In this document: in pieces, positions 1-56,200 of the stretch
Position numbering within the stretch: position 1 is the stretch's first letter
How the letters are laid out: every line of letters begins with the position of its first letter
DNA from: Flavobacteriales bacterium
GTDB lineage: Bacteria > Bacteroidota > Bacteroidia > CAIKAF01
Direction: 5' to 3'
NCBI GenBank assembly: GCA_025451235.1
Contig: JANWKT010000025.1
Span: forward strand, 1-56,200
DNA length: 56,200 nt
Position numbers and translations under genes: made by a program
The notes under the pieces: generated by a model
Databases searched by the model: none
The model's input: only the letters and a program-made list of their open reading frames with translations
Told to the model about the DNA's origin: nothing

Positions 1-3000
1 ATCTTCAATTCCTGCTCCACAATTATTCAATACAGTTACGGTATATCCGGTTGTATCATCGTCACATGCATTGGAACCGATCAGAACTACCGGGAAGGTA
101 CCGGGTGTATTATAGGTAATGGTTGCCGTAGCAGAAGTAGAAGAACTGGGGGATCCTCCTGTAAAGGTCCAGGCGTATCCGCTGGCATCTACCGAGCTGG
201 TCGCGTCAAAATCAATGCTGGCACCACAATCAATGGTGGTATCGGAGGCCGTAAACAATACATTCAAATTATTAGGTGTAACGTTTACGTTGAAACTAAG
301 TGAAGCAGTATCCGAACCACAGGCATTTGTGGTGATCAATTGAGCATTATAGGGTCCACCGGTAGAAAAATCAACACTTGGGGTAGCCGTAGTTAAACCC
401 GTAGGTGTTCCTCCACTGAACGACCACGCATATGTAATAGCATCTATGGAGTTAATACCATCAAATATCATATTGGTAAGACAACCTTCAGTTGTATCAA
501 AGATCGCGACGACCGACGTGGGTGGATTCAGTACCGTTATATCGATAAATGCATCGGATACACAACCATTGGCGGCAGTTCCCTGCACCTGATAGGAGGT
601 ACTGGTAGTAGGATTTGCCGTGACGACGGGTCCGGTAGTGCCACTCAGCCCGCTAGCCGGCCCCCAAAGATAGGTGCTGGCCCCACTTGCGGTTAATGTA
701 GCAGAACCCCCGTTACAATAGGTAGCGCTTGGGGTAGCAGAAACGGAAACTACGGGATTTGCGTTTACGGTAATGGTAGTAAAGGTGGAATCAAATAAAT
801 TACAACCTCCTCCTATCACATACAAGATGGCATTATAACTTCCAGGTGTATTATATAAAACATCCTGGGTCGGGTCGGAAGGGACCACTGTTGGGTTTCC
901 TCCATTGAATACCCATAATAAGGTGTCTTGGTAGGTGCTTCCCACTGCATCGAACGAAATGGTATTTCCTTCGCATATAGTGGTACCCGGTGTAGTGGTA
1001 ATCACAGCTTGCGTATTCTGGTTAGTAAGCCATGGATGGATCACCAGAGAAATATCAATTCCCCATGCCGCTGCATTGTCATACCTATACCATGTGTTGG
1101 TAGATTGCTGTTCCCAAGCCGCCGACGGAATGGTTTGAGGGTCTGTGTTAGAAACAATACTCAAGGTATCATGACATCCACCCGTCCAACATAGATTGGT
1201 GATATCCACTGATACAAAGAATTTTTTTGAAGCGGGAAGGGTAATAGGATTATTTACAAAACTTACTTCGGTATAAAAATTACCATTTACATCCGCCATG
1301 ATCTGGGCCATGGTAAGGTTGGTTGTTCCCAACAATGCTCCCGGAGGTCCAACGGGGCCTGCGGTTCCATCATAGATCCTTACCGGAACTATTTTACTGG
1401 GTGTAGCACTGTATCCTAAACCAAATGCAATCCATACATTGTTTAAAATAGTATACGGTGTTGCACTTGCATCAAAATACATGGCTTTTTGCTTATCCAG
1501 ATACATATTCGGACCACTCACCCATCCATCAGCACCGATAGGAGTGCCTAAACCATAGTTCACCAATCCCCAGCCTCCAGGTATTGGGAAATTCATTTTT
1601 AAACATCCACTGGCGGCACTTACTACAATATAATTTGGCATCGTAAGTGTGTTAGTTCCATTGGCATTTGAAACGGTCAGGGTTACATTGTAACTACCCG
1701 GTGTATTATAGGTGATCGTAGGTGGTACCTGTCCCACATAACTGCTGGGAGTTCCACCAGGAAAGCTCCAGGTCCAAGAGGTAGGACTGTACGTAGATTG
1801 ATCGGCAAATATTACATTTCCACCCGCAGTAACCGTTGTTGTATTAGCTGTAAAAGCTGCCACAGGCGGGTTATTCAATGTAGCTGAAACGCAGGTCATG
1901 GCGGCATTGGCATCAATACGACCACTTCCCAACTGTCCAGGATAACCCGGATTTTGAGCTGAAATATTATCCGCTGTTGATAACAAGCAATTCACAATAT
2001 CCTGCTTTGGCATATTCGGATTTAAAGACCACATTAAACCAATCAATCCAGCTACAATTGGAGAGGCCATGGAGGTTCCTTGCTTATAACCATAGGTATT
2101 ACCTACGGTAGTAGAATAAATACTTACACCAGGAGCGGAAATATCGATCCAGTTTCCATAATTGGAAAAAGAGGCTTTGGTATCACCACTTCCTGTAGCG
2201 GCCACCGAAATAACATTGGTATAAGCCGCAGGATAAAACTGGGTACTCACATTGTCGTTACCTGCCGCTGCTACTAAGATACATCCACTGTTCCATGCAT
2301 AAGTACAAACAGTTTGCCCTGTAGTAGAAAAGAAAGATCCACCCCATGACATATTGATCACATCCGCCCCTGCTGCCACTGCATACACAATACCATTATA
2401 CCCATCGGTAATACTGGTAGGTGTGGTGGTGGCTTTTACAGCAATGATCTTACAGCTAAACCCTATGGATGCTACCCCTGTTCCATTGTTGCTGCGTGCT
2501 GAAGCACAACCTGCAACATGTGTACCATGGTCATAACTCGGCGTAGGAGGATCAGGATTGTTGTCCCCAGCTCCACCTACATCATAACCATTGATATCAT
2601 CCACATATCCGTTACCATCCTGGTCACCCCCACCGATTGGATCACCGGGGTTTACCCATAAATTCGGAGCTATATCGCTGTGGGTTCTTTCAACCGCATC
2701 ATCTACGATGGCTATTTTTATATTGCTACCCGCCGAGAAATAATTCCAGGCTGATGGAGCACTGATGGTGTTTAAAAACCACTGGCTTCCGTAAGATGGA
2801 TCATTGGGTGTTAAACATTTTTTATCCAAAGGAACTTTTTCTGCATAATCCACCAAATTAGATGCTTCTATTTTCTTGATAAAATCTTCTACTGCATTAT
2901 AATCGGTAAACTCAACCAAATAAGTCCTTTGCAATTCCATAGATGTTTTGGCTGCATGAAATGGCCTCGACAGGTTGGTCACACCAAACCCTGCAGTTAA

Positions 3001-3186
3001 GCTTTCGAACCCAGGAATAGAGTTCAAAGGCACCTTATATGGATTATCATCGATGGTGGCCTTGATCCTGATATCATTTTTAAGGCGAAACCATATTTTA
3101 CCATCCTGGTAACCGGAATGATAAGATTGAGCCACTAACGCTAAAGGAAATAGTAAAGCCAGGATAAGTAAAAATTTTATTTTCAT
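1..3186 (-). CDS. Secreted subtilisin-like (S8) serine protease with PKD repeats; C-terminus beyond the window
   Basis: The reverse strand is open from an ATG at 3186 to the left edge, giving 1062 residues with no stop. It begins with a signal peptide (basic MKIK, hydrophobic core, cleavage near ALVAQ). A peptidase S8 domain follows, with catalytic Asp162 (IAIVDD), His220 (DHGTHVAG), oxyanion Asn310 (AAAGN) and Ser372 (GTSMASP), so the triad is intact. After residue 440 there is a PKD domain (WTWSFPGGTPSS), a region I cannot assign, and several more PKD-like units (TLLWVFNGG, YAWSFSGG, YAWTFTGG). The last visible residues (CGAGIED) resemble the linker before a T9SS sorting domain, but that domain is not in view. 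It is probably an exported or surface protease. Substrate is unknown. Confidence 0.93.
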   Translation of the reverse strand, partial: MKIKFLLILALLFPLALVAQSYHSGYQDGKIWFRLKNDIRIKATIDDNPYKVPLNSIPGFESLTAGFGVTNLSRPFHAAKTSMELQRTYLVEFTDYNAVEDFIKKIEASNLVDYAEKVPLDKKCLTPNDPSYGSQWFLNTISAPSAWNYFSAGSNIKIAIVDDAVERTHSDIAPNLWVNPGDPIGGGDQDGNGYVDDINGYDVGGAGDNNPDPPTPSYDHGTHVAGCASARSNNGTGVASIGFSCKIIAVKATTTPTSITDGYNGIVYAVAAGADVINMSWGGSFFSTTGQTVCTYAWNSGCILVAAAGNDNVSTQFYPAAYTNVISVAATGSGDTKASFSNYGNWIDISAPGVSIYSTTVGNTYGYKQGTSMASPIVAGLIGLMWSLNPNMPKQDIVNCLLSTADNISAQNPGYPGQLGSGRIDANAAMTCVSATLNNPPVAAFTANTTTVTAGGNVIFADQSTYSPTSWTWSFPGGTPSSYVGQVPPTITYNTPGSYNVTLTVSNANGTNTLTMPNYIVVSAASGCLKMNFPIPGGWGLVNYGLGTPIGADGWVSGPNMYLDKQKAMYFDASATPYTILNNVWIAFGLGYSATPSKIVPVRIYDGTAGPVGPPGALLGTTNLTMAQIMADVNGNFYTEVSFVNNPITLPASKKFFVSVDITNLCWTGGCHDTLSIVSNTDPQTIPSAAWEQQSTNTWYRYDNAAAWGIDISLVIHPWLTNQNTQAVITTTPGTTICEGNTISFDAVGSTYQDTLLWVFNGGNPTVVPSDPTQDVLYNTPGSYNAILYVIGGGCNLFDSTFTTITVNANPVVSVSATPSATYCNGGSATLTASGASTYLWGPASGLSGTTGPVVTANPTTSTSYQVQGTAANGCVSDAFIDITVLNPPTSVVAIFDTTEGCLTNMIFDGINSIDAITYAWSFSGGTPTGLTTATPSVDFSTGGPYNAQLITTNACGSDTASLSFNVNVTPNNLNVLFTASDTTIDCGASIDFDATSSVDASGYAWTFTGGSPSSSTSATATITYNTPGTFPVVLIGSNACDDDTTGYTVTVLNNCGAGIED

Positions 3187-3304
3187 AACTTGAGTTTTTG
3201 TTATAGACAATATTATGAAAATAATTGGTAAAAACAACAGTCCCAAAATGTTAAAATGGGCTTTCCCATAAGCCAAAGCGGCAGGGAGCACAGGGCAAAG
3301 CCTA

Positions 3305-3351
3305 CGGCTTGCCAGCCCGTAGTGAAGACCTACACCTTGGCAGGCAAGCCG
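3305..3351. repeat. Inverted repeat in the subtilase-bioB spacer
   Basis: The 269-base spacer between the divergent subtilase and bioB contains a GC-rich island. Within it CGGCTTGCC (3305-3313) and GGCAAGCCG (3343-3351) form perfect 9-base arms around a 29-base loop. No T-run follows, so it is more like a dispersed palindromic repeat than a terminator. I see no gene in the spacer. Confidence 0.5.
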
Positions 3352-3416
3352 CCCAGAAAAATAACCTGAAATAATCTCTACACTAAATCACCTATCTCAG
3401 CACATGAAGAAAATAA

Positions 3417-3424
3417 TATCTTTG
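3417..3424 (+). promoter_or_regulatory. Probable -7 element of the biotin operon promoter
   Basis: TATCTTTG matches the Bacteroidota -7 consensus TAnnTTTG and lies 31 bases before the bioB ATG. No good TTTG -33 box is seen 19 bases upstream (ATCT there), so the promoter may be weak or activated. No BirA-type operator was recognised. Confidence 0.5.
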
Positions 3425-3455
3425 TGAGGATTAGTATTTTTTGAAATAACTATTT

Positions 3456-4460
3456 ATGGTAAGACATAACTGGACCCGCAATGAGATAGGTGATATCTAC
3501 AATAAGCCCTTAATGGAACTTGTGTTTGAAGCATCTGCCATTCATCGGAAAAATTTTGATGGCAACGAGGTACAAATGAGTACCCTCCTATCTATTAAAA
3601 CAGGAGGTTGTCCTGAAGATTGCGGCTACTGCCCACAGGCAGCCAGGTACCATACGGATGTTAAAGGAACTCCACTTTTAAATGTGGAAGAAATAATAGC
3701 ATCAGCCGTTCAGGCAAAAGCAAATGGAAGTTCTCGATTTTGCATGGGTGCTGCATGGAGAGAAGTGAAAGACAATGTACATTTCGATCGTGTACTTGAA
3801 GTGGTAAAGAAAGTAACGGATATGGATCTGGAAGTATGTTGCACTTTAGGTATGTTGAACGAGGACCAGGCAAAAAAATTGAAAGATGCAGGCTTGTATG
3901 CCTATAACCATAACCTCGACACTTCACCTGAATACTACGAAAAAATTATTTCAACCCGGACCTATCAGGATAGGTTAGACACCCTTGACCATGTAAGAAA
4001 TGCAGGTATTAGTGTTTGTTGCGGTGGTATTGTGGGCATGGGAGAAGAAGAAAAAGACCGGATAGGCTTGTTACAAACCCTTGCCAATTTACCTAAACAT
4101 CCCGAATCAGTTCCCATCAATGCTTTGGTAAGTGTAAAAGGAACCCCGATGGAAAACCAGGAAAAAATATCTTTCTGGGATATTTTAAGGACCATTTCCA
4201 CCGCCAGGATCGTCATGCCCGAAAGTATGGTTAGGCTCTCAGCCGGAAGAACTGAAATGAGTATTGCAGAACAAGCCCTTTGCTTTCTGGCAGGCGCAAA
4301 TTCTATTTTTGCAGGTGATAAATTATTAACTACACCTAACCCTGAATTTGACCAGGATAAAATGATGTTTGAATTGCTGGGCTTGAAACATAGACCTGCG
4401 TTTAAAGAATCCCCACTGAACAATGAAGTTGGGCAGGCTTGCATCACTGAAGAAGTTTAA
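3456..4460 (+). CDS. bioB: Biotin synthase
   Basis: A radical-SAM enzyme that inserts sulfur into dethiobiotin, the last step of biotin synthesis. The 334-residue protein has the cluster motif CPEDCGYCPQ (CxxxCxxC) near residue 53 and the BioB-typical segments YNHNLDTSPEYYEKI, GGIVGMGE and RLSAGR, at full family length. It is the first gene of an overlapping operon in which bioF starts inside its 3' end. The ATG lies 31 bases after a TATCTTTG promoter element. Function is secure from the motifs and from the neighbouring bioF, bioD and bioA. Confidence 0.97.
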   Translation: MVRHNWTRNEIGDIYNKPLMELVFEASAIHRKNFDGNEVQMSTLLSIKTGGCPEDCGYCPQAARYHTDVKGTPLLNVEEIIASAVQAKANGSSRFCMGAAWREVKDNVHFDRVLEVVKKVTDMDLEVCCTLGMLNEDQAKKLKDAGLYAYNHNLDTSPEYYEKIISTRTYQDRLDTLDHVRNAGISVCCGGIVGMGEEEKDRIGLLQTLANLPKHPESVPINALVSVKGTPMENQEKISFWDILRTISTARIVMPESMVRLSAGRTEMSIAEQALCFLAGANSIFAGDKLLTTPNPEFDQDKMMFELLGLKHRPAFKESPLNNEVGQACITEEV

Positions 4461-5601
4461 CAACCCCAATATATTGTTGCCCATACCCAAACATTGGCAG
4501 GAAAAACTCACTAAAAGAGTGGAGAATAACTCGTTCAGAGAATTGAAGATTTTCTATGGGCTTACTGATTTTTTTTCGAATGATTATTTAGGAATTGCCA
4601 GGGATGAAGTAGTTACCCGGATGGTAAATATTACTTTGATCGGGCAAAAAGATGCATTGAATGGTTCTACCGGATCCAGGTTACTCAGTGGAAATCATAT
4701 ATGGGCAAGAAGATGTGAATATTACCTAAGTGAATATTACGGAGGTGAAAATTCGGTATTGTTCAACTCCGGTTATGATGCCAATATCGGAATTATGTCG
4801 TGCATTGCCGAGAGGAATGATACCATTATTTATGATGAATTGGTACATGCATCCATTAGAGATGGAATAAGACTTTCTATGTCCAGGAGTTTTTCATTTG
4901 CCCACAACAATATGGAGGACCTGAAGAAAAAATTGGAACAGTCCACAGGTCAGGTATTTATTGTTACCGAATCGGTTTTCAGCATGGATGGTGATGAAGC
5001 ACCTTTGAAGGAATTGATGGCGATTGCTAAGCAATACCATGCGTATGTAATTGTTGATGAAGCCCATGCTGTAGGATTGTTAGGGCCCGCGGGTTCAGGA
5101 ATGGTAAAAGCGGAAGGCTTAACAGAAGATGTATTGATCCGGATCGTTACTTTCGGAAAAGGAGCTGGTATTCATGGAGCAGCAGCTATCTGCAATGATG
5201 ATGTAAAAAAATACCTGGTGAATTTCTGCCGTACTTTTATTTATACCACCGCTTTACCTCCCAATGACTGTATTGCTATTATGACCGCCCATGAGGTGAT
5301 GAAGGAAAAAGACGAGGAAAGGGAAACGCTGAGAAAATATATCTCTTATTTTCGCAAAAAGATTAGTCAATCAAGTTTAAAGCTCATTGAAGGCAACGGA
5401 CCTATTTCAGCCATTTTATTTGAAGGAAACTCAAAAGTAAAAGATATCTCCAACCTATTAATGGCTCATGGACTAGGAGTGTTGCCGGTATTGAGTCCAA
5501 CAGTTCCAGAAGGAAAAGAGCGCCTGCGGATCATTTTGCACAGCTATAACACCCAGGATGAAATCGATCAACTCATTGAACTACTGCTCAAGCATGGGTA
5601 G
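4423..5601 (+). CDS. bioF: 8-amino-7-oxononanoate synthase (AONS)
   Basis: A PLP enzyme of the alpha-oxoamine synthase family that joins L-alanine to a pimeloyl thioester. Visible motifs are SNDYLGIA near the N-terminus, GSTGSRLLSGN, IVDEAHAVGLLG (PLP ring contacts) and TFGKGAGIHGAA with the Schiff-base Lys. The ATG at 4423 overlaps bioB by 38 bases and adds about 20 residues before the usual family start near KHWQEKL. TTG codons at 4474 or 4477 are alternatives, and bioA in this operon does use TTG. The 3' end overlaps the bioD start. Confidence 0.93.
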   Translation: MKLGRLASLKKFNNPNILLPIPKHWQEKLTKRVENNSFRELKIFYGLTDFFSNDYLGIARDEVVTRMVNITLIGQKDALNGSTGSRLLSGNHIWARRCEYYLSEYYGGENSVLFNSGYDANIGIMSCIAERNDTIIYDELVHASIRDGIRLSMSRSFSFAHNNMEDLKKKLEQSTGQVFIVTESVFSMDGDEAPLKELMAIAKQYHAYVIVDEAHAVGLLGPAGSGMVKAEGLTEDVLIRIVTFGKGAGIHGAAAICNDDVKKYLVNFCRTFIYTTALPPNDCIAIMTAHEVMKEKDEERETLRKYISYFRKKISQSSLKLIEGNGPISAILFEGNSKVKDISNLLMAHGLGVLPVLSPTVPEGKERLRIILHSYNTQDEIDQLIELLLKHG

Positions 5602-6220
5602 TTCTTACTTTATAACCGGCATAGGCACAGATATTGGCAAGACCATTGTTTCAGCCATTCTTACCGAAGCTTTACATGCCGATTATTGGAAGCCCATTCA
5701 GGCAGGTAACCTTGGTAACCCTGATCCATCTATGGTAGCCGATTTGATCTCCAACCGGGTTTCGGCTATCCATCCTTCCGCCTATTCATTATCGACAGGT
5801 GCTTCACCGCATTATGCGGCAGAAAAAGATGGGATCGAAATTGACCTTCAACAAATAAAACCACCCCTTACTAACAATAAGCTCATCATTGAAGGAGCGG
5901 GTGGGTTGATGGTACCTTTGAATAAAAATGAATTGGTCATTGACCTGATTATACAATTAAAAGTTCCTGTGATCCTGGTAGTGAAAAACTATTTGGGGGC
6001 TATTAACCATAGTTTATTAAGCATTGAGATATTGCAACAAAAGAACATCCCGATCACCGGCATTGTGTATAACGAAGGTACCCGTTCTGAAAACATCCGT
6101 TTCATTGAAGATTATACAGGTATCAACACTTTAGGGATCGTTCCCAGGCTGGAAGTTCTTAACAAAGCCGTAATTCTAAAAGAAGCTGCTAAATTTGCAA
6201 GCCTAAAGAATTTCGTTTGA
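5594..6220 (+). CDS. bioD: Dethiobiotin synthetase
   Basis: ATP-dependent ring closure of 7,8-diaminopelargonate to dethiobiotin. The start is set at the ATG in MGSSYFITGIGTDIGKT, which overlaps the bioF stop by eight bases. A longer in-frame version from 5558 would add 12 residues unlike the family. The P-loop is GIGTDIGKT. The Lys-rich substrate loop (YWKPIQAG) and the second motif (EGAGGLMVPL) are present, giving a normal length of 208 residues. The stop TGA overlaps the TTG start of bioA, so the genes are probably translationally coupled. Confidence 0.96.
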   Translation: MGSSYFITGIGTDIGKTIVSAILTEALHADYWKPIQAGNLGNPDPSMVADLISNRVSAIHPSAYSLSTGASPHYAAEKDGIEIDLQQIKPPLTNNKLIIEGAGGLMVPLNKNELVIDLIIQLKVPVILVVKNYLGAINHSLLSIEILQQKNIPITGIVYNEGTRSENIRFIEDYTGINTLGIVPRLEVLNKAVILKEAAKFASLKNFV

Positions 6221-7515
6221 GTTTAGCAGAAAAAGATAAAAAATATATTCTCCATCCTTTTACTCCATATTCTGCAGAAAAGCAAAATATACCTATTGTA
6301 AAAGCTTCTGGTGAATTTTTATACGACGAAAACGGTAAAACCTATATTGATGCCATTAGCAGTTGGTGGGTAAACCTTCACGGACATTCGCATCCATACA
6401 TCAACCAAAAAATAACGGAACAACTTCATGAACTGGAACATGTGATGTTCTCAGGTTTTACCCACGCCCCTGCCGTTCAACTCGCTGAAAAATTATTGGC
6501 CCATTTGCATCCTTACTACTCTGAAATATTTTATTCTGATAATGGAAGTACGGCCATTGAAGTAGCGCTAAAAATGTCGTTACAATATTGGAAAAATCAG
6601 GGGGAGGAAAAGAAAAAATTCCTGGCCTTTACCCACTCCTATCATGGGGATACTTTTGGTGCTATGGCAGTGAGCACACGGGATGTTTTTACCAAACCCT
6701 TTCATGCACATTTGTTTCATGTTGACTTTATTGAGATCCCTACTGAAGATAATCTTGACAGGAATATGGAACTCCTCGAACAATTGTTCAAGGAGGAAGA
6801 TATTGCCGGATTTATATTTGAACCCTTGGTACAGGGAGCAGGAGGGATGCGCATGTACTTGGCAGAACACCTGGATTTTTTGTTGAGACTCTGCAAAGAT
6901 TATGAAGTATTGACCATTGCCGACGAGGTAATGACCGGTTTTGGAAGAACAGGAAAAATGTTTGCCATTGATCACCTGCAGGTAAAGCCAGATATCCTTT
7001 GTTTGTCCAAAGGGCTTACAGGAGGTTATATGCCATTGGGGATCACCGCTTATGCATCAAAAATTGCCCAGGCATTTAAAACCGATGAGACTGTCAAAAC
7101 CTTTTATCACGGACATTCCTTTACCGGGAATCCTATTAGTTGTGTAGCAGCCCTCGCAAGTCTTGAATTATTTGAGAAGGAAAATACTTTCGAAAAAATT
7201 GAGAATATCCGCAGCATGCACCTGGATTTTGCGGATCTGCTGGATTCGTTTGACGTAGTGGAAAATGTAAGAGTAACCGGTTCCATTCTAGCCTTTGATA
7301 TCAAAACCGAATACCAGGAATATTTTTATACCAATCCCATCAGGGAAGTATTGTACGAATTTTACCTGCAGGAAGGTATATTGTTACGTCCATTAGGCAA
7401 TGTAGTCTATATCCTTCCACCCTATTGTATCAACAAAGAAAGTCTTCAGAAAGTGTACGATGTGATCCTTAAAAGTCTGGATCTTGTTTCATCGAAATTA
7501 ACAGAACATGGATAA
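6217..7515 (+). CDS. bioA: Adenosylmethionine-8-amino-7-oxononanoate aminotransferase, TTG start
   Basis: A class III PLP aminotransferase making 7,8-diaminopelargonate with SAM as amino donor. Family motifs are SSWWVNLHGHSHP near the N-terminus, SDNGSTAIEVALKM, the long YHGDTFGAMAVS segment, IADEVMTGFGRTG and the PLP-lysine region CLSKGLTGGYMPLG. The only start that fits is a TTG at 6217, in the TTGA overlap with the bioD stop; no in-frame ATG lies before the conserved N-terminus. It is 432 residues, slightly longer than usual. It overlaps the next gene by eight bases. Confidence 0.96.
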   Translation: MSLAEKDKKYILHPFTPYSAEKQNIPIVKASGEFLYDENGKTYIDAISSWWVNLHGHSHPYINQKITEQLHELEHVMFSGFTHAPAVQLAEKLLAHLHPYYSEIFYSDNGSTAIEVALKMSLQYWKNQGEEKKKFLAFTHSYHGDTFGAMAVSTRDVFTKPFHAHLFHVDFIEIPTEDNLDRNMELLEQLFKEEDIAGFIFEPLVQGAGGMRMYLAEHLDFLLRLCKDYEVLTIADEVMTGFGRTGKMFAIDHLQVKPDILCLSKGLTGGYMPLGITAYASKIAQAFKTDETVKTFYHGHSFTGNPISCVAALASLELFEKENTFEKIENIRSMHLDFADLLDSFDVVENVRVTGSILAFDIKTEYQEYFYTNPIREVLYEFYLQEGILLRPLGNVVYILPPYCINKESLQKVYDVILKSLDLVSSKLTEHG

Positions 7516-8683
7516 GTATATTGTAATAGAGGCCATCGGTTCTGTTTCTGCATTAGGAGCTGATGACCAATTGATATTTGATTCATTGAAGGCAGGCAAA
7601 TGTCATTTTCAGCAAAGAAGCATAGGTAAAGAAACCTATCCCCTTATTCCCATTCATTCTGCTGCCGAAGAAATGGTAAAAAATATTTTACAGAAATTTC
7701 CTAAGTACAAGAAGTCAGACCGAACTGCTGTCCTGGCCATTCTTGCGTCAGAAATATGTTTTGCAAAAATGGGATCACAAAAAAATGCTGAATGGATCAT
7801 CAATGCAGGATCATCAAGAGGTGCCACGAATGTATGGGAAACAAGCCACAGCCAATTCATCGAACACCAAAAAGTCCCTGTAAAATCCTCTCCGCTTACC
7901 ACCTTGGGAAATATTTCAACCCATGTAGCTCAGCATCATAAAATACAAGGAATGCAAATAGACCATTCCATTACCTGTAGCTCAGGTCTGCAGGCATTGG
8001 CCAATGCGTATGCCTGGCTTAGATCCGGGTTGAGCGATCATTTTCTGGCATTGGGCACTGAATCGGCCCTGACCGATTTTACCATTGCACAAATGGCAGC
8101 ATTGGGCATCTACTCAAAAGAAAAAGATGCAATTCCCTGCAAGCCATGTGCAGAAAATCCGGATAAGACTAATACATTCCTGCTGGGAGAAGCCGCGGTA
8201 GCCATTGCCTTATCTAACAAATCAAAACCGACAGAGGGAGATCTCATCCTTGCAGGTATGGGCACAGGTTCAGAAACCCTTTCCAATCCTACTTCCATTT
8301 CTCCCTATGGAGATGGCTTCCGGCAAAGTATGTTAAAAGCCATTGGGAATGCCAGGATGCAGCCAGATGACATAGATATGATCATACCTCATAGCCCTGG
8401 TACTTACCAGGGAGATATGGCTGAATACAATGCCATTCAATCTGTTTTTGGAGACCCTCTACCCAAGGTGATCAATCATAAATTTTTAACCGGTCATACA
8501 TTAGGGGCTTCAGGCTTGTTAAGTGTAGAGCTCGGATATCATTTAATGACAAAAAACTTGGAGTTCAATTTCCCTTATCCTGCTTTGTATCCTCAAACTT
8601 CAAAGCTCCAACCTCAAACCGTCCTCATCAATTCAATGGGATTTGGAGGCAATTCTGTGAGTATTATTCTGAAAAAAGTTTGA
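7508..8683 (+). CDS. Beta-ketoacyl synthase (FabF-like) of the biotin operon
   Basis: A thiolase-fold condensing enzyme of the KAS I/II type. The catalytic set is complete: Cys157 (ITCSSG), His295 (PHSPGTYQGD), Lys325 and His330 (HKFLTGHTLGASG), with spacing close to E. coli FabF. The C-terminal glycine motif is NSMGFGGNS. At 391 residues it is slightly short for FabF. It overlaps bioA, so it is very likely part of biotin synthesis, perhaps elongating a precursor of the pimeloyl thioester; no bioC, bioH, bioG or bioW lies in the window. The stop TGA belongs to a repeat arm (8678-8703), and residues 361-371 are encoded by a similar repeat-like stretch. Confidence 0.88.
   Translation: MDKYIVIEAIGSVSALGADDQLIFDSLKAGKCHFQQRSIGKETYPLIPIHSAAEEMVKNILQKFPKYKKSDRTAVLAILASEICFAKMGSQKNAEWIINAGSSRGATNVWETSHSQFIEHQKVPVKSSPLTTLGNISTHVAQHHKIQGMQIDHSITCSSGLQALANAYAWLRSGLSDHFLALGTESALTDFTIAQMAALGIYSKEKDAIPCKPCAENPDKTNTFLLGEAAVAIALSNKSKPTEGDLILAGMGTGSETLSNPTSISPYGDGFRQSMLKAIGNARMQPDDIDMIIPHSPGTYQGDMAEYNAIQSVFGDPLPKVINHKFLTGHTLGASGLLSVELGYHLMTKNLEFNFPYPALYPQTSKLQPQTVLINSMGFGGNSVSIILKKV
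8591..8619 (+). repeat. Repeat-like sequence inside the ketoacyl synthase gene
   Basis: The coding bases for PQTSKLQPQT contain CTCCAACCTCAAA, the same 13-mer as in the intergenic repeat at 8738-8750, preceded by CTCAAACTTCAAA. The segment falls in a loop just before the conserved GFGG motif, so the reading frame tolerates it. Confidence 0.45.
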
Positions 8684-8756
8684 TGTTTGATAAGTTTGAA
8701 GTTAGACCATTTGAAAGTGAAAGATCGAACTTCCAGCCTCCAACCTCAAATCAAAC
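8678..8756. repeat. Imperfect inverted repeat at the 3' end of the biotin operon
   Basis: The left arm 8678-8703 (GTTTGATGTTTG then AAGTTTGAAGTT) and the right arm 8727-8756 (GAACTTCCAGCC then AACCTCAAATCAAAC) are imperfect inverted copies. They match best at the outer GTTTGAT/ATCAAAC ends and the inner GAAGTT/AACTTC ends. The left arm contains the TGA stop of the ketoacyl synthase. It may act as a hairpin at the transcript end, although no clean T-run follows. Confidence 0.55.
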
Positions 8757-8808
8757 CCGTTCAATATTTACTTTTATGCATTATATTTATTGCATCCTTA
8801 TACAATAA

Positions 8809-10917
8809 ATGAGCTACGCACTACTTGATACTCCGATAGAATATTTGAAAGGCGTTGGCCCCAAAAGGGCCGAGGTGCTTCAAAAAGAATTCGGCATTTT
8901 TAGGTTTGCGGACCTCTTGTTTTATTTTCCATTCAGATATGTGGATCGTACAAAATTTTATAAGATCTCTGAGATCCACCCCGACATGCAATATGTTCAA
9001 GTGAAGGGGAGACTTATTTCGGTAGAAACCATCCAGGGAAAAGGAAAAAATCAACGTTTATCTGCCCTGTTTTCGGATGGAGAAAATACCCTGGAATTGA
9101 TTTGGTTTACGGGATTAAGATGGATAAAAGCCGCATTGAAGACAGATGCGGATTACGTGATCTTTGGAAGACCGGGTTCCTTCAATGGACGCTTGAATAT
9201 GGCTCATCCAGAAATGGAATTATTGAAGGACCATATAGCCTCTCCGCAAGGGAAATTACAGGCAGTTTACAGCACCACGGAAAAAGCAAAAAATTTGGGA
9301 TTGGATAGCAAGGGGATCAGCAAATTGGCCATTACTTTGTTGACCCAAATTCCGCCCAATAGTTTTGGAGAAACCCTTCCATCAACTATTCTCAACCCGT
9401 TAAAACTCATCTCCAGAGAGCAAGCATTGAGGTCTGTGCATATGCCTTCTGACAATGATTCTATGCAGAAATCTTTGTTTAGGCTAAAATTTGAAGAGCT
9501 TTTCTATGCCCAGCTTAGGTTATTGCAAGTCAAAAATCTCAGGAAGCAGCAGTTGAAAGGGATTGTATTTGAAAAGATTGACACCTATTTTGATGAGTTT
9601 TATCACCAACATCTTCCTTTTGAACTCACCAATGCACAGAAGAGAGTGCTCAAGGAAATCCGGAGGGATACGGTGAATGGTTATCAAATGAACCGTTTAT
9701 TGCAAGGAGATGTGGGAAGCGGCAAAACCATCGTAGCTTTAATGACCATGCTGATGGGCATCGACAATGGATACCAGGCGGCCATGCTGGCTCCCACAGA
9801 GATCTTATCCAACCAACACTTTAAAACCATTTCAAAGCTGCTGGAGAAAACCAATCTAAACATAAAACTACTGACCGGTAGTACAAAAAAATCAGAACGG
9901 GAAGAAATATTCCGGCTATTGGAAGATGGAAGCCTGCACATATTGGTGGGTACCCATGCGATTATCGAAAACCCTGTGGTATTCAGGAATCTGGGGATTG
10001 CTATCATCGATGAACAACATCGGTTTGGGGTGGCTCAAAGGGCCAAATTATGGGGCAAAAACAAAGAAAATCCACCCCATGTTTTGGTCATGACAGCAAC
10101 CCCCATTCCCCGAACTTTGGCCATGACCTTGTATGGAGACCTGGATATCAGCGTGATCGATGAGCTACCACCAGGACGCAAATCGATCCGGACCATGCAT
10201 TACCATCAATTCTCCAGGCAAAAAGTATTGGACCTCATGGCTTCCGAGATCAATAAAGGTCGGCAATGCTATGTCGTATTTCCATTGATCGAAGAGTCGG
10301 AAAAAGTGGATATGAAAAATCTCATGGATGGATTTGAGCAATTGCAGGCGGCATTGCCACAGTTCAGCATCAGTATGTTGCACGGGAGAATGACAGGGGA
10401 GGCCAAAGAAAATGAAATGAAAAGATTCGCGGCAGGTAAGACCCAGATCATGGTGTCCACCACAGTGATTGAAGTGGGGGTGGATGTGGCCAATGCAACG
10501 ATCATGGTCATCGAAAATGCAGAAAGGTTTGGTTTATCACAATTACACCAGCTGAGGGGCCGGGTGGGCCGGGGGGGGGATCAATCCTATTGCATTTTAC
10601 TTACCAATACCAAACTTAGCAACGATGCCGAGATCCGCATGCAAACCATGGTTAGGACCAATAATGGGTTCGAGATCAGCGAGGTAGACCTGGATCTGAG
10701 AGGTCCCGGGGACATCGAAGGTACCCGCCAGAGTGGAGATATGAAATTTAAGATAGCCGATCTTGCGCATGATCAGCAAATATTGGTCCTGGCGAGGGAA
10801 ATGGCGCAGCATATACTAGAAGATGATCCTGAGTTAAAAAATGCTCAAAATGCCATTATTCACGAAATTTTAAGTCTTGAAATGAAAACAAGAGGTGCCT
10901 GGGCACGTATATCATAG
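8809..10917 (+). CDS. recG: ATP-dependent DNA helicase RecG
   Basis: A branch-migration helicase that rescues stalled forks and processes Holliday junctions. The 702-residue protein has the N-terminal wedge/OB region, helicase motif I GDVGSGKTIVA, motif Ia MLAPTEIL, DEQH box (IIDEQHRFGVAQR), motif III MTATPIPRTLA, motif V VSTTVIEVGVDV and motif VI QLRGRVGRG, all in order. Length is normal. The ATG at 8809 follows an AT-rich stretch after the biotin-operon repeat. A G8 run near 10573 lies inside the conserved GRGGDQSY segment and keeps the frame. Confidence 0.97.
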   Translation: MSYALLDTPIEYLKGVGPKRAEVLQKEFGIFRFADLLFYFPFRYVDRTKFYKISEIHPDMQYVQVKGRLISVETIQGKGKNQRLSALFSDGENTLELIWFTGLRWIKAALKTDADYVIFGRPGSFNGRLNMAHPEMELLKDHIASPQGKLQAVYSTTEKAKNLGLDSKGISKLAITLLTQIPPNSFGETLPSTILNPLKLISREQALRSVHMPSDNDSMQKSLFRLKFEELFYAQLRLLQVKNLRKQQLKGIVFEKIDTYFDEFYHQHLPFELTNAQKRVLKEIRRDTVNGYQMNRLLQGDVGSGKTIVALMTMLMGIDNGYQAAMLAPTEILSNQHFKTISKLLEKTNLNIKLLTGSTKKSEREEIFRLLEDGSLHILVGTHAIIENPVVFRNLGIAIIDEQHRFGVAQRAKLWGKNKENPPHVLVMTATPIPRTLAMTLYGDLDISVIDELPPGRKSIRTMHYHQFSRQKVLDLMASEINKGRQCYVVFPLIEESEKVDMKNLMDGFEQLQAALPQFSISMLHGRMTGEAKENEMKRFAAGKTQIMVSTTVIEVGVDVANATIMVIENAERFGLSQLHQLRGRVGRGGDQSYCILLTNTKLSNDAEIRMQTMVRTNNGFEISEVDLDLRGPGDIEGTRQSGDMKFKIADLAHDQQILVLAREMAQHILEDDPELKNAQNAIIHEILSLEMKTRGAWARIS

Positions 10918-10985
10918 AAATTTAAAAAATAAATAGCATATTGCTGCCTGGTCTAATTCAGGGCAGAAAAAACTATTTTTGTTGC

Positions 10986-11738
10986 ATGAGGTTAATACGT
11001 ATACATCTAACCCTTCTTGTCATTTTTGCATCATCTTATATGGTGCAGGCGCAGCATTGTTGCTGGACCCCAGACAGTATGCCTGCTGTAAGCAGTTTAA
11101 GGGACAGTATTACCAAATGGATCCATCGTTACGAAAAAGAGATATTTGCCTTCGAACGACAGGATGATACATTACCCTACCCCAAAGACGCAATTCTTTT
11201 TGTAGGTAGCTCCAGTATAAGAACTTGGAAATCACTGAATACCGATATGAGCCCGCTTCCGGTGATCAATAGAGGATTTGGAGGCGCTACTTTGGTTGAA
11301 TTGTCGTACTATTCAGAAAGGATCATTTATAAGTATAATCCCAAGGCCATCGTGGTCTACTGCGGTGAAAATGATCTCGCAGTGAACTTTTCGAGGGTCG
11401 AAGATGTTTTAAATGAATTTCGGGAACTCAACGAAAAAAGAAAACTTTTCCTTCCTGAAGCCAAGGTTTTCTTTATCTCTATCAAACCCTCGCCCAGCAG
11501 GGCATTTTATCATGATAAATTTAAAATGGCCAACCAACTGGTTCAGCAATACGTAAAAGAAAGTCCGCAGGACCTGTTTTACATTGATATAACACCCTGT
11601 ATGATGGATAAATACGGAAATATTGATGATAGTATTTTCAAGAAGGATAGGTTACATATGAATAGCGACGGTTATCAACGATGGGCAAAGATCATCAAAC
11701 CTGAGCTCATCAAGTGCTTAAATTTAAAAGTTAAATAG
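10986..11738 (+). CDS. Secreted SGNH/GDSL-family hydrolase
   Basis: A 250-residue protein with a signal peptide (MRLIRIHLTLLVIFASS, cleavage near VQAQ); the ATG at 10986 is chosen because it starts this peptide. SGNH blocks are present: FVGSSS with the presumed nucleophile Ser76, GFGGATL with the block II Gly, VVYCGENDLA with the GxND Asn, and DRLHMNSDGY with the catalytic Asp and His. It is probably an esterase or deacetylase acting on an envelope glycan. It lies upstream of two further SGNH proteins and an MBOAT acyltransferase. A TATTTTTG element (10974-10981) ends only five bases before the ATG, so the transcript could be nearly leaderless. Confidence 0.88.
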   Translation: MRLIRIHLTLLVIFASSYMVQAQHCCWTPDSMPAVSSLRDSITKWIHRYEKEIFAFERQDDTLPYPKDAILFVGSSSIRTWKSLNTDMSPLPVINRGFGGATLVELSYYSERIIYKYNPKAIVVYCGENDLAVNFSRVEDVLNEFRELNEKRKLFLPEAKVFFISIKPSPSRAFYHDKFKMANQLVQQYVKESPQDLFYIDITPCMMDKYGNIDDSIFKKDRLHMNSDGYQRWAKIIKPELIKCLNLKVK

Positions 11739-11781
11739 CTGTTAACACCTCTGTTATGAGTAAAGTATGGTTAATATCTTT

Positions 11782-11789
11782 TATCTTTG
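11782..11789 (+). promoter_or_regulatory. Probable -7 promoter element of the LysM-MBOAT operon
   Basis: In the 133-base gap before the LysM gene, TATCTTTG matches TAnnTTTG about 80 bases before the ATG. The -33 position has no TTTG, so this is a partial match. Confidence 0.4.
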
Positions 11790-11871
11790 AATATCACTTA
11801 ACCACCCCTTCAAGTGTAACTTTAGCCGGCAATACGATTAGGATCTACTTAAGAAACAACATATTAAAGGG

Positions 11872-13443
11872 ATGAAGAAAATCGGATTTTTACTGACAAT
11901 TGCTTTATTACTGCTGATGAACATGCAGTCAGTACAGGCATTTCAGCCCGATACCACCTTTGCACAGCGTTTAAAGATCATCGAAAAAAATATTCCGTAC
12001 CAGTTAACCCTGGAGCTTCAGGAAGCCATTAACCGTAAAGTATATACCAACAAAACCGAGTCGGAACTTATATTGACCCGTTCTATTGAGTTTTTGCCTC
12101 ATATCGAGAAAGAACTATGGCAAAATGACCTTCCATCTGAATTTAAATACATTCCTGTAGCTATGTCGGGCCTTGATCCTACCAGCATTACCTATAATGG
12201 TGGAGCAGGGATCTGGGGATTGCAATACATCATCGCCAAAAGATATGGTTTGAATGTGGATGAGTTTGAGGATGAAAGAAGGGATCACTTAAAAAGCACC
12301 TGTGTATCAATACAATACATTCAGGACCTTCAAAAAAACTATGGTAACTGGACCTTAACATTGCTTTCTTTTATTACCAGTCCGAGCGATGTGAACTCTG
12401 CCATTTGCAGAAGCGGGAACAGTGCAGATGTATGGAAGATCTATGAACAAATGTCTAACAAGCAAAAAAACCTGTTCATCGAGTTCATTGCTTCGGCTTA
12501 TTTGCTCAATTTCTATGATACCCATGGGTTAGACAAAAAACAACCCAACTACGAATGGGCCAATTGTACTGCATATACGGTTGAAAATAATACCAGCCTT
12601 GCTGATCTGGCGGCTTATTTAGGAGTTTCTGAAAACACCCTTAAACAAGCCAATCCAACCATCCGGTCGCATTATATTCCCGGAAATAAAGGCTATACCG
12701 TACGCATTCCGATGTCGTATTCAGAGAAATACATCAGCTATAAACCTGCTGAGATCCTGAATATCGCGATTGTCCAAAACCAAACCACAGTGACGCCTAC
12801 GGTTGATAATACGAACAAAGCCGGCACAAATACCGATAACAACAATGGATCGGTGCATAATTCATCGAATTATTTTGCCGTTAAAACCAACAATACCCCT
12901 ACCAACAGCAAGGCATCCACCGGAAGCTATCAGACCCAGAAATCCTATTATAAAGTGAAAAGCGGAGATAACCTGGGGAAGATCGCCGGTAAATACCATG
13001 TTTCCGTTTCTTCTTTGAAAAGCTGGAATGGATTGAAAAGTGATAAGATCTATATCGGTCAGAAAATATGTATCCATAAAAAAGTTTGGGTTGCCAATAA
13101 GGTTACCGAAACAGAGACCCATACGCAGGTAGAAGAGGATGACAAAGGTTCAAATACTGAATCCAATACCACCAAAGAAAACAATACTTCTACCACGGCC
13201 AACGCAGATAAAGGTCCCAATGCAAATACCCCTAATAATAGCAATACTACAAAAACCGTTACTACCGAAAAAGCCCCCGTTAACACCGTAAAATCTTGGG
13301 TTACCTACAAGGTACAAAAAGGCGATACCTTATGGAAAATTGCCACCAAGCATGGGGTGTCAGTCGACGATGTTAGAAATAATAACAACGTACCGGGTGA
13401 TAAAATTATCGTAGGACAGGTTTTGAAGATCAAAAGCAAATAA
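11872..13443 (+). CDS. LysM protein with a lytic-transglycosylase-like domain lacking the catalytic Glu
   Basis: A 523-residue exported protein with a signal peptide (MKKIGFLLTIALLLL, cleavage near VQAF). Residues about 85-210 match MltD-type transglycosylases (LPSEFKYIP, SGLDP, GGAGIWGLQYIIAKRYGL). Where MltD has the catalytic Glu in PIVESAFDP, this protein has Met98 (PVAMSGLDP), and the AYNSGEG motif is replaced by SFITSPSD. Three LysM-like modules follow, near 240-290, 360-400 (YYKVKSGDNLGKIAGKY) and 475-522 (TYKVQKGDTLWKIATKH), separated by Asn/Thr-rich linkers. I infer a peptidoglycan-binding, probably non-catalytic protein. The next gene starts ten bases downstream. Confidence 0.85.
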   Translation: MKKIGFLLTIALLLLMNMQSVQAFQPDTTFAQRLKIIEKNIPYQLTLELQEAINRKVYTNKTESELILTRSIEFLPHIEKELWQNDLPSEFKYIPVAMSGLDPTSITYNGGAGIWGLQYIIAKRYGLNVDEFEDERRDHLKSTCVSIQYIQDLQKNYGNWTLTLLSFITSPSDVNSAICRSGNSADVWKIYEQMSNKQKNLFIEFIASAYLLNFYDTHGLDKKQPNYEWANCTAYTVENNTSLADLAAYLGVSENTLKQANPTIRSHYIPGNKGYTVRIPMSYSEKYISYKPAEILNIAIVQNQTTVTPTVDNTNKAGTNTDNNNGSVHNSSNYFAVKTNNTPTNSKASTGSYQTQKSYYKVKSGDNLGKIAGKYHVSVSSLKSWNGLKSDKIYIGQKICIHKKVWVANKVTETETHTQVEEDDKGSNTESNTTKENNTSTTANADKGPNANTPNNSNTTKTVTTEKAPVNTVKSWVTYKVQKGDTLWKIATKHGVSVDDVRNNNNVPGDKIIVGQVLKIKSK

Positions 13444-13452
13444 CTTTGTGGA

Positions 13453-15222
13453 ATGGATAATATAAAACCACTCCGCATTGTTGGATTTGTTTCCGTATGC
13501 ATTGTTTTCCTGGCTTTTATTTCCCTCATCTTTCCTAAGAAAGGTATTCTGTTGTACACTGAGCCCAGTGAAAGGGATTCAAGCGTACAGGATTCCATTA
13601 AGATCAAATTCCCGTCTTTCGCTTCCTTCTTTACGATCGATACCACCAAATACGCTGATATTGATAATATCCTTCATCACCATATAGATTCTAACCTGCT
13701 GAAAGAACTTAACTCTACTCAGGATAGCCTGGATGCTTTCAGAAAGATCTCCATGGATAATCCAGGCAGGATCCATTATCCAAAAAACAATAAAGGGGTG
13801 TTGTATTCTTTCTTCGAAGCGTTGGAGAATGCCGAGGACGATCAGGCTTCGTTGAGGATCTTACATTATGGGGATTCGCAGATCGAAATGGATAGAATTA
13901 CCAGCTATATCCGGGAGCAATTGCAAAATAAATTTGGTGGTAGCGGACCGGGATTCCAACCTGCCGTTCAGGTGATCCCCAATATTTCCACCCGACAAAC
14001 TACCTCAGGGAATTTTGTACGATACGCCAGCTGGGGTTTCGATCAGAGCCAAAAGGCCGAGCATGGCAGGTATGGCCCTATGCTGAATTTTTGTGAACTG
14101 GACAATGGAGGAGGTACCATTAGTTTTACTCCCAGTCATCAGGCGTATTCAAAGGCACAGTTGATCAATAACGTAAAAGTATTAGTGGGTGATCTTGAAT
14201 CAGACCTCACGGTAACTCTCCGAGGGGATGGAGGCAGTGCAGGTACCAAAACAGCCAAAGCAGGCAAAGGTATTCAGCTGCTGGAATGGAACCTGGACAA
14301 CTTTCCAAAAACAATTTCAGTAAGTTTTAGCGGAGGAGGCACTCCCGAGATATACGGAATTGCCCTGGATGGCAAAACGGGAGTATCCGTTGACAATCTT
14401 CCAATGAGAGGTTGCTCAGGTACCATATTTAAACGTACTACTTCTACCATCCTTAAAAAATCATTCGAACTATTGAATGTAAAACTATTGATCCTCGAAT
14501 TCGGAGGTAATATGATGCCTTCGATCAATGGTCCGAAAACCGCCGAGAATTATGGTAAGAATTTCTATGAACAGATCATGTACCTGAAACAACAAAATCC
14601 GAATATGGATATCATCGTCATTGGTCCGGCTGATATGTCGAAAAGGATCAATGGCAATATGGTCTCTTATCCGGATCTTCCTGTGGTGGTGGAGCACCTG
14701 AAAAAGGCCGCCTTTGATGCAGGCGGGGCCTATTGGGATACTTATCAGGTAATGGGTGGACATAACTCTATGCCAACCTGGGTAAAGGAAGGATTAGCCG
14801 GTAAAGATTATATCCATTTTACAACGGATGGTGCTAAAAAAATCTCCGAATTATTCTACGAAGCTTTGATCAATGATTATAATGAATATAGGTTAGAAAA
14901 AAGGATCAGGCAGTTGAATGGACAGGAACCCTTAAAGATTGAGCCGGATACGATCAAAAAAGATACCGTTGAACAAAAGAAGAAAGAAGCTCCGGTGGTG
15001 GTCGTTCCACCCGGAAAAGCCAGGCCTTTCAAATCTGTAAAAAAGGTGACCATCATGCAAAAGAACAGGTGGGTCACCCATATTGTTAAGCCTGGTGATA
15101 CGCTTTGGGAAATTGCTCAAAAATACAATGCAACGGTTGAAGATATTATGAGGGATAACAATATGGAAAGTGATAAGATCAATGAAGGGCAAACCCTCCG
15201 GATAAAAAAAGGAAGTAAATAA
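13453..15222 (+). CDS. Membrane-anchored SGNH-like protein with C-terminal LysM
   Basis: A 589-residue protein with one N-terminal membrane anchor (residues 9-27). The SGNH fold is suggested by RILHYGDSQIEMDRI (GDS, near 137), LLILEFGGNMMPS in the GxND position and DYIHFTTDG with the Asp/His pair. A charged linker leads to a C-terminal LysM module (THIVKPGDTLWEIAQKYNATVEDIM, to QTLRIKK). This places an esterase or acetyltransferase-like domain at peptidoglycan. The arrangement resembles AlgJ/AlgX or PatB partners of MBOAT acyltransferases. It sits four bases before the next SGNH gene. Confidence 0.83.
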   Translation: MDNIKPLRIVGFVSVCIVFLAFISLIFPKKGILLYTEPSERDSSVQDSIKIKFPSFASFFTIDTTKYADIDNILHHHIDSNLLKELNSTQDSLDAFRKISMDNPGRIHYPKNNKGVLYSFFEALENAEDDQASLRILHYGDSQIEMDRITSYIREQLQNKFGGSGPGFQPAVQVIPNISTRQTTSGNFVRYASWGFDQSQKAEHGRYGPMLNFCELDNGGGTISFTPSHQAYSKAQLINNVKVLVGDLESDLTVTLRGDGGSAGTKTAKAGKGIQLLEWNLDNFPKTISVSFSGGGTPEIYGIALDGKTGVSVDNLPMRGCSGTIFKRTTSTILKKSFELLNVKLLILEFGGNMMPSINGPKTAENYGKNFYEQIMYLKQQNPNMDIIVIGPADMSKRINGNMVSYPDLPVVVEHLKKAAFDAGGAYWDTYQVMGGHNSMPTWVKEGLAGKDYIHFTTDGAKKISELFYEALINDYNEYRLEKRIRQLNGQEPLKIEPDTIKKDTVEQKKKEAPVVVVPPGKARPFKSVKKVTIMQKNRWVTHIVKPGDTLWEIAQKYNATVEDIMRDNNMESDKINEGQTLRIKKGSK

Positions 15223-15226
15223 TAAA

Positions 15227-16501
15227 ATGCAAAAAACCAGGTCCATATTTTTTTTCATCCTGTTTACATTCATTGTAAGCGGTTCAAAAAATATATCGGC
15301 CCAACCGGTTTATGATTTTCCCTATGTGATCCCACAATACGATTTTGTTAATTATGGCATCAATCGCCTCCACTTTCCGGCTGATAGTGCCTATATGAAA
15401 GGGTTTTATGAAAAGATGGACAAGCTCATCTTCGAAGGAGTGGGCAAAATCAACATCATTCATATTGGTGGGTCACACGTTCAGGCCGACATTGTTTCCG
15501 GCAGACTGAGAGAAAGGCTGGCCACTTTTTTCCCGGGAAACAAAGGAAGTCGTGGAATGATCTTTCCATTTAAAGTAGCAGGTACCAATAACCCAGGGAA
15601 TTATTTTGTAACCTATACAGGTAAATGGACCACCTGTAAAAATGTAACTTATAAAGCCAACTGCGAATTGGGTTTAACCGGTATGTCCATTACCACATAC
15701 GATACCACTTCCAGTATTTCCATCTCGCTAAAACGAGAAAACTATCCGGCTTACGATTTCAACCGGATCCGGTTATTTCACAGGGCCGACAGTAATCAAT
15801 TCAAAGTAAAACTGGGTTGGTTGGATTCAACTCAGTATACCGTTCAGTACAATTATACCAAAGGGATCACAGATATTTATTTGAAAACCTATTTATCAGA
15901 TCTGCAAATTCAATTCATCAAAACTGGTTCACATCAATGGTTCTATACCTTATACGGGATCCAATTGGAAAATGATGATGCCGGAATGACCTATCATGCG
16001 ATCGGCGTGAATGGAGCAGGGACCTATTCATATTTAAAATGTTCCCTGTTCGAGCAGCATATGGCTGAGCTGAAGCCCGACCTGGTGATCCTCGGAGTAG
16101 GTATCAACGATGCAGCAGGCTCGTCTTTTGATGCCGGGACTTTCGAATTGAATTATGAAAAGATCATCGAAAAGATCCACAAGGCCTCCCCACATGCTGC
16201 TATTATTTTTATAACCAATAACGATAGTTATAGAAAATACAGGAGAAGGTATTATGTAAATTACAATGCAACGGCAGTAAGAGAAAGAATGTACAACCTG
16301 GCCACCAAGCATAACCTGGCAGTCTGGGATTTTTTTAACATCATGGGCGGACTAGGATCTATGGCTACCTGGCAGAAAAATAGCCTGGCAGCTTCCGATC
16401 GGATACATTTTTCAACCGCAGGTTATAAGCTCATGGGGGATCTTTTATTCAACGCTATTTTAAAAAGTTACGAAAACCATATCAACAATAAATACCGCTA
16501 A
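15227..16501 (+). CDS. Secreted SGNH-like protein, MBOAT partner
   Basis: A 424-residue protein with a signal peptide (hydrophobic IFFFILFTFIVSG). The SGNH blocks are INIIHIGGSHVQAD (GDS changed to GGS), LVILGVGINDAAG with the GxND Asn, and DRIHFSTAGYKLMG with Asp/His. It is related in plan to the preceding protein but lacks LysM, so the two look like diverged paralogues. It ends eight bases before the MBOAT gene. I infer that it transfers or removes acyl groups on an envelope polymer. The polymer is not identifiable from sequence. Confidence 0.83.
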   Translation: MQKTRSIFFFILFTFIVSGSKNISAQPVYDFPYVIPQYDFVNYGINRLHFPADSAYMKGFYEKMDKLIFEGVGKINIIHIGGSHVQADIVSGRLRERLATFFPGNKGSRGMIFPFKVAGTNNPGNYFVTYTGKWTTCKNVTYKANCELGLTGMSITTYDTTSSISISLKRENYPAYDFNRIRLFHRADSNQFKVKLGWLDSTQYTVQYNYTKGITDIYLKTYLSDLQIQFIKTGSHQWFYTLYGIQLENDDAGMTYHAIGVNGAGTYSYLKCSLFEQHMAELKPDLVILGVGINDAAGSSFDAGTFELNYEKIIEKIHKASPHAAIIFITNNDSYRKYRRRYYVNYNATAVRERMYNLATKHNLAVWDFFNIMGGLGSMATWQKNSLAASDRIHFSTAGYKLMGDLLFNAILKSYENHINNKYR

Positions 16502-16509
16502 CCTAAAAC

Positions 16510-18594
16510 ATGCTGTTCGGCCTTTTAATACCCCTTATTGTACTTGTTATACTTGCTCTGATCGGCTGGGAAAAAATGAACTCCCAACAAAAAGTGGGAG
16601 CCGGAATCATATTGGGTCTTTATTCGGTTGGAATGGTCATTGTTTTACTTGTTACTGGGGTTGGTAAGCATATTTTTGGTTTCGATCCCCAACACCCCCT
16701 CCTATTTACCGAGTTTTATTTCTGGGCCTTCTTCCTCATGGTAATGGTGGGATTCTCCCTGGTGCATAAGCGAAGACTGATGCGAAGTACCTTCCTGATG
16801 GCGGTGAGTTTATTCTTTTATTGGAAAACCTCCGGGTTCTTTGTTGTACTGCTTATTTTTTCTACCATTTTCGATTATAATGTGGGGATGCGGATGGAGA
16901 AAACAGAAACCAACTGGAAGAGAAAACTGCTTTTGTTCTTAAGTGTTTTTGTGAACCTGGGCATGTTGGTCTACTTCAAATACGCATACTTCTTTACGGA
17001 TTCTTATAACCAGATATTTTTGCCGGATACACCACCCGAGCAGCAAATGCATGTAATCAATTGGTTTGCCAAATGGGCGAATGAGGTTACAGGTGCACTC
17101 AGCGAATTTTTCCGATTCAAAAGCAGTGTTACTGATTTTACCACCCATTATAAAGTAGATACCATCCTTCTACCGGTGGGAGTTTCCTTCTTTACTTTCC
17201 AAACCATTAGCTATGCAGTGGATGTATATAGAAGGGAATTAAAGGCAGTAAGAAATATATTGGATTTCGGATTTTTCGTCTCCTATTTCCCCCAGCTGGT
17301 TGCCGGACCTATTGTTAGGGCCACTGATTTTGTACCCCAGATCTATAAAGAATTTAAGCTTACCAAATACGAATTCGGACTTGCCATCTTCTGGATTCTG
17401 AACGGGTTGATCAAAAAACTTGTATTGAGCGATTACCTGGCTGCCAACTATATCGATCGTGTTTTCGATTCCCCGGAGATATACGGAGGATTAGGAAATA
17501 TATTGGCCCTCTTCCTCTATTCACTCCAGGTATATGCCGACTTCTCCGGCTATACCGACATAGCCATAGGTGTGTCTTTGCTGCTGGGATTCAGGCTCCC
17601 CATGAATTTTAATTCCCCGTATAAATCTAAAAACGTGGCTGAATTCTGGAAACGATGGCATATGTCATTGTCAAATTGGCTCAGGGATTATTTATATATA
17701 CCCTTAGGAGGAAATAAAAGGGCCAGTTTTGGTTCGTTTTTCTGGCTCCTGGTCATCTCCGCATTTGTATTAGTTATGCCGGGAACCATCGGTTTCCTCA
17801 AGACCCCTGCCACCTTGCTTATTTCTATTGCCATTATTTATTTTACCCTCATCGTTGCCTTCCTTCCTAAAATACCAAGGCTTGCCCTGGGTGCTGTTGT
17901 TGTTCTGGCATTTATTGCACAGCTTATATTCAATGCAGTCGGAAATCCAGCACTGAATCCCATTTTTAACATGGAGATCTTCCCCTGGTATGTGGTACTC
18001 ATCATTGCAGTAGTGGGGAATATTATTCTTTTCCTTATTTCCAAAACACGCAGGAATACCATTGTCACCAATATCAACCTCATGCTTACCATGGTGATTG
18101 GGGGACTATGGCATGGAGCCAGCTGGAATTTCCTGATTTGGGGGGCCTTGAATGGTGTAGGTTTGGTGGTCTATAAATCATGGAAGAAAATTTCTCCTTA
18201 CGAAAAATCCAATTTCTTCCTGGTAAATGCCTGGAAGATCTTTTTCACTTTTGTATTTATTTCCTTCACCCGTTTATTCTTCAGGGCAGGTGACATCAAA
18301 AATACCAATGGAGGAATGGAAACGGTGAACCGTATGTGGAAGCAGATCACTACCGGTTGGTGGGAAAAATGGGAACCTTATGCGGCCCTTCTGGGTGGAT
18401 ATTGGAAAATCTGGGCGGTTTTTATCATTGGCATGATCATTCATTGGTTGCCAGTAAATTTTAAAGACTGGTACCGGAATACTTTTGCTAAATCTTCTAT
18501 CTATGCACAAGCTGCATCGGTAATCATTGTTGTATTTTTATTGCTGCAATTCATTACCGCTGGACTTCAAACTTTTATATATTTTCAATTCTAA
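16510..18594 (+). CDS. MBOAT-family membrane O-acyltransferase (AlgI/PatA-like)
   Basis: A 694-residue polytopic membrane protein. The MBOAT/AlgI signature is complete: SYFPQLVAGPIVRA, YADFSGYTDIAIGVSLLLGFRLP, FWKRWHMSLSNWLRDYLYIPLGGNK with His384, and GGLWHGASWNFLIWGALNG with the catalytic His535. AlgI-type proteins move acetyl groups across the inner membrane for transfer by periplasmic SGNH partners, which are encoded immediately upstream. It is longer than AlgI (about 500 residues) because of an N-terminal extension and an extra hydrophobic insert around 415-510. The target may be peptidoglycan, given the LysM domains, but that is inference. Confidence 0.92.
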   Translation: MLFGLLIPLIVLVILALIGWEKMNSQQKVGAGIILGLYSVGMVIVLLVTGVGKHIFGFDPQHPLLFTEFYFWAFFLMVMVGFSLVHKRRLMRSTFLMAVSLFFYWKTSGFFVVLLIFSTIFDYNVGMRMEKTETNWKRKLLLFLSVFVNLGMLVYFKYAYFFTDSYNQIFLPDTPPEQQMHVINWFAKWANEVTGALSEFFRFKSSVTDFTTHYKVDTILLPVGVSFFTFQTISYAVDVYRRELKAVRNILDFGFFVSYFPQLVAGPIVRATDFVPQIYKEFKLTKYEFGLAIFWILNGLIKKLVLSDYLAANYIDRVFDSPEIYGGLGNILALFLYSLQVYADFSGYTDIAIGVSLLLGFRLPMNFNSPYKSKNVAEFWKRWHMSLSNWLRDYLYIPLGGNKRASFGSFFWLLVISAFVLVMPGTIGFLKTPATLLISIAIIYFTLIVAFLPKIPRLALGAVVVLAFIAQLIFNAVGNPALNPIFNMEIFPWYVVLIIAVVGNIILFLISKTRRNTIVTNINLMLTMVIGGLWHGASWNFLIWGALNGVGLVVYKSWKKISPYEKSNFFLVNAWKIFFTFVFISFTRLFFRAGDIKNTNGGMETVNRMWKQITTGWWEKWEPYAALLGGYWKIWAVFIIGMIIHWLPVNFKDWYRNTFAKSSIYAQAASVIIVVFLLLQFITAGLQTFIYFQF

Positions 18595-18600
18595 AAAACG

Positions 18601-19278
18601 ATGAGCACTCCTGAAGAAGAAGAATTTGATTATGAGAATGACGATTCATGGTATGAAGATGCCATGAATACGTTAGATTCTCCTGTATTCAATCATCACA
18701 TCATCTATTCCGAAGAAGAGATCAAAGACCTGGAGGAATTGGAAAAAACCACCATACGTCTTCGCAACAAAGCCCTGGAAAATGGATTCGAATATATTGA
18801 TCTCAAAATAGGAGACTATGTTTGTGACATCGTTTTCTTTTGTGGAACTGTTGATTATAATAATTGTTCATTCGCATTGACCTATAAGAAGGATCGACAA
18901 TACCTGGTGATCTTCCGATGGAAATCGGAAGCAGAACCTAATCCGAATCCTGTATTGATGGCAGGCATGGTAAGGACCAGTAAATTCCTGGGGGCCTATC
19001 GTTTTGTGGAATTCCTTCACCTCGAAGAAGAAATTGAAGAAGAACAAGAGAATATTGAAACCTTTAAGATCAACCGTGAACTTACCTACAAAGACAAACC
19101 ATCCTTGGAAGTAATTAAGTCAGACGATTTAAAGTACAACCAAAAAATAGTGGATTATTTTACCGGTATATCACCGGCAGCATTTGAGTTTTATAATGAG
19201 TTTGTGATCTTTGAAATGCCGGTAAATACAGATATTAACCAATACCTGGACATGATGGATCAAATAGAAAATTTATAA
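18601..19278 (+). CDS. Acidic protein of unknown function
   Basis: I do not recognise this 225-residue protein. It has no signal peptide or membrane segment and is strongly acidic at the N-terminus (EEEEFDYENDD) and around 140-150 (EEEIEEEQ). The pattern of beta strands (YVCDIVFFCGTV, CSFALTYKK, YLVIFRWKSE) suggests a compact cytosolic alpha/beta domain. It starts six bases after the MBOAT gene, so it probably belongs to that operon. Its stop codon directly abuts the stop of the convergent lipoprotein gene, with no bases between. Confidence 0.75.
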   Translation: MSTPEEEEFDYENDDSWYEDAMNTLDSPVFNHHIIYSEEEIKDLEELEKTTIRLRNKALENGFEYIDLKIGDYVCDIVFFCGTVDYNNCSFALTYKKDRQYLVIFRWKSEAEPNPNPVLMAGMVRTSKFLGAYRFVEFLHLEEEIEEEQENIETFKINRELTYKDKPSLEVIKSDDLKYNQKIVDYFTGISPAAFEFYNEFVIFEMPVNTDINQYLDMMDQIENL

Positions 19279-19827
19279 TTATTGTAAAGGGATCTCGGTA
19301 AACAGGTACTTTACAAATGCCCTTTCAGTGGTATCATTTACATTTCGTACCGAGGCTTCAAAATAGCCCGTCAGTTTTCCCGTCCCATCCATACTGGTAA
19401 TGACCAAATTTGAACCAGCACCATAGGGATCATGTACAAAATTCTTGAGAGTAGGTGTTTGGGCCTCTCCTTCATATCTTTTTACCCAGAAGGTAAATTT
19501 GCGTTCACCTGCATTGAGTATAAAATCAAAATAGCTATAGGTACCCATTTCCATGGCCATATTACCTGCAGTATTTACCAAAGTAAGGTTGATGGTGGTC
19601 CAGGGTCCGGTGGTGCCTGGCACAGCCGGATAAGATCCTTGAATATTGAAAGCATTAAAAGTTTGGACAGTGTCAAAGTTCCAACGGGCATAAGTAGCTT
19701 CCCGGCCTTCACCGTCAAAGCAAACATAAGTACCTGTATTATCGCTGCAATCCACCAGCTTTTCCTTTACACAGGAAGAGAGAGCAATTGCAAGACCAGC
19801 CAGAACTAAGATTTTATACCTTTTCAT
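19279..19827 (-). CDS. Small lipoprotein of unknown function
   Basis: About 182 residues with a lipoprotein signal (MKRYKILVLAGLAIALSSC, lipobox LSSC), predicted to be lipid-anchored in the envelope. An ATG three codons upstream (19836) is also possible. The mature part is rich in aromatic beta-strand segments (YSYFDFILNAGERKFTFWVKRY) and has a conserved-looking C-terminus (AFVKYLFTEIPLQ), but I recognise no family. It is convergent with the acidic-protein gene and co-directional with panB across a 136-base gap holding a palindrome. Confidence 0.72.
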   Translation of the reverse strand: MKRYKILVLAGLAIALSSCVKEKLVDCSDNTGTYVCFDGEGREATYARWNFDTVQTFNAFNIQGSYPAVPGTTGPWTTINLTLVNTAGNMAMEMGTYSYFDFILNAGERKFTFWVKRYEGEAQTPTLKNFVHDPYGAGSNLVITSMDGTGKLTGYFEASVRNVNDTTERAFVKYLFTEIPLQ

Positions 19828-19920
19828 ATTCAACATTTTATCAAATTTCTATAAAATAGATGATAAAAACAAGGGGATAGTTGTCCTGATGGGGAATTTT
19901 TATGGCACCAATGTATAATT

Positions 19921-19940
19921 CGACGGGCAATTGCCCGTCG
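19921..19940. repeat. Perfect palindrome downstream of panB
   Basis: CGACGGGCAATTGCCCGTCG is a perfect palindrome with 10-base arms in the gap between panB and the lipoprotein gene. No T-run follows on either strand. It may be a transcript-end hairpin or a dispersed palindromic unit. Confidence 0.6.
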
Positions 19941-19972
19941 CTGCGCATGTCCTCATAAGATCATAACAGTTC

Positions 19973-20788
19973 CTAGTAAGATTCTTTATCTGATGGGAAG
20001 TCTCCGCTTTTTACGTCTTTGATATATGCTTTTACAGCATTGCCCATTTCTTCGTGCAGGTTAAGGTACCTGCGTAAAAACCTCGGTTTGAATTCAAAAT
20101 TGATCCCCATCATATCATGGGTTACCAATACTTGTCCGTCTACCCCACCCCCGGCACCAATGCCTATTACCGGTATCTGCACAGACTTGGCCACGGCTGT
20201 CGCCAGCTTGGCCGGGATCTTTTCTAACACCAATGCGAAACAACCCAATTCTTCAAGTAACAATGCATCCTTCTTTAATTTTTCGGCTTCTTCATCTTCT
20301 GTTGCTCTTACGGTATAGGTCCCAAATTTATAGATACTTTGAGGGGTTAAACCTAAATGCCCCATCACGGGTATCCCTGCCGTTAATATCCGGATAATGG
20401 ATTCTGAAACTTCCGATCCACCTTCCATTTTTACTGCATGTGCTCCCGTTTCTTTCATAATACGGATGGCACTTCTCAATGCTTCGCTACTATTGGCCTG
20501 GTAAGAACCAAAAGGAAGGTCCACCACTACCAATGAACGTTGTACTCCACGGATCACACTGCTGGCATGATAGATCATATTGTCAAGCGTAATAGGTAAA
20601 GTGGTTTCATGACCTGCCATTACATTCGAGGCAGAATCACCTACGAGCAATACATCGATCCCTGCGGCATCCAGGATCCTGGCCATGCTATAATCGTAGG
20701 CAGTAAGCATGGAGATCTTAATTCCATTCTTCTTCATTTCAATTAAGCTATGGGTGGTTACTTTTTTGACCTCTTTATGTGTTGACAT
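19973..20788 (-). CDS. panB: 3-methyl-2-oxobutanoate hydroxymethyltransferase
   Basis: The first committed step of pantothenate synthesis, adding a hydroxymethyl group from 5,10-methylene-THF to alpha-ketoisovalerate. The 271-residue protein has the family motifs [28 protein letters not shown] (metal-binding Asp), [29 protein letters not shown], and the [19 protein letters not shown] region. It stands alone, without panC or panD nearby. A TATCTTTA element (20814-20807 on the reverse strand) lies 19 bases before the ATG as a likely -7 box. Confidence 0.97.
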
Positions 20789-21385
20789 GTAGATGAAATA
20801 AGATGGTAAAGATAGGTTATTTTGGATTCTGGTCTATCTACAGGATCATGTTCCCGCTGAAAGTCTTCTTGTCGCTTGGCTGGCCTGTAGGTAGGCACTA
20901 GCTTAGCAAGAACTCGTTCCTGCAGATTTTTTTATTCACCGGCGCTGCGCTTGGTGAATAGTTCCCGCAGATTTCGCAGATTTACGCTGATTTTTTTTGC
21001 TTTGTCTCTGCTATCCTGTTCAGCAGATATCATCTCGCAGATTGGAGGCGCCACAGCGCCTCATCTGCGAGATGAAAGCCACCGAAGGGAAAACCGGGCA
21101 AAAGCATCAGCGTAAATCTGCGAAATCTGCGGGAACAAAACCGATGAGCCGTCAGGCGAATCGGCTGGAACTAAGCAAGCAGCGCCAGTTGTGAGTATGT
21201 GTTATTCCGCTGGGACGAAAATCCCTGAATTGGACTCTTGCTTGCAATTGGATTAAACCTAATCCGATAATTAGAGCCGATAAACGGCCGATAATGTTAA
21301 GTAGAATATTAGCGAGAAACCATTATCTTTACTCCAGGAACTCAAAACAATATTGTTAAATTTGTTCCGTAATTCAATTTTACTC
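20789..21385. other. Repeat-rich intergenic spacer without genes
   Basis: No convincing gene is present. The spacer holds the divergent starts of panB (left) and a lipoprotein gene (right). In the middle lies a palindrome-rich block (20935-21136) with a perfect 31-base inverted repeat and a nested cruciform. On the right are a GGATTA/TAATCC repeat (21250-21265), three CCGATAA copies (21264, 21277, 21288) and a TATCTTTA -7-like element (21324-21331). Confidence 0.6.
20961..21136. mobile_element. MITE-like element bounded by a perfect 31-bp inverted repeat
   Basis: The arms 20961-20991 (starting GTTCCCGCAGATTTCGC) and 21106-21136 are exact reverse complements over 31 bases. Between them is a nested cruciform: CATCTCGCAGAT (21031-21042) pairs with 21063-21074, and GAGGCGC (21045-21051) with GCGCCTC (21056-21062). 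A further hairpin, TTCACC/GGTGAA, lies just outside at 20935-20958. There is no coding potential. From memory, similar GCAGATTTCGCAGATTTACGC repeats occur in other Bacteroidota genomes; I could not check this. Confidence 0.6.
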
Positions 21386-22405
21386 ATGAGAAAAAGCCTT
21401 TTAGGGATCTTAGCTGCCTTGTTCATTTTTTCTTCCTGCAGCGAAGATGTTGATTTAACCGCTCCTTACAAAGATATAACCGTAGTATACGGATTGTTGA
21501 ATGCCCAGCAGGATACCCATTGGGTAAGGATCCAAAAAGCATTTTTAGGTGATGGCGATGCCCTGCTATATTCACTCATCCCTGATAGCCTTTATTACCC
21601 TGCTACCCTGGATGCATATGTACTAGGCTATAATTCTTCCGGTACACAGGTAGATTCATTTCATCTCGAAAGACTGTTAAATCCAATTGGCATAGATAAA
21701 GATACCGGTGTATTTGCCGCTTTTAACAATGTACTTTACAGAGGAATAAGGACACTGAACCTGAATTATACCTATAAAATAGTGGTGGTAAAGCCGAATG
21801 GCTCACAAAGTACCAGCACCACCGAGATTGTGGATGATGTGATCATGGCATATCCTCCTACGGTAGGTACCCAGTTGAATTGGGAACCTCCTACCCCAGG
21901 TATGGATAAAGTAATTACCGTACGTTGGGTATCAGATGCAAAATCTTATGCTTACCAATTAGGGATCCGTTTTCATTATGAAGAATGGAATTTCGCAACA
22001 CCCGGAAACGTGAAGGATACCAGTTTTACGTATTACTTTCCTATGTTCAAACCCACCAACGATGAGATCTGTAACCTGAACCAGCTTTGTTATGATATCC
22101 CAAAGCAAACATTTTATGGGATGATCGTAAACAATATTGATGAAGACAGCGACCTTCGTAGAAGGTTTATCTCCCTCGACATCCTCGTATTGCAGGCAAC
22201 CGAGGAATTCTATAATTATATCACCATCAATGCACCTTCCTTAAGTTATGTGCAAAAAGTATCCGCCTATACCAATATTGAGAATGGATTGGGGATCTGG
22301 GGTTCCAGGACTACCGGGGGGCTTAACGGACTGAACCTGAATACACAATGCCAGGATTCGTTACAGCAGGGCCAATATACTTGGCAACTCAACTTCGTCC
22401 CTTAA
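21386..22405 (+). CDS. Lipoprotein of unknown function, possibly DUF4249-like
   Basis: A 339-residue protein starting at MRKSLLGILAALFIFSSC, with lipobox FSSC. An upstream ATG at 21353 would bury the signal, so 21386 is preferred. The mature part begins DVDLTAPYKDITVVYGLLNAQQDTHWVRIQKAFLG, which resembles the opening of the DUF4249 surface lipoproteins common in Bacteroidota; that assignment is tentative. A TATCTTTA element lies 55 bases upstream, preceded by three CCGATAA copies. Confidence 0.75.
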   Translation: MRKSLLGILAALFIFSSCSEDVDLTAPYKDITVVYGLLNAQQDTHWVRIQKAFLGDGDALLYSLIPDSLYYPATLDAYVLGYNSSGTQVDSFHLERLLNPIGIDKDTGVFAAFNNVLYRGIRTLNLNYTYKIVVVKPNGSQSTSTTEIVDDVIMAYPPTVGTQLNWEPPTPGMDKVITVRWVSDAKSYAYQLGIRFHYEEWNFATPGNVKDTSFTYYFPMFKPTNDEICNLNQLCYDIPKQTFYGMIVNNIDEDSDLRRRFISLDILVLQATEEFYNYITINAPSLSYVQKVSAYTNIENGLGIWGSRTTGGLNGLNLNTQCQDSLQQGQYTWQLNFVP

Positions 22406-22553
22406 ACAGAAGATTTCTGTAAAAATGGCAGGTATACCTGTCAGAATTGAAGCGCTTTTATTTTTTCCCTGACATAATTATAGAATTTACACTCTATTTT
22501 GGCATCGGCATAGGTATTGTTGAAGGATATATAGTTTTAAAAAATGAATGATT

Positions 22554-24455
22554 ATGGGAAAAATTATAGGTATAGACTTAGGAACTACCAACTCCTGCGT
22601 AGCGGTAATGGAAGGTAATCAGCCTGTGGTAATAGCCAATAGTGAGGGAACACGTACAACTCCATCCATTGTAGCATTTTTGGATAATGGGGAACGTAAA
22701 ATAGGTGATCCTGCCAAACGCCAGGCGATTGCCAATCCTAAAAAAACGGTTTATTCCATTAAGCGATTCATGGGTGCCAGTTATGGTGAGTCTGAAAAAG
22801 AAGCGCAGCGTGTACCCTATGAGGTAGTAAGAGGTGAAAACAATACCCCTAGAGTAAAAATAGATGATAGATTATATTCTCCACAGGAGATCTCGGCCAT
22901 GATCCTTCAGAAAATGAAGCAAACTGCCGAAGATTACCTGGGAACAACAGTAAACGAAGCGGTCATCACGGTACCTGCTTACTTTAACGATGCACAACGC
23001 CAGGCTACAAAAGAAGCCGGTGAAATTGCAGGATTGAATGTAAGAAGGATCATCAATGAGCCTACGGCTGCTGCCCTTGCTTTTGGTCTGGATAAAAAAG
23101 GAAAAGACATGAAAGTGGTGGTATTCGACCTCGGTGGTGGAACACATGACGTATCTGTATTAGAATTAGGTGAAGGTGTGTTTGAAGTAAAATCAACGGA
23201 TGGGGATACCCATTTAGGGGGTGATGATTTCGACCACGTAATCATTGATTGGCTGGCAGATGATTTTAAAGCCCAGGAAGGGGTAGATCTTCGACAAGAC
23301 CCTATCGCCTTACAAAGATTAAAAGAAACGGCTGAGGCGGCTAAAAAAGACCTCAGTACTTCTCAGGAATATCATATTACCTTGTCATATATCACCATGG
23401 TGAACAATGTACCGAAGTTCATTGATAAAAAATTGACCCGGGCAAAATTCGAACAAATGGTGGATGGATTGATCAAACGTGCCATTGAGCCTTGTAAAAC
23501 AGCCTTGAAAAGTGCCGGATACACCGTAGGTGATATTGATGAAGTGATCTTAGTGGGTGGTTCAACAAGGATCCCGGCTGTGCAAAAAGCGGTGGAAGAT
23601 TTCTTTGGAAAAGCACCGAGCAAAGGAGTGAATCCTGATGAAGTAGTAGCCATTGGTGCTGCTATCCAGGGAGGCGTATTGGCCGGTGATGTAAAAGATG
23701 TATTGTTGTTGGATGTAACTCCCCTTTCCTTAGGAATTGAAACCTATGGTGGGATTTTTACCAAACTTATTGATGCGAATACAACGATCCCTTCTAAAAA
23801 ATCGGAAACGTTTTCAACAGCATCTGATAACCAGCCATCGGTTGAGATCCATGTATTACAAGGAGAAAGACCTATGGCAAAAGATAACCGCACCATTGGG
23901 AAATTCCATTTGGCGGATCTGCCTCCGGCACCACGTGGAGTTCCACAAATTGAGGTAACCTTTGATATTGATGCCAATGGAATTATCCATGTATCAGCCA
24001 AAGATAAAGGAACAGGAAAGGAGCAAAAGATCCGTATTGAATCAAGCAGTGGTTTGAGCAAAGAGGAGATCGAAAAAATGAAACGTGATGCAGAAGCAAA
24101 TGCGGAATCGGATAAAAAAGCCAAGGAAACAGTTGAAAAACTGAACCTGGCGGATAACCTCATCTTCCAAACAGAAAAAAGTTTGAAAGAATATGGAGAT
24201 AAAATTCCAGAAGATAAAAAAGCAGAAATTGAAAATGCATTGGTAGCTTTAAAAGAAGCACATAAAAATCAAGACATCCCTGCAGTAGAGGGAGCTATGG
24301 AAAAACTGAATACAGTTTTCCAGGCAGCTTCTAAGGATATGTATGACAATGCAAGTAAAACAGAAAATACGCAATCAACGGATAACAACCAGGAGTCTTC
24401 CAAAAAGGATGGAGATTCAGAAGTAACAGATGTTGATTATGAAGAGGTAAAATAG
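22554..24455 (+). CDS. dnaK: Chaperone protein DnaK (Hsp70)
   Basis: ATP-dependent chaperone. The 633-residue protein starts [15 protein letters not shown]; an ATG two codons upstream (22548) would only add MI. The ATPase domain shows phosphate-binding loops ([25 protein letters not shown]), [14 protein letters not shown] and VGGSTRIP. The linker [13 protein letters not shown] is followed by the substrate domain and an acidic C-terminus ending [12 protein letters not shown], the typical end for this family. It stands alone without grpE or dnaJ and is followed by a strong terminator. Confidence 0.98.
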
Positions 24456-24460
24456 TCCTG

Positions 24461-24480
24461 CCTGCCGGCAGGTTTTTTTT
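24461..24480 (+). terminator. Rho-independent terminator of dnaK
   Basis: CCTGCCGGCAGG followed directly by eight T, six bases after the dnaK stop. A second, weaker hairpin (TAAAGGTCG at 24499 pairing with CGGCCTTTA) follows. Confidence 0.88.
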
Positions 24481-24554
24481 CATAGATTGGTTGGTTCAGT
24501 AAAGGTCGTTCGCAAGGGCGGCCTTTATTGTTTGACAGCTGTTTGGAGTGATAG

Positions 24555-24586
24555 AGTGCTTCGCACCTCCGGCTCCCAGCTGGAGC
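24555..24586 (+). repeat. Left direct repeat flanking the GIY-YIG gene
   Basis: A 32-base sequence starting AGTGCTTCGCAC that matches 24939-24970 at 29 of 32 positions. Both copies sit just outside the coding region, one ending 24 bases before the ATG and the other starting six bases after the stop. Confidence 0.7.
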
Positions 24587-24609
24587 ACAAAAAATATTAT
24601 ATTTATTAA

Positions 24610-24933
24610 ATGACAACAAAAGGAGGATTTATATACATCATTACCAATAAAAGAAGAACGGTGTTGTATATTGGATCAACAACAGATATTAAAAGGAGGA
24701 TGTTAGAACATAAATTAGGCTTATATCCTGGTTTTTCAAAAAAATACAACTGCTGTGATCTTTTGTTCTTTGAGTTTTTTCCGGATATAGCAGATGCTGC
24801 TAAAAGAGAAACGCAAATGAAATCATGGAAACGGGAATGGAAATTGGAACTCATTCGAAAAGGCAATCCGAACCTACTGGACCTATCTATGCATTGGTTT
24901 GATGAAAATGGAAATTTGAAGAAAGAGAATTAG
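24610..24933 (+). CDS. Single-domain GIY-YIG nuclease-like protein
   Basis: A 107-residue protein made of a single GIY-YIG domain: FIYIITN in the GIY position, VLYIGSTTD for YIG, Arg in DIKRRMLEHK, and AKRETQMKSWKREWKLELI with the metal-binding Glu. It resembles the YhbQ/UPF0213-type proteins found in several copies in many Bacteroidota. It is bounded by 32-base direct repeats and followed by nested palindromes, which suggests a small mobile or selfish unit. Activity and target are unknown. Confidence 0.88.
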   Translation: MTTKGGFIYIITNKRRTVLYIGSTTDIKRRMLEHKLGLYPGFSKKYNCCDLLFFEFFPDIADAAKRETQMKSWKREWKLELIRKGNPNLLDLSMHWFDENGNLKKEN

Positions 24934-24938
24934 AGCTT

Positions 24939-24970
24939 AGTGCTTCGCACTTCCGGATCCCAGCTGTAGC
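24939..24970 (+). repeat. Right direct repeat flanking the GIY-YIG gene
   Basis: The second copy of the 32-base repeat (29/32 identical to 24555-24586). It runs into the left arm of a larger inverted repeat at 24955. Confidence 0.7.
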
Positions 24971-25069
24971 TGGGAATCATGTATAAAACCATATAGGAGT
25001 TCCAGGCAACTATGTTGCCTGGAACTCCTATATCCCCCAAGAAAAGATTCCCGGCTACAGCCGGGATCC
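24955..25069. repeat. Nested palindromic element beside the GIY-YIG gene
   Basis: The outer arms 24955-24978 and 25046-25069 are reverse complements at 22 of 24 positions. Inside them is a perfect hairpin with 20-base arms (24991-25010 and 25014-25033, core GGAGTTCCAGGCAAC) and the 3-base loop TAT. The 115-base unit has no coding capacity. Confidence 0.75.
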
Positions 25070-25100
25070 AAGGCAATTTGACGGGAAATAAAATAGATAT

Positions 25101-25138
25101 TTATTTGAAAACAACCTCGAACTTCAAACTTCAAATAA
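25101..25138 (-). repeat. TTGAAG-type hairpin overlapping the response regulator stop
   Basis: TTATTTGAA (25101-25109) and TTCAAATAA (25130-25138) form 9-base arms. On the reverse strand the sequence reads TTTGAAGTTTGAAGTTCGAGG, and its first TGA is the stop codon of the LuxR-type regulator. It is probably a transcript-end hairpin related to the repeats at 8678 and 55780. Confidence 0.55.
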
Positions 25139-25814
25139 GCTTCAGCCTATATGCAATCGAAACGATCTCCGCTGCCTTTCGGGTGCCCAGTTTACCCATC
25201 ATGTTTTGCTTATGGGCATCAATGGTACGATGACTAATATTCAATGTTTTTGCAATTTCTTTATCCGAAAATCCATTGGATATATATTCAATGATCTCTT
25301 TTTCCCTTTTGGTTATTTTTATTTTCGGAATACTAGGATCGATTGCTTGTTCGGATGTTTTTTCATTGTTCTTAGGTGCATTTTCGCTTACCAGTAAGGT
25401 ATAGTTCAACGCAGCACGGGGAGAAATAAATTTTTTATTATCCCTTAACGAATCAAACAGTGTATCGTATTCCTTTTGGCTACATCCTTTGGTAATGTAT
25501 GACCAGGCCCCGGCATCCAGCATTTTTTTCACACTGTTCCCATCATCATAAATAGATACAGCTACAACTTTAGTAGAAGGATATTTTTTCATCACGATCC
25601 TGGTAGCTTCATCACCACTCATGACAGGCATTTCAATATCCATTAAAACAATATCAGGCTTAACTTCATCCAATTGATCGATCAGCATTTTTCCATCCGT
25701 AAAGATCCCTGCAAATTCCAGGAAATCGTATTTGCCGACCATTGTTTTCAGCGCTAGTGGAAAAGCGAAATGATCATCCACTATGGCAACTTTTAATTTT
25801 TTGTTTGGTTCCAT
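25131..25814 (-). CDS. NarL/LuxR-type two-component response regulator
   Basis: A 227-residue protein with an N-terminal receiver domain (acidic pair IVDDH, phosphoacceptor Asp59 in VLMDIEMP, conserved Lys in YITKG) and a C-terminal LuxR-type helix-turn-helix (TKREKEIIEYISNGFSDKEIAKTLNISHRTIDAHKQNMMGKL). No histidine kinase lies next to it, so it is an orphan regulator. The upstream 431-base spacer contains 18-base direct repeats (25997-26014, 26018-26035) that could be its own binding sites. The stop codon lies within a repeat. Confidence 0.93.
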   Translation of the reverse strand: MEPNKKLKVAIVDDHFAFPLALKTMVGKYDFLEFAGIFTDGKMLIDQLDEVKPDIVLMDIEMPVMSGDEATRIVMKKYPSTKVVAVSIYDDGNSVKKMLDAGAWSYITKGCSQKEYDTLFDSLRDNKKFISPRAALNYTLLVSENAPKNNEKTSEQAIDPSIPKIKITKREKEIIEYISNGFSDKEIAKTLNISHRTIDAHKQNMMGKLGTRKAAEIVSIAYRLKLI

Positions 25815-25996
25815 TTTCTCTAAATGTGGTTAGTACTTAAAAAGGGCATTCATAAAAACATTAGGCAGAGATGGTTTATTATCTCTCTGCTATAAATTTA
25901 TCGGGCATTTAACTACAAACCAAATTTGAGGGCTGTTTTTATTGCCAGATTTTTTGTCAAAACACTTGTAAATAAAGGGTTTCATCCTTTCAACGG

Positions 25997-26035
25997 TCGA
26001 CTTGATTCGATGAACTATCGACTTGATCCGATGAA
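25997..26035. promoter_or_regulatory. Paired 18-bp direct repeats, candidate operator
   Basis: TCGACTTGATTCGATGAA (25997-26014) and TCGACTTGATCCGATGAA (26018-26035) differ at one base and are spaced 21 bases start to start, two helical turns. They lie about 185-220 bases upstream of the LuxR-type regulator gene. Binding by that regulator is inference. Confidence 0.5.
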
Positions 26036-26099
26036 AGGATTTTTCAACAATTTTGAAATTTAATTTTTTAATAATATTGGTACAACCTAAAGTTGATCA

Positions 26100-26114
26100 C
26101 TAAACGGCGTTTAG
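26100..26114. promoter_or_regulatory. Operator-like palindrome
   Basis: CTAAACG-G-CGTTTAG has perfect 7-base arms and a 1-base centre, typical in size for a dimeric regulator site. It lies between priA and the LuxR-type regulator. Confidence 0.35.
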
Positions 26115-26245
26115 TTGTTGAATAACAAATTTCATGGCAAAATATTCAAACGTTGTTTTTTTGATTCCAACAAGAGAATATCGCATATACTTATTTTGGT
26201 GGAACATTTGAATAACGAATGAAGAATTAAGAACTTAAGTATCAT

Positions 26246-28768
26246 TCAATACGGATCTACATCCATATTAAAAAACGTCCTCCTCCCCTCTCTGGTAGTT
26301 TGTAATTCAAGGATATCGACCTGGATAAAATCTTTGACGGATTGGAGCTGGGTGTTTTTATCGACTTTGATGAGTATATTGAAAATAAAATAATTCTTGA
26401 TCCTACCTATCGTGGGGATTTCAGGACCTAATACTTTATCTCCCAGTTTTTGTTTGAGATTATATGCTAACTCTTTTGCGACAATCCGGCATTCGTTAAA
26501 ATCCCGGTTGCGGATGGAGATATCTATGAGCCTATAATAAGGTGGATATTTATATACCTGCCTTTCCGCCACCTCGTTGGCATACATAGTGGCATAATCA
26601 TTTCTTAATACTTGTTGGATGATCGCATGGTCTGGATCATAGGTTTGTATGATCACCTTTCCCTGCTTGTTACGCCTGCCTGCCCGTCCACTCACCTGTA
26701 CCATTAATTGAAATGCCCTTTCATTGGCCCTGAAATCGGGATAATGCAACATATTATCCGCATTGAGGATTCCTACCAGCGATACATTATCAAAATCCAA
26801 TCCTTTGGTTACCATTTGGGTTCCAACCATGATGTCAATGTTTCCATCTGCAAAATCTTGCAGGATCTCGAAATAGGAATGTTTTTTACGGGTAGTATCA
26901 AAATCAAGACGGCCAATCTTTGCTTCCGGGAAAATTTTTACCAACTCCTCCTCAATTTTCTCTGTTCCAAATCCTTTGGTATTGAGTTCAGGGCTTTTAC
27001 ATTTTACACAGACCGGCATCATGGGGATATGGTAACCGCAATAATGACAGCGTAAATGATCGGTGTTTTTATGATAGGTAAGTGTAATATCACAATTCTT
27101 GCAATGAGGAACATGTCCACAGGTATTGCATTGCACTACCAGCGAAAATCCCCTGCGGTTTTGAAATAAAATGATCTGCTCCCTTTTATCCAGGGCCAGC
27201 TTCATTTCATCAATGAGCTCCTGGCTAAAATGACCATTCATCTTTTTATGCTTGTAAGCTTTTTTTAGGTCCACCGGGGTGATCACCGGCATTTGCACAT
27301 CTCCGAACCTGTTCAGCATTTCTACCAGGCCATATTTTCCTTTTTGCGCATTATGGTTAGACTCTGTGGAGGGGGTAGCTGAACCCAGTACCACTTTTGC
27401 CCCATGCATGGAGGCCAGGTAAACGGCTGCATCACGGGCATGGTAGCGGGGGGCAGGATCATATTGTTTATAGGAGGGGTCATGTTCTTCGTCAACAATT
27501 ACCAAGCCGAGGTTGGTATAAGGTAAGAACAAACTTGACCTGGCCCCCATAATGATTTGGAAAGGCTGAAATTCTTTGTTCTGTTTAAACTTCAGTACGT
27601 TGTTCCATACTTCTACCCTTTCATTCTCGTTGAACTTGGAATGATATACGCCTACCATCCCAGGAAAATAATATCCAATCCGTTGGATCAATTGGGTAGT
27701 AAGTGCAATCTCGGGTAATAGGTACAATACCTGTTGACCTTTCTGGATCGCTTCTTCAATCAGTTTTACATATACTTCTGTTTTTCCACTGGAAGTAACT
27801 CCATGTACCAGCACTACCTCCTTTTTATCGAAATGGGCCGTGATCTCTCCCAAGGCTCTTTTTTGATCGGTCGATAATTTTTTCTTTTCCTGTACTTGGA
27901 TCTGCTCGGTAGCAAAACGACCTACCTCTAATCTCTTTTCAATGAAGATCCCTTTTCTTACCAATTCCTTCACTGCTGATCCTGTTATCCGGCTATCGTC
28001 GAGGAGAGATTGCTTTTTTATTTCTCGTATTTTTTCAGTATAGCGTGATGTAAGATGTACAAAAAGCATCAATGCTTCCAATTGCTTCGGGGCACGGACC
28101 AATTCGTCGAAAATAATTTTCAGGTGAGTCTCATCATCTGCCTGAGCTGATAGTTCAATATAGGTTTCAAACCGTGGTTTATATTTTTGTTTGAGTTCTT
28201 GCTCTACATAAATAAAACCTTTATCTACCAAACTTTTTAAAATGGGTTGGATGGTTTTAATGCCCAACATATGTTGTACATCCTCCATCGATAGATAGGG
28301 ACGCACTTCTAATGCCTCCACGATCATATATTCCCGATCGGTGAGTACATCATGATTCAATCCTTCAATATCCGCGAGCAGGATCTTGGATTCGGAATTC
28401 AGTTTTAAACCACTGGGTAAAGCAGCGGTCATTACTTCCCCCAATGAGCACATATAGTATTGAGCGATCCATTCCCAAAAACGAATATGGAATTCGTGAA
28501 GGATGGGTTCTTTATCCAATAAGGAAAGAATGGGCTTGGTATCGTAATTGATCGGTTTTTCGTTGTGGATCTTAGCAATGATCCCTGTATACAATTTTTC
28601 TTTTTGCAATTGTACCACCACCCTTTGTCCAATACCTATTTCCTCTTCTAATTCGGGTGGGACAAAATAAGTTAGCACTCGTGGTAATGCCAAAGGAAGG
28701 ACTACATCTACAAATCGAGGAGATGAGTTGGTTTCGAAAATAGAGGGCACAACCGTATTTATTATCAT
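26246..28768 (-). CDS. priA: Primosomal protein N' (replication restart helicase PriA)
   Basis: An 840-residue helicase that reloads the replisome at stalled forks. It has an N-terminal DNA-binding domain (RFVDVVLPLALPRVLTYFVP), Walker A VHGVTSSGKTEVYV, DEEH box VIVDEEHDPSYKQYDPAPRYHARDAA, and LGSATPSTES. The zinc-binding insert has eight cysteines (CNTCGHVPHCKNC, CHYCGYHIP, CVKCKS), followed by GTQMVTKGLDF and QVSGRAGR. Length is somewhat above E. coli PriA (732). It starts 11 bases after pfkA, so the two are probably co-transcribed. Confidence 0.97.
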   Translation of the reverse strand: MIINTVVPSIFETNSSPRFVDVVLPLALPRVLTYFVPPELEEEIGIGQRVVVQLQKEKLYTGIIAKIHNEKPINYDTKPILSLLDKEPILHEFHIRFWEWIAQYYMCSLGEVMTAALPSGLKLNSESKILLADIEGLNHDVLTDREYMIVEALEVRPYLSMEDVQHMLGIKTIQPILKSLVDKGFIYVEQELKQKYKPRFETYIELSAQADDETHLKIIFDELVRAPKQLEALMLFVHLTSRYTEKIREIKKQSLLDDSRITGSAVKELVRKGIFIEKRLEVGRFATEQIQVQEKKKLSTDQKRALGEITAHFDKKEVVLVHGVTSSGKTEVYVKLIEEAIQKGQQVLYLLPEIALTTQLIQRIGYYFPGMVGVYHSKFNENERVEVWNNVLKFKQNKEFQPFQIIMGARSSLFLPYTNLGLVIVDEEHDPSYKQYDPAPRYHARDAAVYLASMHGAKVVLGSATPSTESNHNAQKGKYGLVEMLNRFGDVQMPVITPVDLKKAYKHKKMNGHFSQELIDEMKLALDKREQIILFQNRRGFSLVVQCNTCGHVPHCKNCDITLTYHKNTDHLRCHYCGYHIPMMPVCVKCKSPELNTKGFGTEKIEEELVKIFPEAKIGRLDFDTTRKKHSYFEILQDFADGNIDIMVGTQMVTKGLDFDNVSLVGILNADNMLHYPDFRANERAFQLMVQVSGRAGRRNKQGKVIIQTYDPDHAIIQQVLRNDYATMYANEVAERQVYKYPPYYRLIDISIRNRDFNECRIVAKELAYNLKQKLGDKVLGPEIPTIGRIKNYFIFNILIKVDKNTQLQSVKDFIQVDILELQTTREGRRTFFNMDVDPY

Positions 28769-28779
28769 TGATGACCCTG

Positions 28780-29760
28780 TTACATAGAAAGTATTTCGGC
28801 CATTTTTACCAATTGCATATTCATTTTACCCTCATCCTTGATGGCCTGGTAAAATGGAGTGAGTACGATCTGGTTGTTCACCTGCCCCACCATCACTCCC
28901 TGTCTTCCACGCATGAGGGCCTCTACAGCTTCATATCCAAGCCGGGTGGCCAATACACGATCGGCACAGGTAGGCTTACCCCCTCTTTGTATATGGCCCA
29001 GGATAGTTACCCTTGTATCGTAATTATATTTTGCTTTTACTTTTTCAGCTAACCTAATTGCGCCGCCTGATTCATCTCCTTCAGCCACAATAAAAATGCA
29101 AGATGATTTTTTCCGTAACCATCCTCTCTCCAGGTTTTGCATGAGCCGATCGAAATAGGTAGGTGTTTCAGGGATCAGGATGGCTTCTGCACCTGTTGCA
29201 ATTCCACTGTTCAATGCAATCAAGCCTGAATCTCTGCCCATCACTTCCACAAAAAATAAACGGTCATGTGCATCGGCGGTATCTCTTATTTTATCTACGG
29301 CATCAATCACTGTGTTGGTGGCGGTATCAAAACCAATGGTATAATCTGTGCCACTTAAGTCATTGTCAATGGTGCCAGGTGTGCCCACAAATCTTATATC
29401 CGGATATTCACTCATAAAAACGGAAGCACCGGTAAAAGTTCCATCACCTCCAATGGCCACTACACCATCAATGAGCTTGTTTTTTAGATTCTGGTGAGCT
29501 TTCTTCCGGCCTTCAGCAGTCATGAACTCTTTGCTTCGGGCAGTTTTTAAAATGGTACCTCCACGTTGAATGATATTGCTTACACTGGAGGCTGATAATT
29601 CCACCATTTCACCTTTGATCATTCCTTCGTATCCATGCAAAATACCATAAACCTTACATCCATTCGCTATGCCCGTCCTCACAACGGCCCTGATGCATGC
29701 ATTCATTCCCGGGGCATCTCCTCCACTGGTAAATACGGCTAAATTATTGATCGATTTCAT
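28780..29760 (-). CDS. pfkA: ATP-dependent 6-phosphofructokinase
   Basis: Glycolytic phosphorylation of fructose 6-phosphate. The 326-residue protein has FTSGGDAPGMNACIRA, AIGGDGTFTGA and GTPGTIDNDLSGTDYTIGFDTA with the catalytic Asp. The Gly residues in GGDGT and PGTIDND are those of ATP-using rather than pyrophosphate-using enzymes (family knowledge). EVMGRDSGLIAL and GHIQRGGKPTCADR are also conserved. It heads a pfkA-priA pair. The upstream 219-base gap contains two inverted repeats. Confidence 0.97.
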   Translation of the reverse strand: MKSINNLAVFTSGGDAPGMNACIRAVVRTGIANGCKVYGILHGYEGMIKGEMVELSASSVSNIIQRGGTILKTARSKEFMTAEGRKKAHQNLKNKLIDGVVAIGGDGTFTGASVFMSEYPDIRFVGTPGTIDNDLSGTDYTIGFDTATNTVIDAVDKIRDTADAHDRLFFVEVMGRDSGLIALNSGIATGAEAILIPETPTYFDRLMQNLERGWLRKKSSCIFIVAEGDESGGAIRLAEKVKAKYNYDTRVTILGHIQRGGKPTCADRVLATRLGYEAVEALMRGRQGVMVGQVNNQIVLTPFYQAIKDEGKMNMQLVKMAEILSM

Positions 29761-29776
29761 TGACGCTAAAGTAGAA

Positions 29777-29840
29777 AATAGTTAATGGTTATTGGTTATT
29801 GGCTAACATAAAAACTATTAACAAATCACCATTAACTATT
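29777..29840. repeat. Inverted repeat upstream of pfkA
   Basis: AATAGTTAATGGT (29777-29789) and its exact reverse complement ACCATTAACTATT (29828-29840) flank a 38-base AT-rich loop with short TTATTGG repeats. It could affect pfkA transcription or be a dispersed repeat. Confidence 0.5.
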
Positions 29841-29845
29841 AACAT

Positions 29846-29916
29846 GGCCAGCACTACTGAGTCCCGATACCTGCCTGCCGGCAAGGCAGGGCTATCGGGA
29901 CTCAGTAGTGCTGGCC
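29846..29916. repeat. Perfect 24-bp inverted repeat with a GC-rich inner hairpin
   Basis: The arms 29846-29869 (GGCCAGCACTACTGAGTC then CCGATA) and 29893-29916 are exact reverse complements. The 23-base loop forms its own CCTGCC/GGCAGG hairpin, like the stem of the dnaK terminator. TTTT follows on the + strand only, whereas the neighbouring genes are on the reverse strand. It could end the TPR operon as a simple barrier hairpin, or be a dispersed element. Confidence 0.65.
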
Positions 29917-29979
29917 TTTTCTGCCTCTATGGTCATCGGCTACTTGCCCTTACCCAGGGCTAAGAAATGAGTCATCCAC

Positions 29980-31602
29980 TCAGGCTCGTTTCTTTTTATT
30001 TACCCGTTTTTTCAATTGAGCTTCCATCCAAGAGTGAATGGGAAAGATCGACAATGCCAATAATGAATTCACGAATAATTTATAAACCGGTATCCCCCTG
30101 GTTATTCCATCTATCCAAAAATCTGTGAGTACCAATAAAAATTCAAACAGGAACAAAACAGCCACAAATATTAACCCACGTAGAAATGCAGGTGGTAATT
30201 TGATGAATCCCATAAACATGATCATTCCAAATGCCAGTAAAATAGACAAGAAGATCATACTGTACTGGATAAAATTCCTTCGTTCAATCCTTGCCTCTTC
30301 CAATCTTCTTCTTTCTTTCTCTGCCACCTCAATCATGAATTTATCCTTTTCAAATTCGAATTGAAGTTTTTGCTGGGTAACAGCTTTTCTGTTCTCATCA
30401 TTCTCCATACTGTCCTTCATGAGGGTAAAGCGCTTGTACAAATCAAAGGCTTTGGCCTTCTCTCCTTTCATCTCATACACCTTATACAGCAATCCTGCGG
30501 AGTTCCTTATATTTTCGGGAAACCCCAGTTCTTCTGACAATTGATAGGACCTGGAGAGATACTGAGTAGCGGACTGTGGATCCCCTCTTTCCATAAAATA
30601 TTCTCCTAACTTATGAGTAGCAATAGCAATTCCTCTTTTATCATTTACCTCCTCTAACCATGTTAAACCGTTTTTGTAATGGATCAACGACTCTGTCCAT
30701 TTTCCCTGGAGAAAATAAATATGACCAATATCTACCGAAACATAACCCAACCCTCGTATATCATCAATTTCGGCCATGATGGTCTTACTTTTATAATAAT
30801 ATTGCAATGCTTGCTCATAGCTTTGTTTTTTTTCAAGCACACCTCCAATAGCCTGTAAAGAATGGGAAATCCCGAACTGATCATTCAATCCCTGATCTAT
30901 TTTTAAAGCTTTTAAATAATTGGCAAGGGCTTCTTTATAATGATCCTGGTCAAAGAATACATTGGCTATATTATACAGGGATAAAGAAACTATTCTCAGG
31001 TCATTGTTTTGTTCAGCAAGAAATAATGCACGGTAAAAAAATTCCAGGGCTTCCTTTATTTTCCCTTGGCCAAAATAAATCAGCCCTATATTGTTCAACG
31101 ATACGGCCACTTTATCCTTCATCCCCAACTTCCTTTTTATTTCCAGACTTTTCCAATGGTATTGCATGGCCAGTTCGTTTTTTCCCAAGTCCTTATAAAT
31201 AGTGGCTATATTATTATAACAGGCCGAAATATCCCCTTCGTTCCCTATTTCCTCAAATATCTTCACCGCTTTAAAATAATATTCCAATCCTGACTCAACA
31301 TTTCCTATTTGTTCTTCTATATAACCAATCCAGGCATAACCATTGGCAATGCCTGATGCATAGTTGATCCTTTTGGAAAGTTCCACCATTTCATGACTAT
31401 AGACCAATGCTTGTTTGGGATCATCCAGGCAAGTTTCTTCAATCAGGCCGTTCATCATTTCTACTTTGGCGGTATCTTCTTTGGCATTTTTCAGAAGAAA
31501 TAAAATGGAATCACCGGGTGTAAAATTTTGAGCAAATGCAAAATTAGAAATAGTGAGTAGCAGAATGATCCAACATTTTTTGTAGCGTCGATATCGAGTC
31601 AT
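29980..31602 (-). CDS. TPR-repeat membrane protein, paralogue 2
   Basis: A 540-residue protein with a signal peptide (residues 8-25, cleavage near FAFAQ) and about seven tetratricopeptide repeats from 60 to 380, for example GNEGDISACYNNIATIYKDLGKNELAMQYHWKSL. A coiled coil (380-430) is followed by three membrane segments (445-465, 472-492, 505-522). The last module (RGLIFVAVLFLFEFLLVL, then GITRGIPVYKL, LALSIFPIH) is strongly conserved in the neighbouring paralogue. TPR-coiled-coil-TM proteins of Bacteroidota often end in a kinase or LuxR domain; this one ends after the membrane part. It overlaps the upstream paralogue by four bases. Confidence 0.85.
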   Translation of the reverse strand: MTRYRRYKKCWIILLLTISNFAFAQNFTPGDSILFLLKNAKEDTAKVEMMNGLIEETCLDDPKQALVYSHEMVELSKRINYASGIANGYAWIGYIEEQIGNVESGLEYYFKAVKIFEEIGNEGDISACYNNIATIYKDLGKNELAMQYHWKSLEIKRKLGMKDKVAVSLNNIGLIYFGQGKIKEALEFFYRALFLAEQNNDLRIVSLSLYNIANVFFDQDHYKEALANYLKALKIDQGLNDQFGISHSLQAIGGVLEKKQSYEQALQYYYKSKTIMAEIDDIRGLGYVSVDIGHIYFLQGKWTESLIHYKNGLTWLEEVNDKRGIAIATHKLGEYFMERGDPQSATQYLSRSYQLSEELGFPENIRNSAGLLYKVYEMKGEKAKAFDLYKRFTLMKDSMENDENRKAVTQQKLQFEFEKDKFMIEVAEKERRRLEEARIERRNFIQYSMIFLSILLAFGMIMFMGFIKLPPAFLRGLIFVAVLFLFEFLLVLTDFWIDGITRGIPVYKLFVNSLLALSIFPIHSWMEAQLKKRVNKKKRA

Positions 31603-33203
31603 AGTCCCTTCGGTTTATTCAGTTTTTTTCTCAATCTTCTTTCAAAATATGCATGAATAGGAAAAATGGACAATGCCAGGGCACTATTGACCAATAATTT
31701 ATATATAGGTATCCCACGGGTAACCCCATCTACAAAAGGGTCCGTAAGTACGAGTATGAATTCAAATAAAAACAACAGGGATACAAAAATAAGACCCCTG
31801 GTGAAACCAGGAGATACCTTGATGAACCCAGATAAAAAGATCATTGCGAACACCAGAAATATCGCCAATAGGATCAAACTATATTGAATAACATTTCTTC
31901 TTTCAATCCTGGCTTCCTCTTTTTCCTTTGCATCTTTTAATCCTTGCTCAATATCCATTTGTTTTTTATATTCCTCAAATTGTTCCTTCTGGATATTCAA
32001 TGCCTTCCTTCCTTCATCGTGTTCAATGCTATCTTTCATTTCCACAAATACCTCATGCACTTCTAAAGACTTTTCGAAACTTCCTGTTAATTTATAGAGT
32101 TGATACAGAATTTCTGCCGATTTTTTAATTCCCCCCGGATAGGCAAGCTCGCTGTAAATCCTATACGAAGTTTCGGTATGATTCAAGGCTTTTTTTGTAT
32201 CTCCCTGAGTGAAATAATACTCCCCAAGTTTCTGGTTGATATAGGCTATTGATTCCTTATTGGAAGTTTTTTCAATGAGATCAAGTGCTTTGTTATATAC
32301 CTGGAGGCAAAGGTCCCATTTTTTTTGCTTGTAATAAATATATCCCATATGGCCCAATGCGGTACCCAACTCCGCCGGGGTCTCCAACTTCTCATAAATA
32401 CTGGTGGCTTTTTTATAATACTGCAGTGCTTTAATATCCTCCCCCTGGTGTTCGTAAACATCTCCGATCCTCATCAGTATATTTCCCATTACGTATAAAT
32501 CGTTGCTCTTCGATATTACCTGATACGACCAGGTATAAAATGCCAATGCATCCTCAAAATGGTCCTCTGTTGAAAAAACGGCAGCGATATGTCTCAGGCA
32601 ATTGGCTACACCTTCCTTATGCCCGATGTTTTTGTAAATCTCCAATCCTTTTATATAACATTGCAAGGCCCGCTTTACTTTATGCTGTTTAAAATAGATG
32701 ATACCAATGTTAACGATCGTATTCGCTATTCTTCCTGAGTCCTTCAGTTCGACTTTGATCGCAAGACTCTTGAAGTGATAGTTCAACGCCAATTCATCCT
32801 CCCCCAGGTCGGCATACAATTCAGCAATATTGTTATAAATAATGGCTTCATCTGTAATTGAATCCAGTTCCTGAAATATGGGGACGGCTTTAAAATAATA
32901 ATCCAGCGCTTTGTGCAGGTCACCCAGCATGGTTTCAAAATATGCCTCGTATGAATATCCAAATCCAATACCCGCTTTAAAGTTGATCTTTTTAGAGAAT
33001 TCGGTCATTTGTTTGCTGTACTCCAATGCCTTGCTCGGACTTTCAAGATAGGTTTCCAAAATTAAATTGGTGAGGATCGTGACCCTGCCTGTATCTTCGG
33101 GAGAATGTTCCAAAACATTCAGCAACGAATCCTCCTTGCTGGTTTGACCATTAGCAAAGCTTAGGGGAATGAGTAAACAAATAAGCAGCTTCTTCACTTG
33201 CAT
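31599..33203 (-). CDS. TPR-repeat membrane protein, paralogue 1
   Basis: A 534-residue tandem paralogue of the following gene with the same plan: signal peptide (MQVKKLLICLLIPLSFANGQ), about seven TPR units (ALDYYFKAVPIFQELDSITDEAIIYNNIAELYADLGEDELALNYHF and similar), a coiled coil rich in Glu/Lys, and three C-terminal membrane segments with the shared GITRGIPIYKLLVNSALALSIFPIH-type motif (here GVTRGIP). No catalytic domain is visible. It begins five bases after the alpha/beta hydrolase gene, giving a three-gene operon. Confidence 0.85.
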   Translation of the reverse strand: MQVKKLLICLLIPLSFANGQTSKEDSLLNVLEHSPEDTGRVTILTNLILETYLESPSKALEYSKQMTEFSKKINFKAGIGFGYSYEAYFETMLGDLHKALDYYFKAVPIFQELDSITDEAIIYNNIAELYADLGEDELALNYHFKSLAIKVELKDSGRIANTIVNIGIIYFKQHKVKRALQCYIKGLEIYKNIGHKEGVANCLRHIAAVFSTEDHFEDALAFYTWSYQVISKSNDLYVMGNILMRIGDVYEHQGEDIKALQYYKKATSIYEKLETPAELGTALGHMGYIYYKQKKWDLCLQVYNKALDLIEKTSNKESIAYINQKLGEYYFTQGDTKKALNHTETSYRIYSELAYPGGIKKSAEILYQLYKLTGSFEKSLEVHEVFVEMKDSIEHDEGRKALNIQKEQFEEYKKQMDIEQGLKDAKEKEEARIERRNVIQYSLILLAIFLVFAMIFLSGFIKVSPGFTRGLIFVSLLFLFEFILVLTDPFVDGVTRGIPIYKLLVNSALALSIFPIHAYFERRLRKKLNKPKGL

Positions 33204-33208
33204 TTAAG

Positions 33209-33928
33209 TCAATTCTTTAATTCAAAAGCCAATCTTTCAATACTTACTTTTTCAATCGGATGAGGTGTAGAGGGTAAAACAGATAAGGATGCTCCCTTTA
33301 TTTTCTGATAGGCAAAAACTGTTTCATCCAAAGTAACCATTTTATCCTTATCCCCTAACATTAACTTGCAAGGGCTGCTTATTTTAGAAAAGGTCTCTTC
33401 ACTCAGATATTGCTGCTCCCCAAGATCCATCATGAGTTCAGCAGTTCGCTTCAATAACAACTTCCAATCCTGCGGTTGGTGACGCTGTTCCAGCTCTAAT
33501 GCAAACTCAGATAATTTGGTGGAGATAATGTCCGGATCAAGCATTTTTATTTCCCTTGCAGCGATTTCAGGGTCCCAACGCAATTTGGTTCCTAACGTAA
33601 CGATCTTGTCAATTTTGCAAATATTTTTGCTCGCCAGCAATAAAGCTGCATATCCTCCCATACTATAACCAAACAAAGTAAGAGATGAATTCTGTGGAAT
33701 ATTTTGCCGGATGTAATCTTCCAGTTGTTTCACCAGATCTCCTATCAGCATTTTATCCGGAATGGGATCTCCTCCATGACCATGGAAATTGAAACAATGT
33801 ACTTGAGAAGATCCTGTTACTCCCTCTTCCCAACCGTTGAATTGGTTTTTGCTCCCCAGAGCACCATGTAATAAAATGATATGTTGGTCCATTTTCAAGC
33901 CTTCTGCCATAAAAGTAATCATATTCAT
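33209..33928 (-). CDS. Alpha/beta-fold hydrolase
   Basis: About 239 residues without a signal peptide. The fold is shown by IILLHGALGSKNQF (oxyanion HG), LFGYSMGGYAALLL with the GxSxG nucleophile, an acid-loop candidate LGDKDKMV and the late His in STPHPIEK. The Met in MDQHIILLHG (33892) may be the true start; the upstream ATG at 33928 adds 12 residues. It is probably a small esterase or thioesterase; substrate unknown. It is the first gene of an operon with two TPR membrane proteins. Confidence 0.85.
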   Translation of the reverse strand: MNMITFMAEGLKMDQHIILLHGALGSKNQFNGWEEGVTGSSQVHCFNFHGHGGDPIPDKMLIGDLVKQLEDYIRQNIPQNSSLTLFGYSMGGYAALLLASKNICKIDKIVTLGTKLRWDPEIAAREIKMLDPDIISTKLSEFALELEQRHQPQDWKLLLKRTAELMMDLGEQQYLSEETFSKISSPCKLMLGDKDKMVTLDETVFAYQKIKGASLSVLPSTPHPIEKVSIERLAFELKN

Positions 33929-33984
33929 TAAAATTTATTTACTTGATAATCAATACTTTAAAAACCATATTGAAACATAATTAA

Positions 33985-34017
33985 GTTTATAATGTAAACT
34001 AGTTTATATTTGTAAAC
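33985..34017. promoter_or_regulatory. Paired GTTTA/TAAAC operators over a -7 element
   Basis: GTTTATAATGTAAAC (33985-33999) and GTTTATATTTGTAAAC (34002-34017) are two GTTTA-n5/6-TAAAC palindromes 17 bases apart, with a perfect TAAACTAGTTTA palindrome (33995-34006) between their centres. TATATTTG (34005-34012), a TAnnTTTG -7 box, lies inside the second site, so binding would block the promoter of the 34036 operon. The winged-helix regulator in that operon is the natural candidate to bind. Confidence 0.55.
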
Positions 34018-34035
34018 CCAATCAAACATTGTATC

Positions 34036-34566
34036 ATGAAAACAAAAAACACATTCTTTCTGGCGATCTTCCTGGGCTTTTTTGTAATAACGAATCAGGC
34101 TCAAACCGAATCAAAACAGCCCAACCCTAACAAATTCAACCATTTTTCAATGGGATTTCAGCTTTGTGAATACCAAAAGGATTTTGGTATTGGCATCCAT
34201 TTTACCTCCCCATATATTATCAAGCGGATGGCATTTCGCTTAAGGGCCAATCTTCAATTTGTGGAGCCAACCTGGGCCCCTTATGGACAGGTTACCCTGA
34301 GTTTTGTGAACCGATATCCGGTGATCAAGGATAAATTATATGTATATAGTGAAGGTGGTGGTGGAATCATTATTGCCAACCGGGGTGTATCACCTGATGC
34401 CGTGTATGGAAGTGGATTTGGTCTATTTGGGGTAGAGTTTCATCCCATCTCCCCTCTGGGATTTTATTTTGAAATGGGTGGAATAGGCACAGCTGCAAGA
34501 ACAGCTACCGGATACTCCTATTCAAACGGATTCATTTTACATTCCGGAATGAGGTTTTATTTCTAA
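34036..34566 (+). CDS. Small exported beta-rich protein
   Basis: A 176-residue protein with a signal peptide (MKTKNTFFLAIFLGFFVITNQAQ). The mature part alternates hydrophobic strands with polar turns (FGIGIHFTSPYIIKRMAFRLRANLQF, FGLFGVEFHPISPLGFYFEMGG) and ends in aromatic residues (SGMRFYF), the terminal-Phe pattern of small outer-membrane barrels. I recognise no named family. It is the first gene behind the paired GTTTA/TAAAC operators. Confidence 0.78.
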   Translation: MKTKNTFFLAIFLGFFVITNQAQTESKQPNPNKFNHFSMGFQLCEYQKDFGIGIHFTSPYIIKRMAFRLRANLQFVEPTWAPYGQVTLSFVNRYPVIKDKLYVYSEGGGGIIIANRGVSPDAVYGSGFGLFGVEFHPISPLGFYFEMGGIGTAARTATGYSYSNGFILHSGMRFYF

Positions 34567-34601
34567 AAATAACAAAATCATATATAGCTAAAAAAAAGAG
34601 A

Positions 34602-35189
34602 ATGGACAACGAAAATTTTTCACCCGAACAAAGTCTTCAACTGATCAATAAAATGATTGCTGAAGTAAAGCAGGAATTAAAAGACAATGGGTTTTTCTTT
34701 TTATTATGGGGCTGGCTGGTATTTATTGCAGCCATTACACATTATGTTCTTTTAAAAATAGAAGTGGATAAAGCTTATTATGTTTGGCCTATACTCATGC
34801 CATTGGGTGGGCTTGCTTCGATGATCTATGCTTTTAGCAGGATGAAAAAGCGTAAAAAAAGGGTAAAAACCTTTGTGGATAGAGCCATGGTTTATGTTTG
34901 GATCGCCTTTGGAGCTTCTTTGTTCATTGTACTTTCTTCCGGTTCTCAACTGGGTTTCGAAAAGATCTATCCCTTTGTTATACTTATTTACGGAATCGGA
35001 ACTTTTATAACCGGAGGGATCATTAAAATGAAATGGCTCGTATTTGGAGGAATATCTTGCTGGATCCTTTCTATCATCGCCTTTTATGTAACCTTCGATA
35101 TTCAACTCCTATTAGTAGCTGCAGCCATTGCAATCGCCTATATCGTTCCGGGACATATGCTCAACTCAAGCTATAGAAAGAATGTTTAA
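34602..35189 (+). CDS. Polytopic membrane protein of a winged-helix regulator cassette
   Basis: A 195-residue protein with a short cytosolic N-terminus (MDNENFSPEQSLQLINKMIAEVKQ) and about six membrane segments (31-50, 60-77, 93-113, 122-140, 147-165, 168-185). I do not recognise a named family. Such proteins are often found upstream of small ArsR/MarR-like regulators in Bacteroidota (recalled, not checked). It overlaps the regulator gene by eight bases. Confidence 0.8.
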   Translation: MDNENFSPEQSLQLINKMIAEVKQELKDNGFFFLLWGWLVFIAAITHYVLLKIEVDKAYYVWPILMPLGGLASMIYAFSRMKKRKKRVKTFVDRAMVYVWIAFGASLFIVLSSGSQLGFEKIYPFVILIYGIGTFITGGIIKMKWLVFGGISCWILSIIAFYVTFDIQLLLVAAAIAIAYIVPGHMLNSSYRKNV

Positions 35190-35487
35190 AGACCTCGATC
35201 CACTATTGCATTCTCAATTGAGGTTGGCTATCATGTCATTGTTGGTATCTGTAGAGGAGGCCGAGTTCACTTTTATCAAAGAAAAAACCGGTGCTACTGC
35301 AGGTAACTTAAGTGTTCAGATAGATAAGTTGAAGCAAGCAGCATATATAGAAGTAAATAAATCATTCAAAAACAATTATCCACTCACTGTTTGTAAGGTG
35401 AGTAAAAAAGGACTAGAAGCGTTTGAAGAATATGTGGAACATCTAAAATCATATTTAACACCCGAAACAACCAAAAAGAAAAAATAA
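35182..35487 (+). CDS. Winged-helix transcriptional regulator (MarR/ArsR-like, short)
   Basis: A 101-residue DNA-binding protein starting MFKDLDPLLHSQLRLAIMSLLVSVEEAEFTFIKEKTGATAGNLSVQI. A longer in-frame start at 35128 lies deep inside the upstream gene and adds nothing family-like. The recognition helix region is TGATAGNLSVQIDKLKQAAYI and the wing is KSFKNNYPLTVCKVSKKG. It is likely a repressor of its own operon through the GTTTA/TAAAC sites at 33985-34017. It overlaps the membrane-protein gene. Confidence 0.88.
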   Translation: MFKDLDPLLHSQLRLAIMSLLVSVEEAEFTFIKEKTGATAGNLSVQIDKLKQAAYIEVNKSFKNNYPLTVCKVSKKGLEAFEEYVEHLKSYLTPETTKKKK

Positions 35488-35508
35488 TCATTCATTCAAT
35501 CATCAATT

Positions 35509-35772
35509 ATGGAAACAAATCAAAAAGACCAAATTTTATGGCGTACTGCTAAAAAAAGAGCAAATTTTAAATGGAGCCTCTTAAGCTATTTATTAGTGAA
35601 CGCATTCTTGGTAGTGGTATGGGTCCTGGGCGATCGTACCTATTTCTGGCCGATCTGGTGCATACTGGGTTGGGGCCTTGGAATTGCCATACAATACTTC
35701 AGTGCCTACCATAAAACCGGGGTTTTCTCGGCGGAAAAGGAATACGAAAAGCTAAAAAAGGAAAATAGTTAA
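35509..35772 (+). CDS. 2TM-domain protein
   Basis: An 87-residue protein matching the 2TM domain pattern: an N-terminal amphipathic stretch (ILWRTAKKRANFKWSL), a first membrane helix (LLSYLLVNAFLVVVWVL), a short FWPIW turn, a second helix (WCILGWGLGIAIQYFSAY), and a C-terminal FSAEKEYEKLKKE tail. In Bacteroidota such proteins are sometimes fused to LytTR domains or placed next to regulators. It starts 21 bases after the winged-helix gene, so is probably in its operon. Function is unknown. Confidence 0.85.
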   Translation: METNQKDQILWRTAKKRANFKWSLLSYLLVNAFLVVVWVLGDRTYFWPIWCILGWGLGIAIQYFSAYHKTGVFSAEKEYEKLKKENS

Positions 35773-35808
35773 CAATCACTTCCTTTTCGATGAATGTTTC
35801 TTAATTTT

Positions 35809-35828
35809 ATTCGCTTTGTTTAGCGAAT
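35809..35828. promoter_or_regulatory. Hairpin just before the PLP-enzyme gene
   Basis: ATTCGCT (35809-35815) and AGCGAAT (35822-35828) are perfect arms with a 6-base loop, ending four bases before the ATG at 35833. It could be an operator or a structure masking the translation start. Confidence 0.35.
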
Positions 35829-35832
35829 ATTT

Positions 35833-36993
35833 ATGGATATTTCATTTATTGTTAATCACCTGGGTGAAGAAAGAGAAAAATATGATGGAGCAGTGAATCC
35901 ACCTATTTTTCAAACATCCAATTTTACCGTTCCTACGGTGGAGGAATTCAGGAATCGAATTCAACATGAATATGATTCACCGTTCTATACCCGTGGACAT
36001 AATCCTACTGTTGCGATCTTAAGAAAGAAAATTGCTGCCCTGGAAGGGACGGAAGATGCATTGATCTTTAGCAGTGGTAGCGGCGCTATTGCTGCAGCGG
36101 TTATGAATGTAGTGCAATCAGGAGATCATATTGTATGTGTGCAAAAGCCCTATGGATGGACCAACTTTTTGTTGAACCAACTATTGGTAAAATATGGAGT
36201 AACCACTACAATGGTAGATGGAAGAGATCCTGAAAACTACAGGAATGCCATCCGGGAAAATACAAAATTATTCTTCCTGGAAACTCCCAATACCATGACC
36301 TTCGAATTACAAGACATCCATGCGATTTGTGATATTGCCAAAGAAAAAAATATTGTCACTATTTTAGATAACAGTTATTGCTCCCCTTTATTTCAGCAAC
36401 CTGCGGCCTATGGAGTGGACATGATCTGCCATTCTGCCACCAAATATTTTTCAGGCCATAGTGATGTAGTGGGAGGAGTCGTTTGTGGAAGTTCAGAAAG
36501 AATGAGGTCCATTTTTAAATCAGAGTTCATGTGCTTGGGTGCAAATATCTCTCCTCATGATGCATCCATGCTGATCAAAGGTTTACGGACCCTGCCGATC
36601 AGGTTGGAGCAATCAGCCCGTACAGCCGCTAAAGTAGCTTTTTACCTGGAATACCATAACAAAGTAAAAAAATTACATTGGCCATATTCCAATTCTTTTC
36701 CACAAAAAGAATTGGCGAAGAAACAAATGAAGAATTGTGGTGGACTGATGTCGATAGAACTGGATGTAGAAGATTATGCAGGAGTGGAAAAGTTTTGCAA
36801 TTCATTAAGATATTTCCTGATGGCCACCTCCTGGGGTGGTTTTGAATCATTGATATTCCCGATATGTGCCTTTTCGAAAAACAAAGAATCACATACTTCG
36901 CATTTGCCCTGGAACCTGGTACGATTATATATTGGACTGGAAGATGCTGAATTATTGATCCGTGACCTGGATCAGGCATTGGAGAGGATTTGA
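35833..36993 (+). CDS. Cys/Met-metabolism PLP-dependent enzyme (cystathionine synthase/lyase type)
   Basis: A 386-residue fold-type I PLP enzyme. The family pattern is clear: PPIFQTSNFTV, YTRGHNPTV, EDALIFSSGSGAIAAAV (phosphate site), FLETPNTMT, TILDNSYCSPLFQQP and HSATKYFSGHSDVVGG with Schiff-base Lys204. It could be a cystathionine gamma-synthase or beta/gamma-lyase or a methionine gamma-lyase-like enzyme; sequence alone does not decide. It ends just before the convergent symporter gene. Confidence 0.88.
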   Translation: MDISFIVNHLGEEREKYDGAVNPPIFQTSNFTVPTVEEFRNRIQHEYDSPFYTRGHNPTVAILRKKIAALEGTEDALIFSSGSGAIAAAVMNVVQSGDHIVCVQKPYGWTNFLLNQLLVKYGVTTTMVDGRDPENYRNAIRENTKLFFLETPNTMTFELQDIHAICDIAKEKNIVTILDNSYCSPLFQQPAAYGVDMICHSATKYFSGHSDVVGGVVCGSSERMRSIFKSEFMCLGANISPHDASMLIKGLRTLPIRLEQSARTAAKVAFYLEYHNKVKKLHWPYSNSFPQKELAKKQMKNCGGLMSIELDVEDYAGVEKFCNSLRYFLMATSWGGFESLIFPICAFSKNKESHTSHLPWNLVRLYIGLEDAELLIRDLDQALERI

Positions 36994-37014
36994 TATGGAG
37001 CCGCTGACGGCACC

Positions 37015-38703
37015 CTACACCACCCTCTTCCTAAAAAACGGTTGAAGAAGGATGGAGAACAACATCACCCCTAGGCAGCCCAATGGGTTTAACCACATAT
37101 AGGAAAAATCCCACATATCGTATTTTTCCAGAATGAAAGTTAATACTACGATTATTTCAGAAATTAAAGCGGCAAACAATAACGGTACAGCTGTGATTTT
37201 TTTGAAAAAGAAACCGGTTAGAAAAATACCAAGTATAACTCCATAGAAAAGTGAACCGATAATATTGACCGCCTCAATGAGATTATCGAATAAAGAAAAG
37301 ATCAATGCAAAACCAATCGAAACCACTCCCCAAACAGCCGTAGAAATTTTAGAGGCTTTTACATAATGTGATTCAGGCTTATCCTTGACAAAACTTCGCT
37401 TATAAAAATCCATTACAGTAGCTGCTGAAAGGGCATTCAGCTCGGAGGACTTACTGCTCATACCGGCACATAGGATAACTGCAAACAGCAAACCCACCAT
37501 TCCAACCGGCATATGATGCAAAATAAAATGAATGAACACAAAATCATTATCCTTGGTAATGGCTTGGGGATTATTTTTTAACATGATTTGCTTAACCGCC
37601 TCCTGCGTTTCCTTCATTGTTTTTTTGCTTTCAGTTATTCGAGGATCAGCAATGGTTTGGGTAGGATCTAAATAGCGCTTCTTGTAAAATGAGCTATAAT
37701 CATCATATCGGGCATCGAAGGTAGCTTCAAGATCCTGCAGAGAATCAACATAGGTTGAATTTCGCAATTTATCCAACTCTACTGTATTGAATAATACCGG
37801 AGGCTTTACATAAATATAAAATACAAACAGCATTACTCCCGTAAACAAGATCAATAATTGCATCGGGATCTTAAAGATCGCATTAAAGGTGAGTCCTAAT
37901 TTTATTTCTCTTACCGACCTACCTCCTAAATACCTACTTACCTGGCTTTGATCCGTTCCAAAATAAGCCAGTTGTAAAAAGGTTCCGGCTATAATTCCAC
38001 TCCAGATATTGTACTTATTATTAAAATCAAATTTAGTATCAATAAAATTTAATTTACCTGAGCTTTTTAAAATCTGAACGGTACTTTCAAACGGTACAAA
38101 TTGGTTTACCTTGTAGATGATAAATATCAACGCAGCAATCATTCCCCCCATCATAATGGCCATTTGCTGTTGTTGAGTAATGCTTACTGCCTTTGATCCT
38201 CCACTCACCGTATAAATGATGACCAATACCCCAATAATAGCGGCGGTAAGACTCAAACTCCAACCAAAAACGATGCTTAAAATAATGGCTGGAGCATAAA
38301 TGGTAATACCCGCTGCGAGGGATCTTTGGATCAAAAATAAAAATGAGGTGAGTTGCCTAACCCTTACATCAAATCTGTTTTCAAGATATTCGTAGGCAGT
38401 AATTACGTTTAATTTATGGTAAATGGGAATGATGAATACGATCAGAATGATCATGGCGATGGGCAAACCAAAATAGAATTGAATAAATCCCATTCCATCT
38501 TCGTAGGCTTGACCCGGTGTTGAAATAAAGGTAATGGCAGATGCCTGGGTAGCCATGACCGAAATGCCGATCTGCCACCATTTGAGTTTGCGGTCGTTTT
38601 TGAGGTAATCATCAATATCCGCATTCTTTCTCGACTTAATGGTGCCATAGATCACTATAAACAATAAGGTTCCTGATAGTACCAGCCAATCGATCCAGCT
38701 CAT
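37015..38703 (-). CDS. Sodium:solute symporter (SSS family)
   Basis: A 562-residue transporter with about 13-14 membrane helices, starting MSWIDWLVLSGTLLFIVIYG. The in-frame ATG at 38775 adds 24 residues that overlap a terminator hairpin and look non-coding. Family features are ATQASAITFISTPGQAYEDGMGFIQFYFGLP in TM2-3, VSGGSKAVSITQQQQM, QVSRYLGGRS, and CAGMSSKSSELNALSAATVMDFYKR. A polar insert of about 80 residues (330-410) lies between two helices. The substrate cannot be named. Confidence 0.92.
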   Translation of the reverse strand: MSWIDWLVLSGTLLFIVIYGTIKSRKNADIDDYLKNDRKLKWWQIGISVMATQASAITFISTPGQAYEDGMGFIQFYFGLPIAMIILIVFIIPIYHKLNVITAYEYLENRFDVRVRQLTSFLFLIQRSLAAGITIYAPAIILSIVFGWSLSLTAAIIGVLVIIYTVSGGSKAVSITQQQQMAIMMGGMIAALIFIIYKVNQFVPFESTVQILKSSGKLNFIDTKFDFNNKYNIWSGIIAGTFLQLAYFGTDQSQVSRYLGGRSVREIKLGLTFNAIFKIPMQLLILFTGVMLFVFYIYVKPPVLFNTVELDKLRNSTYVDSLQDLEATFDARYDDYSSFYKKRYLDPTQTIADPRITESKKTMKETQEAVKQIMLKNNPQAITKDNDFVFIHFILHHMPVGMVGLLFAVILCAGMSSKSSELNALSAATVMDFYKRSFVKDKPESHYVKASKISTAVWGVVSIGFALIFSLFDNLIEAVNIIGSLFYGVILGIFLTGFFFKKITAVPLLFAALISEIIVVLTFILEKYDMWDFSYMWLNPLGCLGVMLFSILLQPFFRKRVV

Positions 38704-38740
38704 GTATGGGTGCAATATTTTAGCTTGCTGGGTAAAGATA

Positions 38741-38773
38741 AAAAAAAAGTCCCCGTATGGACGAAGACTTTTC
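38741..38773 (-). terminator. Terminator of the lamin-tail/T9SS protein gene
   Basis: On the reverse strand AAAAGTC pairs with GACTTTT across a 15-base loop, and a run of eight T follows. It starts 20 bases after the stop of the 38794-40467 gene and lies upstream of the symporter start. Confidence 0.75.
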
Positions 38774-38793
38774 AAAATCGAATGGATTCAACA

Positions 38794-40467
38794 TTAGTTC
38801 TTCATGATCTTTACCTTCTTGACGGAGGCATGGTTGTAAATGGATAAGATGTATACTCCATTGTTCAACTCATGGATGTAAATATTTTTTTCGGCATTCA
38901 ACGGGCCTTGAGAGATCAATTTCCCCTGGACATCTGTAAGAATATATTGTAAAAGCGTTTCATGGGAGTTGATATAAATAAAATCGGTTGCAGGATTAGG
39001 ATAAATTCCCACATTCAATTCCTCATCCCCTTCTAGCCCCAGACAGTTCAGTACAAAATAATTCACGATCTCGTTATCCGAACAACCATTTGAATCGGTA
39101 TAAGTATACAGCACATTGTTTGAACCCGTTAAAGAAGATGGATCCAACGTACTTCCGGTAACTCCAGCTCCTGAAAAAACGCCTCCAGTAGGAGTTGCGT
39201 TCAGACTAATACTACCTCCGTTGTTACAAACCGTATCGCTGGCCAACGTAAAGTTGACAGTAGGATAAGGATTCACATCGATAAAAACCGAATCGACATA
39301 GGTGCAGCCTAAAGTGGTATCCGTTCCCATAACGATCAATAAAGTATCCACCGTAACCGTTACCTGCGGATTAGCCACTGAATCTCCGGTACTCCATACA
39401 TAGGTATCTGCGTTTTGTGCACTCAAGTCAATCACATCGCCTGCACAGGCCAAGGGGTCCGAAGCGGATGCATTTAAAGAGATATTCGTGCCATCTGTCA
39501 CATTCACATTACCTCCAACAATATTAGACAATGCATCGGAAATGGTGAATGTATAATTGCCGGCAATTAAATTCGGATTATAAACCGAGGTACAGGCATT
39601 GGACCAATTCACATTATAAATTCCATCCAATAAAATAGAGGTAGTGGTATCGGTAAACGTGGGGGTAGTAGCCCAGGTTCTCGGATAAGTAAAAGTATTT
39701 GTATTCGTATTGTACACTCCAAAAGTAGCCTTTAAAAAATTTCCGGATGAAGTTTGAGGTGCCAGAAAACTGATGGTATCCAATTTTCCTCCTGAATAGA
39801 CGTCATTAACAGGGAGTTCATATCCTGCTACACTGCTAACGTATGCCGCTCCAACGGTATTTCCAAAGAAAATAGCATCAATCGGAACCGAAGAGGAGGT
39901 AATAGACGCAACCGGTATATTGAAAACCGCAATTCCATCACAACTGGCTCCCCCATTCCCGAGTACACCTCCTGCCGCTGCATTTCCAATCCCCCCATCA
40001 CCTGGAGTGGTTGCTGTATTAATAGCCCTTAGCTGGTTCGTAAGAGGGATCATGCTGCTGCCTCCAACATACACCACTTCGCCCGGAAAAACAATTCCGG
40101 TGGTAATGGAAAAAGCATAGGTCCTCGTTCCACCATTGATCCAACCATTGGCGGTGGCGGTATTATTATTACAAAAAATAACTGTATACGGGGTCGATGA
40201 AAAGTCGATAACTCTGGTAGCCACCAGTTCAACAAACTCAAACGGAGAATCGGTTCCCGTCGGGTCCGATAATACTTCACTGATCAACAAACCCTTAGTT
40301 GAACTGTTAAATGGAAAGGTTCCATTAATACTGGTGATCGTAGCTGAACCATCATTCCCCCCAAAACAAGTTACAGGGGTAGTAGCAGTAGTATAAGTAA
40401 TGGTTTGTCCATTTACCATCAGCATGCAGAAAAATAGCCCAAAAACAACTAGTAAATCTCTTTTCAT
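38794..40467 (-). CDS. Secreted lamin-tail-like protein with T9SS type A sorting domain
   Basis: A 557-residue protein with a signal peptide (DLLVVFGLFFCMLMVNGQ). Residues about 63-250 look like a lamin-tail domain (GLLISEVLSDPTGTDSPFEFVELVATRV, ending with GNFLKATFGVYN). An Ig/gliding-type repeat follows (TYVWSTGDSVANPQVTV). The C-terminal 75 residues are a T9SS sorting domain (VGIYPNPATDFIYIN, LLQYILTDVQGKLI, LNNGVYILSIYN, KVKIMKN). It is probably surface-displayed or released; function unknown. The N-terminal part (CFGGNDGSATITSINGTFPF) is SprB-like. Confidence 0.88.
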   Translation of the reverse strand: MKRDLLVVFGLFFCMLMVNGQTITYTTATTPVTCFGGNDGSATITSINGTFPFNSSTKGLLISEVLSDPTGTDSPFEFVELVATRVIDFSSTPYTVIFCNNNTATANGWINGGTRTYAFSITTGIVFPGEVVYVGGSSMIPLTNQLRAINTATTPGDGGIGNAAAGGVLGNGGASCDGIAVFNIPVASITSSSVPIDAIFFGNTVGAAYVSSVAGYELPVNDVYSGGKLDTISFLAPQTSSGNFLKATFGVYNTNTNTFTYPRTWATTPTFTDTTTSILLDGIYNVNWSNACTSVYNPNLIAGNYTFTISDALSNIVGGNVNVTDGTNISLNASASDPLACAGDVIDLSAQNADTYVWSTGDSVANPQVTVTVDTLLIVMGTDTTLGCTYVDSVFIDVNPYPTVNFTLASDTVCNNGGSISLNATPTGGVFSGAGVTGSTLDPSSLTGSNNVLYTYTDSNGCSDNEIVNYFVLNCLGLEGDEELNVGIYPNPATDFIYINSHETLLQYILTDVQGKLISQGPLNAEKNIYIHELNNGVYILSIYNHASVKKVKIMKN

Positions 40468-40495
40468 TTTTTGTTTTTATATTATCTACAATAAT

Positions 40496-40510
40496 AAGGA
40501 TTAATTCCTT
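40496..40510. promoter_or_regulatory. Palindrome between the T9SS protein gene and glpK
   Basis: AAGGA-TTAAT-TCCTT lies in the 91-base divergent spacer, 48 bases before the glpK ATG. It could serve either gene. No regulator is indicated. Confidence 0.3.
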
Positions 40511-40558
40511 TATTTATTAAGTTTACATCCATAAATAATATTTTAATAACCATCCTGT

Positions 40559-42046
40559 ATGCAGAAATATATTCTGGCTATTGACCAGGGGACCAGCAGC
40601 TCAAGGGCCATTGTTTTCAATCATCAATCCCAAGTGGTAGCGGTTTCTCAAAAAGAATTTACCCAATATTTTCCTCAACCGGGTTGGGTGGAGCACGATG
40701 CCAACGAAATATGGAGTAGCCAGTTTTCGGTATTGGCCGAAGTCTTACAGAAGGCTAACTTAAAACCGCAAGATATTACCTGTATAGGTATTACCAATCA
40801 GCGTGAAACTACGGTTGTTTGGGACAGAAACACTGGTCAGCCCATTCATCCAGCCATCGTATGGCAGGATCGGCGTACTTCTGCCTATTGTGCTCAATTG
40901 AAAGCATCTGCTTTTCATGAGTACATTCAAAAAAATACCGGTTTGCTCGCTGATCCTTATTTTTCCGGAACCAAACTTAAATGGATCCTTGAAAATGTAA
41001 AAGGAGCTGCGGAAAAAGCAGCTAAAGGCGAATTGGCATTCGGCACAGTTGATTCGTGGTTGATCTATAAACTAACAGGGGGGAAAGTACATGCAACCGA
41101 TGTGAGCAACGCTTCGCGGACTTTATTGTTCAATATACATACATTGGAATGGGACAAAAAAATTTTAAAGGAATTCAATATTCCCACATCTATTTTACCT
41201 GAAGTAAAAAACTCAGTGGATGATTTTGGGAAAGTAGATCCCCATTTACTTTCGCATGCTATTCCGATAATGGGTGTTGCCGGCGATCAGCAGGCGGCTT
41301 TGTTTGGGCAGAAATGCTTTAAAAAAGGAATGGTGAAGAATACTTATGGAACGGGATGTTTCACCATGCTAAATACGGGGAGCAAACCGGTAACGTCCAA
41401 CAATCAATTATTGACCACCATCGGTTGGAAGATAGACAATCAAATCAGCTATGCCCTAGAGGGTTCAGTTTTTATTGGTGGGGCAGTGATACAGTGGTTA
41501 AGGGATGGATTGGAGATCATTCAACAATCGGCCGACGTAGAAGAATTAGCTAATTCTGTTGCTGACAATGGTGGAATATATTTTGTACCGGCCTTAAGCG
41601 GATTGGGTGCCCCCTGGTGGAATCCAGATGCCAAAGGAATGATCACCGGAATTACCAGAGGTACCACGAAAGCGCATATAGCCCGGGCAGCAGTAGAAAG
41701 CATTGCTTTACAATCATACGACCTGATCGATTGTATGCAAAAAGACCTCCATGAAAAGATCTCCGAATTAAAAGTGGATGGAGGAGCTACTGCTAATCAA
41801 TTCCTGATGCAGTTCCAGGCAGATCTCATTCAAACTTCTGTCTCCAGGCCTGCAGTGCAGGAAACAACAGCTTTAGGGGCCTGTTACCTCGCCGGTTTAG
41901 GAGCAGGGATATGGAAATCGACCGATGAAATTGAAAATTCCCAAATGGAACATAGCTTGTTTAAGCCTAAAATGGATCACCAAACGGCCCAGGATAAGAT
42001 CAAAGAATGGCACCTGGCGGTGAGGCAATGCCTCAGTGGATTTTAG
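40559..42046 (+). CDS. glpK: Glycerol kinase
   Basis: Phosphorylates glycerol to sn-glycerol 3-phosphate. The 495-residue FGGY-family protein has YILAIDQGTSSSRAIVF, PGWVEHDANEIW, GITNQRETTVVWD, VWQDRRT, GTVDSWLIYKLTGG, GVAGDQQAALFGQ, TYGTGCFTMLNTG, GALEGSVFIGG-type segment (YALEGSVFIGGAVIQWLRD) and DGGATANQFLMQFQADL. Length is normal. No glpF or glpD is in the window. The 91-base upstream spacer is shared with the divergent T9SS gene. Confidence 0.97.
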   Translation: MQKYILAIDQGTSSSRAIVFNHQSQVVAVSQKEFTQYFPQPGWVEHDANEIWSSQFSVLAEVLQKANLKPQDITCIGITNQRETTVVWDRNTGQPIHPAIVWQDRRTSAYCAQLKASAFHEYIQKNTGLLADPYFSGTKLKWILENVKGAAEKAAKGELAFGTVDSWLIYKLTGGKVHATDVSNASRTLLFNIHTLEWDKKILKEFNIPTSILPEVKNSVDDFGKVDPHLLSHAIPIMGVAGDQQAALFGQKCFKKGMVKNTYGTGCFTMLNTGSKPVTSNNQLLTTIGWKIDNQISYALEGSVFIGGAVIQWLRDGLEIIQQSADVEELANSVADNGGIYFVPALSGLGAPWWNPDAKGMITGITRGTTKAHIARAAVESIALQSYDLIDCMQKDLHEKISELKVDGGATANQFLMQFQADLIQTSVSRPAVQETTALGACYLAGLGAGIWKSTDEIENSQMEHSLFKPKMDHQTAQDKIKEWHLAVRQCLSGF

Positions 42047-42188
42047 ATTTTTGCCATCATACAGCCGTTTTCAGCATACCGTAGCTGTTGTTGCGGTGAG
42101 TGGTGGACAAGATCCAGATAAAAAACCCGTCCGTATATTTCTTTCTTATCCAAAAAACCTTAAATTTGTTTATACAAAAAAAGAACCC

Positions 42189-42644
42189 ATGAAAATTATT
42201 TCAATTCTATTCTGCCTGGTTGCGTTTCAGCTAAGTGCCATGGCCCAAAAAATAAATGAATCAAAAGTCCCGGTTGCTGTAAAAGATAACCTGAATGAAA
42301 TGTTCAAAAATCCTACCGTTACCAAATGGGAAATGGAAGAAGGTAGTTATGAAGCCAGTTTTGTATATAATGGAGTTGAAACAGCAGCTTTATTTACCCC
42401 GGAAGGTAAGTTTTTGGCATATGAATATGCCATCACTTCCAGTGAATTACCTGTTGCAGCTACTAACTATATCAGCACCAATCTTCCGGGTAAAAAAATG
42501 GAAGAATCCACCCGCATTAAATCAGCCGCCGGTTTGGTGAGCTATGAAGTGCAGGTAGGTGGTAAAGATTATATTTTCGATACCAATGGTAACTTCATCG
42601 AAATAGAAGAAAAACATGACAAGGACGTCCACGACGAAAAATAA
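42189..42644 (+). CDS. Periplasmic PepSY-like protein
   Basis: A 151-residue protein starting MKIISILFCLVAFQLSAMAQ, a clear signal peptide. An open frame upstream to 42036 overlaps glpK and is not credible. The mature part has two PepSY-like repeats of the kind common in Bacteroidota (VPVAVKDNLNEMFKNPTVTKWEMEEGSYEASFVYNGVETAALFTPEGKFLAYEY, then AATNYISTNLPGKKMEESTRI). It may bind or inhibit a partner in the periplasm; role unknown. A strong terminator follows. Confidence 0.85.
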   Translation: MKIISILFCLVAFQLSAMAQKINESKVPVAVKDNLNEMFKNPTVTKWEMEEGSYEASFVYNGVETAALFTPEGKFLAYEYAITSSELPVAATNYISTNLPGKKMEESTRIKSAAGLVSYEVQVGGKDYIFDTNGNFIEIEEKHDKDVHDEK

Positions 42645-42650
42645 AAAATA

Positions 42651-42681
42651 AAAATACCCGACTAAGTCGGGTATTTTTTTT
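42651..42681 (+). terminator. Rho-independent terminator after the PepSY-like gene
   Basis: AAAATACCCGAC pairs with GTCGGGTATTTT around a TAA loop and continues into T8. The flanking A- and T-runs would let it work on both strands. The next gene starts 45 bases downstream. Confidence 0.9.
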
Positions 42682-42725
42682 GCAATATTTTTTCCGTTGG
42701 TTTCGTTCAGTATATAAACCCATGT

Positions 42726-43775
42726 ATGAAGAACAAGATTTTTCCAGTAGCCTGCCTCCTTTTTTTTATTTCTTATAGCTGTAAAAATAATCCAGATCCC
42801 ACTCCTCCCCTGCCCGATGTAAACAATACCAAGGGTTTTGGAGTGTTGAGTCAATTGAAAGGAATATGGAACGGACCGGTAACCTCCACAACTCCCTTGG
42901 GGGGATATATGGAATGGATCGTTGACTTCCGCCCTATCTCCGAAAACCAGATCTCCTCCAAGAACGAATTGGATACTTTGAATGATATCAATATGTCGTT
43001 CTTTATTGCCTTATATAATAACCAGTTCAGGGTTTGCTTCAGGAATGGTGGATCCTTTAATGGCCTGAAAAGAATATCCTATTTTTTATGTGACTCGGTG
43101 AACGAAACTGCCTCAGAAAACTATTACCGGTTTATAGAGATCATCAATGGCACCAACAGGGCTTATACCGAGGTGGTGTTTCGAAACAATGGGGATAGTA
43201 TGTACATCAAGTCATATACAAACAAGTATAATACCCTACCGGCACCAGTGCTGCATATGACATGGAGTTCAAAAAGGCAGGATACCACATCAAGTCAGCC
43301 GGCAGTTGCTTTGTTTAACTTCCCCCAAAAATCGATGACCAAAGACTTTTCGCATGCGTTTGATGGGATGCCAGAAGCTATTTTTTATGGGCTCAGCAAC
43401 GATCCTTTTCCCGAGGCAGATCAACCTTATTTAGGTCAATCGCATGTTACCTATACCTATGCGGGTACCTATTCCCCAAATCCAGCCAAGAAGGTATTTC
43501 TCATCATTACCACTCAACCATTGATCAGCGGAATTACTTTTAACGCAGCCAATCTTATCTATCGATCGAGATATGTTGTGCTTTCTGCGGGTGATACAGA
43601 TTTTGATTTTAATTATATGCATCCAGGTAGCTATTACCTTTACGCAATTTATGATGGAGACGATAATATGACGGCGAGCAGCGGAGATTGGGTAAGTGCA
43701 TTGAACACCTCCTTCAACCTGGGAAGCCAGGGAAATATTTCACCCACGACCCAGATCAATTTTACTATCCCCTAG
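42726..43775 (+). CDS. Lipoprotein of unknown function
   Basis: A 349-residue protein with a lipoprotein signal (MKNKIFPVACLLFFISYSC) followed by a Pro/Asp-rich tether (KNNPDPTPPLPDVNN). Residues about 40-190 (LKGIWNGPVTSTTPLGGYMEWIVDFRPIS) resemble a lipocalin-like or THAP4-like barrel in character, a weak impression only. The C-terminal 130 residues (ATYTYAGTYSPNPAKKVFLIITTQP-type strands, LYAIYDGDDNMT) look like a beta-sandwich of the kind seen in some Bacteroidota lipoproteins. No named family recognised. Confidence 0.72.
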   Translation: MKNKIFPVACLLFFISYSCKNNPDPTPPLPDVNNTKGFGVLSQLKGIWNGPVTSTTPLGGYMEWIVDFRPISENQISSKNELDTLNDINMSFFIALYNNQFRVCFRNGGSFNGLKRISYFLCDSVNETASENYYRFIEIINGTNRAYTEVVFRNNGDSMYIKSYTNKYNTLPAPVLHMTWSSKRQDTTSSQPAVALFNFPQKSMTKDFSHAFDGMPEAIFYGLSNDPFPEADQPYLGQSHVTYTYAGTYSPNPAKKVFLIITTQPLISGITFNAANLIYRSRYVVLSAGDTDFDFNYMHPGSYYLYAIYDGDDNMTASSGDWVSALNTSFNLGSQGNISPTTQINFTIP

Positions 43776-43812
43776 GCAGTTAGGCCTCCATTTCAGAAAT
43801 AATTTCAAGGTC

Positions 43813-43983
43813 ATGCAACATTCTGCCGGGTTATGCCGTCTGATATTTATACAAAATTTTTACCCCTTGAGTTATGATCGGGCTTGGAAGGAACGTGAAT
43901 AGCTCGAGGGGTTTTGTTATGCATACTTAAAGCTGGAAATTATTCAGCCTGGAATAAAAAGTTCTCATCCGATGCAACATTCT
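43813..43983 (+). promoter_or_regulatory. Two copies of a 12-mer upstream of a T9SS cargo gene
   Basis: ATGCAACATTCT occurs at 43813-43824 and 43972-43983 in the 258-base spacer, the second copy 50 bases before the ATG at 44034. Between them CCCCTTGAG and CTCGAGGGG form a long-loop hairpin followed by TTTT, which may terminate the upstream lipoprotein transcript. The 12-mer could be part of an alternative-sigma promoter. Confidence 0.35.
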
Positions 43984-44033
43984 TTGCATAGATAGCATCC
44001 ATTTATAATAACCACCAGTTATACTATTATACC

Positions 44034-45596
44034 ATGAAAAAAGCATACCTATGTTTCTTATCGATGATGCTATATCATCTTTCCTTTAGTCAAATTCCAT
44101 GTAGCCTTGATCCCACTTTTGATTCAGACGGGACCTTGATCGTCAGCACCAGCCGGTTGGCGGAGCATATCATTATCCAGGATGATGGTAAGATAGTAGT
44201 AGCTTGTAATCCTTTTGGCAATGGCAGTGCCCAGATCAGGAGATATAATGTTGACGGAACCCTGGATCTTAGTTATGGAAGCAGCGGGACCTTTACAGTA
44301 ACCGTTGCCGAGGTAGCCACCCGGATCAACGGCATGGTGATGTATAACAACAATATCTACATCTGTGGAACTACCACTACCAATATAGGTGGCACCAATA
44401 CTTATCCTTACACTGCTGCCATTACCACCAATGGAGGATACCTCAGCAGCTTTGGGATCTCGGGAGTAAAGAAATTTACTAATCTCTATACATGCGAAGG
44501 TATCGTCATGGATAATACCGGTAATATTTATATCAGTGGCTCTTACAACCTGGATGAATTATATGTGCTAAAGACCGACGTAAATGGTAATCCTGACCTT
44601 ACCTATGATGGTGACGGAATGGCCTTAGAAGAAACCGGTGACATCAATCGTTGGTACCAGGTAGCCGACATCCAACTTGACAATAATAATCAAGTGGTGA
44701 TTACTGGTAAAAAAATGAAAGCCAATAACGGCAGTCCTGGACCTGCCTTCTGGAATATGATGGTGATGAGGTTCCAGACCAACGGCTCTTTGGATAATAC
44801 ATTTGCAACAGGAGGGATCGGTTTGTATAACAGCGACCAAAACGAATTTGACGAAGGAGTTCAGATCCATGTTACTCCTAACAACCAATATATCGTTTGT
44901 GGAAATACCTATGATGATGTAGACTACGATTACAACGTGCTTAAGTTGAACAACAACGGATCTACTGACAATAGTTTTGGAACCAACGGATGGATTTTGA
45001 ATGATCTGTTGAATACAAATGATATGGAGAATAACCTCAACAGCGCTTTATTGCCTGATGGGAGGATATTGCTTACGGGTAACCAGGGAGATGGTGATAC
45101 CGTATATTTCAGCCTACTGATGCTTGAATCAGATGGCAGCCGGGATATTTCTTTTGCTCCGGATGGATTGTTCACGCATGTTTTTGGTGTAAATAACAAT
45201 AGCAGCAGCAGCGGTATGGCGGTTGATGACAATGGGAAAATCGTATTGGGTGGATATACCCGTACTTGTGTAAATGGCACCTGTGGTCCTTTATATATGG
45301 CCCTATCCAGGTATAATAGTTCTTTTGGTCCTGCGGGTTTAGCTGAGACGAAGGAAGAAAATAACATCCTACTGTATCCAAATCCTGCGGGCAGGAATGA
45401 GATGATCCATTTAGAACTGGAAAGCAACGAAGAAATAACCGACTTGATCATATACAATGCCAGCGGTCAGGTTCAAAATGCTGGTTTTATGGTTCAATCC
45501 AATTCATTAATGGCTACATCGGCTCCCAGTGGAACTTATTTCTGCAAGGTCACCACCCAAAGTGGTAACTCAATTATTCAATTCGTGATAGAATAA
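44034..45596 (+). CDS. Secreted delta-60 repeat protein with T9SS type A sorting domain
   Basis: A 520-residue protein with a signal peptide (MKKAYLCFLSMMLYHLSFSQ). The body consists of delta-60 (propeller-like) repeats: LDPTFDSDGTLIV, IIIQDDGKIVVA, NVDGTLDLSYGSSGT, NGSLDNTFATGGIG, NGSTDNSFGTNGW, LLPDGRILLTG. The last 80 residues are a T9SS sorting domain (NNILLYPNPAGRNEMIHLEL, TDLIIYNASGQ, PSGTYFCKVTTQSG). It is presumably secreted to the cell surface. Function is unknown. Confidence 0.9.
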   Translation: MKKAYLCFLSMMLYHLSFSQIPCSLDPTFDSDGTLIVSTSRLAEHIIIQDDGKIVVACNPFGNGSAQIRRYNVDGTLDLSYGSSGTFTVTVAEVATRINGMVMYNNNIYICGTTTTNIGGTNTYPYTAAITTNGGYLSSFGISGVKKFTNLYTCEGIVMDNTGNIYISGSYNLDELYVLKTDVNGNPDLTYDGDGMALEETGDINRWYQVADIQLDNNNQVVITGKKMKANNGSPGPAFWNMMVMRFQTNGSLDNTFATGGIGLYNSDQNEFDEGVQIHVTPNNQYIVCGNTYDDVDYDYNVLKLNNNGSTDNSFGTNGWILNDLLNTNDMENNLNSALLPDGRILLTGNQGDGDTVYFSLLMLESDGSRDISFAPDGLFTHVFGVNNNSSSSGMAVDDNGKIVLGGYTRTCVNGTCGPLYMALSRYNSSFGPAGLAETKEENNILLYPNPAGRNEMIHLELESNEEITDLIIYNASGQVQNAGFMVQSNSLMATSAPSGTYFCKVTTQSGNSIIQFVIE

Positions 45597-45603
45597 GTTT
45601 TTT

Positions 45604-46668
45604 TTATCCTTTTAAAAAAAGATAGTGTGATCTTAAAGCTGAGAGAAAAGTTTTGTTCTCATGGTATGGTAAGTTAAATTCCAATGCCGTTTCTTTTACG
45701 ATCCCCGATATTTTTGGATAATGTGTATGGCAGATTTTAGGGAATAAATGATGTTCGATCTGCATATTCAATCCACCACATAGAAAAGTGATCAGCTTCG
45801 AGTTTCTCGAAAAATCTGCGGTGGTTCGCATTTGATGTTCGGCCCAGGCTTCCTGGATGGTATTGTCGGTGGGTGCTTTTCGTATCTCGGTATCTTCTAC
45901 CAGATGAGCCAACTGAAATACCAGGCCCAGCACCAGGCCCTCCACCACATTCATGATCACGTAGCCTATGATGAACTGCCACCAGGTGATATTCAGAAGC
46001 AATAATGGCAAAACAATAAACAGGCTATAGTAAATGATCTTATAGAGGAATAAATTGAAATATTCAATCGGTGGATGCTTGTACCGCTGATTGCCAATCT
46101 TCTTTTTGAAAAATTTGAGGTAATCCTTTCGGAAGAACCACGATAAGGTGGTTAATCCATATAGAAAAAAAGCGTAAAAATGTTGGTACTTCTGGATCTT
46201 GTTCTTGGGTTGATGAGGGGATAACTGCACCAATCCTTTGGCCAATTCAATGTCATCGTCATGACCGGAAATATTGGTATAGGTATGGTGCACCTGGTTA
46301 TGCACAATGTTCCATATATAAGAATTAGCACCTATGATATTAAAAGTAAGTGCCAATAATTTGTTTACTTTTTTATTGGATGAATACGAACCATGGCTGG
46401 CATCATGCGCTATATTAAAGCCTATGCATGCCATCGTTATCCCAAGAAAAATAGCGAGTACCAGTTGAATATAGATAGGGAAAATATTCAGCATAATGAG
46501 TACATAAAGCCCAACCATTAAAGAAAGAAACAAGACAGTTTTAAAGATCATGGTATGATTGGCATGTTTTGACAATTGGTTCACCTTAAAATAGTGGTCA
46601 ACCCTTTTTTTTACGGTTGCAAAAAAAAGAGAATGCTGGTGGTCAACAAATTTTAAAGGCTCTGCCAT
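45604..46668 (-). CDS. Membrane fatty acid desaturase (front-end/acyl-lipid type)
   Basis: A 354-residue di-iron membrane desaturase from the ATG in MAEPLKFVDHQHS; an upstream ATG at 46722 adds 18 residues without support. Three His boxes are intact: HDASHGSYS, HNQVHHTYTN and QIEHHLFPKICHTHYP. The QxxHH third box is typical of front-end desaturases such as Delta6/Delta5 types and the linoleoyl-CoA desaturases annotated in Bacteroidota. Four to six membrane segments surround the boxes. Acyl substrate is not predictable. It is convergent with the delta-60 gene. Confidence 0.93.
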   Translation of the reverse strand: MAEPLKFVDHQHSLFFATVKKRVDHYFKVNQLSKHANHTMIFKTVLFLSLMVGLYVLIMLNIFPIYIQLVLAIFLGITMACIGFNIAHDASHGSYSSNKKVNKLLALTFNIIGANSYIWNIVHNQVHHTYTNISGHDDDIELAKGLVQLSPHQPKNKIQKYQHFYAFFLYGLTTLSWFFRKDYLKFFKKKIGNQRYKHPPIEYFNLFLYKIIYYSLFIVLPLLLLNITWWQFIIGYVIMNVVEGLVLGLVFQLAHLVEDTEIRKAPTDNTIQEAWAEHQMRTTADFSRNSKLITFLCGGLNMQIEHHLFPKICHTHYPKISGIVKETALEFNLPYHENKTFLSALRSHYLFLKG

Positions 46669-46817
46669 CTGAAATGCTTTTAGTAAAAAGTATGAATGAC
46701 AGTTTGAAAAGACTTTTTGCAAGAGGCTAAATACGATCAGAGGTATTCAGGCATATCATAAAGAGCATGTCAGAGATACGATTCTCAAAGATAGTCAAAA
46801 AAAGCATAGGATAAAAG

Positions 46818-47312
46818 CTATTTCGATAGGATGATCTCCTTGGTATCGGATACCAGGGTGAGCTCCTGGCCTTTGATTTCAACAGTTAGTTTGAAATATA
46901 CTTTATACTTACCAGGATTGCAAACCATTTTACTTTCATTCAGATCCGTAGGATGATCGAGCAAATGAACCGGCCATGATTCCGTGATGGCTGATTCACC
47001 TGGAGCCACATCCCTGGTAATTTTAACCACCGGTCCATCATATACTTCGCTTGTAATTTCTATTACCTTTCCACTACTCACTTCGGTAATTACCGGATAC
47101 CAGAAATTGGGTTTATAATAACTCAAAGATTGCTGGATGTCTGTATTATTTGTAAAAGCTAAGGAAAAAGATAAATAAGATCCTATACCTGCTTTTAATG
47201 GAGGATCATCGATAGACAAAGTAAATATCCCCTTTGCAGGATCTTTTGTTGTACCTGAGACATACAACGAAATGATCAGACAAGAAAGCAGTATATAAAT
47301 GATCTTCTTCAA
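46818..47312 (-). CDS. Exported beta-sandwich protein, TTG start
   Basis: A 164-residue protein with a signal peptide (KKIIYILLSCLIISLYVSG). The start is a TTG at 47312, since no in-frame ATG precedes the signal. A TAAATTTG -7 element sits 15 bases upstream on the same strand, with a TTTG 17 bases beyond it. The mature part reads as one Ig-like sandwich (GIFTLSIDDPPLKAGIGSYLSFSLAFTNNTD to PGKYKVYFKLTVEIKGQELTLVSDTKEI), like intracellular-proteinase-inhibitor folds. Function is unknown. Confidence 0.75.
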   Translation of the reverse strand: MKKIIYILLSCLIISLYVSGTTKDPAKGIFTLSIDDPPLKAGIGSYLSFSLAFTNNTDIQQSLSYYKPNFWYPVITEVSSGKVIEITSEVYDGPVVKITRDVAPGESAITESWPVHLLDHPTDLNESKMVCNPGKYKVYFKLTVEIKGQELTLVSDTKEIILSK

Positions 47313-47623
47313 AAAATTCTTTTCTTCAAATTTAGTGGGTATAGGTTAATTCAAAAAAGGCCCCTCCATTAATAAGCGTTAAATTAATCCGTTTTTTCAA
47401 GTAGGTGAGTCCATATAAAAAAAGAAATACCCTTCCGACTGATTTCTAAATCGGTTTTCTGGTGAAAAAAAATAAGTAGGATAATAGACTGGTATTCAAC
47501 AATCAATAGGAAGAAAAGTATGAATAGTATAACCGTCAATTTTTGTTTACCTTTTTTTATGAGAAATATGCAGTAAGCTAATAGTCAGTTTCGTAAATTT
47601 AATAGACTATTAAAACGAAAGTT
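47313..47623. other. Spacer between two divergent small genes
   Basis: No gene seen. It carries the TAAATTTG element (47334-47327, reverse strand) for the gene on the left and a TAATAGTC/GACTATTA operator-like inverted repeat just before the DoxX-like gene on the right. Confidence 0.5.
47579..47612. promoter_or_regulatory. Operator-like inverted repeat before the DoxX-like gene
   Basis: TAATAGTC (47579-47586) and GACTATTA (47605-47612) are perfect arms 18 bases apart; the right arm also forms its own palindrome TAATAG-A-CTATTA (47600-47612). The repeat ends 11 bases before the ATG, a position suited to repression. No regulator gene is adjacent. Confidence 0.45.
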
Positions 47624-47995
47624 ATGAATGTAATTCTTTGGATATTACAATCCCTGATGGCCTTTGTGTTCTTACATGCGGGTATATGCAAAACCTTTTA
47701 TCCTAAAAAAGAAATGGCATACCTGGGCCAAAGCGGAGTGGTAGGATTACCTTTAGGGTTGATCCGTACCGTTGGGATCTTTGAGATCCTGGGAGCTTAT
47801 GGTTTAGTAATTCCTTTATGGTTGAATATTCTTCCTGTTCTCACCCCTATAGCAGCACTTTGTTTTTGTGTGATCATGGTGTCAGCAATGGTAGTGAATT
47901 ACAACAGAAAAAAGTATAAAGGCATAGCGGTAAACATTGTATTGTTCCTAGTATTTTTATATATATTCCTAGGAAGAACAGTACTTGACCACTAA
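47624..47995 (+). CDS. DoxX-like small membrane protein
   Basis: A 123-residue protein with four membrane segments: ILWILQSLMAFVFLHAGICKTF, LIRTVGIFEILGAYGLVIPLWL, VLTPIAALCFCVIMVSAMVV and IAVNIVLFLVFLYIFLGR. The AGICKTFYPKKEMA and RTVGIFEILGAYGLVIP segments are typical of DoxX-like proteins. Their role is poorly defined; some are linked to quinone or redox-stress functions. It follows an operator-like repeat closely, which suggests tight regulation. Confidence 0.83.
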   Translation: MNVILWILQSLMAFVFLHAGICKTFYPKKEMAYLGQSGVVGLPLGLIRTVGIFEILGAYGLVIPLWLNILPVLTPIAALCFCVIMVSAMVVNYNRKKYKGIAVNIVLFLVFLYIFLGRTVLDH

Positions 47996-48015
47996 GTTAG
48001 ATCCCTTGGGCAGTT

Positions 48016-48093
48016 CGCCCGAACCGAACAGTTACGTTCGGGCGGGCTTATCCTAACTTCCCGTCTCCTCTGTATGGGGCATGAGACGGGAAG
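48016..48093. repeat. Two GC-rich hairpins after the DoxX-like gene
   Basis: CGCCCGAAC (48016-48024) pairs with GTTCGGGCG (48036-48044), and CTTCCCGTCTC (48057-48067) pairs with GAGACGGGAAG (48083-48093); both are perfect. No T-run follows. They may act as transcript-end hairpins or be a dispersed repeat. Confidence 0.55.
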
Positions 48094-48137
48094 AGCCCTT
48101 GGGAGTTAAATTACGTCTGATCAAATACTAAAAAACT

Positions 48138-48145
48138 TATCTTTG
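48138..48145 (+). promoter_or_regulatory. -7 promoter element of the 37-residue membrane peptide
   Basis: TATCTTTG, an exact TAnnTTTG match, 16 bases before the micro-ORF ATG. Confidence 0.45.
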
Positions 48146-48161
48146 CTCAAACAGTTTTTAT

Positions 48162-48275
48162 ATGAAACTAGGAGCTACAGAGTTGATCGTTATCTTATTT
48201 ATTTTGGGTATTTTCTTTTCAGCGATGGCTGTTATAGCTTACCTGATCTATAAATTTATGATCAAAAAGAAATGA
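48162..48275 (+). CDS. 37-residue single-pass membrane peptide
   Basis: A small open frame: MKLGATELIVILFILGIF, then FSAMAVIAYLIYKF and a MIKKK tail. It has one long hydrophobic helix and a positively charged C-terminus, the layout of real small membrane proteins. The start (ELIVILFIL) slightly resembles TatA, but the amphipathic TatA helix is absent. A TATCTTTG -7 element lies 16 bases upstream. It ends 11 bases before the convergent histidine kinase gene. Function is unknown. Confidence 0.55.
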   Translation: MKLGATELIVILFILGIFFSAMAVIAYLIYKFMIKKK

Positions 48276-48286
48276 ATCGGATAAAA

Positions 48287-49666
48287 TCAATGTCTTCTGA
48301 TGGGTAGCCCAATTTTAAAGCTGGTGCCTTTACCCAACTCTGAGGTGAGATCAAAAGTACCTCCATGGGCTTTGATGATGTCAAAGCTAATGCTCAATCC
48401 AAGACCAGTTCCTTGCCCTGTAGGCTTGGTGGTATAAAAAGGTTCGAATAATTTATTCTTGGTTTCTTCACTCATCCCACTTCCATTATCCCTTACTTCA
48501 ATAAAGATATTTTTTGCATCAAAGGTGGTATAAATGCCCACGGCAGGATTCACTGCATTTTTCACTGCGTACATGGCATTGTTCAATAAATTTAAAATAA
48601 CTCTAGAGATATCCTGGGGCAAACATTGGATCAACGGTAGATTGGGTGCAAGACCTTTATCGAGTGAACAATTGAAATCTTTTTCCGAAGCCCTGATACC
48701 ATGATAAGCCAGGTTTAAATATTCCTCGCAGATCTTATTGATATCCGTTTCCTGAAACTCTGACTTGCCACTCCTGCTGTGCAGCAACATGCTTTTTACA
48801 ATAAAATCTGCCCTATTGCCATGCTGTTTGATCTTACTGAGATTGGTCTTGATATCTTCGAAAATTTCCTTCCTTACCTCTTCATCTTCCTCTGCATTTA
48901 GGTCTTCAATAAGGTCGATGCTTAATTGAGAAAAATTGTTTACGAAATTCAGTGGGTTCTTGATCTCATGTGCAATCCCTGCCGTTAACTGGCCGAGGGA
49001 GGCAAGCTTTTCCTGTTGCACCAATTGCTCCTGGGCATTTTTTAACTGATGAATGGCAATGCTGAGTTCATCATTCTTGGCTTCCACTTCCACCAATGCT
49101 TTATTCTTGATGTTCTCGAAAACCTGGGTGACGAAAAACAAGATCAATACCAATCCACCAAAGCAAGTATAAAAAAAGAAATCGGCAAAACTGGTATCAT
49201 AGAATTTTGGTGGATCCAAATCAAGAAACGTAGCAGCGCCAAAGGCACCTACACATAAGGAAGTAAGAACAAGCCAGATGATAGTATTTTTATTGGTACC
49301 TAACAAAAGGATAGAAGTGATAGGTATGAGTACAAACCAGGGAATAACTGGTGAATAAAGCCCTCCGGAAAAAAAAGTACATCCCATGATGGCAATAAAA
49401 GCGCAGTTGAACAGATAAATATTAGCACCTGCTTTATAGCCTACTTTGTTTTTTATAAGGATCAGGTTGATCACCAGTCCGCCAAAATTTACCAGCATAA
49501 TATAAATCCCCGGATCGTAGCTGATAAGAATACTGATCAAGACATAGAAAAGAGAAAAAATAGATGTGATCCAATTGAATCCGATCAGTATATTGTATTT
49601 ATACTGATCAATACCACTTATTGGTGGAGTAAAATATCGATTGATCGATCTAAAAAAATCCTTCAT
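48287..49666 (-). CDS. Membrane sensor histidine kinase of the cyclase/flavoenzyme operon
   Basis: A 459-residue kinase. Six membrane helices occupy about residues 25-180 and have only short loops, so the signal is probably sensed in the membrane. A coiled-coil linker leads to a HisKA domain with His233 (AGIAHEIKNPLNFVNNF) and a HATPase domain with N box LNLLNNAMYAV, G1 VRDNGSGM and G2 GTGLGLSISFDIIKAHGG. It is the last gene of five and starts 15 bases after the flavoprotein gene. Its likely partners are the three receiver domains encoded upstream, all with Asp58. Confidence 0.93.
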   Translation of the reverse strand: MKDFFRSINRYFTPPISGIDQYKYNILIGFNWITSIFSLFYVLISILISYDPGIYIMLVNFGGLVINLILIKNKVGYKAGANIYLFNCAFIAIMGCTFFSGGLYSPVIPWFVLIPITSILLLGTNKNTIIWLVLTSLCVGAFGAATFLDLDPPKFYDTSFADFFFYTCFGGLVLILFFVTQVFENIKNKALVEVEAKNDELSIAIHQLKNAQEQLVQQEKLASLGQLTAGIAHEIKNPLNFVNNFSQLSIDLIEDLNAEEDEEVRKEIFEDIKTNLSKIKQHGNRADFIVKSMLLHSRSGKSEFQETDINKICEEYLNLAYHGIRASEKDFNCSLDKGLAPNLPLIQCLPQDISRVILNLLNNAMYAVKNAVNPAVGIYTTFDAKNIFIEVRDNGSGMSEETKNKLFEPFYTTKPTGQGTGLGLSISFDIIKAHGGTFDLTSELGKGTSFKIGLPIRRH

Positions 49667-49681
49667 GCCTTTTTCTGAAGA

Positions 49682-51379
49682 TTAAAATACATTTTTCCAC
49701 TTCAGTCCATTGTTAAAATGCTTTTTATCGATGGCCTGAAACGGAACCAGGAGCAATGGATTGTACATGGGCCATATTTCACATAGATCAGCCTTTGACC
49801 CACTTACCTTGATAATATTATTTACGGCTCTTCTGGCTGCTTCATTCGCTCCTTCCATAGTGGCCAGATCAGTATTTGTTTTTACATAATCGCTGGCCAG
49901 GAATAAATTGGGGATCATGGTATAGGAATTAGGGCGCATCTCCCAGGTATCACATTGATTTACCAGCAATGGCTCAAGGTCCATCTCCTTTTGAAGATCA
50001 GCATTTTCCTCCGCTGTCAATTTCCTTTTCATTAATGGGGTGATTGGAGTAGTGATGGGTTGAATATCTGCATCGAGGTACCAGAACTCAATCATATCGT
50101 CACTGAGAGTTACTTTTCCATCAATATTCAACTCCTGCTTGAGCTGTTTCCATACTTCATCTTTAATTTCATCTGGTTCACAATCTTGAGCAGGTTTATT
50201 GTTAAAGTTACCGTTGGTATACCAGGATGAAATATCAACCGACAAAACAGATACTACTTTTCCGTTCCCACGTTTGCTTAAATCGTAACCTGGCCAGAAT
50301 TGTTTTTGGGAAATACTGGTCAATGCCCAATTACTGCTCGAATAGATCGTATGGCCCCTATTGAGATCTACCTGCGTATTTAAATAAAACTGGATCCCAT
50401 TCATCCATTCAACGTTGGGAGCAAGTGTAATAATATTCTCAAGGGAGGGATCAAGGTCGAGTATGGCTTGGGTCATTAAAGGAGCGGCCTTTTCAACAGG
50501 AACTGACAGCACATAATAATCACCTACAACATTGATGATCTCGCCGGTTGCAATATTCTGTACAGTCGCTCCGCTGATCTGTCCATTGGCTGTTAGCAAT
50601 GCATTTACGTTGTATCCTTTAAAGTATTTCACCCCTTTCAAAGTGAGATAATCGATCCAAGGATATAACCAAGCATCATTGGTAGGAGCATTTAATACCC
50701 TGTCGGTATCCTGGGCTTTCGGCTCCAGCATGAGATATATCAATTGCAGGAATATCATTCCCACCGTTTTTGTACTGGCAGTTTGTGCTTTGCAAGCTAC
50801 CAAACTTCTGGTCAATCCTTCCACCAATAATCTTTGGTATGCTGAACTCCGGGTAGAAGCGCCGGTATATTCCCACCAGCCAATACTTTCATATTCATCC
50901 GCATATCTTTCTTTACAGCTTGTCATGAGTTGCCATACCCTGCCTGCAAAAAATTCCACATCCTCCTTAGTAAGCTCCTCACTGGCCACCATCATGCTAT
51001 AAAATATTTCAGCAACATCCTTTAGTGAAGTAGGAAAATTATCAGGCATTACAAGAGGAAGAGCTCCTGCCTGTGCGATCATCACCGTATCGGTACTCAC
51101 CAGGTTATCATATACTGATTTTCCGTTTCCCAGCGGAATGGTTTTCATTGTGGCTGTGATATGTTTGTAGAATCCCGGAAAAAATCTGAATCCATGTTCT
51201 CCAGGAAGGAATAAGTTCGGATCAATGATATTGGTGCCTGGCACATTTACACTTCGGGCTTTCCCTCCAACATATTCAGGATTCCGTTCATATACTTCCA
51301 CGGTAAATCCACGCAACATAAGTTCGTGTGCAGCACTCATACCAGCCACACCACCGCCTAATACAATTACTTTTGCCAT
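49682..51379 (-). CDS. FAD-dependent oxidoreductase (amine oxidase/phytoene desaturase-like)
   Basis: A 565-residue flavoenzyme with an N-terminal dinucleotide-binding fold (VIVLGGGVAGMSAAHELMLRGFTVEVYERN, followed by GGKARS), the arrangement of the amine oxidase superfamily that includes phytoene desaturase and hydroxysqualene dehydroxylase (HpnE). The C-terminal FAD contact is LFLASDYVKTNTDLATMEGANEAARRAVN. A signal peptide is absent. Substrate is unknown; an isoprenoid or lipid is plausible from the family. It is encoded between the cyclase gene (12-base gap) and the histidine kinase (15-base gap), an unexpected place for a metabolic enzyme. Confidence 0.88.
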   Translation of the reverse strand: MAKVIVLGGGVAGMSAAHELMLRGFTVEVYERNPEYVGGKARSVNVPGTNIIDPNLFLPGEHGFRFFPGFYKHITATMKTIPLGNGKSVYDNLVSTDTVMIAQAGALPLVMPDNFPTSLKDVAEIFYSMMVASEELTKEDVEFFAGRVWQLMTSCKERYADEYESIGWWEYTGASTRSSAYQRLLVEGLTRSLVACKAQTASTKTVGMIFLQLIYLMLEPKAQDTDRVLNAPTNDAWLYPWIDYLTLKGVKYFKGYNVNALLTANGQISGATVQNIATGEIINVVGDYYVLSVPVEKAAPLMTQAILDLDPSLENIITLAPNVEWMNGIQFYLNTQVDLNRGHTIYSSSNWALTSISQKQFWPGYDLSKRGNGKVVSVLSVDISSWYTNGNFNNKPAQDCEPDEIKDEVWKQLKQELNIDGKVTLSDDMIEFWYLDADIQPITTPITPLMKRKLTAEENADLQKEMDLEPLLVNQCDTWEMRPNSYTMIPNLFLASDYVKTNTDLATMEGANEAARRAVNNIIKVSGSKADLCEIWPMYNPLLLVPFQAIDKKHFNNGLKWKNVF

Positions 51380-51391
51380 AATTTTTCTTTT

Positions 51392-52603
51392 TTAATGATT
51401 TAGGTAATACATTTTTACTAATCCCTTTCCTTTTGTGTCAATTTCACCACGAAACGTACACGGGTATTTATCTTTGATCTTATGATAGGTATCTTCCGAC
51501 ATATTAATTTTCCCCGCCTCGCTATGAGACTCCATTCTGGATGCAACATTCACCGTATCACCCCAAATATCATAGTTGAACTTCTTTAGCCCAACCACGC
51601 CAGCCATTACCGGGCCTGTATGAATACCAATCCTTACATCAAATGCCGGTTTGCCGATCTCCGTTTTTTCCGATTTATTCCTTCTGATAAATGATACCAT
51701 TTCCAAGGCAACCAGTACCATAGAATAAATATTATAATCGGTGTCTACAGGAACTCCCTCGGCACACATATAAGCATCTCCTATTGTTTTGATCTTTTCA
51801 ACACTATATTTCTCTGTGATCTTATCGAATTCACAAAAACAATGGTTGATCTCTTCCACCAACTCCTCCGGGCTCAGGTTAGAACTCTGAGAAGTAAAAT
51901 CTACAAAATCTGCAAACAATACGGTTACCTCTTTAAAATGCCGGGGTGCAACTTTTCCATGCATTTTTAATTCTTCCGCTGTTTCTCTTGGAAGAATGCT
52001 AAGTAAAAGCTCATCTGTTTTTCTCTTTTCCTCCTGGAGTTCCATGGTTCTTTCCTTTACCTTGTTCTCCAATAATTCGTTTTGTTGAATAATCATCCTC
52101 TCATTTTCAATGAGTCTTTCAAGGGCCAACTGCTGGGCTTCTGCTTTTTCAACCAGGGCCTGCTCTCTTTGCTTGATAGCTTCTTCTAATTCTATCTTAG
52201 CCCTCAATCCTTGTTTGATCATTTCATTTTCCCTGAGGGATTTTTGAAGGGTTGCATCCAGGTCAAGCAATTCAATCGGTTTGATCACAAAATCATAGGC
52301 TCCATTGTTCATCGCATTCCTGATATTCTTCAAATCACCATAGGCAGAAACTACGTTGGTCTTACATACATATCCTTCTTCCTTTATTTTGGATAATAAA
52401 GTAAGACCATCCATTCCCGGCATATTGATATCGGTAAAAATAACATCAATATTGGCAATGTCTTTTAGTTTTTTCAATGCATCGAACCCGTTTTCGGCAA
52501 AATAAAATACATATTCACCGCTTTTTATTTTACTCCTGAATTTTTGAGTAAATAAAGCTTCAACGTCCGGTTCATCATCCACTACGAGTATGTGGTAGGT
52601 CAT
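51392..52603 (-). CDS. Response regulator with class III adenylate cyclase output
   Basis: A 403-residue protein: receiver domain (1-120, DD at 9-10, phosphoacceptor Asp58 in FTDINMPG, Lys108), a long coiled coil (125-200), the LLLSILPRETAEELK linker helix, and a class III cyclase domain (223-400). Metal-binding Asp232 and Asp276, substrate-specifying Lys272 and Asp345 (YDIWGD), and catalytic Asn352 and Arg356 are all present, which predicts an active adenylate rather than guanylate cyclase. The ATG overlaps the stop of the upstream receiver gene by one base. No cAMP-binding effector is encoded in the window. Confidence 0.94.
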   Translation of the reverse strand: MTYHILVVDDEPDVEALFTQKFRSKIKSGEYVFYFAENGFDALKKLKDIANIDVIFTDINMPGMDGLTLLSKIKEEGYVCKTNVVSAYGDLKNIRNAMNNGAYDFVIKPIELLDLDATLQKSLRENEMIKQGLRAKIELEEAIKQREQALVEKAEAQQLALERLIENERMIIQQNELLENKVKERTMELQEEKRKTDELLLSILPRETAEELKMHGKVAPRHFKEVTVLFADFVDFTSQSSNLSPEELVEEINHCFCEFDKITEKYSVEKIKTIGDAYMCAEGVPVDTDYNIYSMVLVALEMVSFIRRNKSEKTEIGKPAFDVRIGIHTGPVMAGVVGLKKFNYDIWGDTVNVASRMESHSEAGKINMSEDTYHKIKDKYPCTFRGEIDTKGKGLVKMYYLNH

Positions 52604-52986
52604 TAGCTAACGGTGGGTTTATAACTATGCAGTAATTCTCTGAGCTTTACAAAATCAACAGGTTTGGTTACAAGATCGGCTGCTCCATTGCGAATCGATG
52701 TTTCATAGTTTTCTTTGTCGCCATAGGCAGTTACCATGATCACGATAAGATCGGTCCTTCTTTCTTTTATTTTTTTTACCATTTCTAATCCGGTCATTCC
52801 AGGCATATTAATATCTGAAAGTACCAGAAAAACATCAAAGGGCTCTAGTCTATCCAGGAATTGTAAAGCCTCGGCTGCATTCAAAGCAAAGCTGAATGAA
52901 TAACTTTTGGCCCTTATTTCCTTTCTGAACTCTTGTTTAAAGAGGTATTGAACATCCTCTTCGTCATCTACTACTAGTATTCTCAT
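52603..52986 (-). CDS. Stand-alone receiver-domain protein 2
   Basis: A 127-residue CheY-like protein with no output domain: acidic pair VVDDEEDV, phosphoacceptor Asp58 (VLSDINMPGMTG), Thr85 in MVTAYGD and Lys107 (VTKPVDF). It is a close paralogue of the upstream receiver and of the cyclase's receiver domain. Its stop overlaps the cyclase start (TAATG). A phosphorelay or phosphate-sink role is inferred. Confidence 0.93.
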   Translation of the reverse strand: MRILVVDDEEDVQYLFKQEFRKEIRAKSYSFSFALNAAEALQFLDRLEPFDVFLVLSDINMPGMTGLEMVKKIKERRTDLIVIMVTAYGDKENYETSIRNGAADLVTKPVDFVKLRELLHSYKPTVS

Positions 52987-53012
52987 AGTTTGGGGTTTTA
53001 TGAGTAGGTTGG

Positions 53013-53396
53013 TTAATGAATATTTTTTTGTGGTTTTCCCAGTATTTGTCTTAATAGATCAAAGTCCAACGGCTTTGGTAAAAGGTCTTTTGCTCCATAT
53101 TGCTTTGATTTCCTAATATTTTCTTCGTTGCTATAAGCCGTAACCATTACAATTTCCAGATCAGGCCAGGTTTCTTTTATTATATGAACCATCTCCAAAC
53201 CACTCATACCAGGCATATTTATATCAGATAGCACAAGGAAAGTATTAAAGGGTTGCAAATCGTCGAGCATGTTGATCGCTTCCATGGCACTCATGGCAAA
53301 AATGAAATCGATCTCTTTGTTTTTGATTTCCTGACGAAAATGTTGTTTAAACATGATTTGGACATCTTCCTCATCATCTATAACAAGAATTCTCAT
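53013..53396 (-). CDS. Stand-alone receiver-domain protein 1, first gene of the operon
   Basis: A 127-residue CheY-like protein beginning MRILVIDDEEDVQIMFKQHFRQEI. Phosphoacceptor Asp58 is in VLSDINMPGMSG, with MVTAYSN and LPKPLDF following. Longer in-frame starts at 53441 and 53516 exist, but a promoter match at 53429-53459 places transcription start near 53424, which supports 53396. It is co-linear with and similar along its full length to receiver 2, 26 bases downstream, so the pair arose by tandem duplication. Confidence 0.92.
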   Translation of the reverse strand: MRILVIDDEEDVQIMFKQHFRQEIKNKEIDFIFAMSAMEAINMLDDLQPFNTFLVLSDINMPGMSGLEMVHIIKETWPDLEIVMVTAYSNEENIRKSKQYGAKDLLPKPLDFDLLRQILGKPQKNIH

Positions 53397-53428
53397 GCTG
53401 CTCAGTTGGTTGTTGTAGTTGTGTGGAC

Positions 53429-53459
53429 TAAAAGTACTCATTATATTGAAAAATACAAA
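53429..53459 (-). promoter_or_regulatory. Promoter of the receiver/cyclase/flavoenzyme/kinase operon
   Basis: On the reverse strand TTTG (53459-53456), an exact 19-base spacer and TACTTTTA (53436-53429) match the Bacteroidota sigma-A promoter TTTG-N19-TAnnTTTG except for the last base. The expected transcription start is about 28 bases before the ATG at 53396. Confidence 0.65.
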
Positions 53460-53559
53460 TCCTGTTTTAAAAGGTAACTTAATGATATTCAGTACGCCGG
53501 ATGGAAGCGGTGCCACCCTTGGATATGGGCAGTATGCAACGTTAGCCTTGCAGAAGATC

Positions 53560-54795
53560 TTATAAGTTCTCTATCACCACCTGATTTCGGATCAGGTCTT
53601 CCAAAGATTCTCTCTTTGTGATCAAATGGTCTTTTCCTTGATGAATAAGTACTTCAGCGGGACGAAAACGTGAATTATAATTGGAGGACATCATAAATCC
53701 ATACGCTCCGGCATTGTGGAAAGCCAATATATCGCCTTCGCGGATCTCATTGATCTTTCTATCCCACCCAAAAGTGTCCGTTTCGCATATATAACCCACT
53801 ACGGTATAGATCCTGGGTTGGCCATCCGGATTGGATACATTTACAATATGATGATAAGAATCGTAAAACATGGGACGGATCAAGTGGTTCATTCCACTAT
53901 CCACCCCCGCAAAAACAGTGGCGGTGGTCTGCTTGATCACATTTACCTTGGCTAAAAAATAGCCTGATTCGCTAACCAGGAATTTGCCAGGTTCAAACAT
54001 CAGGGTTAATTGTTTACCATATTCTTTGCAAAATGCATTGAACTGTTCACTCATTTTTTCGCCCAACAATTCAATATCGGTTGTTACATCATCAGGCTTA
54101 TAGCCCACTTTGAAACCACTTCCGAAATCGATATATTCCAATTCCTTAAAATGATGAGCCGTTTCCAATAATATTTCTGCCCCTCTCAGAAAAACATCCA
54201 CATCCAGGATATCAGACCCGGTATGCATGTGCAGACCTACTACATGTATTTTTTCGCTGGTTACGATCCGTTCCACATGGCGCAACTGATGAATAGATAT
54301 ACCAAATTTACTATCGATATGCCCAGTGGAGATCTTTTGGTTTCCACCTGCCATGATATGAGGATTCATACGTATACAAACGGGTACCTTGGCTCCGTAC
54401 ATATGTCCGAATCTTTCCAATACTGAAATATTATCAATATTGATCCTCACCCCCACTTTTACCGCCATTTCAATTTCTTCAAGTGAAACACAATTGGGCG
54501 TATAGATAATATCTTTAGGATCAAAACCTGCTTTGAGTGCCAACCAGACCTCCTGAATGGATACGGTATCTACTCCACTACCCAACGATTTAAAAAAGCT
54601 AAGCACGTTTAGATTAGTCAATGCCTTGCAAGCATAGTTGATCTTGAGCGGTACACCCTTGAATGCATTTTGCAGGCGTTTGTATTGCCTTTCCATGATA
54701 GCTGTATCGTATACGTAGAGAGGGGTTCCGTATTTTTCACAAAGCCCTGTTACTGATATTCCACCAATGGTGTACTCATTTGATAATCTTTCCAT
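53560..54795 (-). CDS. lysA: Diaminopimelate decarboxylase
   Basis: The last step of lysine synthesis, a fold-type III PLP enzyme. The 411-residue protein has the PLP lysine in INYACKALTN, RMNPHIMAGGNQKISTGHIDSKFG, GLHMHTGSDI, YIDFGSGF, FEPGKFLVSESG and VGYICETDTFGWDRKI with the second-subunit Cys. Length is normal for the family. It is divergent from the GT2 gene, with 41 bases between start codons. Confidence 0.96.
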   Translation of the reverse strand: MERLSNEYTIGGISVTGLCEKYGTPLYVYDTAIMERQYKRLQNAFKGVPLKINYACKALTNLNVLSFFKSLGSGVDTVSIQEVWLALKAGFDPKDIIYTPNCVSLEEIEMAVKVGVRINIDNISVLERFGHMYGAKVPVCIRMNPHIMAGGNQKISTGHIDSKFGISIHQLRHVERIVTSEKIHVVGLHMHTGSDILDVDVFLRGAEILLETAHHFKELEYIDFGSGFKVGYKPDDVTTDIELLGEKMSEQFNAFCKEYGKQLTLMFEPGKFLVSESGYFLAKVNVIKQTTATVFAGVDSGMNHLIRPMFYDSYHHIVNVSNPDGQPRIYTVVGYICETDTFGWDRKINEIREGDILAFHNAGAYGFMMSSNYNSRFRPAEVLIHQGKDHLITKRESLEDLIRNQVVIENL

Positions 54796-54836
54796 ACTTT
54801 AGCACAATAAAATGCGAAGATAATACGGAAAGGCCA

Positions 54837-55787
54837 ATGAGCAGCCAACAAACCGAAATATCCCTTGTAGTTGCCTTAAAAAATGAGGAAGACAATGTTC
54901 AACCCTTGATCAAAAAAGTGGATGAAGCCTTGCAGGGATTGGATTATGAGTTGATCCTCATTGATGACGGATCCACCGATCATACCGTTAAAAAGATAAA
55001 AGAAGTATTGAGCCACCGGATCAAACTGGTGGTCTTTCGAAAGAATTTTGGGCAAACCCAGGCCATGAAGGCCGGAATTGATGTAGCCCAGGGGCTCTAT
55101 ATTGTTACCATGGATGGGGATCTGCAAAACGATCCTTCGGATATTCCGATGATGTATAAAAAAGCAGTGGAAGAAGATTGGGACATGGTAGCTGGGCGCA
55201 GAAAAAACAGAAAGGATGGTTTTTTCCTGAGAAAACTTCCCAGCAGGATCGCCAATTATTTGATCCGCAACAGTACCAAAGTTCGCATATCGGATTATGG
55301 CTGCTCTTTAAAAATATTCAAATCAGATATTGCCAAGAACCTCGGGTTGTATGGGGAATTACACAGGTTCATACCGGTATTAGCTGCTTTACAAGGAGCC
55401 ACTATTACCGAAATGGATGTGAACCACCATGCACGTACCGCTGGTAAAAGTAAATATGGAATGGGAAGAACATTTAAAGTGATCAGCGATCTGTTGCTCA
55501 TGGTCTTCTTTTTAAAATATGCCCAAAAACCTATGCATTTGTTTGGCACCATGGGCTTTTTAACATTGATGGGAGGAATGGCTATTAATATTTATATGTT
55601 GGTGGAAAAGATCATGGGACATGAGATATGGGGAAGACCTCTGTTATTGCTAGGAATATTGCTGGTGTTGGGGGGCATCCAACTCATTACCATTGGTATC
55701 ATAGCCGATATTCAAATGCGAACTTATTACGAAAGCCAGGATAAGAAAACTTATTCGGTAAGAACGATAATTACAAAGGAAGCTTGA
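54837..55787 (+). CDS. GT2 glycosyltransferase, polyprenyl-phosphate sugar transferase type
   Basis: A 316-residue protein starting MSSQQTEISLVVALKNEEDNV; an in-frame ATG at 54780 would extend into lysA. The GT-A domain has LILIDDGSTDHT and IVTMDGDLQNDPSDI (DxD) and VAGRRKNRKDGFFLRKLPSRIANYLIR, as in the DPM1/ArnC/GtrB family. Two C-terminal membrane helices (240-262, 277-300) match that group. It probably charges a polyprenyl-phosphate with a sugar for lipid or polysaccharide modification. The TGA stop belongs to a repeat arm. Confidence 0.9.
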   Translation: MSSQQTEISLVVALKNEEDNVQPLIKKVDEALQGLDYELILIDDGSTDHTVKKIKEVLSHRIKLVVFRKNFGQTQAMKAGIDVAQGLYIVTMDGDLQNDPSDIPMMYKKAVEEDWDMVAGRRKNRKDGFFLRKLPSRIANYLIRNSTKVRISDYGCSLKIFKSDIAKNLGLYGELHRFIPVLAALQGATITEMDVNHHARTAGKSKYGMGRTFKVISDLLLMVFFLKYAQKPMHLFGTMGFLTLMGGMAINIYMLVEKIMGHEIWGRPLLLLGILLVLGGIQLITIGIIADIQMRTYYESQDKKTYSVRTIITKEA

Positions 55788-55810
55788 AGTCGGAAGACCG
55801 AAGTCGGAAG
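55780..55810 (+). repeat. Left terminal inverted repeat of the four-helix-bundle element
   Basis: Starts AAGCTTGAAGTCGGAAG and matches the reverse complement of 56105-56135 at 28 of 31 positions. It overlaps the GT2 stop codon. Confidence 0.7.
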
Positions 55811-55864
55811 TTCATTGGAAATTTAAGAGATAAGTAACTTAATTCATATATAAATTGCTAATTC

Positions 55865-56071
55865 ATGAAATTCAAATTTGAAAACCTAACGATTTGGCAG
55901 AATACAATGGACTTGGGAGAGGATATTTATAAACTTTCTACAAAATTCCCTAAAGATGAAATGTACAATCTCACTTCTCAAATTCGACGTGCAGCTGACT
56001 CAATTGCACTAAATATTTCGGAAGGATCAATAGGCCAATCAAACCCTGAATTTAAAAATAAAATTAGTTAG
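55865..56071 (+). pseudogene. Truncated four-helix-bundle protein (23S rRNA intervening-sequence/S23 family)
   Basis: A 68-residue frame (MKFKFENLTIWQNTMDLGEDIYKLSTKFPKDEMYNLTSQIRRAADSIALNISEGS, ending NKIS) that matches the N-terminal half of the four-helix-bundle proteins of about 120 residues, including SQIRRAADSIALNISEG. The C-terminal two helices are missing and the bases after the stop show no continuation, so it is probably a remnant, though a functional short form cannot be excluded. It lies between inverted repeats, between the GT2 gene and the next gene. Confidence 0.75.
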
Positions 56072-56104
56072 TTACCATATCAACAGCTAACCATTAATTT
56101 CATG

Positions 56105-56135
56105 CTTCGGACTTCGGACTTCGGACTTCAAGCTT
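56105..56135 (-). repeat. Right terminal inverted repeat of the four-helix-bundle element
   Basis: The reverse strand reads AAGCTTGAAGTCCGAAG with three tandem AAGTCCG units. It ends five bases before the next start codon. Confidence 0.7.
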
Positions 56136-56140
56136 AAGCC

Positions 56141-56200
56141 ATGACAAAGAAAAAACCCATACTAAAAATCCTCCAGTGGATCCTCAAGATCTCCTTATCC
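56141..56200 (+). CDS. Start of a gene cut by the window edge, possibly a flippase-like membrane protein
   Basis: An ATG at 56141 opens a frame to the window end. Its 20 residues (MTKKKPILKILQWILK and four more) show a basic start leading into a hydrophobic helix. In Bacteroidota a GT2 of this type is often followed by a YbhN-like (lysylphosphatidylglycerol synthase TM) protein with such an N-terminus, which I offer only as a guess. Confidence 0.45.
   Translation, partial: MTKKKPILKILQWILKISLS

Follow-up and report, generated by a model that had tools for sequence, protein, structure and literature searches.

The window analysed here, a stretch of 56,200 nucleotides comprising positions 1-56,200 of the forward strand of contig JANWKT010000025.1 from a Flavobacteriales bacterium (assembly GCA_025451235.1), contains at positions 24610-24933 (+) an intact GIY-YIG nuclease gene of 107 codons, recognised by Pfam, alignment and an AlphaFold2 model. 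It lies between two 32-nt direct repeats (24555-24586 and 24939-24970), which are identical in 29 of 32 positions. An earlier note on this DNA had described such repeats around a GIY-YIG gene, and both the direct-repeat comparison and the match to PF01541 prove this description to be real. The placement of the repeats was likewise correct, but the gaps of 24 bases before and 6 bases after the gene were not, since 23 nt separate the upstream repeat from the ATG and 5 nt the stop codon from the downstream repeat. Local alignment of the 150-bp flanks of the gene gives a score of 26, the highest among the 42 open reading frames of the window (next: 16), and 1000 shuffles of the flanks did not exceed 17, so that a chance origin of the repeat can be ruled out. 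The upstream neighbour is, judged by eye from its translation, dnaK (22548-24455, +), and the downstream neighbour a LuxR-type response regulator (25131-25814, -). In a genome of the same genus (G001), neither the gene nor the repeat is found downstream of dnaK; this region has otherwise diverged from the window and contains a different inverted repeat.

The 107-residue protein matches the GIY-YIG domain of Pfam (PF01541) with an E-value of 2.9e-17. A partial match to T5orf172 above the cut-off overlaps this domain, and no second Pfam domain was found beside the catalytic one. Residues Y9, Y20, G22, R30, H34, E67 and N86, which we take to be the catalytic residues of the GIY-YIG superfamily, are invariant among 16 aligned sequences. 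The AlphaFold2 model has a pLDDT of 92.4, and the fold nearest to it in a Foldseek search is that of the UPF0213 protein BH0048 (E 9e-4), whose structure 1zg2 is also the solved structure closest in sequence (E 0.0056). Slx1 and the N-terminal domains of UvrC follow in the fold search with E-values above 0.001. The window's genome possesses five further small GIY-YIG genes as well as two long proteins with a GIY-YIG domain.

The repeats on both sides of the gene belong to hairpins of the REP type. The upstream REP-like copy (24555-24586, +), identified from the direct repeat and its fold, consists of the outer motif GTGCTTCGCACCTCCGG and a shortened hairpin, and the stretch 24552-24590 has a predicted ssDNA fold of -8.4 kcal/mol (z -2.2). 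The downstream copy (24939-24970, +) forms the left end of a REP doublet, here a complete one, and extends into a long inverted repeat (24955-25010 and 25014-25069, 80% complementary), with a predicted ssDNA fold of -48.2 kcal/mol (z -11.6) for the 140-nt stretch around it. According to sequence and fold, the complete doublet, spanning 24955-25069, begins with a first REP hairpin (TCCCAGCT..AGCTGGGA; 24955-24979, +; -10.5 kcal/mol and z -4.6 for the 49-nt stretch 24936-24984). The inverted repeat additionally defines a central palindrome (24991-25033, unstranded) and a second, inverted REP hairpin (TCCCGGC TACA GCCGGGA, then TCCA; 25046-25070, -; -8.1 kcal/mol and z -3.1 for a 40-nt stretch containing it). 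Folded alone, both hairpins of the doublet form seven pairs and a loop of four; the second is followed by TCCA and the first, on its outer strand, by TCCGG. For comparison, a CGTC-tagged REP would have a stem of 8-9 bp, a loop of 4-5 nt and a tail that reads CCA. Since the upstream side carries a single shortened hairpin and the downstream side a doublet, the unit is arranged as REP - gene - REP doublet. At the tag position the window hairpins read TGAT and AGAT, and an unpaired CGTC, TGTC or CCTC tag is absent from them. This copy of the unit may therefore be in decay, as its tags are degenerate and do not read GTCA.

The hairpin is dispersed in the genome. A 17-nt core, searched with up to two mismatches in the whole genome, was found at nine places, two of them being the window's own copies, while the reversed-pattern control gave one; two of the nine matches (on C16) lie outside hairpins as judged by eye. 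The question raised by the earlier note, whether copies of the repeat exist at other genomic sites that lack a GIY-YIG gene, can be answered in the affirmative, since six other loci are without such a gene but contain either a REP doublet (L004, L005, L007, L024 and L025, located on C8, C32, C22, C19 and C27) or one palindrome that shares the outer motif (L017, on C17). GTCA is carried by the doublets L024 and L025 and is absent from the doublets L004, L005 and L007 and from the palindrome L017. A restriction of the repeat to the one locus in the window is excluded by these copies. The central palindromes of the doublets in the window (24991-25033) and at L004, L005, L024 and L025 are long and near-perfect, and by eye their sequence differs from copy to copy.

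A pairing of GIY-YIG genes with REP hairpins is common in related genomes. A protein search (E 0.001) matched 21 of 40 relatives, and when the flanks were read by eye, genome-specific hairpins, often consisting of GTCA followed by a stem, were seen on both sides of many homologues, and none were visible at a few (e.g. L041, L042 and L091). For a quantitative comparison we took the best 80 of 546 relatives (L104-L183), of which 78 were counted and two were dropped for short flanks, and used 816 other open reading frames from the same loci as controls. A hairpin was defined by a GTCA foot, a stem of six perfect pairs, a loop of 3-10 nt and a position within 200 bp. Outward hairpins of this kind were present upstream at 49 of the 78 loci (controls: 9/816), downstream at 53 (controls: 19/816) and on both sides at 34, an arrangement not seen at any of the 816 controls. 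Inward hairpins (upstream 18/78 against 10/816, downstream 28/78 against 17/816) also exceeded the control rate, yet they were rarer than outward ones. Among all 256 tetramers GTCA was the top foot at the 78 loci. The CGTC/GTCA tag does not accompany the gene at all of these loci, however, as the strict rule detects no GTCA hairpin in either flank of six of the 78. A motif-free test led to a similar picture, with flanks sharing a repeat (score of at least 20) at 52/78 loci in comparison to 7/216 control open reading frames. The hairpins are packed closely against the gene, the median gap being 24 nt on the ATG side (n=51) and 11 nt on the side of the stop codon (n=54). In the relatives the hairpins are of the CGTC super-family type; in the window, where the tag is degenerate, copies of a dispersed REP hairpin enclose the intact nuclease gene.

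The stems differ within one genome. The four paralogues of G001, which are 56-67% identical to one another, have four different main stems by eye; three of them (L047, L086 and L087) possess GTCA hairpins, with REPs on one side only, again by eye, at L047 and L087. Two 75%-identical paralogues of another genome (G018) have one stem in common. Among 71 distinct REP sequences taken from the listed matches to the pattern GTCANNCYGAANNNNNTTCRGNNTC, complementary bases occupy 193 of the 213 cells at stem positions that the pattern leaves free, and because shuffling gives a mean of 114 and a maximum of 132, it is the pairing and not the sequence that is conserved in REP stems. The upstream neighbour is co-directional with the GIY-YIG gene at 66 of 72 loci, compared to 545 of 746 control open reading frames. 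Among the loci L104-L183, operons that by eye are those of biotin, tryptophan and histidine biosynthesis repeatedly harbour REP-gene units.

The number of REPs and the presence of the gene are associated across genomes. We searched 199 genomes of the family to which the L146 genome belongs for the REP pattern GTCANNCYGAANNNNNTTCRGNNTC, which is present in 81 of them, its reversed control being present in none, and for the GIY-YIG gene (E 1e-10), which is present in 97. The gene occurs in 52 of the 56 genomes with at least three REP copies and in 45 of the 143 with fewer (odds ratio 28, p 3e-16, Spearman 0.61, kinship ignored). When only the 156 genomes of at least 2.5 Mb are considered, it is found in 52/56 REP-rich genomes and 39/100 others. 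The association has exceptions in both directions, as 45 of the 97 gene-bearing genomes have fewer than three copies of the single REP pattern searched, and four genomes with at least three copies miss the gene at E 1e-10. Among the relatives of the window's genome, random samples of 40-80 kb revealed no difference in REP density between eight genomes with and eleven genomes without the gene (p 0.48), which is weak evidence, since many REP types there miss the strict stem rule and one 20-kb stretch of 60 (L334) was fully masked, but does not support the connection between gene and REPs.

The states of the unit could be compared at a single orthologous site. In the genus of the L146 genome (Flagellimonas pelagia), joined flanks that by eye belong to DinB and hisF were matched in 59 of 60 genomes. 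We took 50 loci from the matching genomes and could read 49 junctions, one being without a flank. Among these, 22 are empty (1-21 bp), 15 contain REPs and the gene, five contain REPs without the gene and seven are of other kinds, namely, by eye, three with an SMR-like gene, three with a four-helix-bundle-like gene and one with a single REP. The shortest complete unit, in a junction of 351 bp, has the form CGTCA-hairpin - gene - hairpin-TGACG. On the flank tree the state with REPs and gene changes at least 11 times across well-supported branches, and its clustering does not exceed that obtained with shuffled labels (values as low were obtained in 167 of 500 shuffles). Within one clade (support 100/99), L220 is empty, L244 carries a REP doublet without gene and L245 carries REP - gene - the same doublet, which is the direct-repeat layout of the window; in the same way, L259 has a doublet and L260 the series doublet - gene - doublet. 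Gene and REPs are therefore gained or lost at orthologous sites and gene-free REP pairs exist, with gain and loss being indistinguishable in the comparison of junctions. No target-site duplication is evident by eye at the DinB-hisF junction. The empty junctions of two close relatives (L214 and L215) retain a 16-nt REP-like remnant (CGTCATTCC... and CGCCATTCC...), possibly the scar of a lost unit. The SMR-like and four-helix-bundle-like genes at this site (L237, L239, L247 and L248, L257, L258) are present without REPs and, as they occur in other species, indicate that the junction tolerates varied insertions.

The pairing is not confined to Bacteroidota. A homologue from S. meliloti matches 73 of 190 genomes (E 0.001) in the class to which the L183 genome, an uncultured alphaproteobacterium, belongs. 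At the best 30 of these loci, GTCA is again the top of the 256 possible feet, with outward hairpins upstream at 13, downstream at 17 and on both sides at 10 loci. Counted in any orientation, hairpins occur in 19 of the 30 flanks upstream and equally in 19 of the 30 downstream, compared to 2/111 control windows, and 24 of these best 30 loci have a hairpin on at least one side. A collection of plasmids contained 33 matching records, 13 of which we inspected by eye. REP-type hairpins are present on both sides in 11 of them, from Novosphingobium, Azospirillum, Sinorhizobium meliloti, Neisseria gonorrhoeae, Planktothrix, Aeromonas (with a degenerate tag on one of the two sides), Rhizobium sp. CIAT894, Shinella sp. 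HZN7, Sphingobium, Spirosoma and Sinorhizobium K101 (with a CCTC-type tag and a reading frame that is open beyond the domain). The remaining two, from Photobacterium and R. tumorigenes (CCTC-type), have them on one side. The association of gene and REP thus recurs across phyla. In Azospirillum the GIY-YIG gene with its hairpins sits between sufB and sufC.

As described in sections of the paper by Di Nocera, De Gregorio and Rocco (2013, PMC3733652), REPs are divided into a GTAG and a CGTC super-family. The latter is characterized there by a stem of 8-9 bp, a loop of 4-5 nt, a short tail and the tags CGTC, TGTC or CCTC, its hairpins are often paired, and it includes dRS3 of Neisseria and RPE-4/6 of Rickettsia; the hosts given are Proteobacteria, Chlorobi, Bacteroidetes, Spirochaetes and Thermotogae. 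This type accounts for many of the hairpins next to GIY-YIG genes, the copies in the window differing by their degenerate tag, and the gene adjoins hairpins in four genera named in those sections (Neisseria, Sinorhizobium, Azospirillum and Novosphingobium). The same source states that CGTC REPs "apparently lack a dedicated transposase" and names no gene that mobilises them, whereas here a GIY-YIG gene accompanies them. The term GIY-YIG does not occur in the main text of PMC3733652. One table in the available part of PMC9465073 names a RAYT and a GIY-YIG gene with no link drawn between them, and in that of PMC6006769 CGTC is mentioned only where the 2013 paper is cited. Among the papers listed in searches of the open-licence PMC literature, none appeared, judging by the listings, to link GIY-YIG to REPs.

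Free-standing GIY-YIG homing endonucleases consist of a GIY-YIG catalytic domain and are known for occupied and empty alleles at one site. The catalytic domain is shared by the protein in the window, and occupied and empty alleles of one site occur at the DinB-hisF junction in the relatives. In contrast, the protein comprises only about 107 residues with no further Pfam domain, and its target would be a multi-copy hairpin repeat and not one gene. The earlier note had proposed a minimal selfish cassette that moves by recombination or homing at this repeat. Its core is supported by the coming and going of the unit at one junction, where empty, REP-only and REP-gene-REP states occur and where a doublet without gene (L244) is paired with the same doublet plus gene (L245), but the frame was too small; the repeat is a REP hairpin, the association is widespread, and a REP/REPtron system is a more natural setting than an ordinary homing endonuclease with one site. 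With the REPtrons formed by GTAG REPs and RAYTs, and with REPINs, the cassette has in common that one small nuclease gene lies between hairpins on which its product may act and that there are many gene-free hairpin pairs. It differs from them in the enzyme, a GIY-YIG nuclease in place of a Y1 HUH transposase, and in the foot, GTCA in place of GTAG. The cassette appears to work like a REPtron but is not a RAYT REPtron, and it is probably a REPtron-like mobile unit in which a small GIY-YIG nuclease takes the place of the transposase.

The repeated occurrence of this pairing in bacteria that are far apart makes the GIY-YIG family the best candidate for the machinery that spreads these REPs, an abundant class of bacterial repeats, and, on the grounds of sequence comparison, the REP-housed, homing-like nuclease appears to be the best candidate for the missing enzyme of CGTC REPs. 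We envisage that the nuclease would recognise the hairpin of its cognate REP and nick or cut at the tagged foot of the REP while the hairpin is extruded or single-stranded. Repair from a REP-gene-REP copy elsewhere, with the REP sequence serving as homology, could then install the gene in the cut REP, and the outcome would be a gene between directly repeated REPs, as in the window and at L245. Recombination between the direct repeats might delete the gene again and leave a REP or a REP doublet (L244, L259), and gene-free REPs and REP doublets may spread as non-autonomous passengers of the nuclease. We lean slightly towards an even broader view, in which small GIY-YIG nucleases mobilise the whole CGTC super-family, from Bacteroidota and Proteobacteria to Cyanobacteria, by a hairpin-directed hydrolytic nuclease and repair, and in which a sister branch that targets tRNA genes leaves hairpin-bearing tRNA copies.

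The main rival to mobilisation by the nuclease is parasitic homing, in which a homing endonuclease lands in REPs as safe repeated sites, the REPs being spread by something else. The direct-repeat layout of the window, L244/L245 and L259/L260 requires only movement of the gene between REPs, and many genomes have the gene together with few copies of the REP pattern. However, the number of REPs tracks the gene across 199 genomes, the REPs lie tight against the gene, preferentially in outward orientation, and the paralogues of one genome have different stems, so that we regard parasitic homing as unlikely. It is less likely still that the GIY-YIG gene is mere cargo and the REPs are moved by a Y1 transposase (RAYT/IS200-type) or another transposase located elsewhere. 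RAYTs are thought to mobilise the GTAG class, according to PMC3733652, and since most relatives have Y1 domains (31 of 40, with five in the window's genome), absence of a RAYT cannot be used as an argument against such a mover. Against it stand one genome (G024) with GIY-YIG genes within REP arrays (L032 and L051) and no Y1 match at E 1e-3, the presence of a single gene family between the repeats in several phyla, and the statement in PMC3733652 that a tyrosine transposase gene with CGTC repeats on its flanks was not encountered by Di Nocera et al.

The similarity of the fold to Slx1, which we take to be a branched-DNA nuclease, suggests a further explanation, namely that a host enzyme was domesticated to trim REP hairpins, in the way that Slx1 acts on branched DNA, and is kept near its substrate. 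Slx1 is among the Foldseek neighbours with E-values of 0.009 and above. With these E-values in mind, its presence among the nearest folds also speaks for mobilisation of REPs by the nuclease. Yet the rapid change of state at one site, the several copies per genome and the copies with stop codons are more in keeping with a selfish unit than with a housekeeping function, and we consider domestication very improbable. Mobilisation of REPs by the nuclease, the reading that we prefer, concerns one of only two REP super-families, and its mover is left open in PMC3733652. A nuclease of about 100 residues that tracks CGTC REPs offers a single protein to test. If hairpin-directed cutting and repair were true, they would represent repeat mobility without a transposase, and the enzymes would be compact structure-specific nucleases with many differing natural targets.

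Small GIY-YIG genes are also found beside tRNA genes. At eight of 50 loci scanned, an intact tRNA gene lies next to such a gene, and at five of them (tRNAs for Asp, Met, Val, Asn and Ala) a second, broken copy of that tRNA comes after the gene, with none of 200 shuffles reaching the score. The broken copy at L052 is weak (3/200 shuffles), none was seen at L099, and L012 is no test of this layout, because there the gene precedes the tRNA at a contig edge. By eye, a hairpin substitutes part of the anticodon arm at L011, L014 and L092 and part of the T arm at L093. The tRNA layout resembles the REP scheme, a tRNA taking the role of the structured target. The series of intact tRNA, GIY-YIG gene and broken tRNA copy is present in the window's genome and its relatives (L011, L014, L092, L093 and L100). 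At L045, a small GIY-YIG gene begins approximately 110 bp past a tmRNA gene, another neighbour that encodes a structured RNA.
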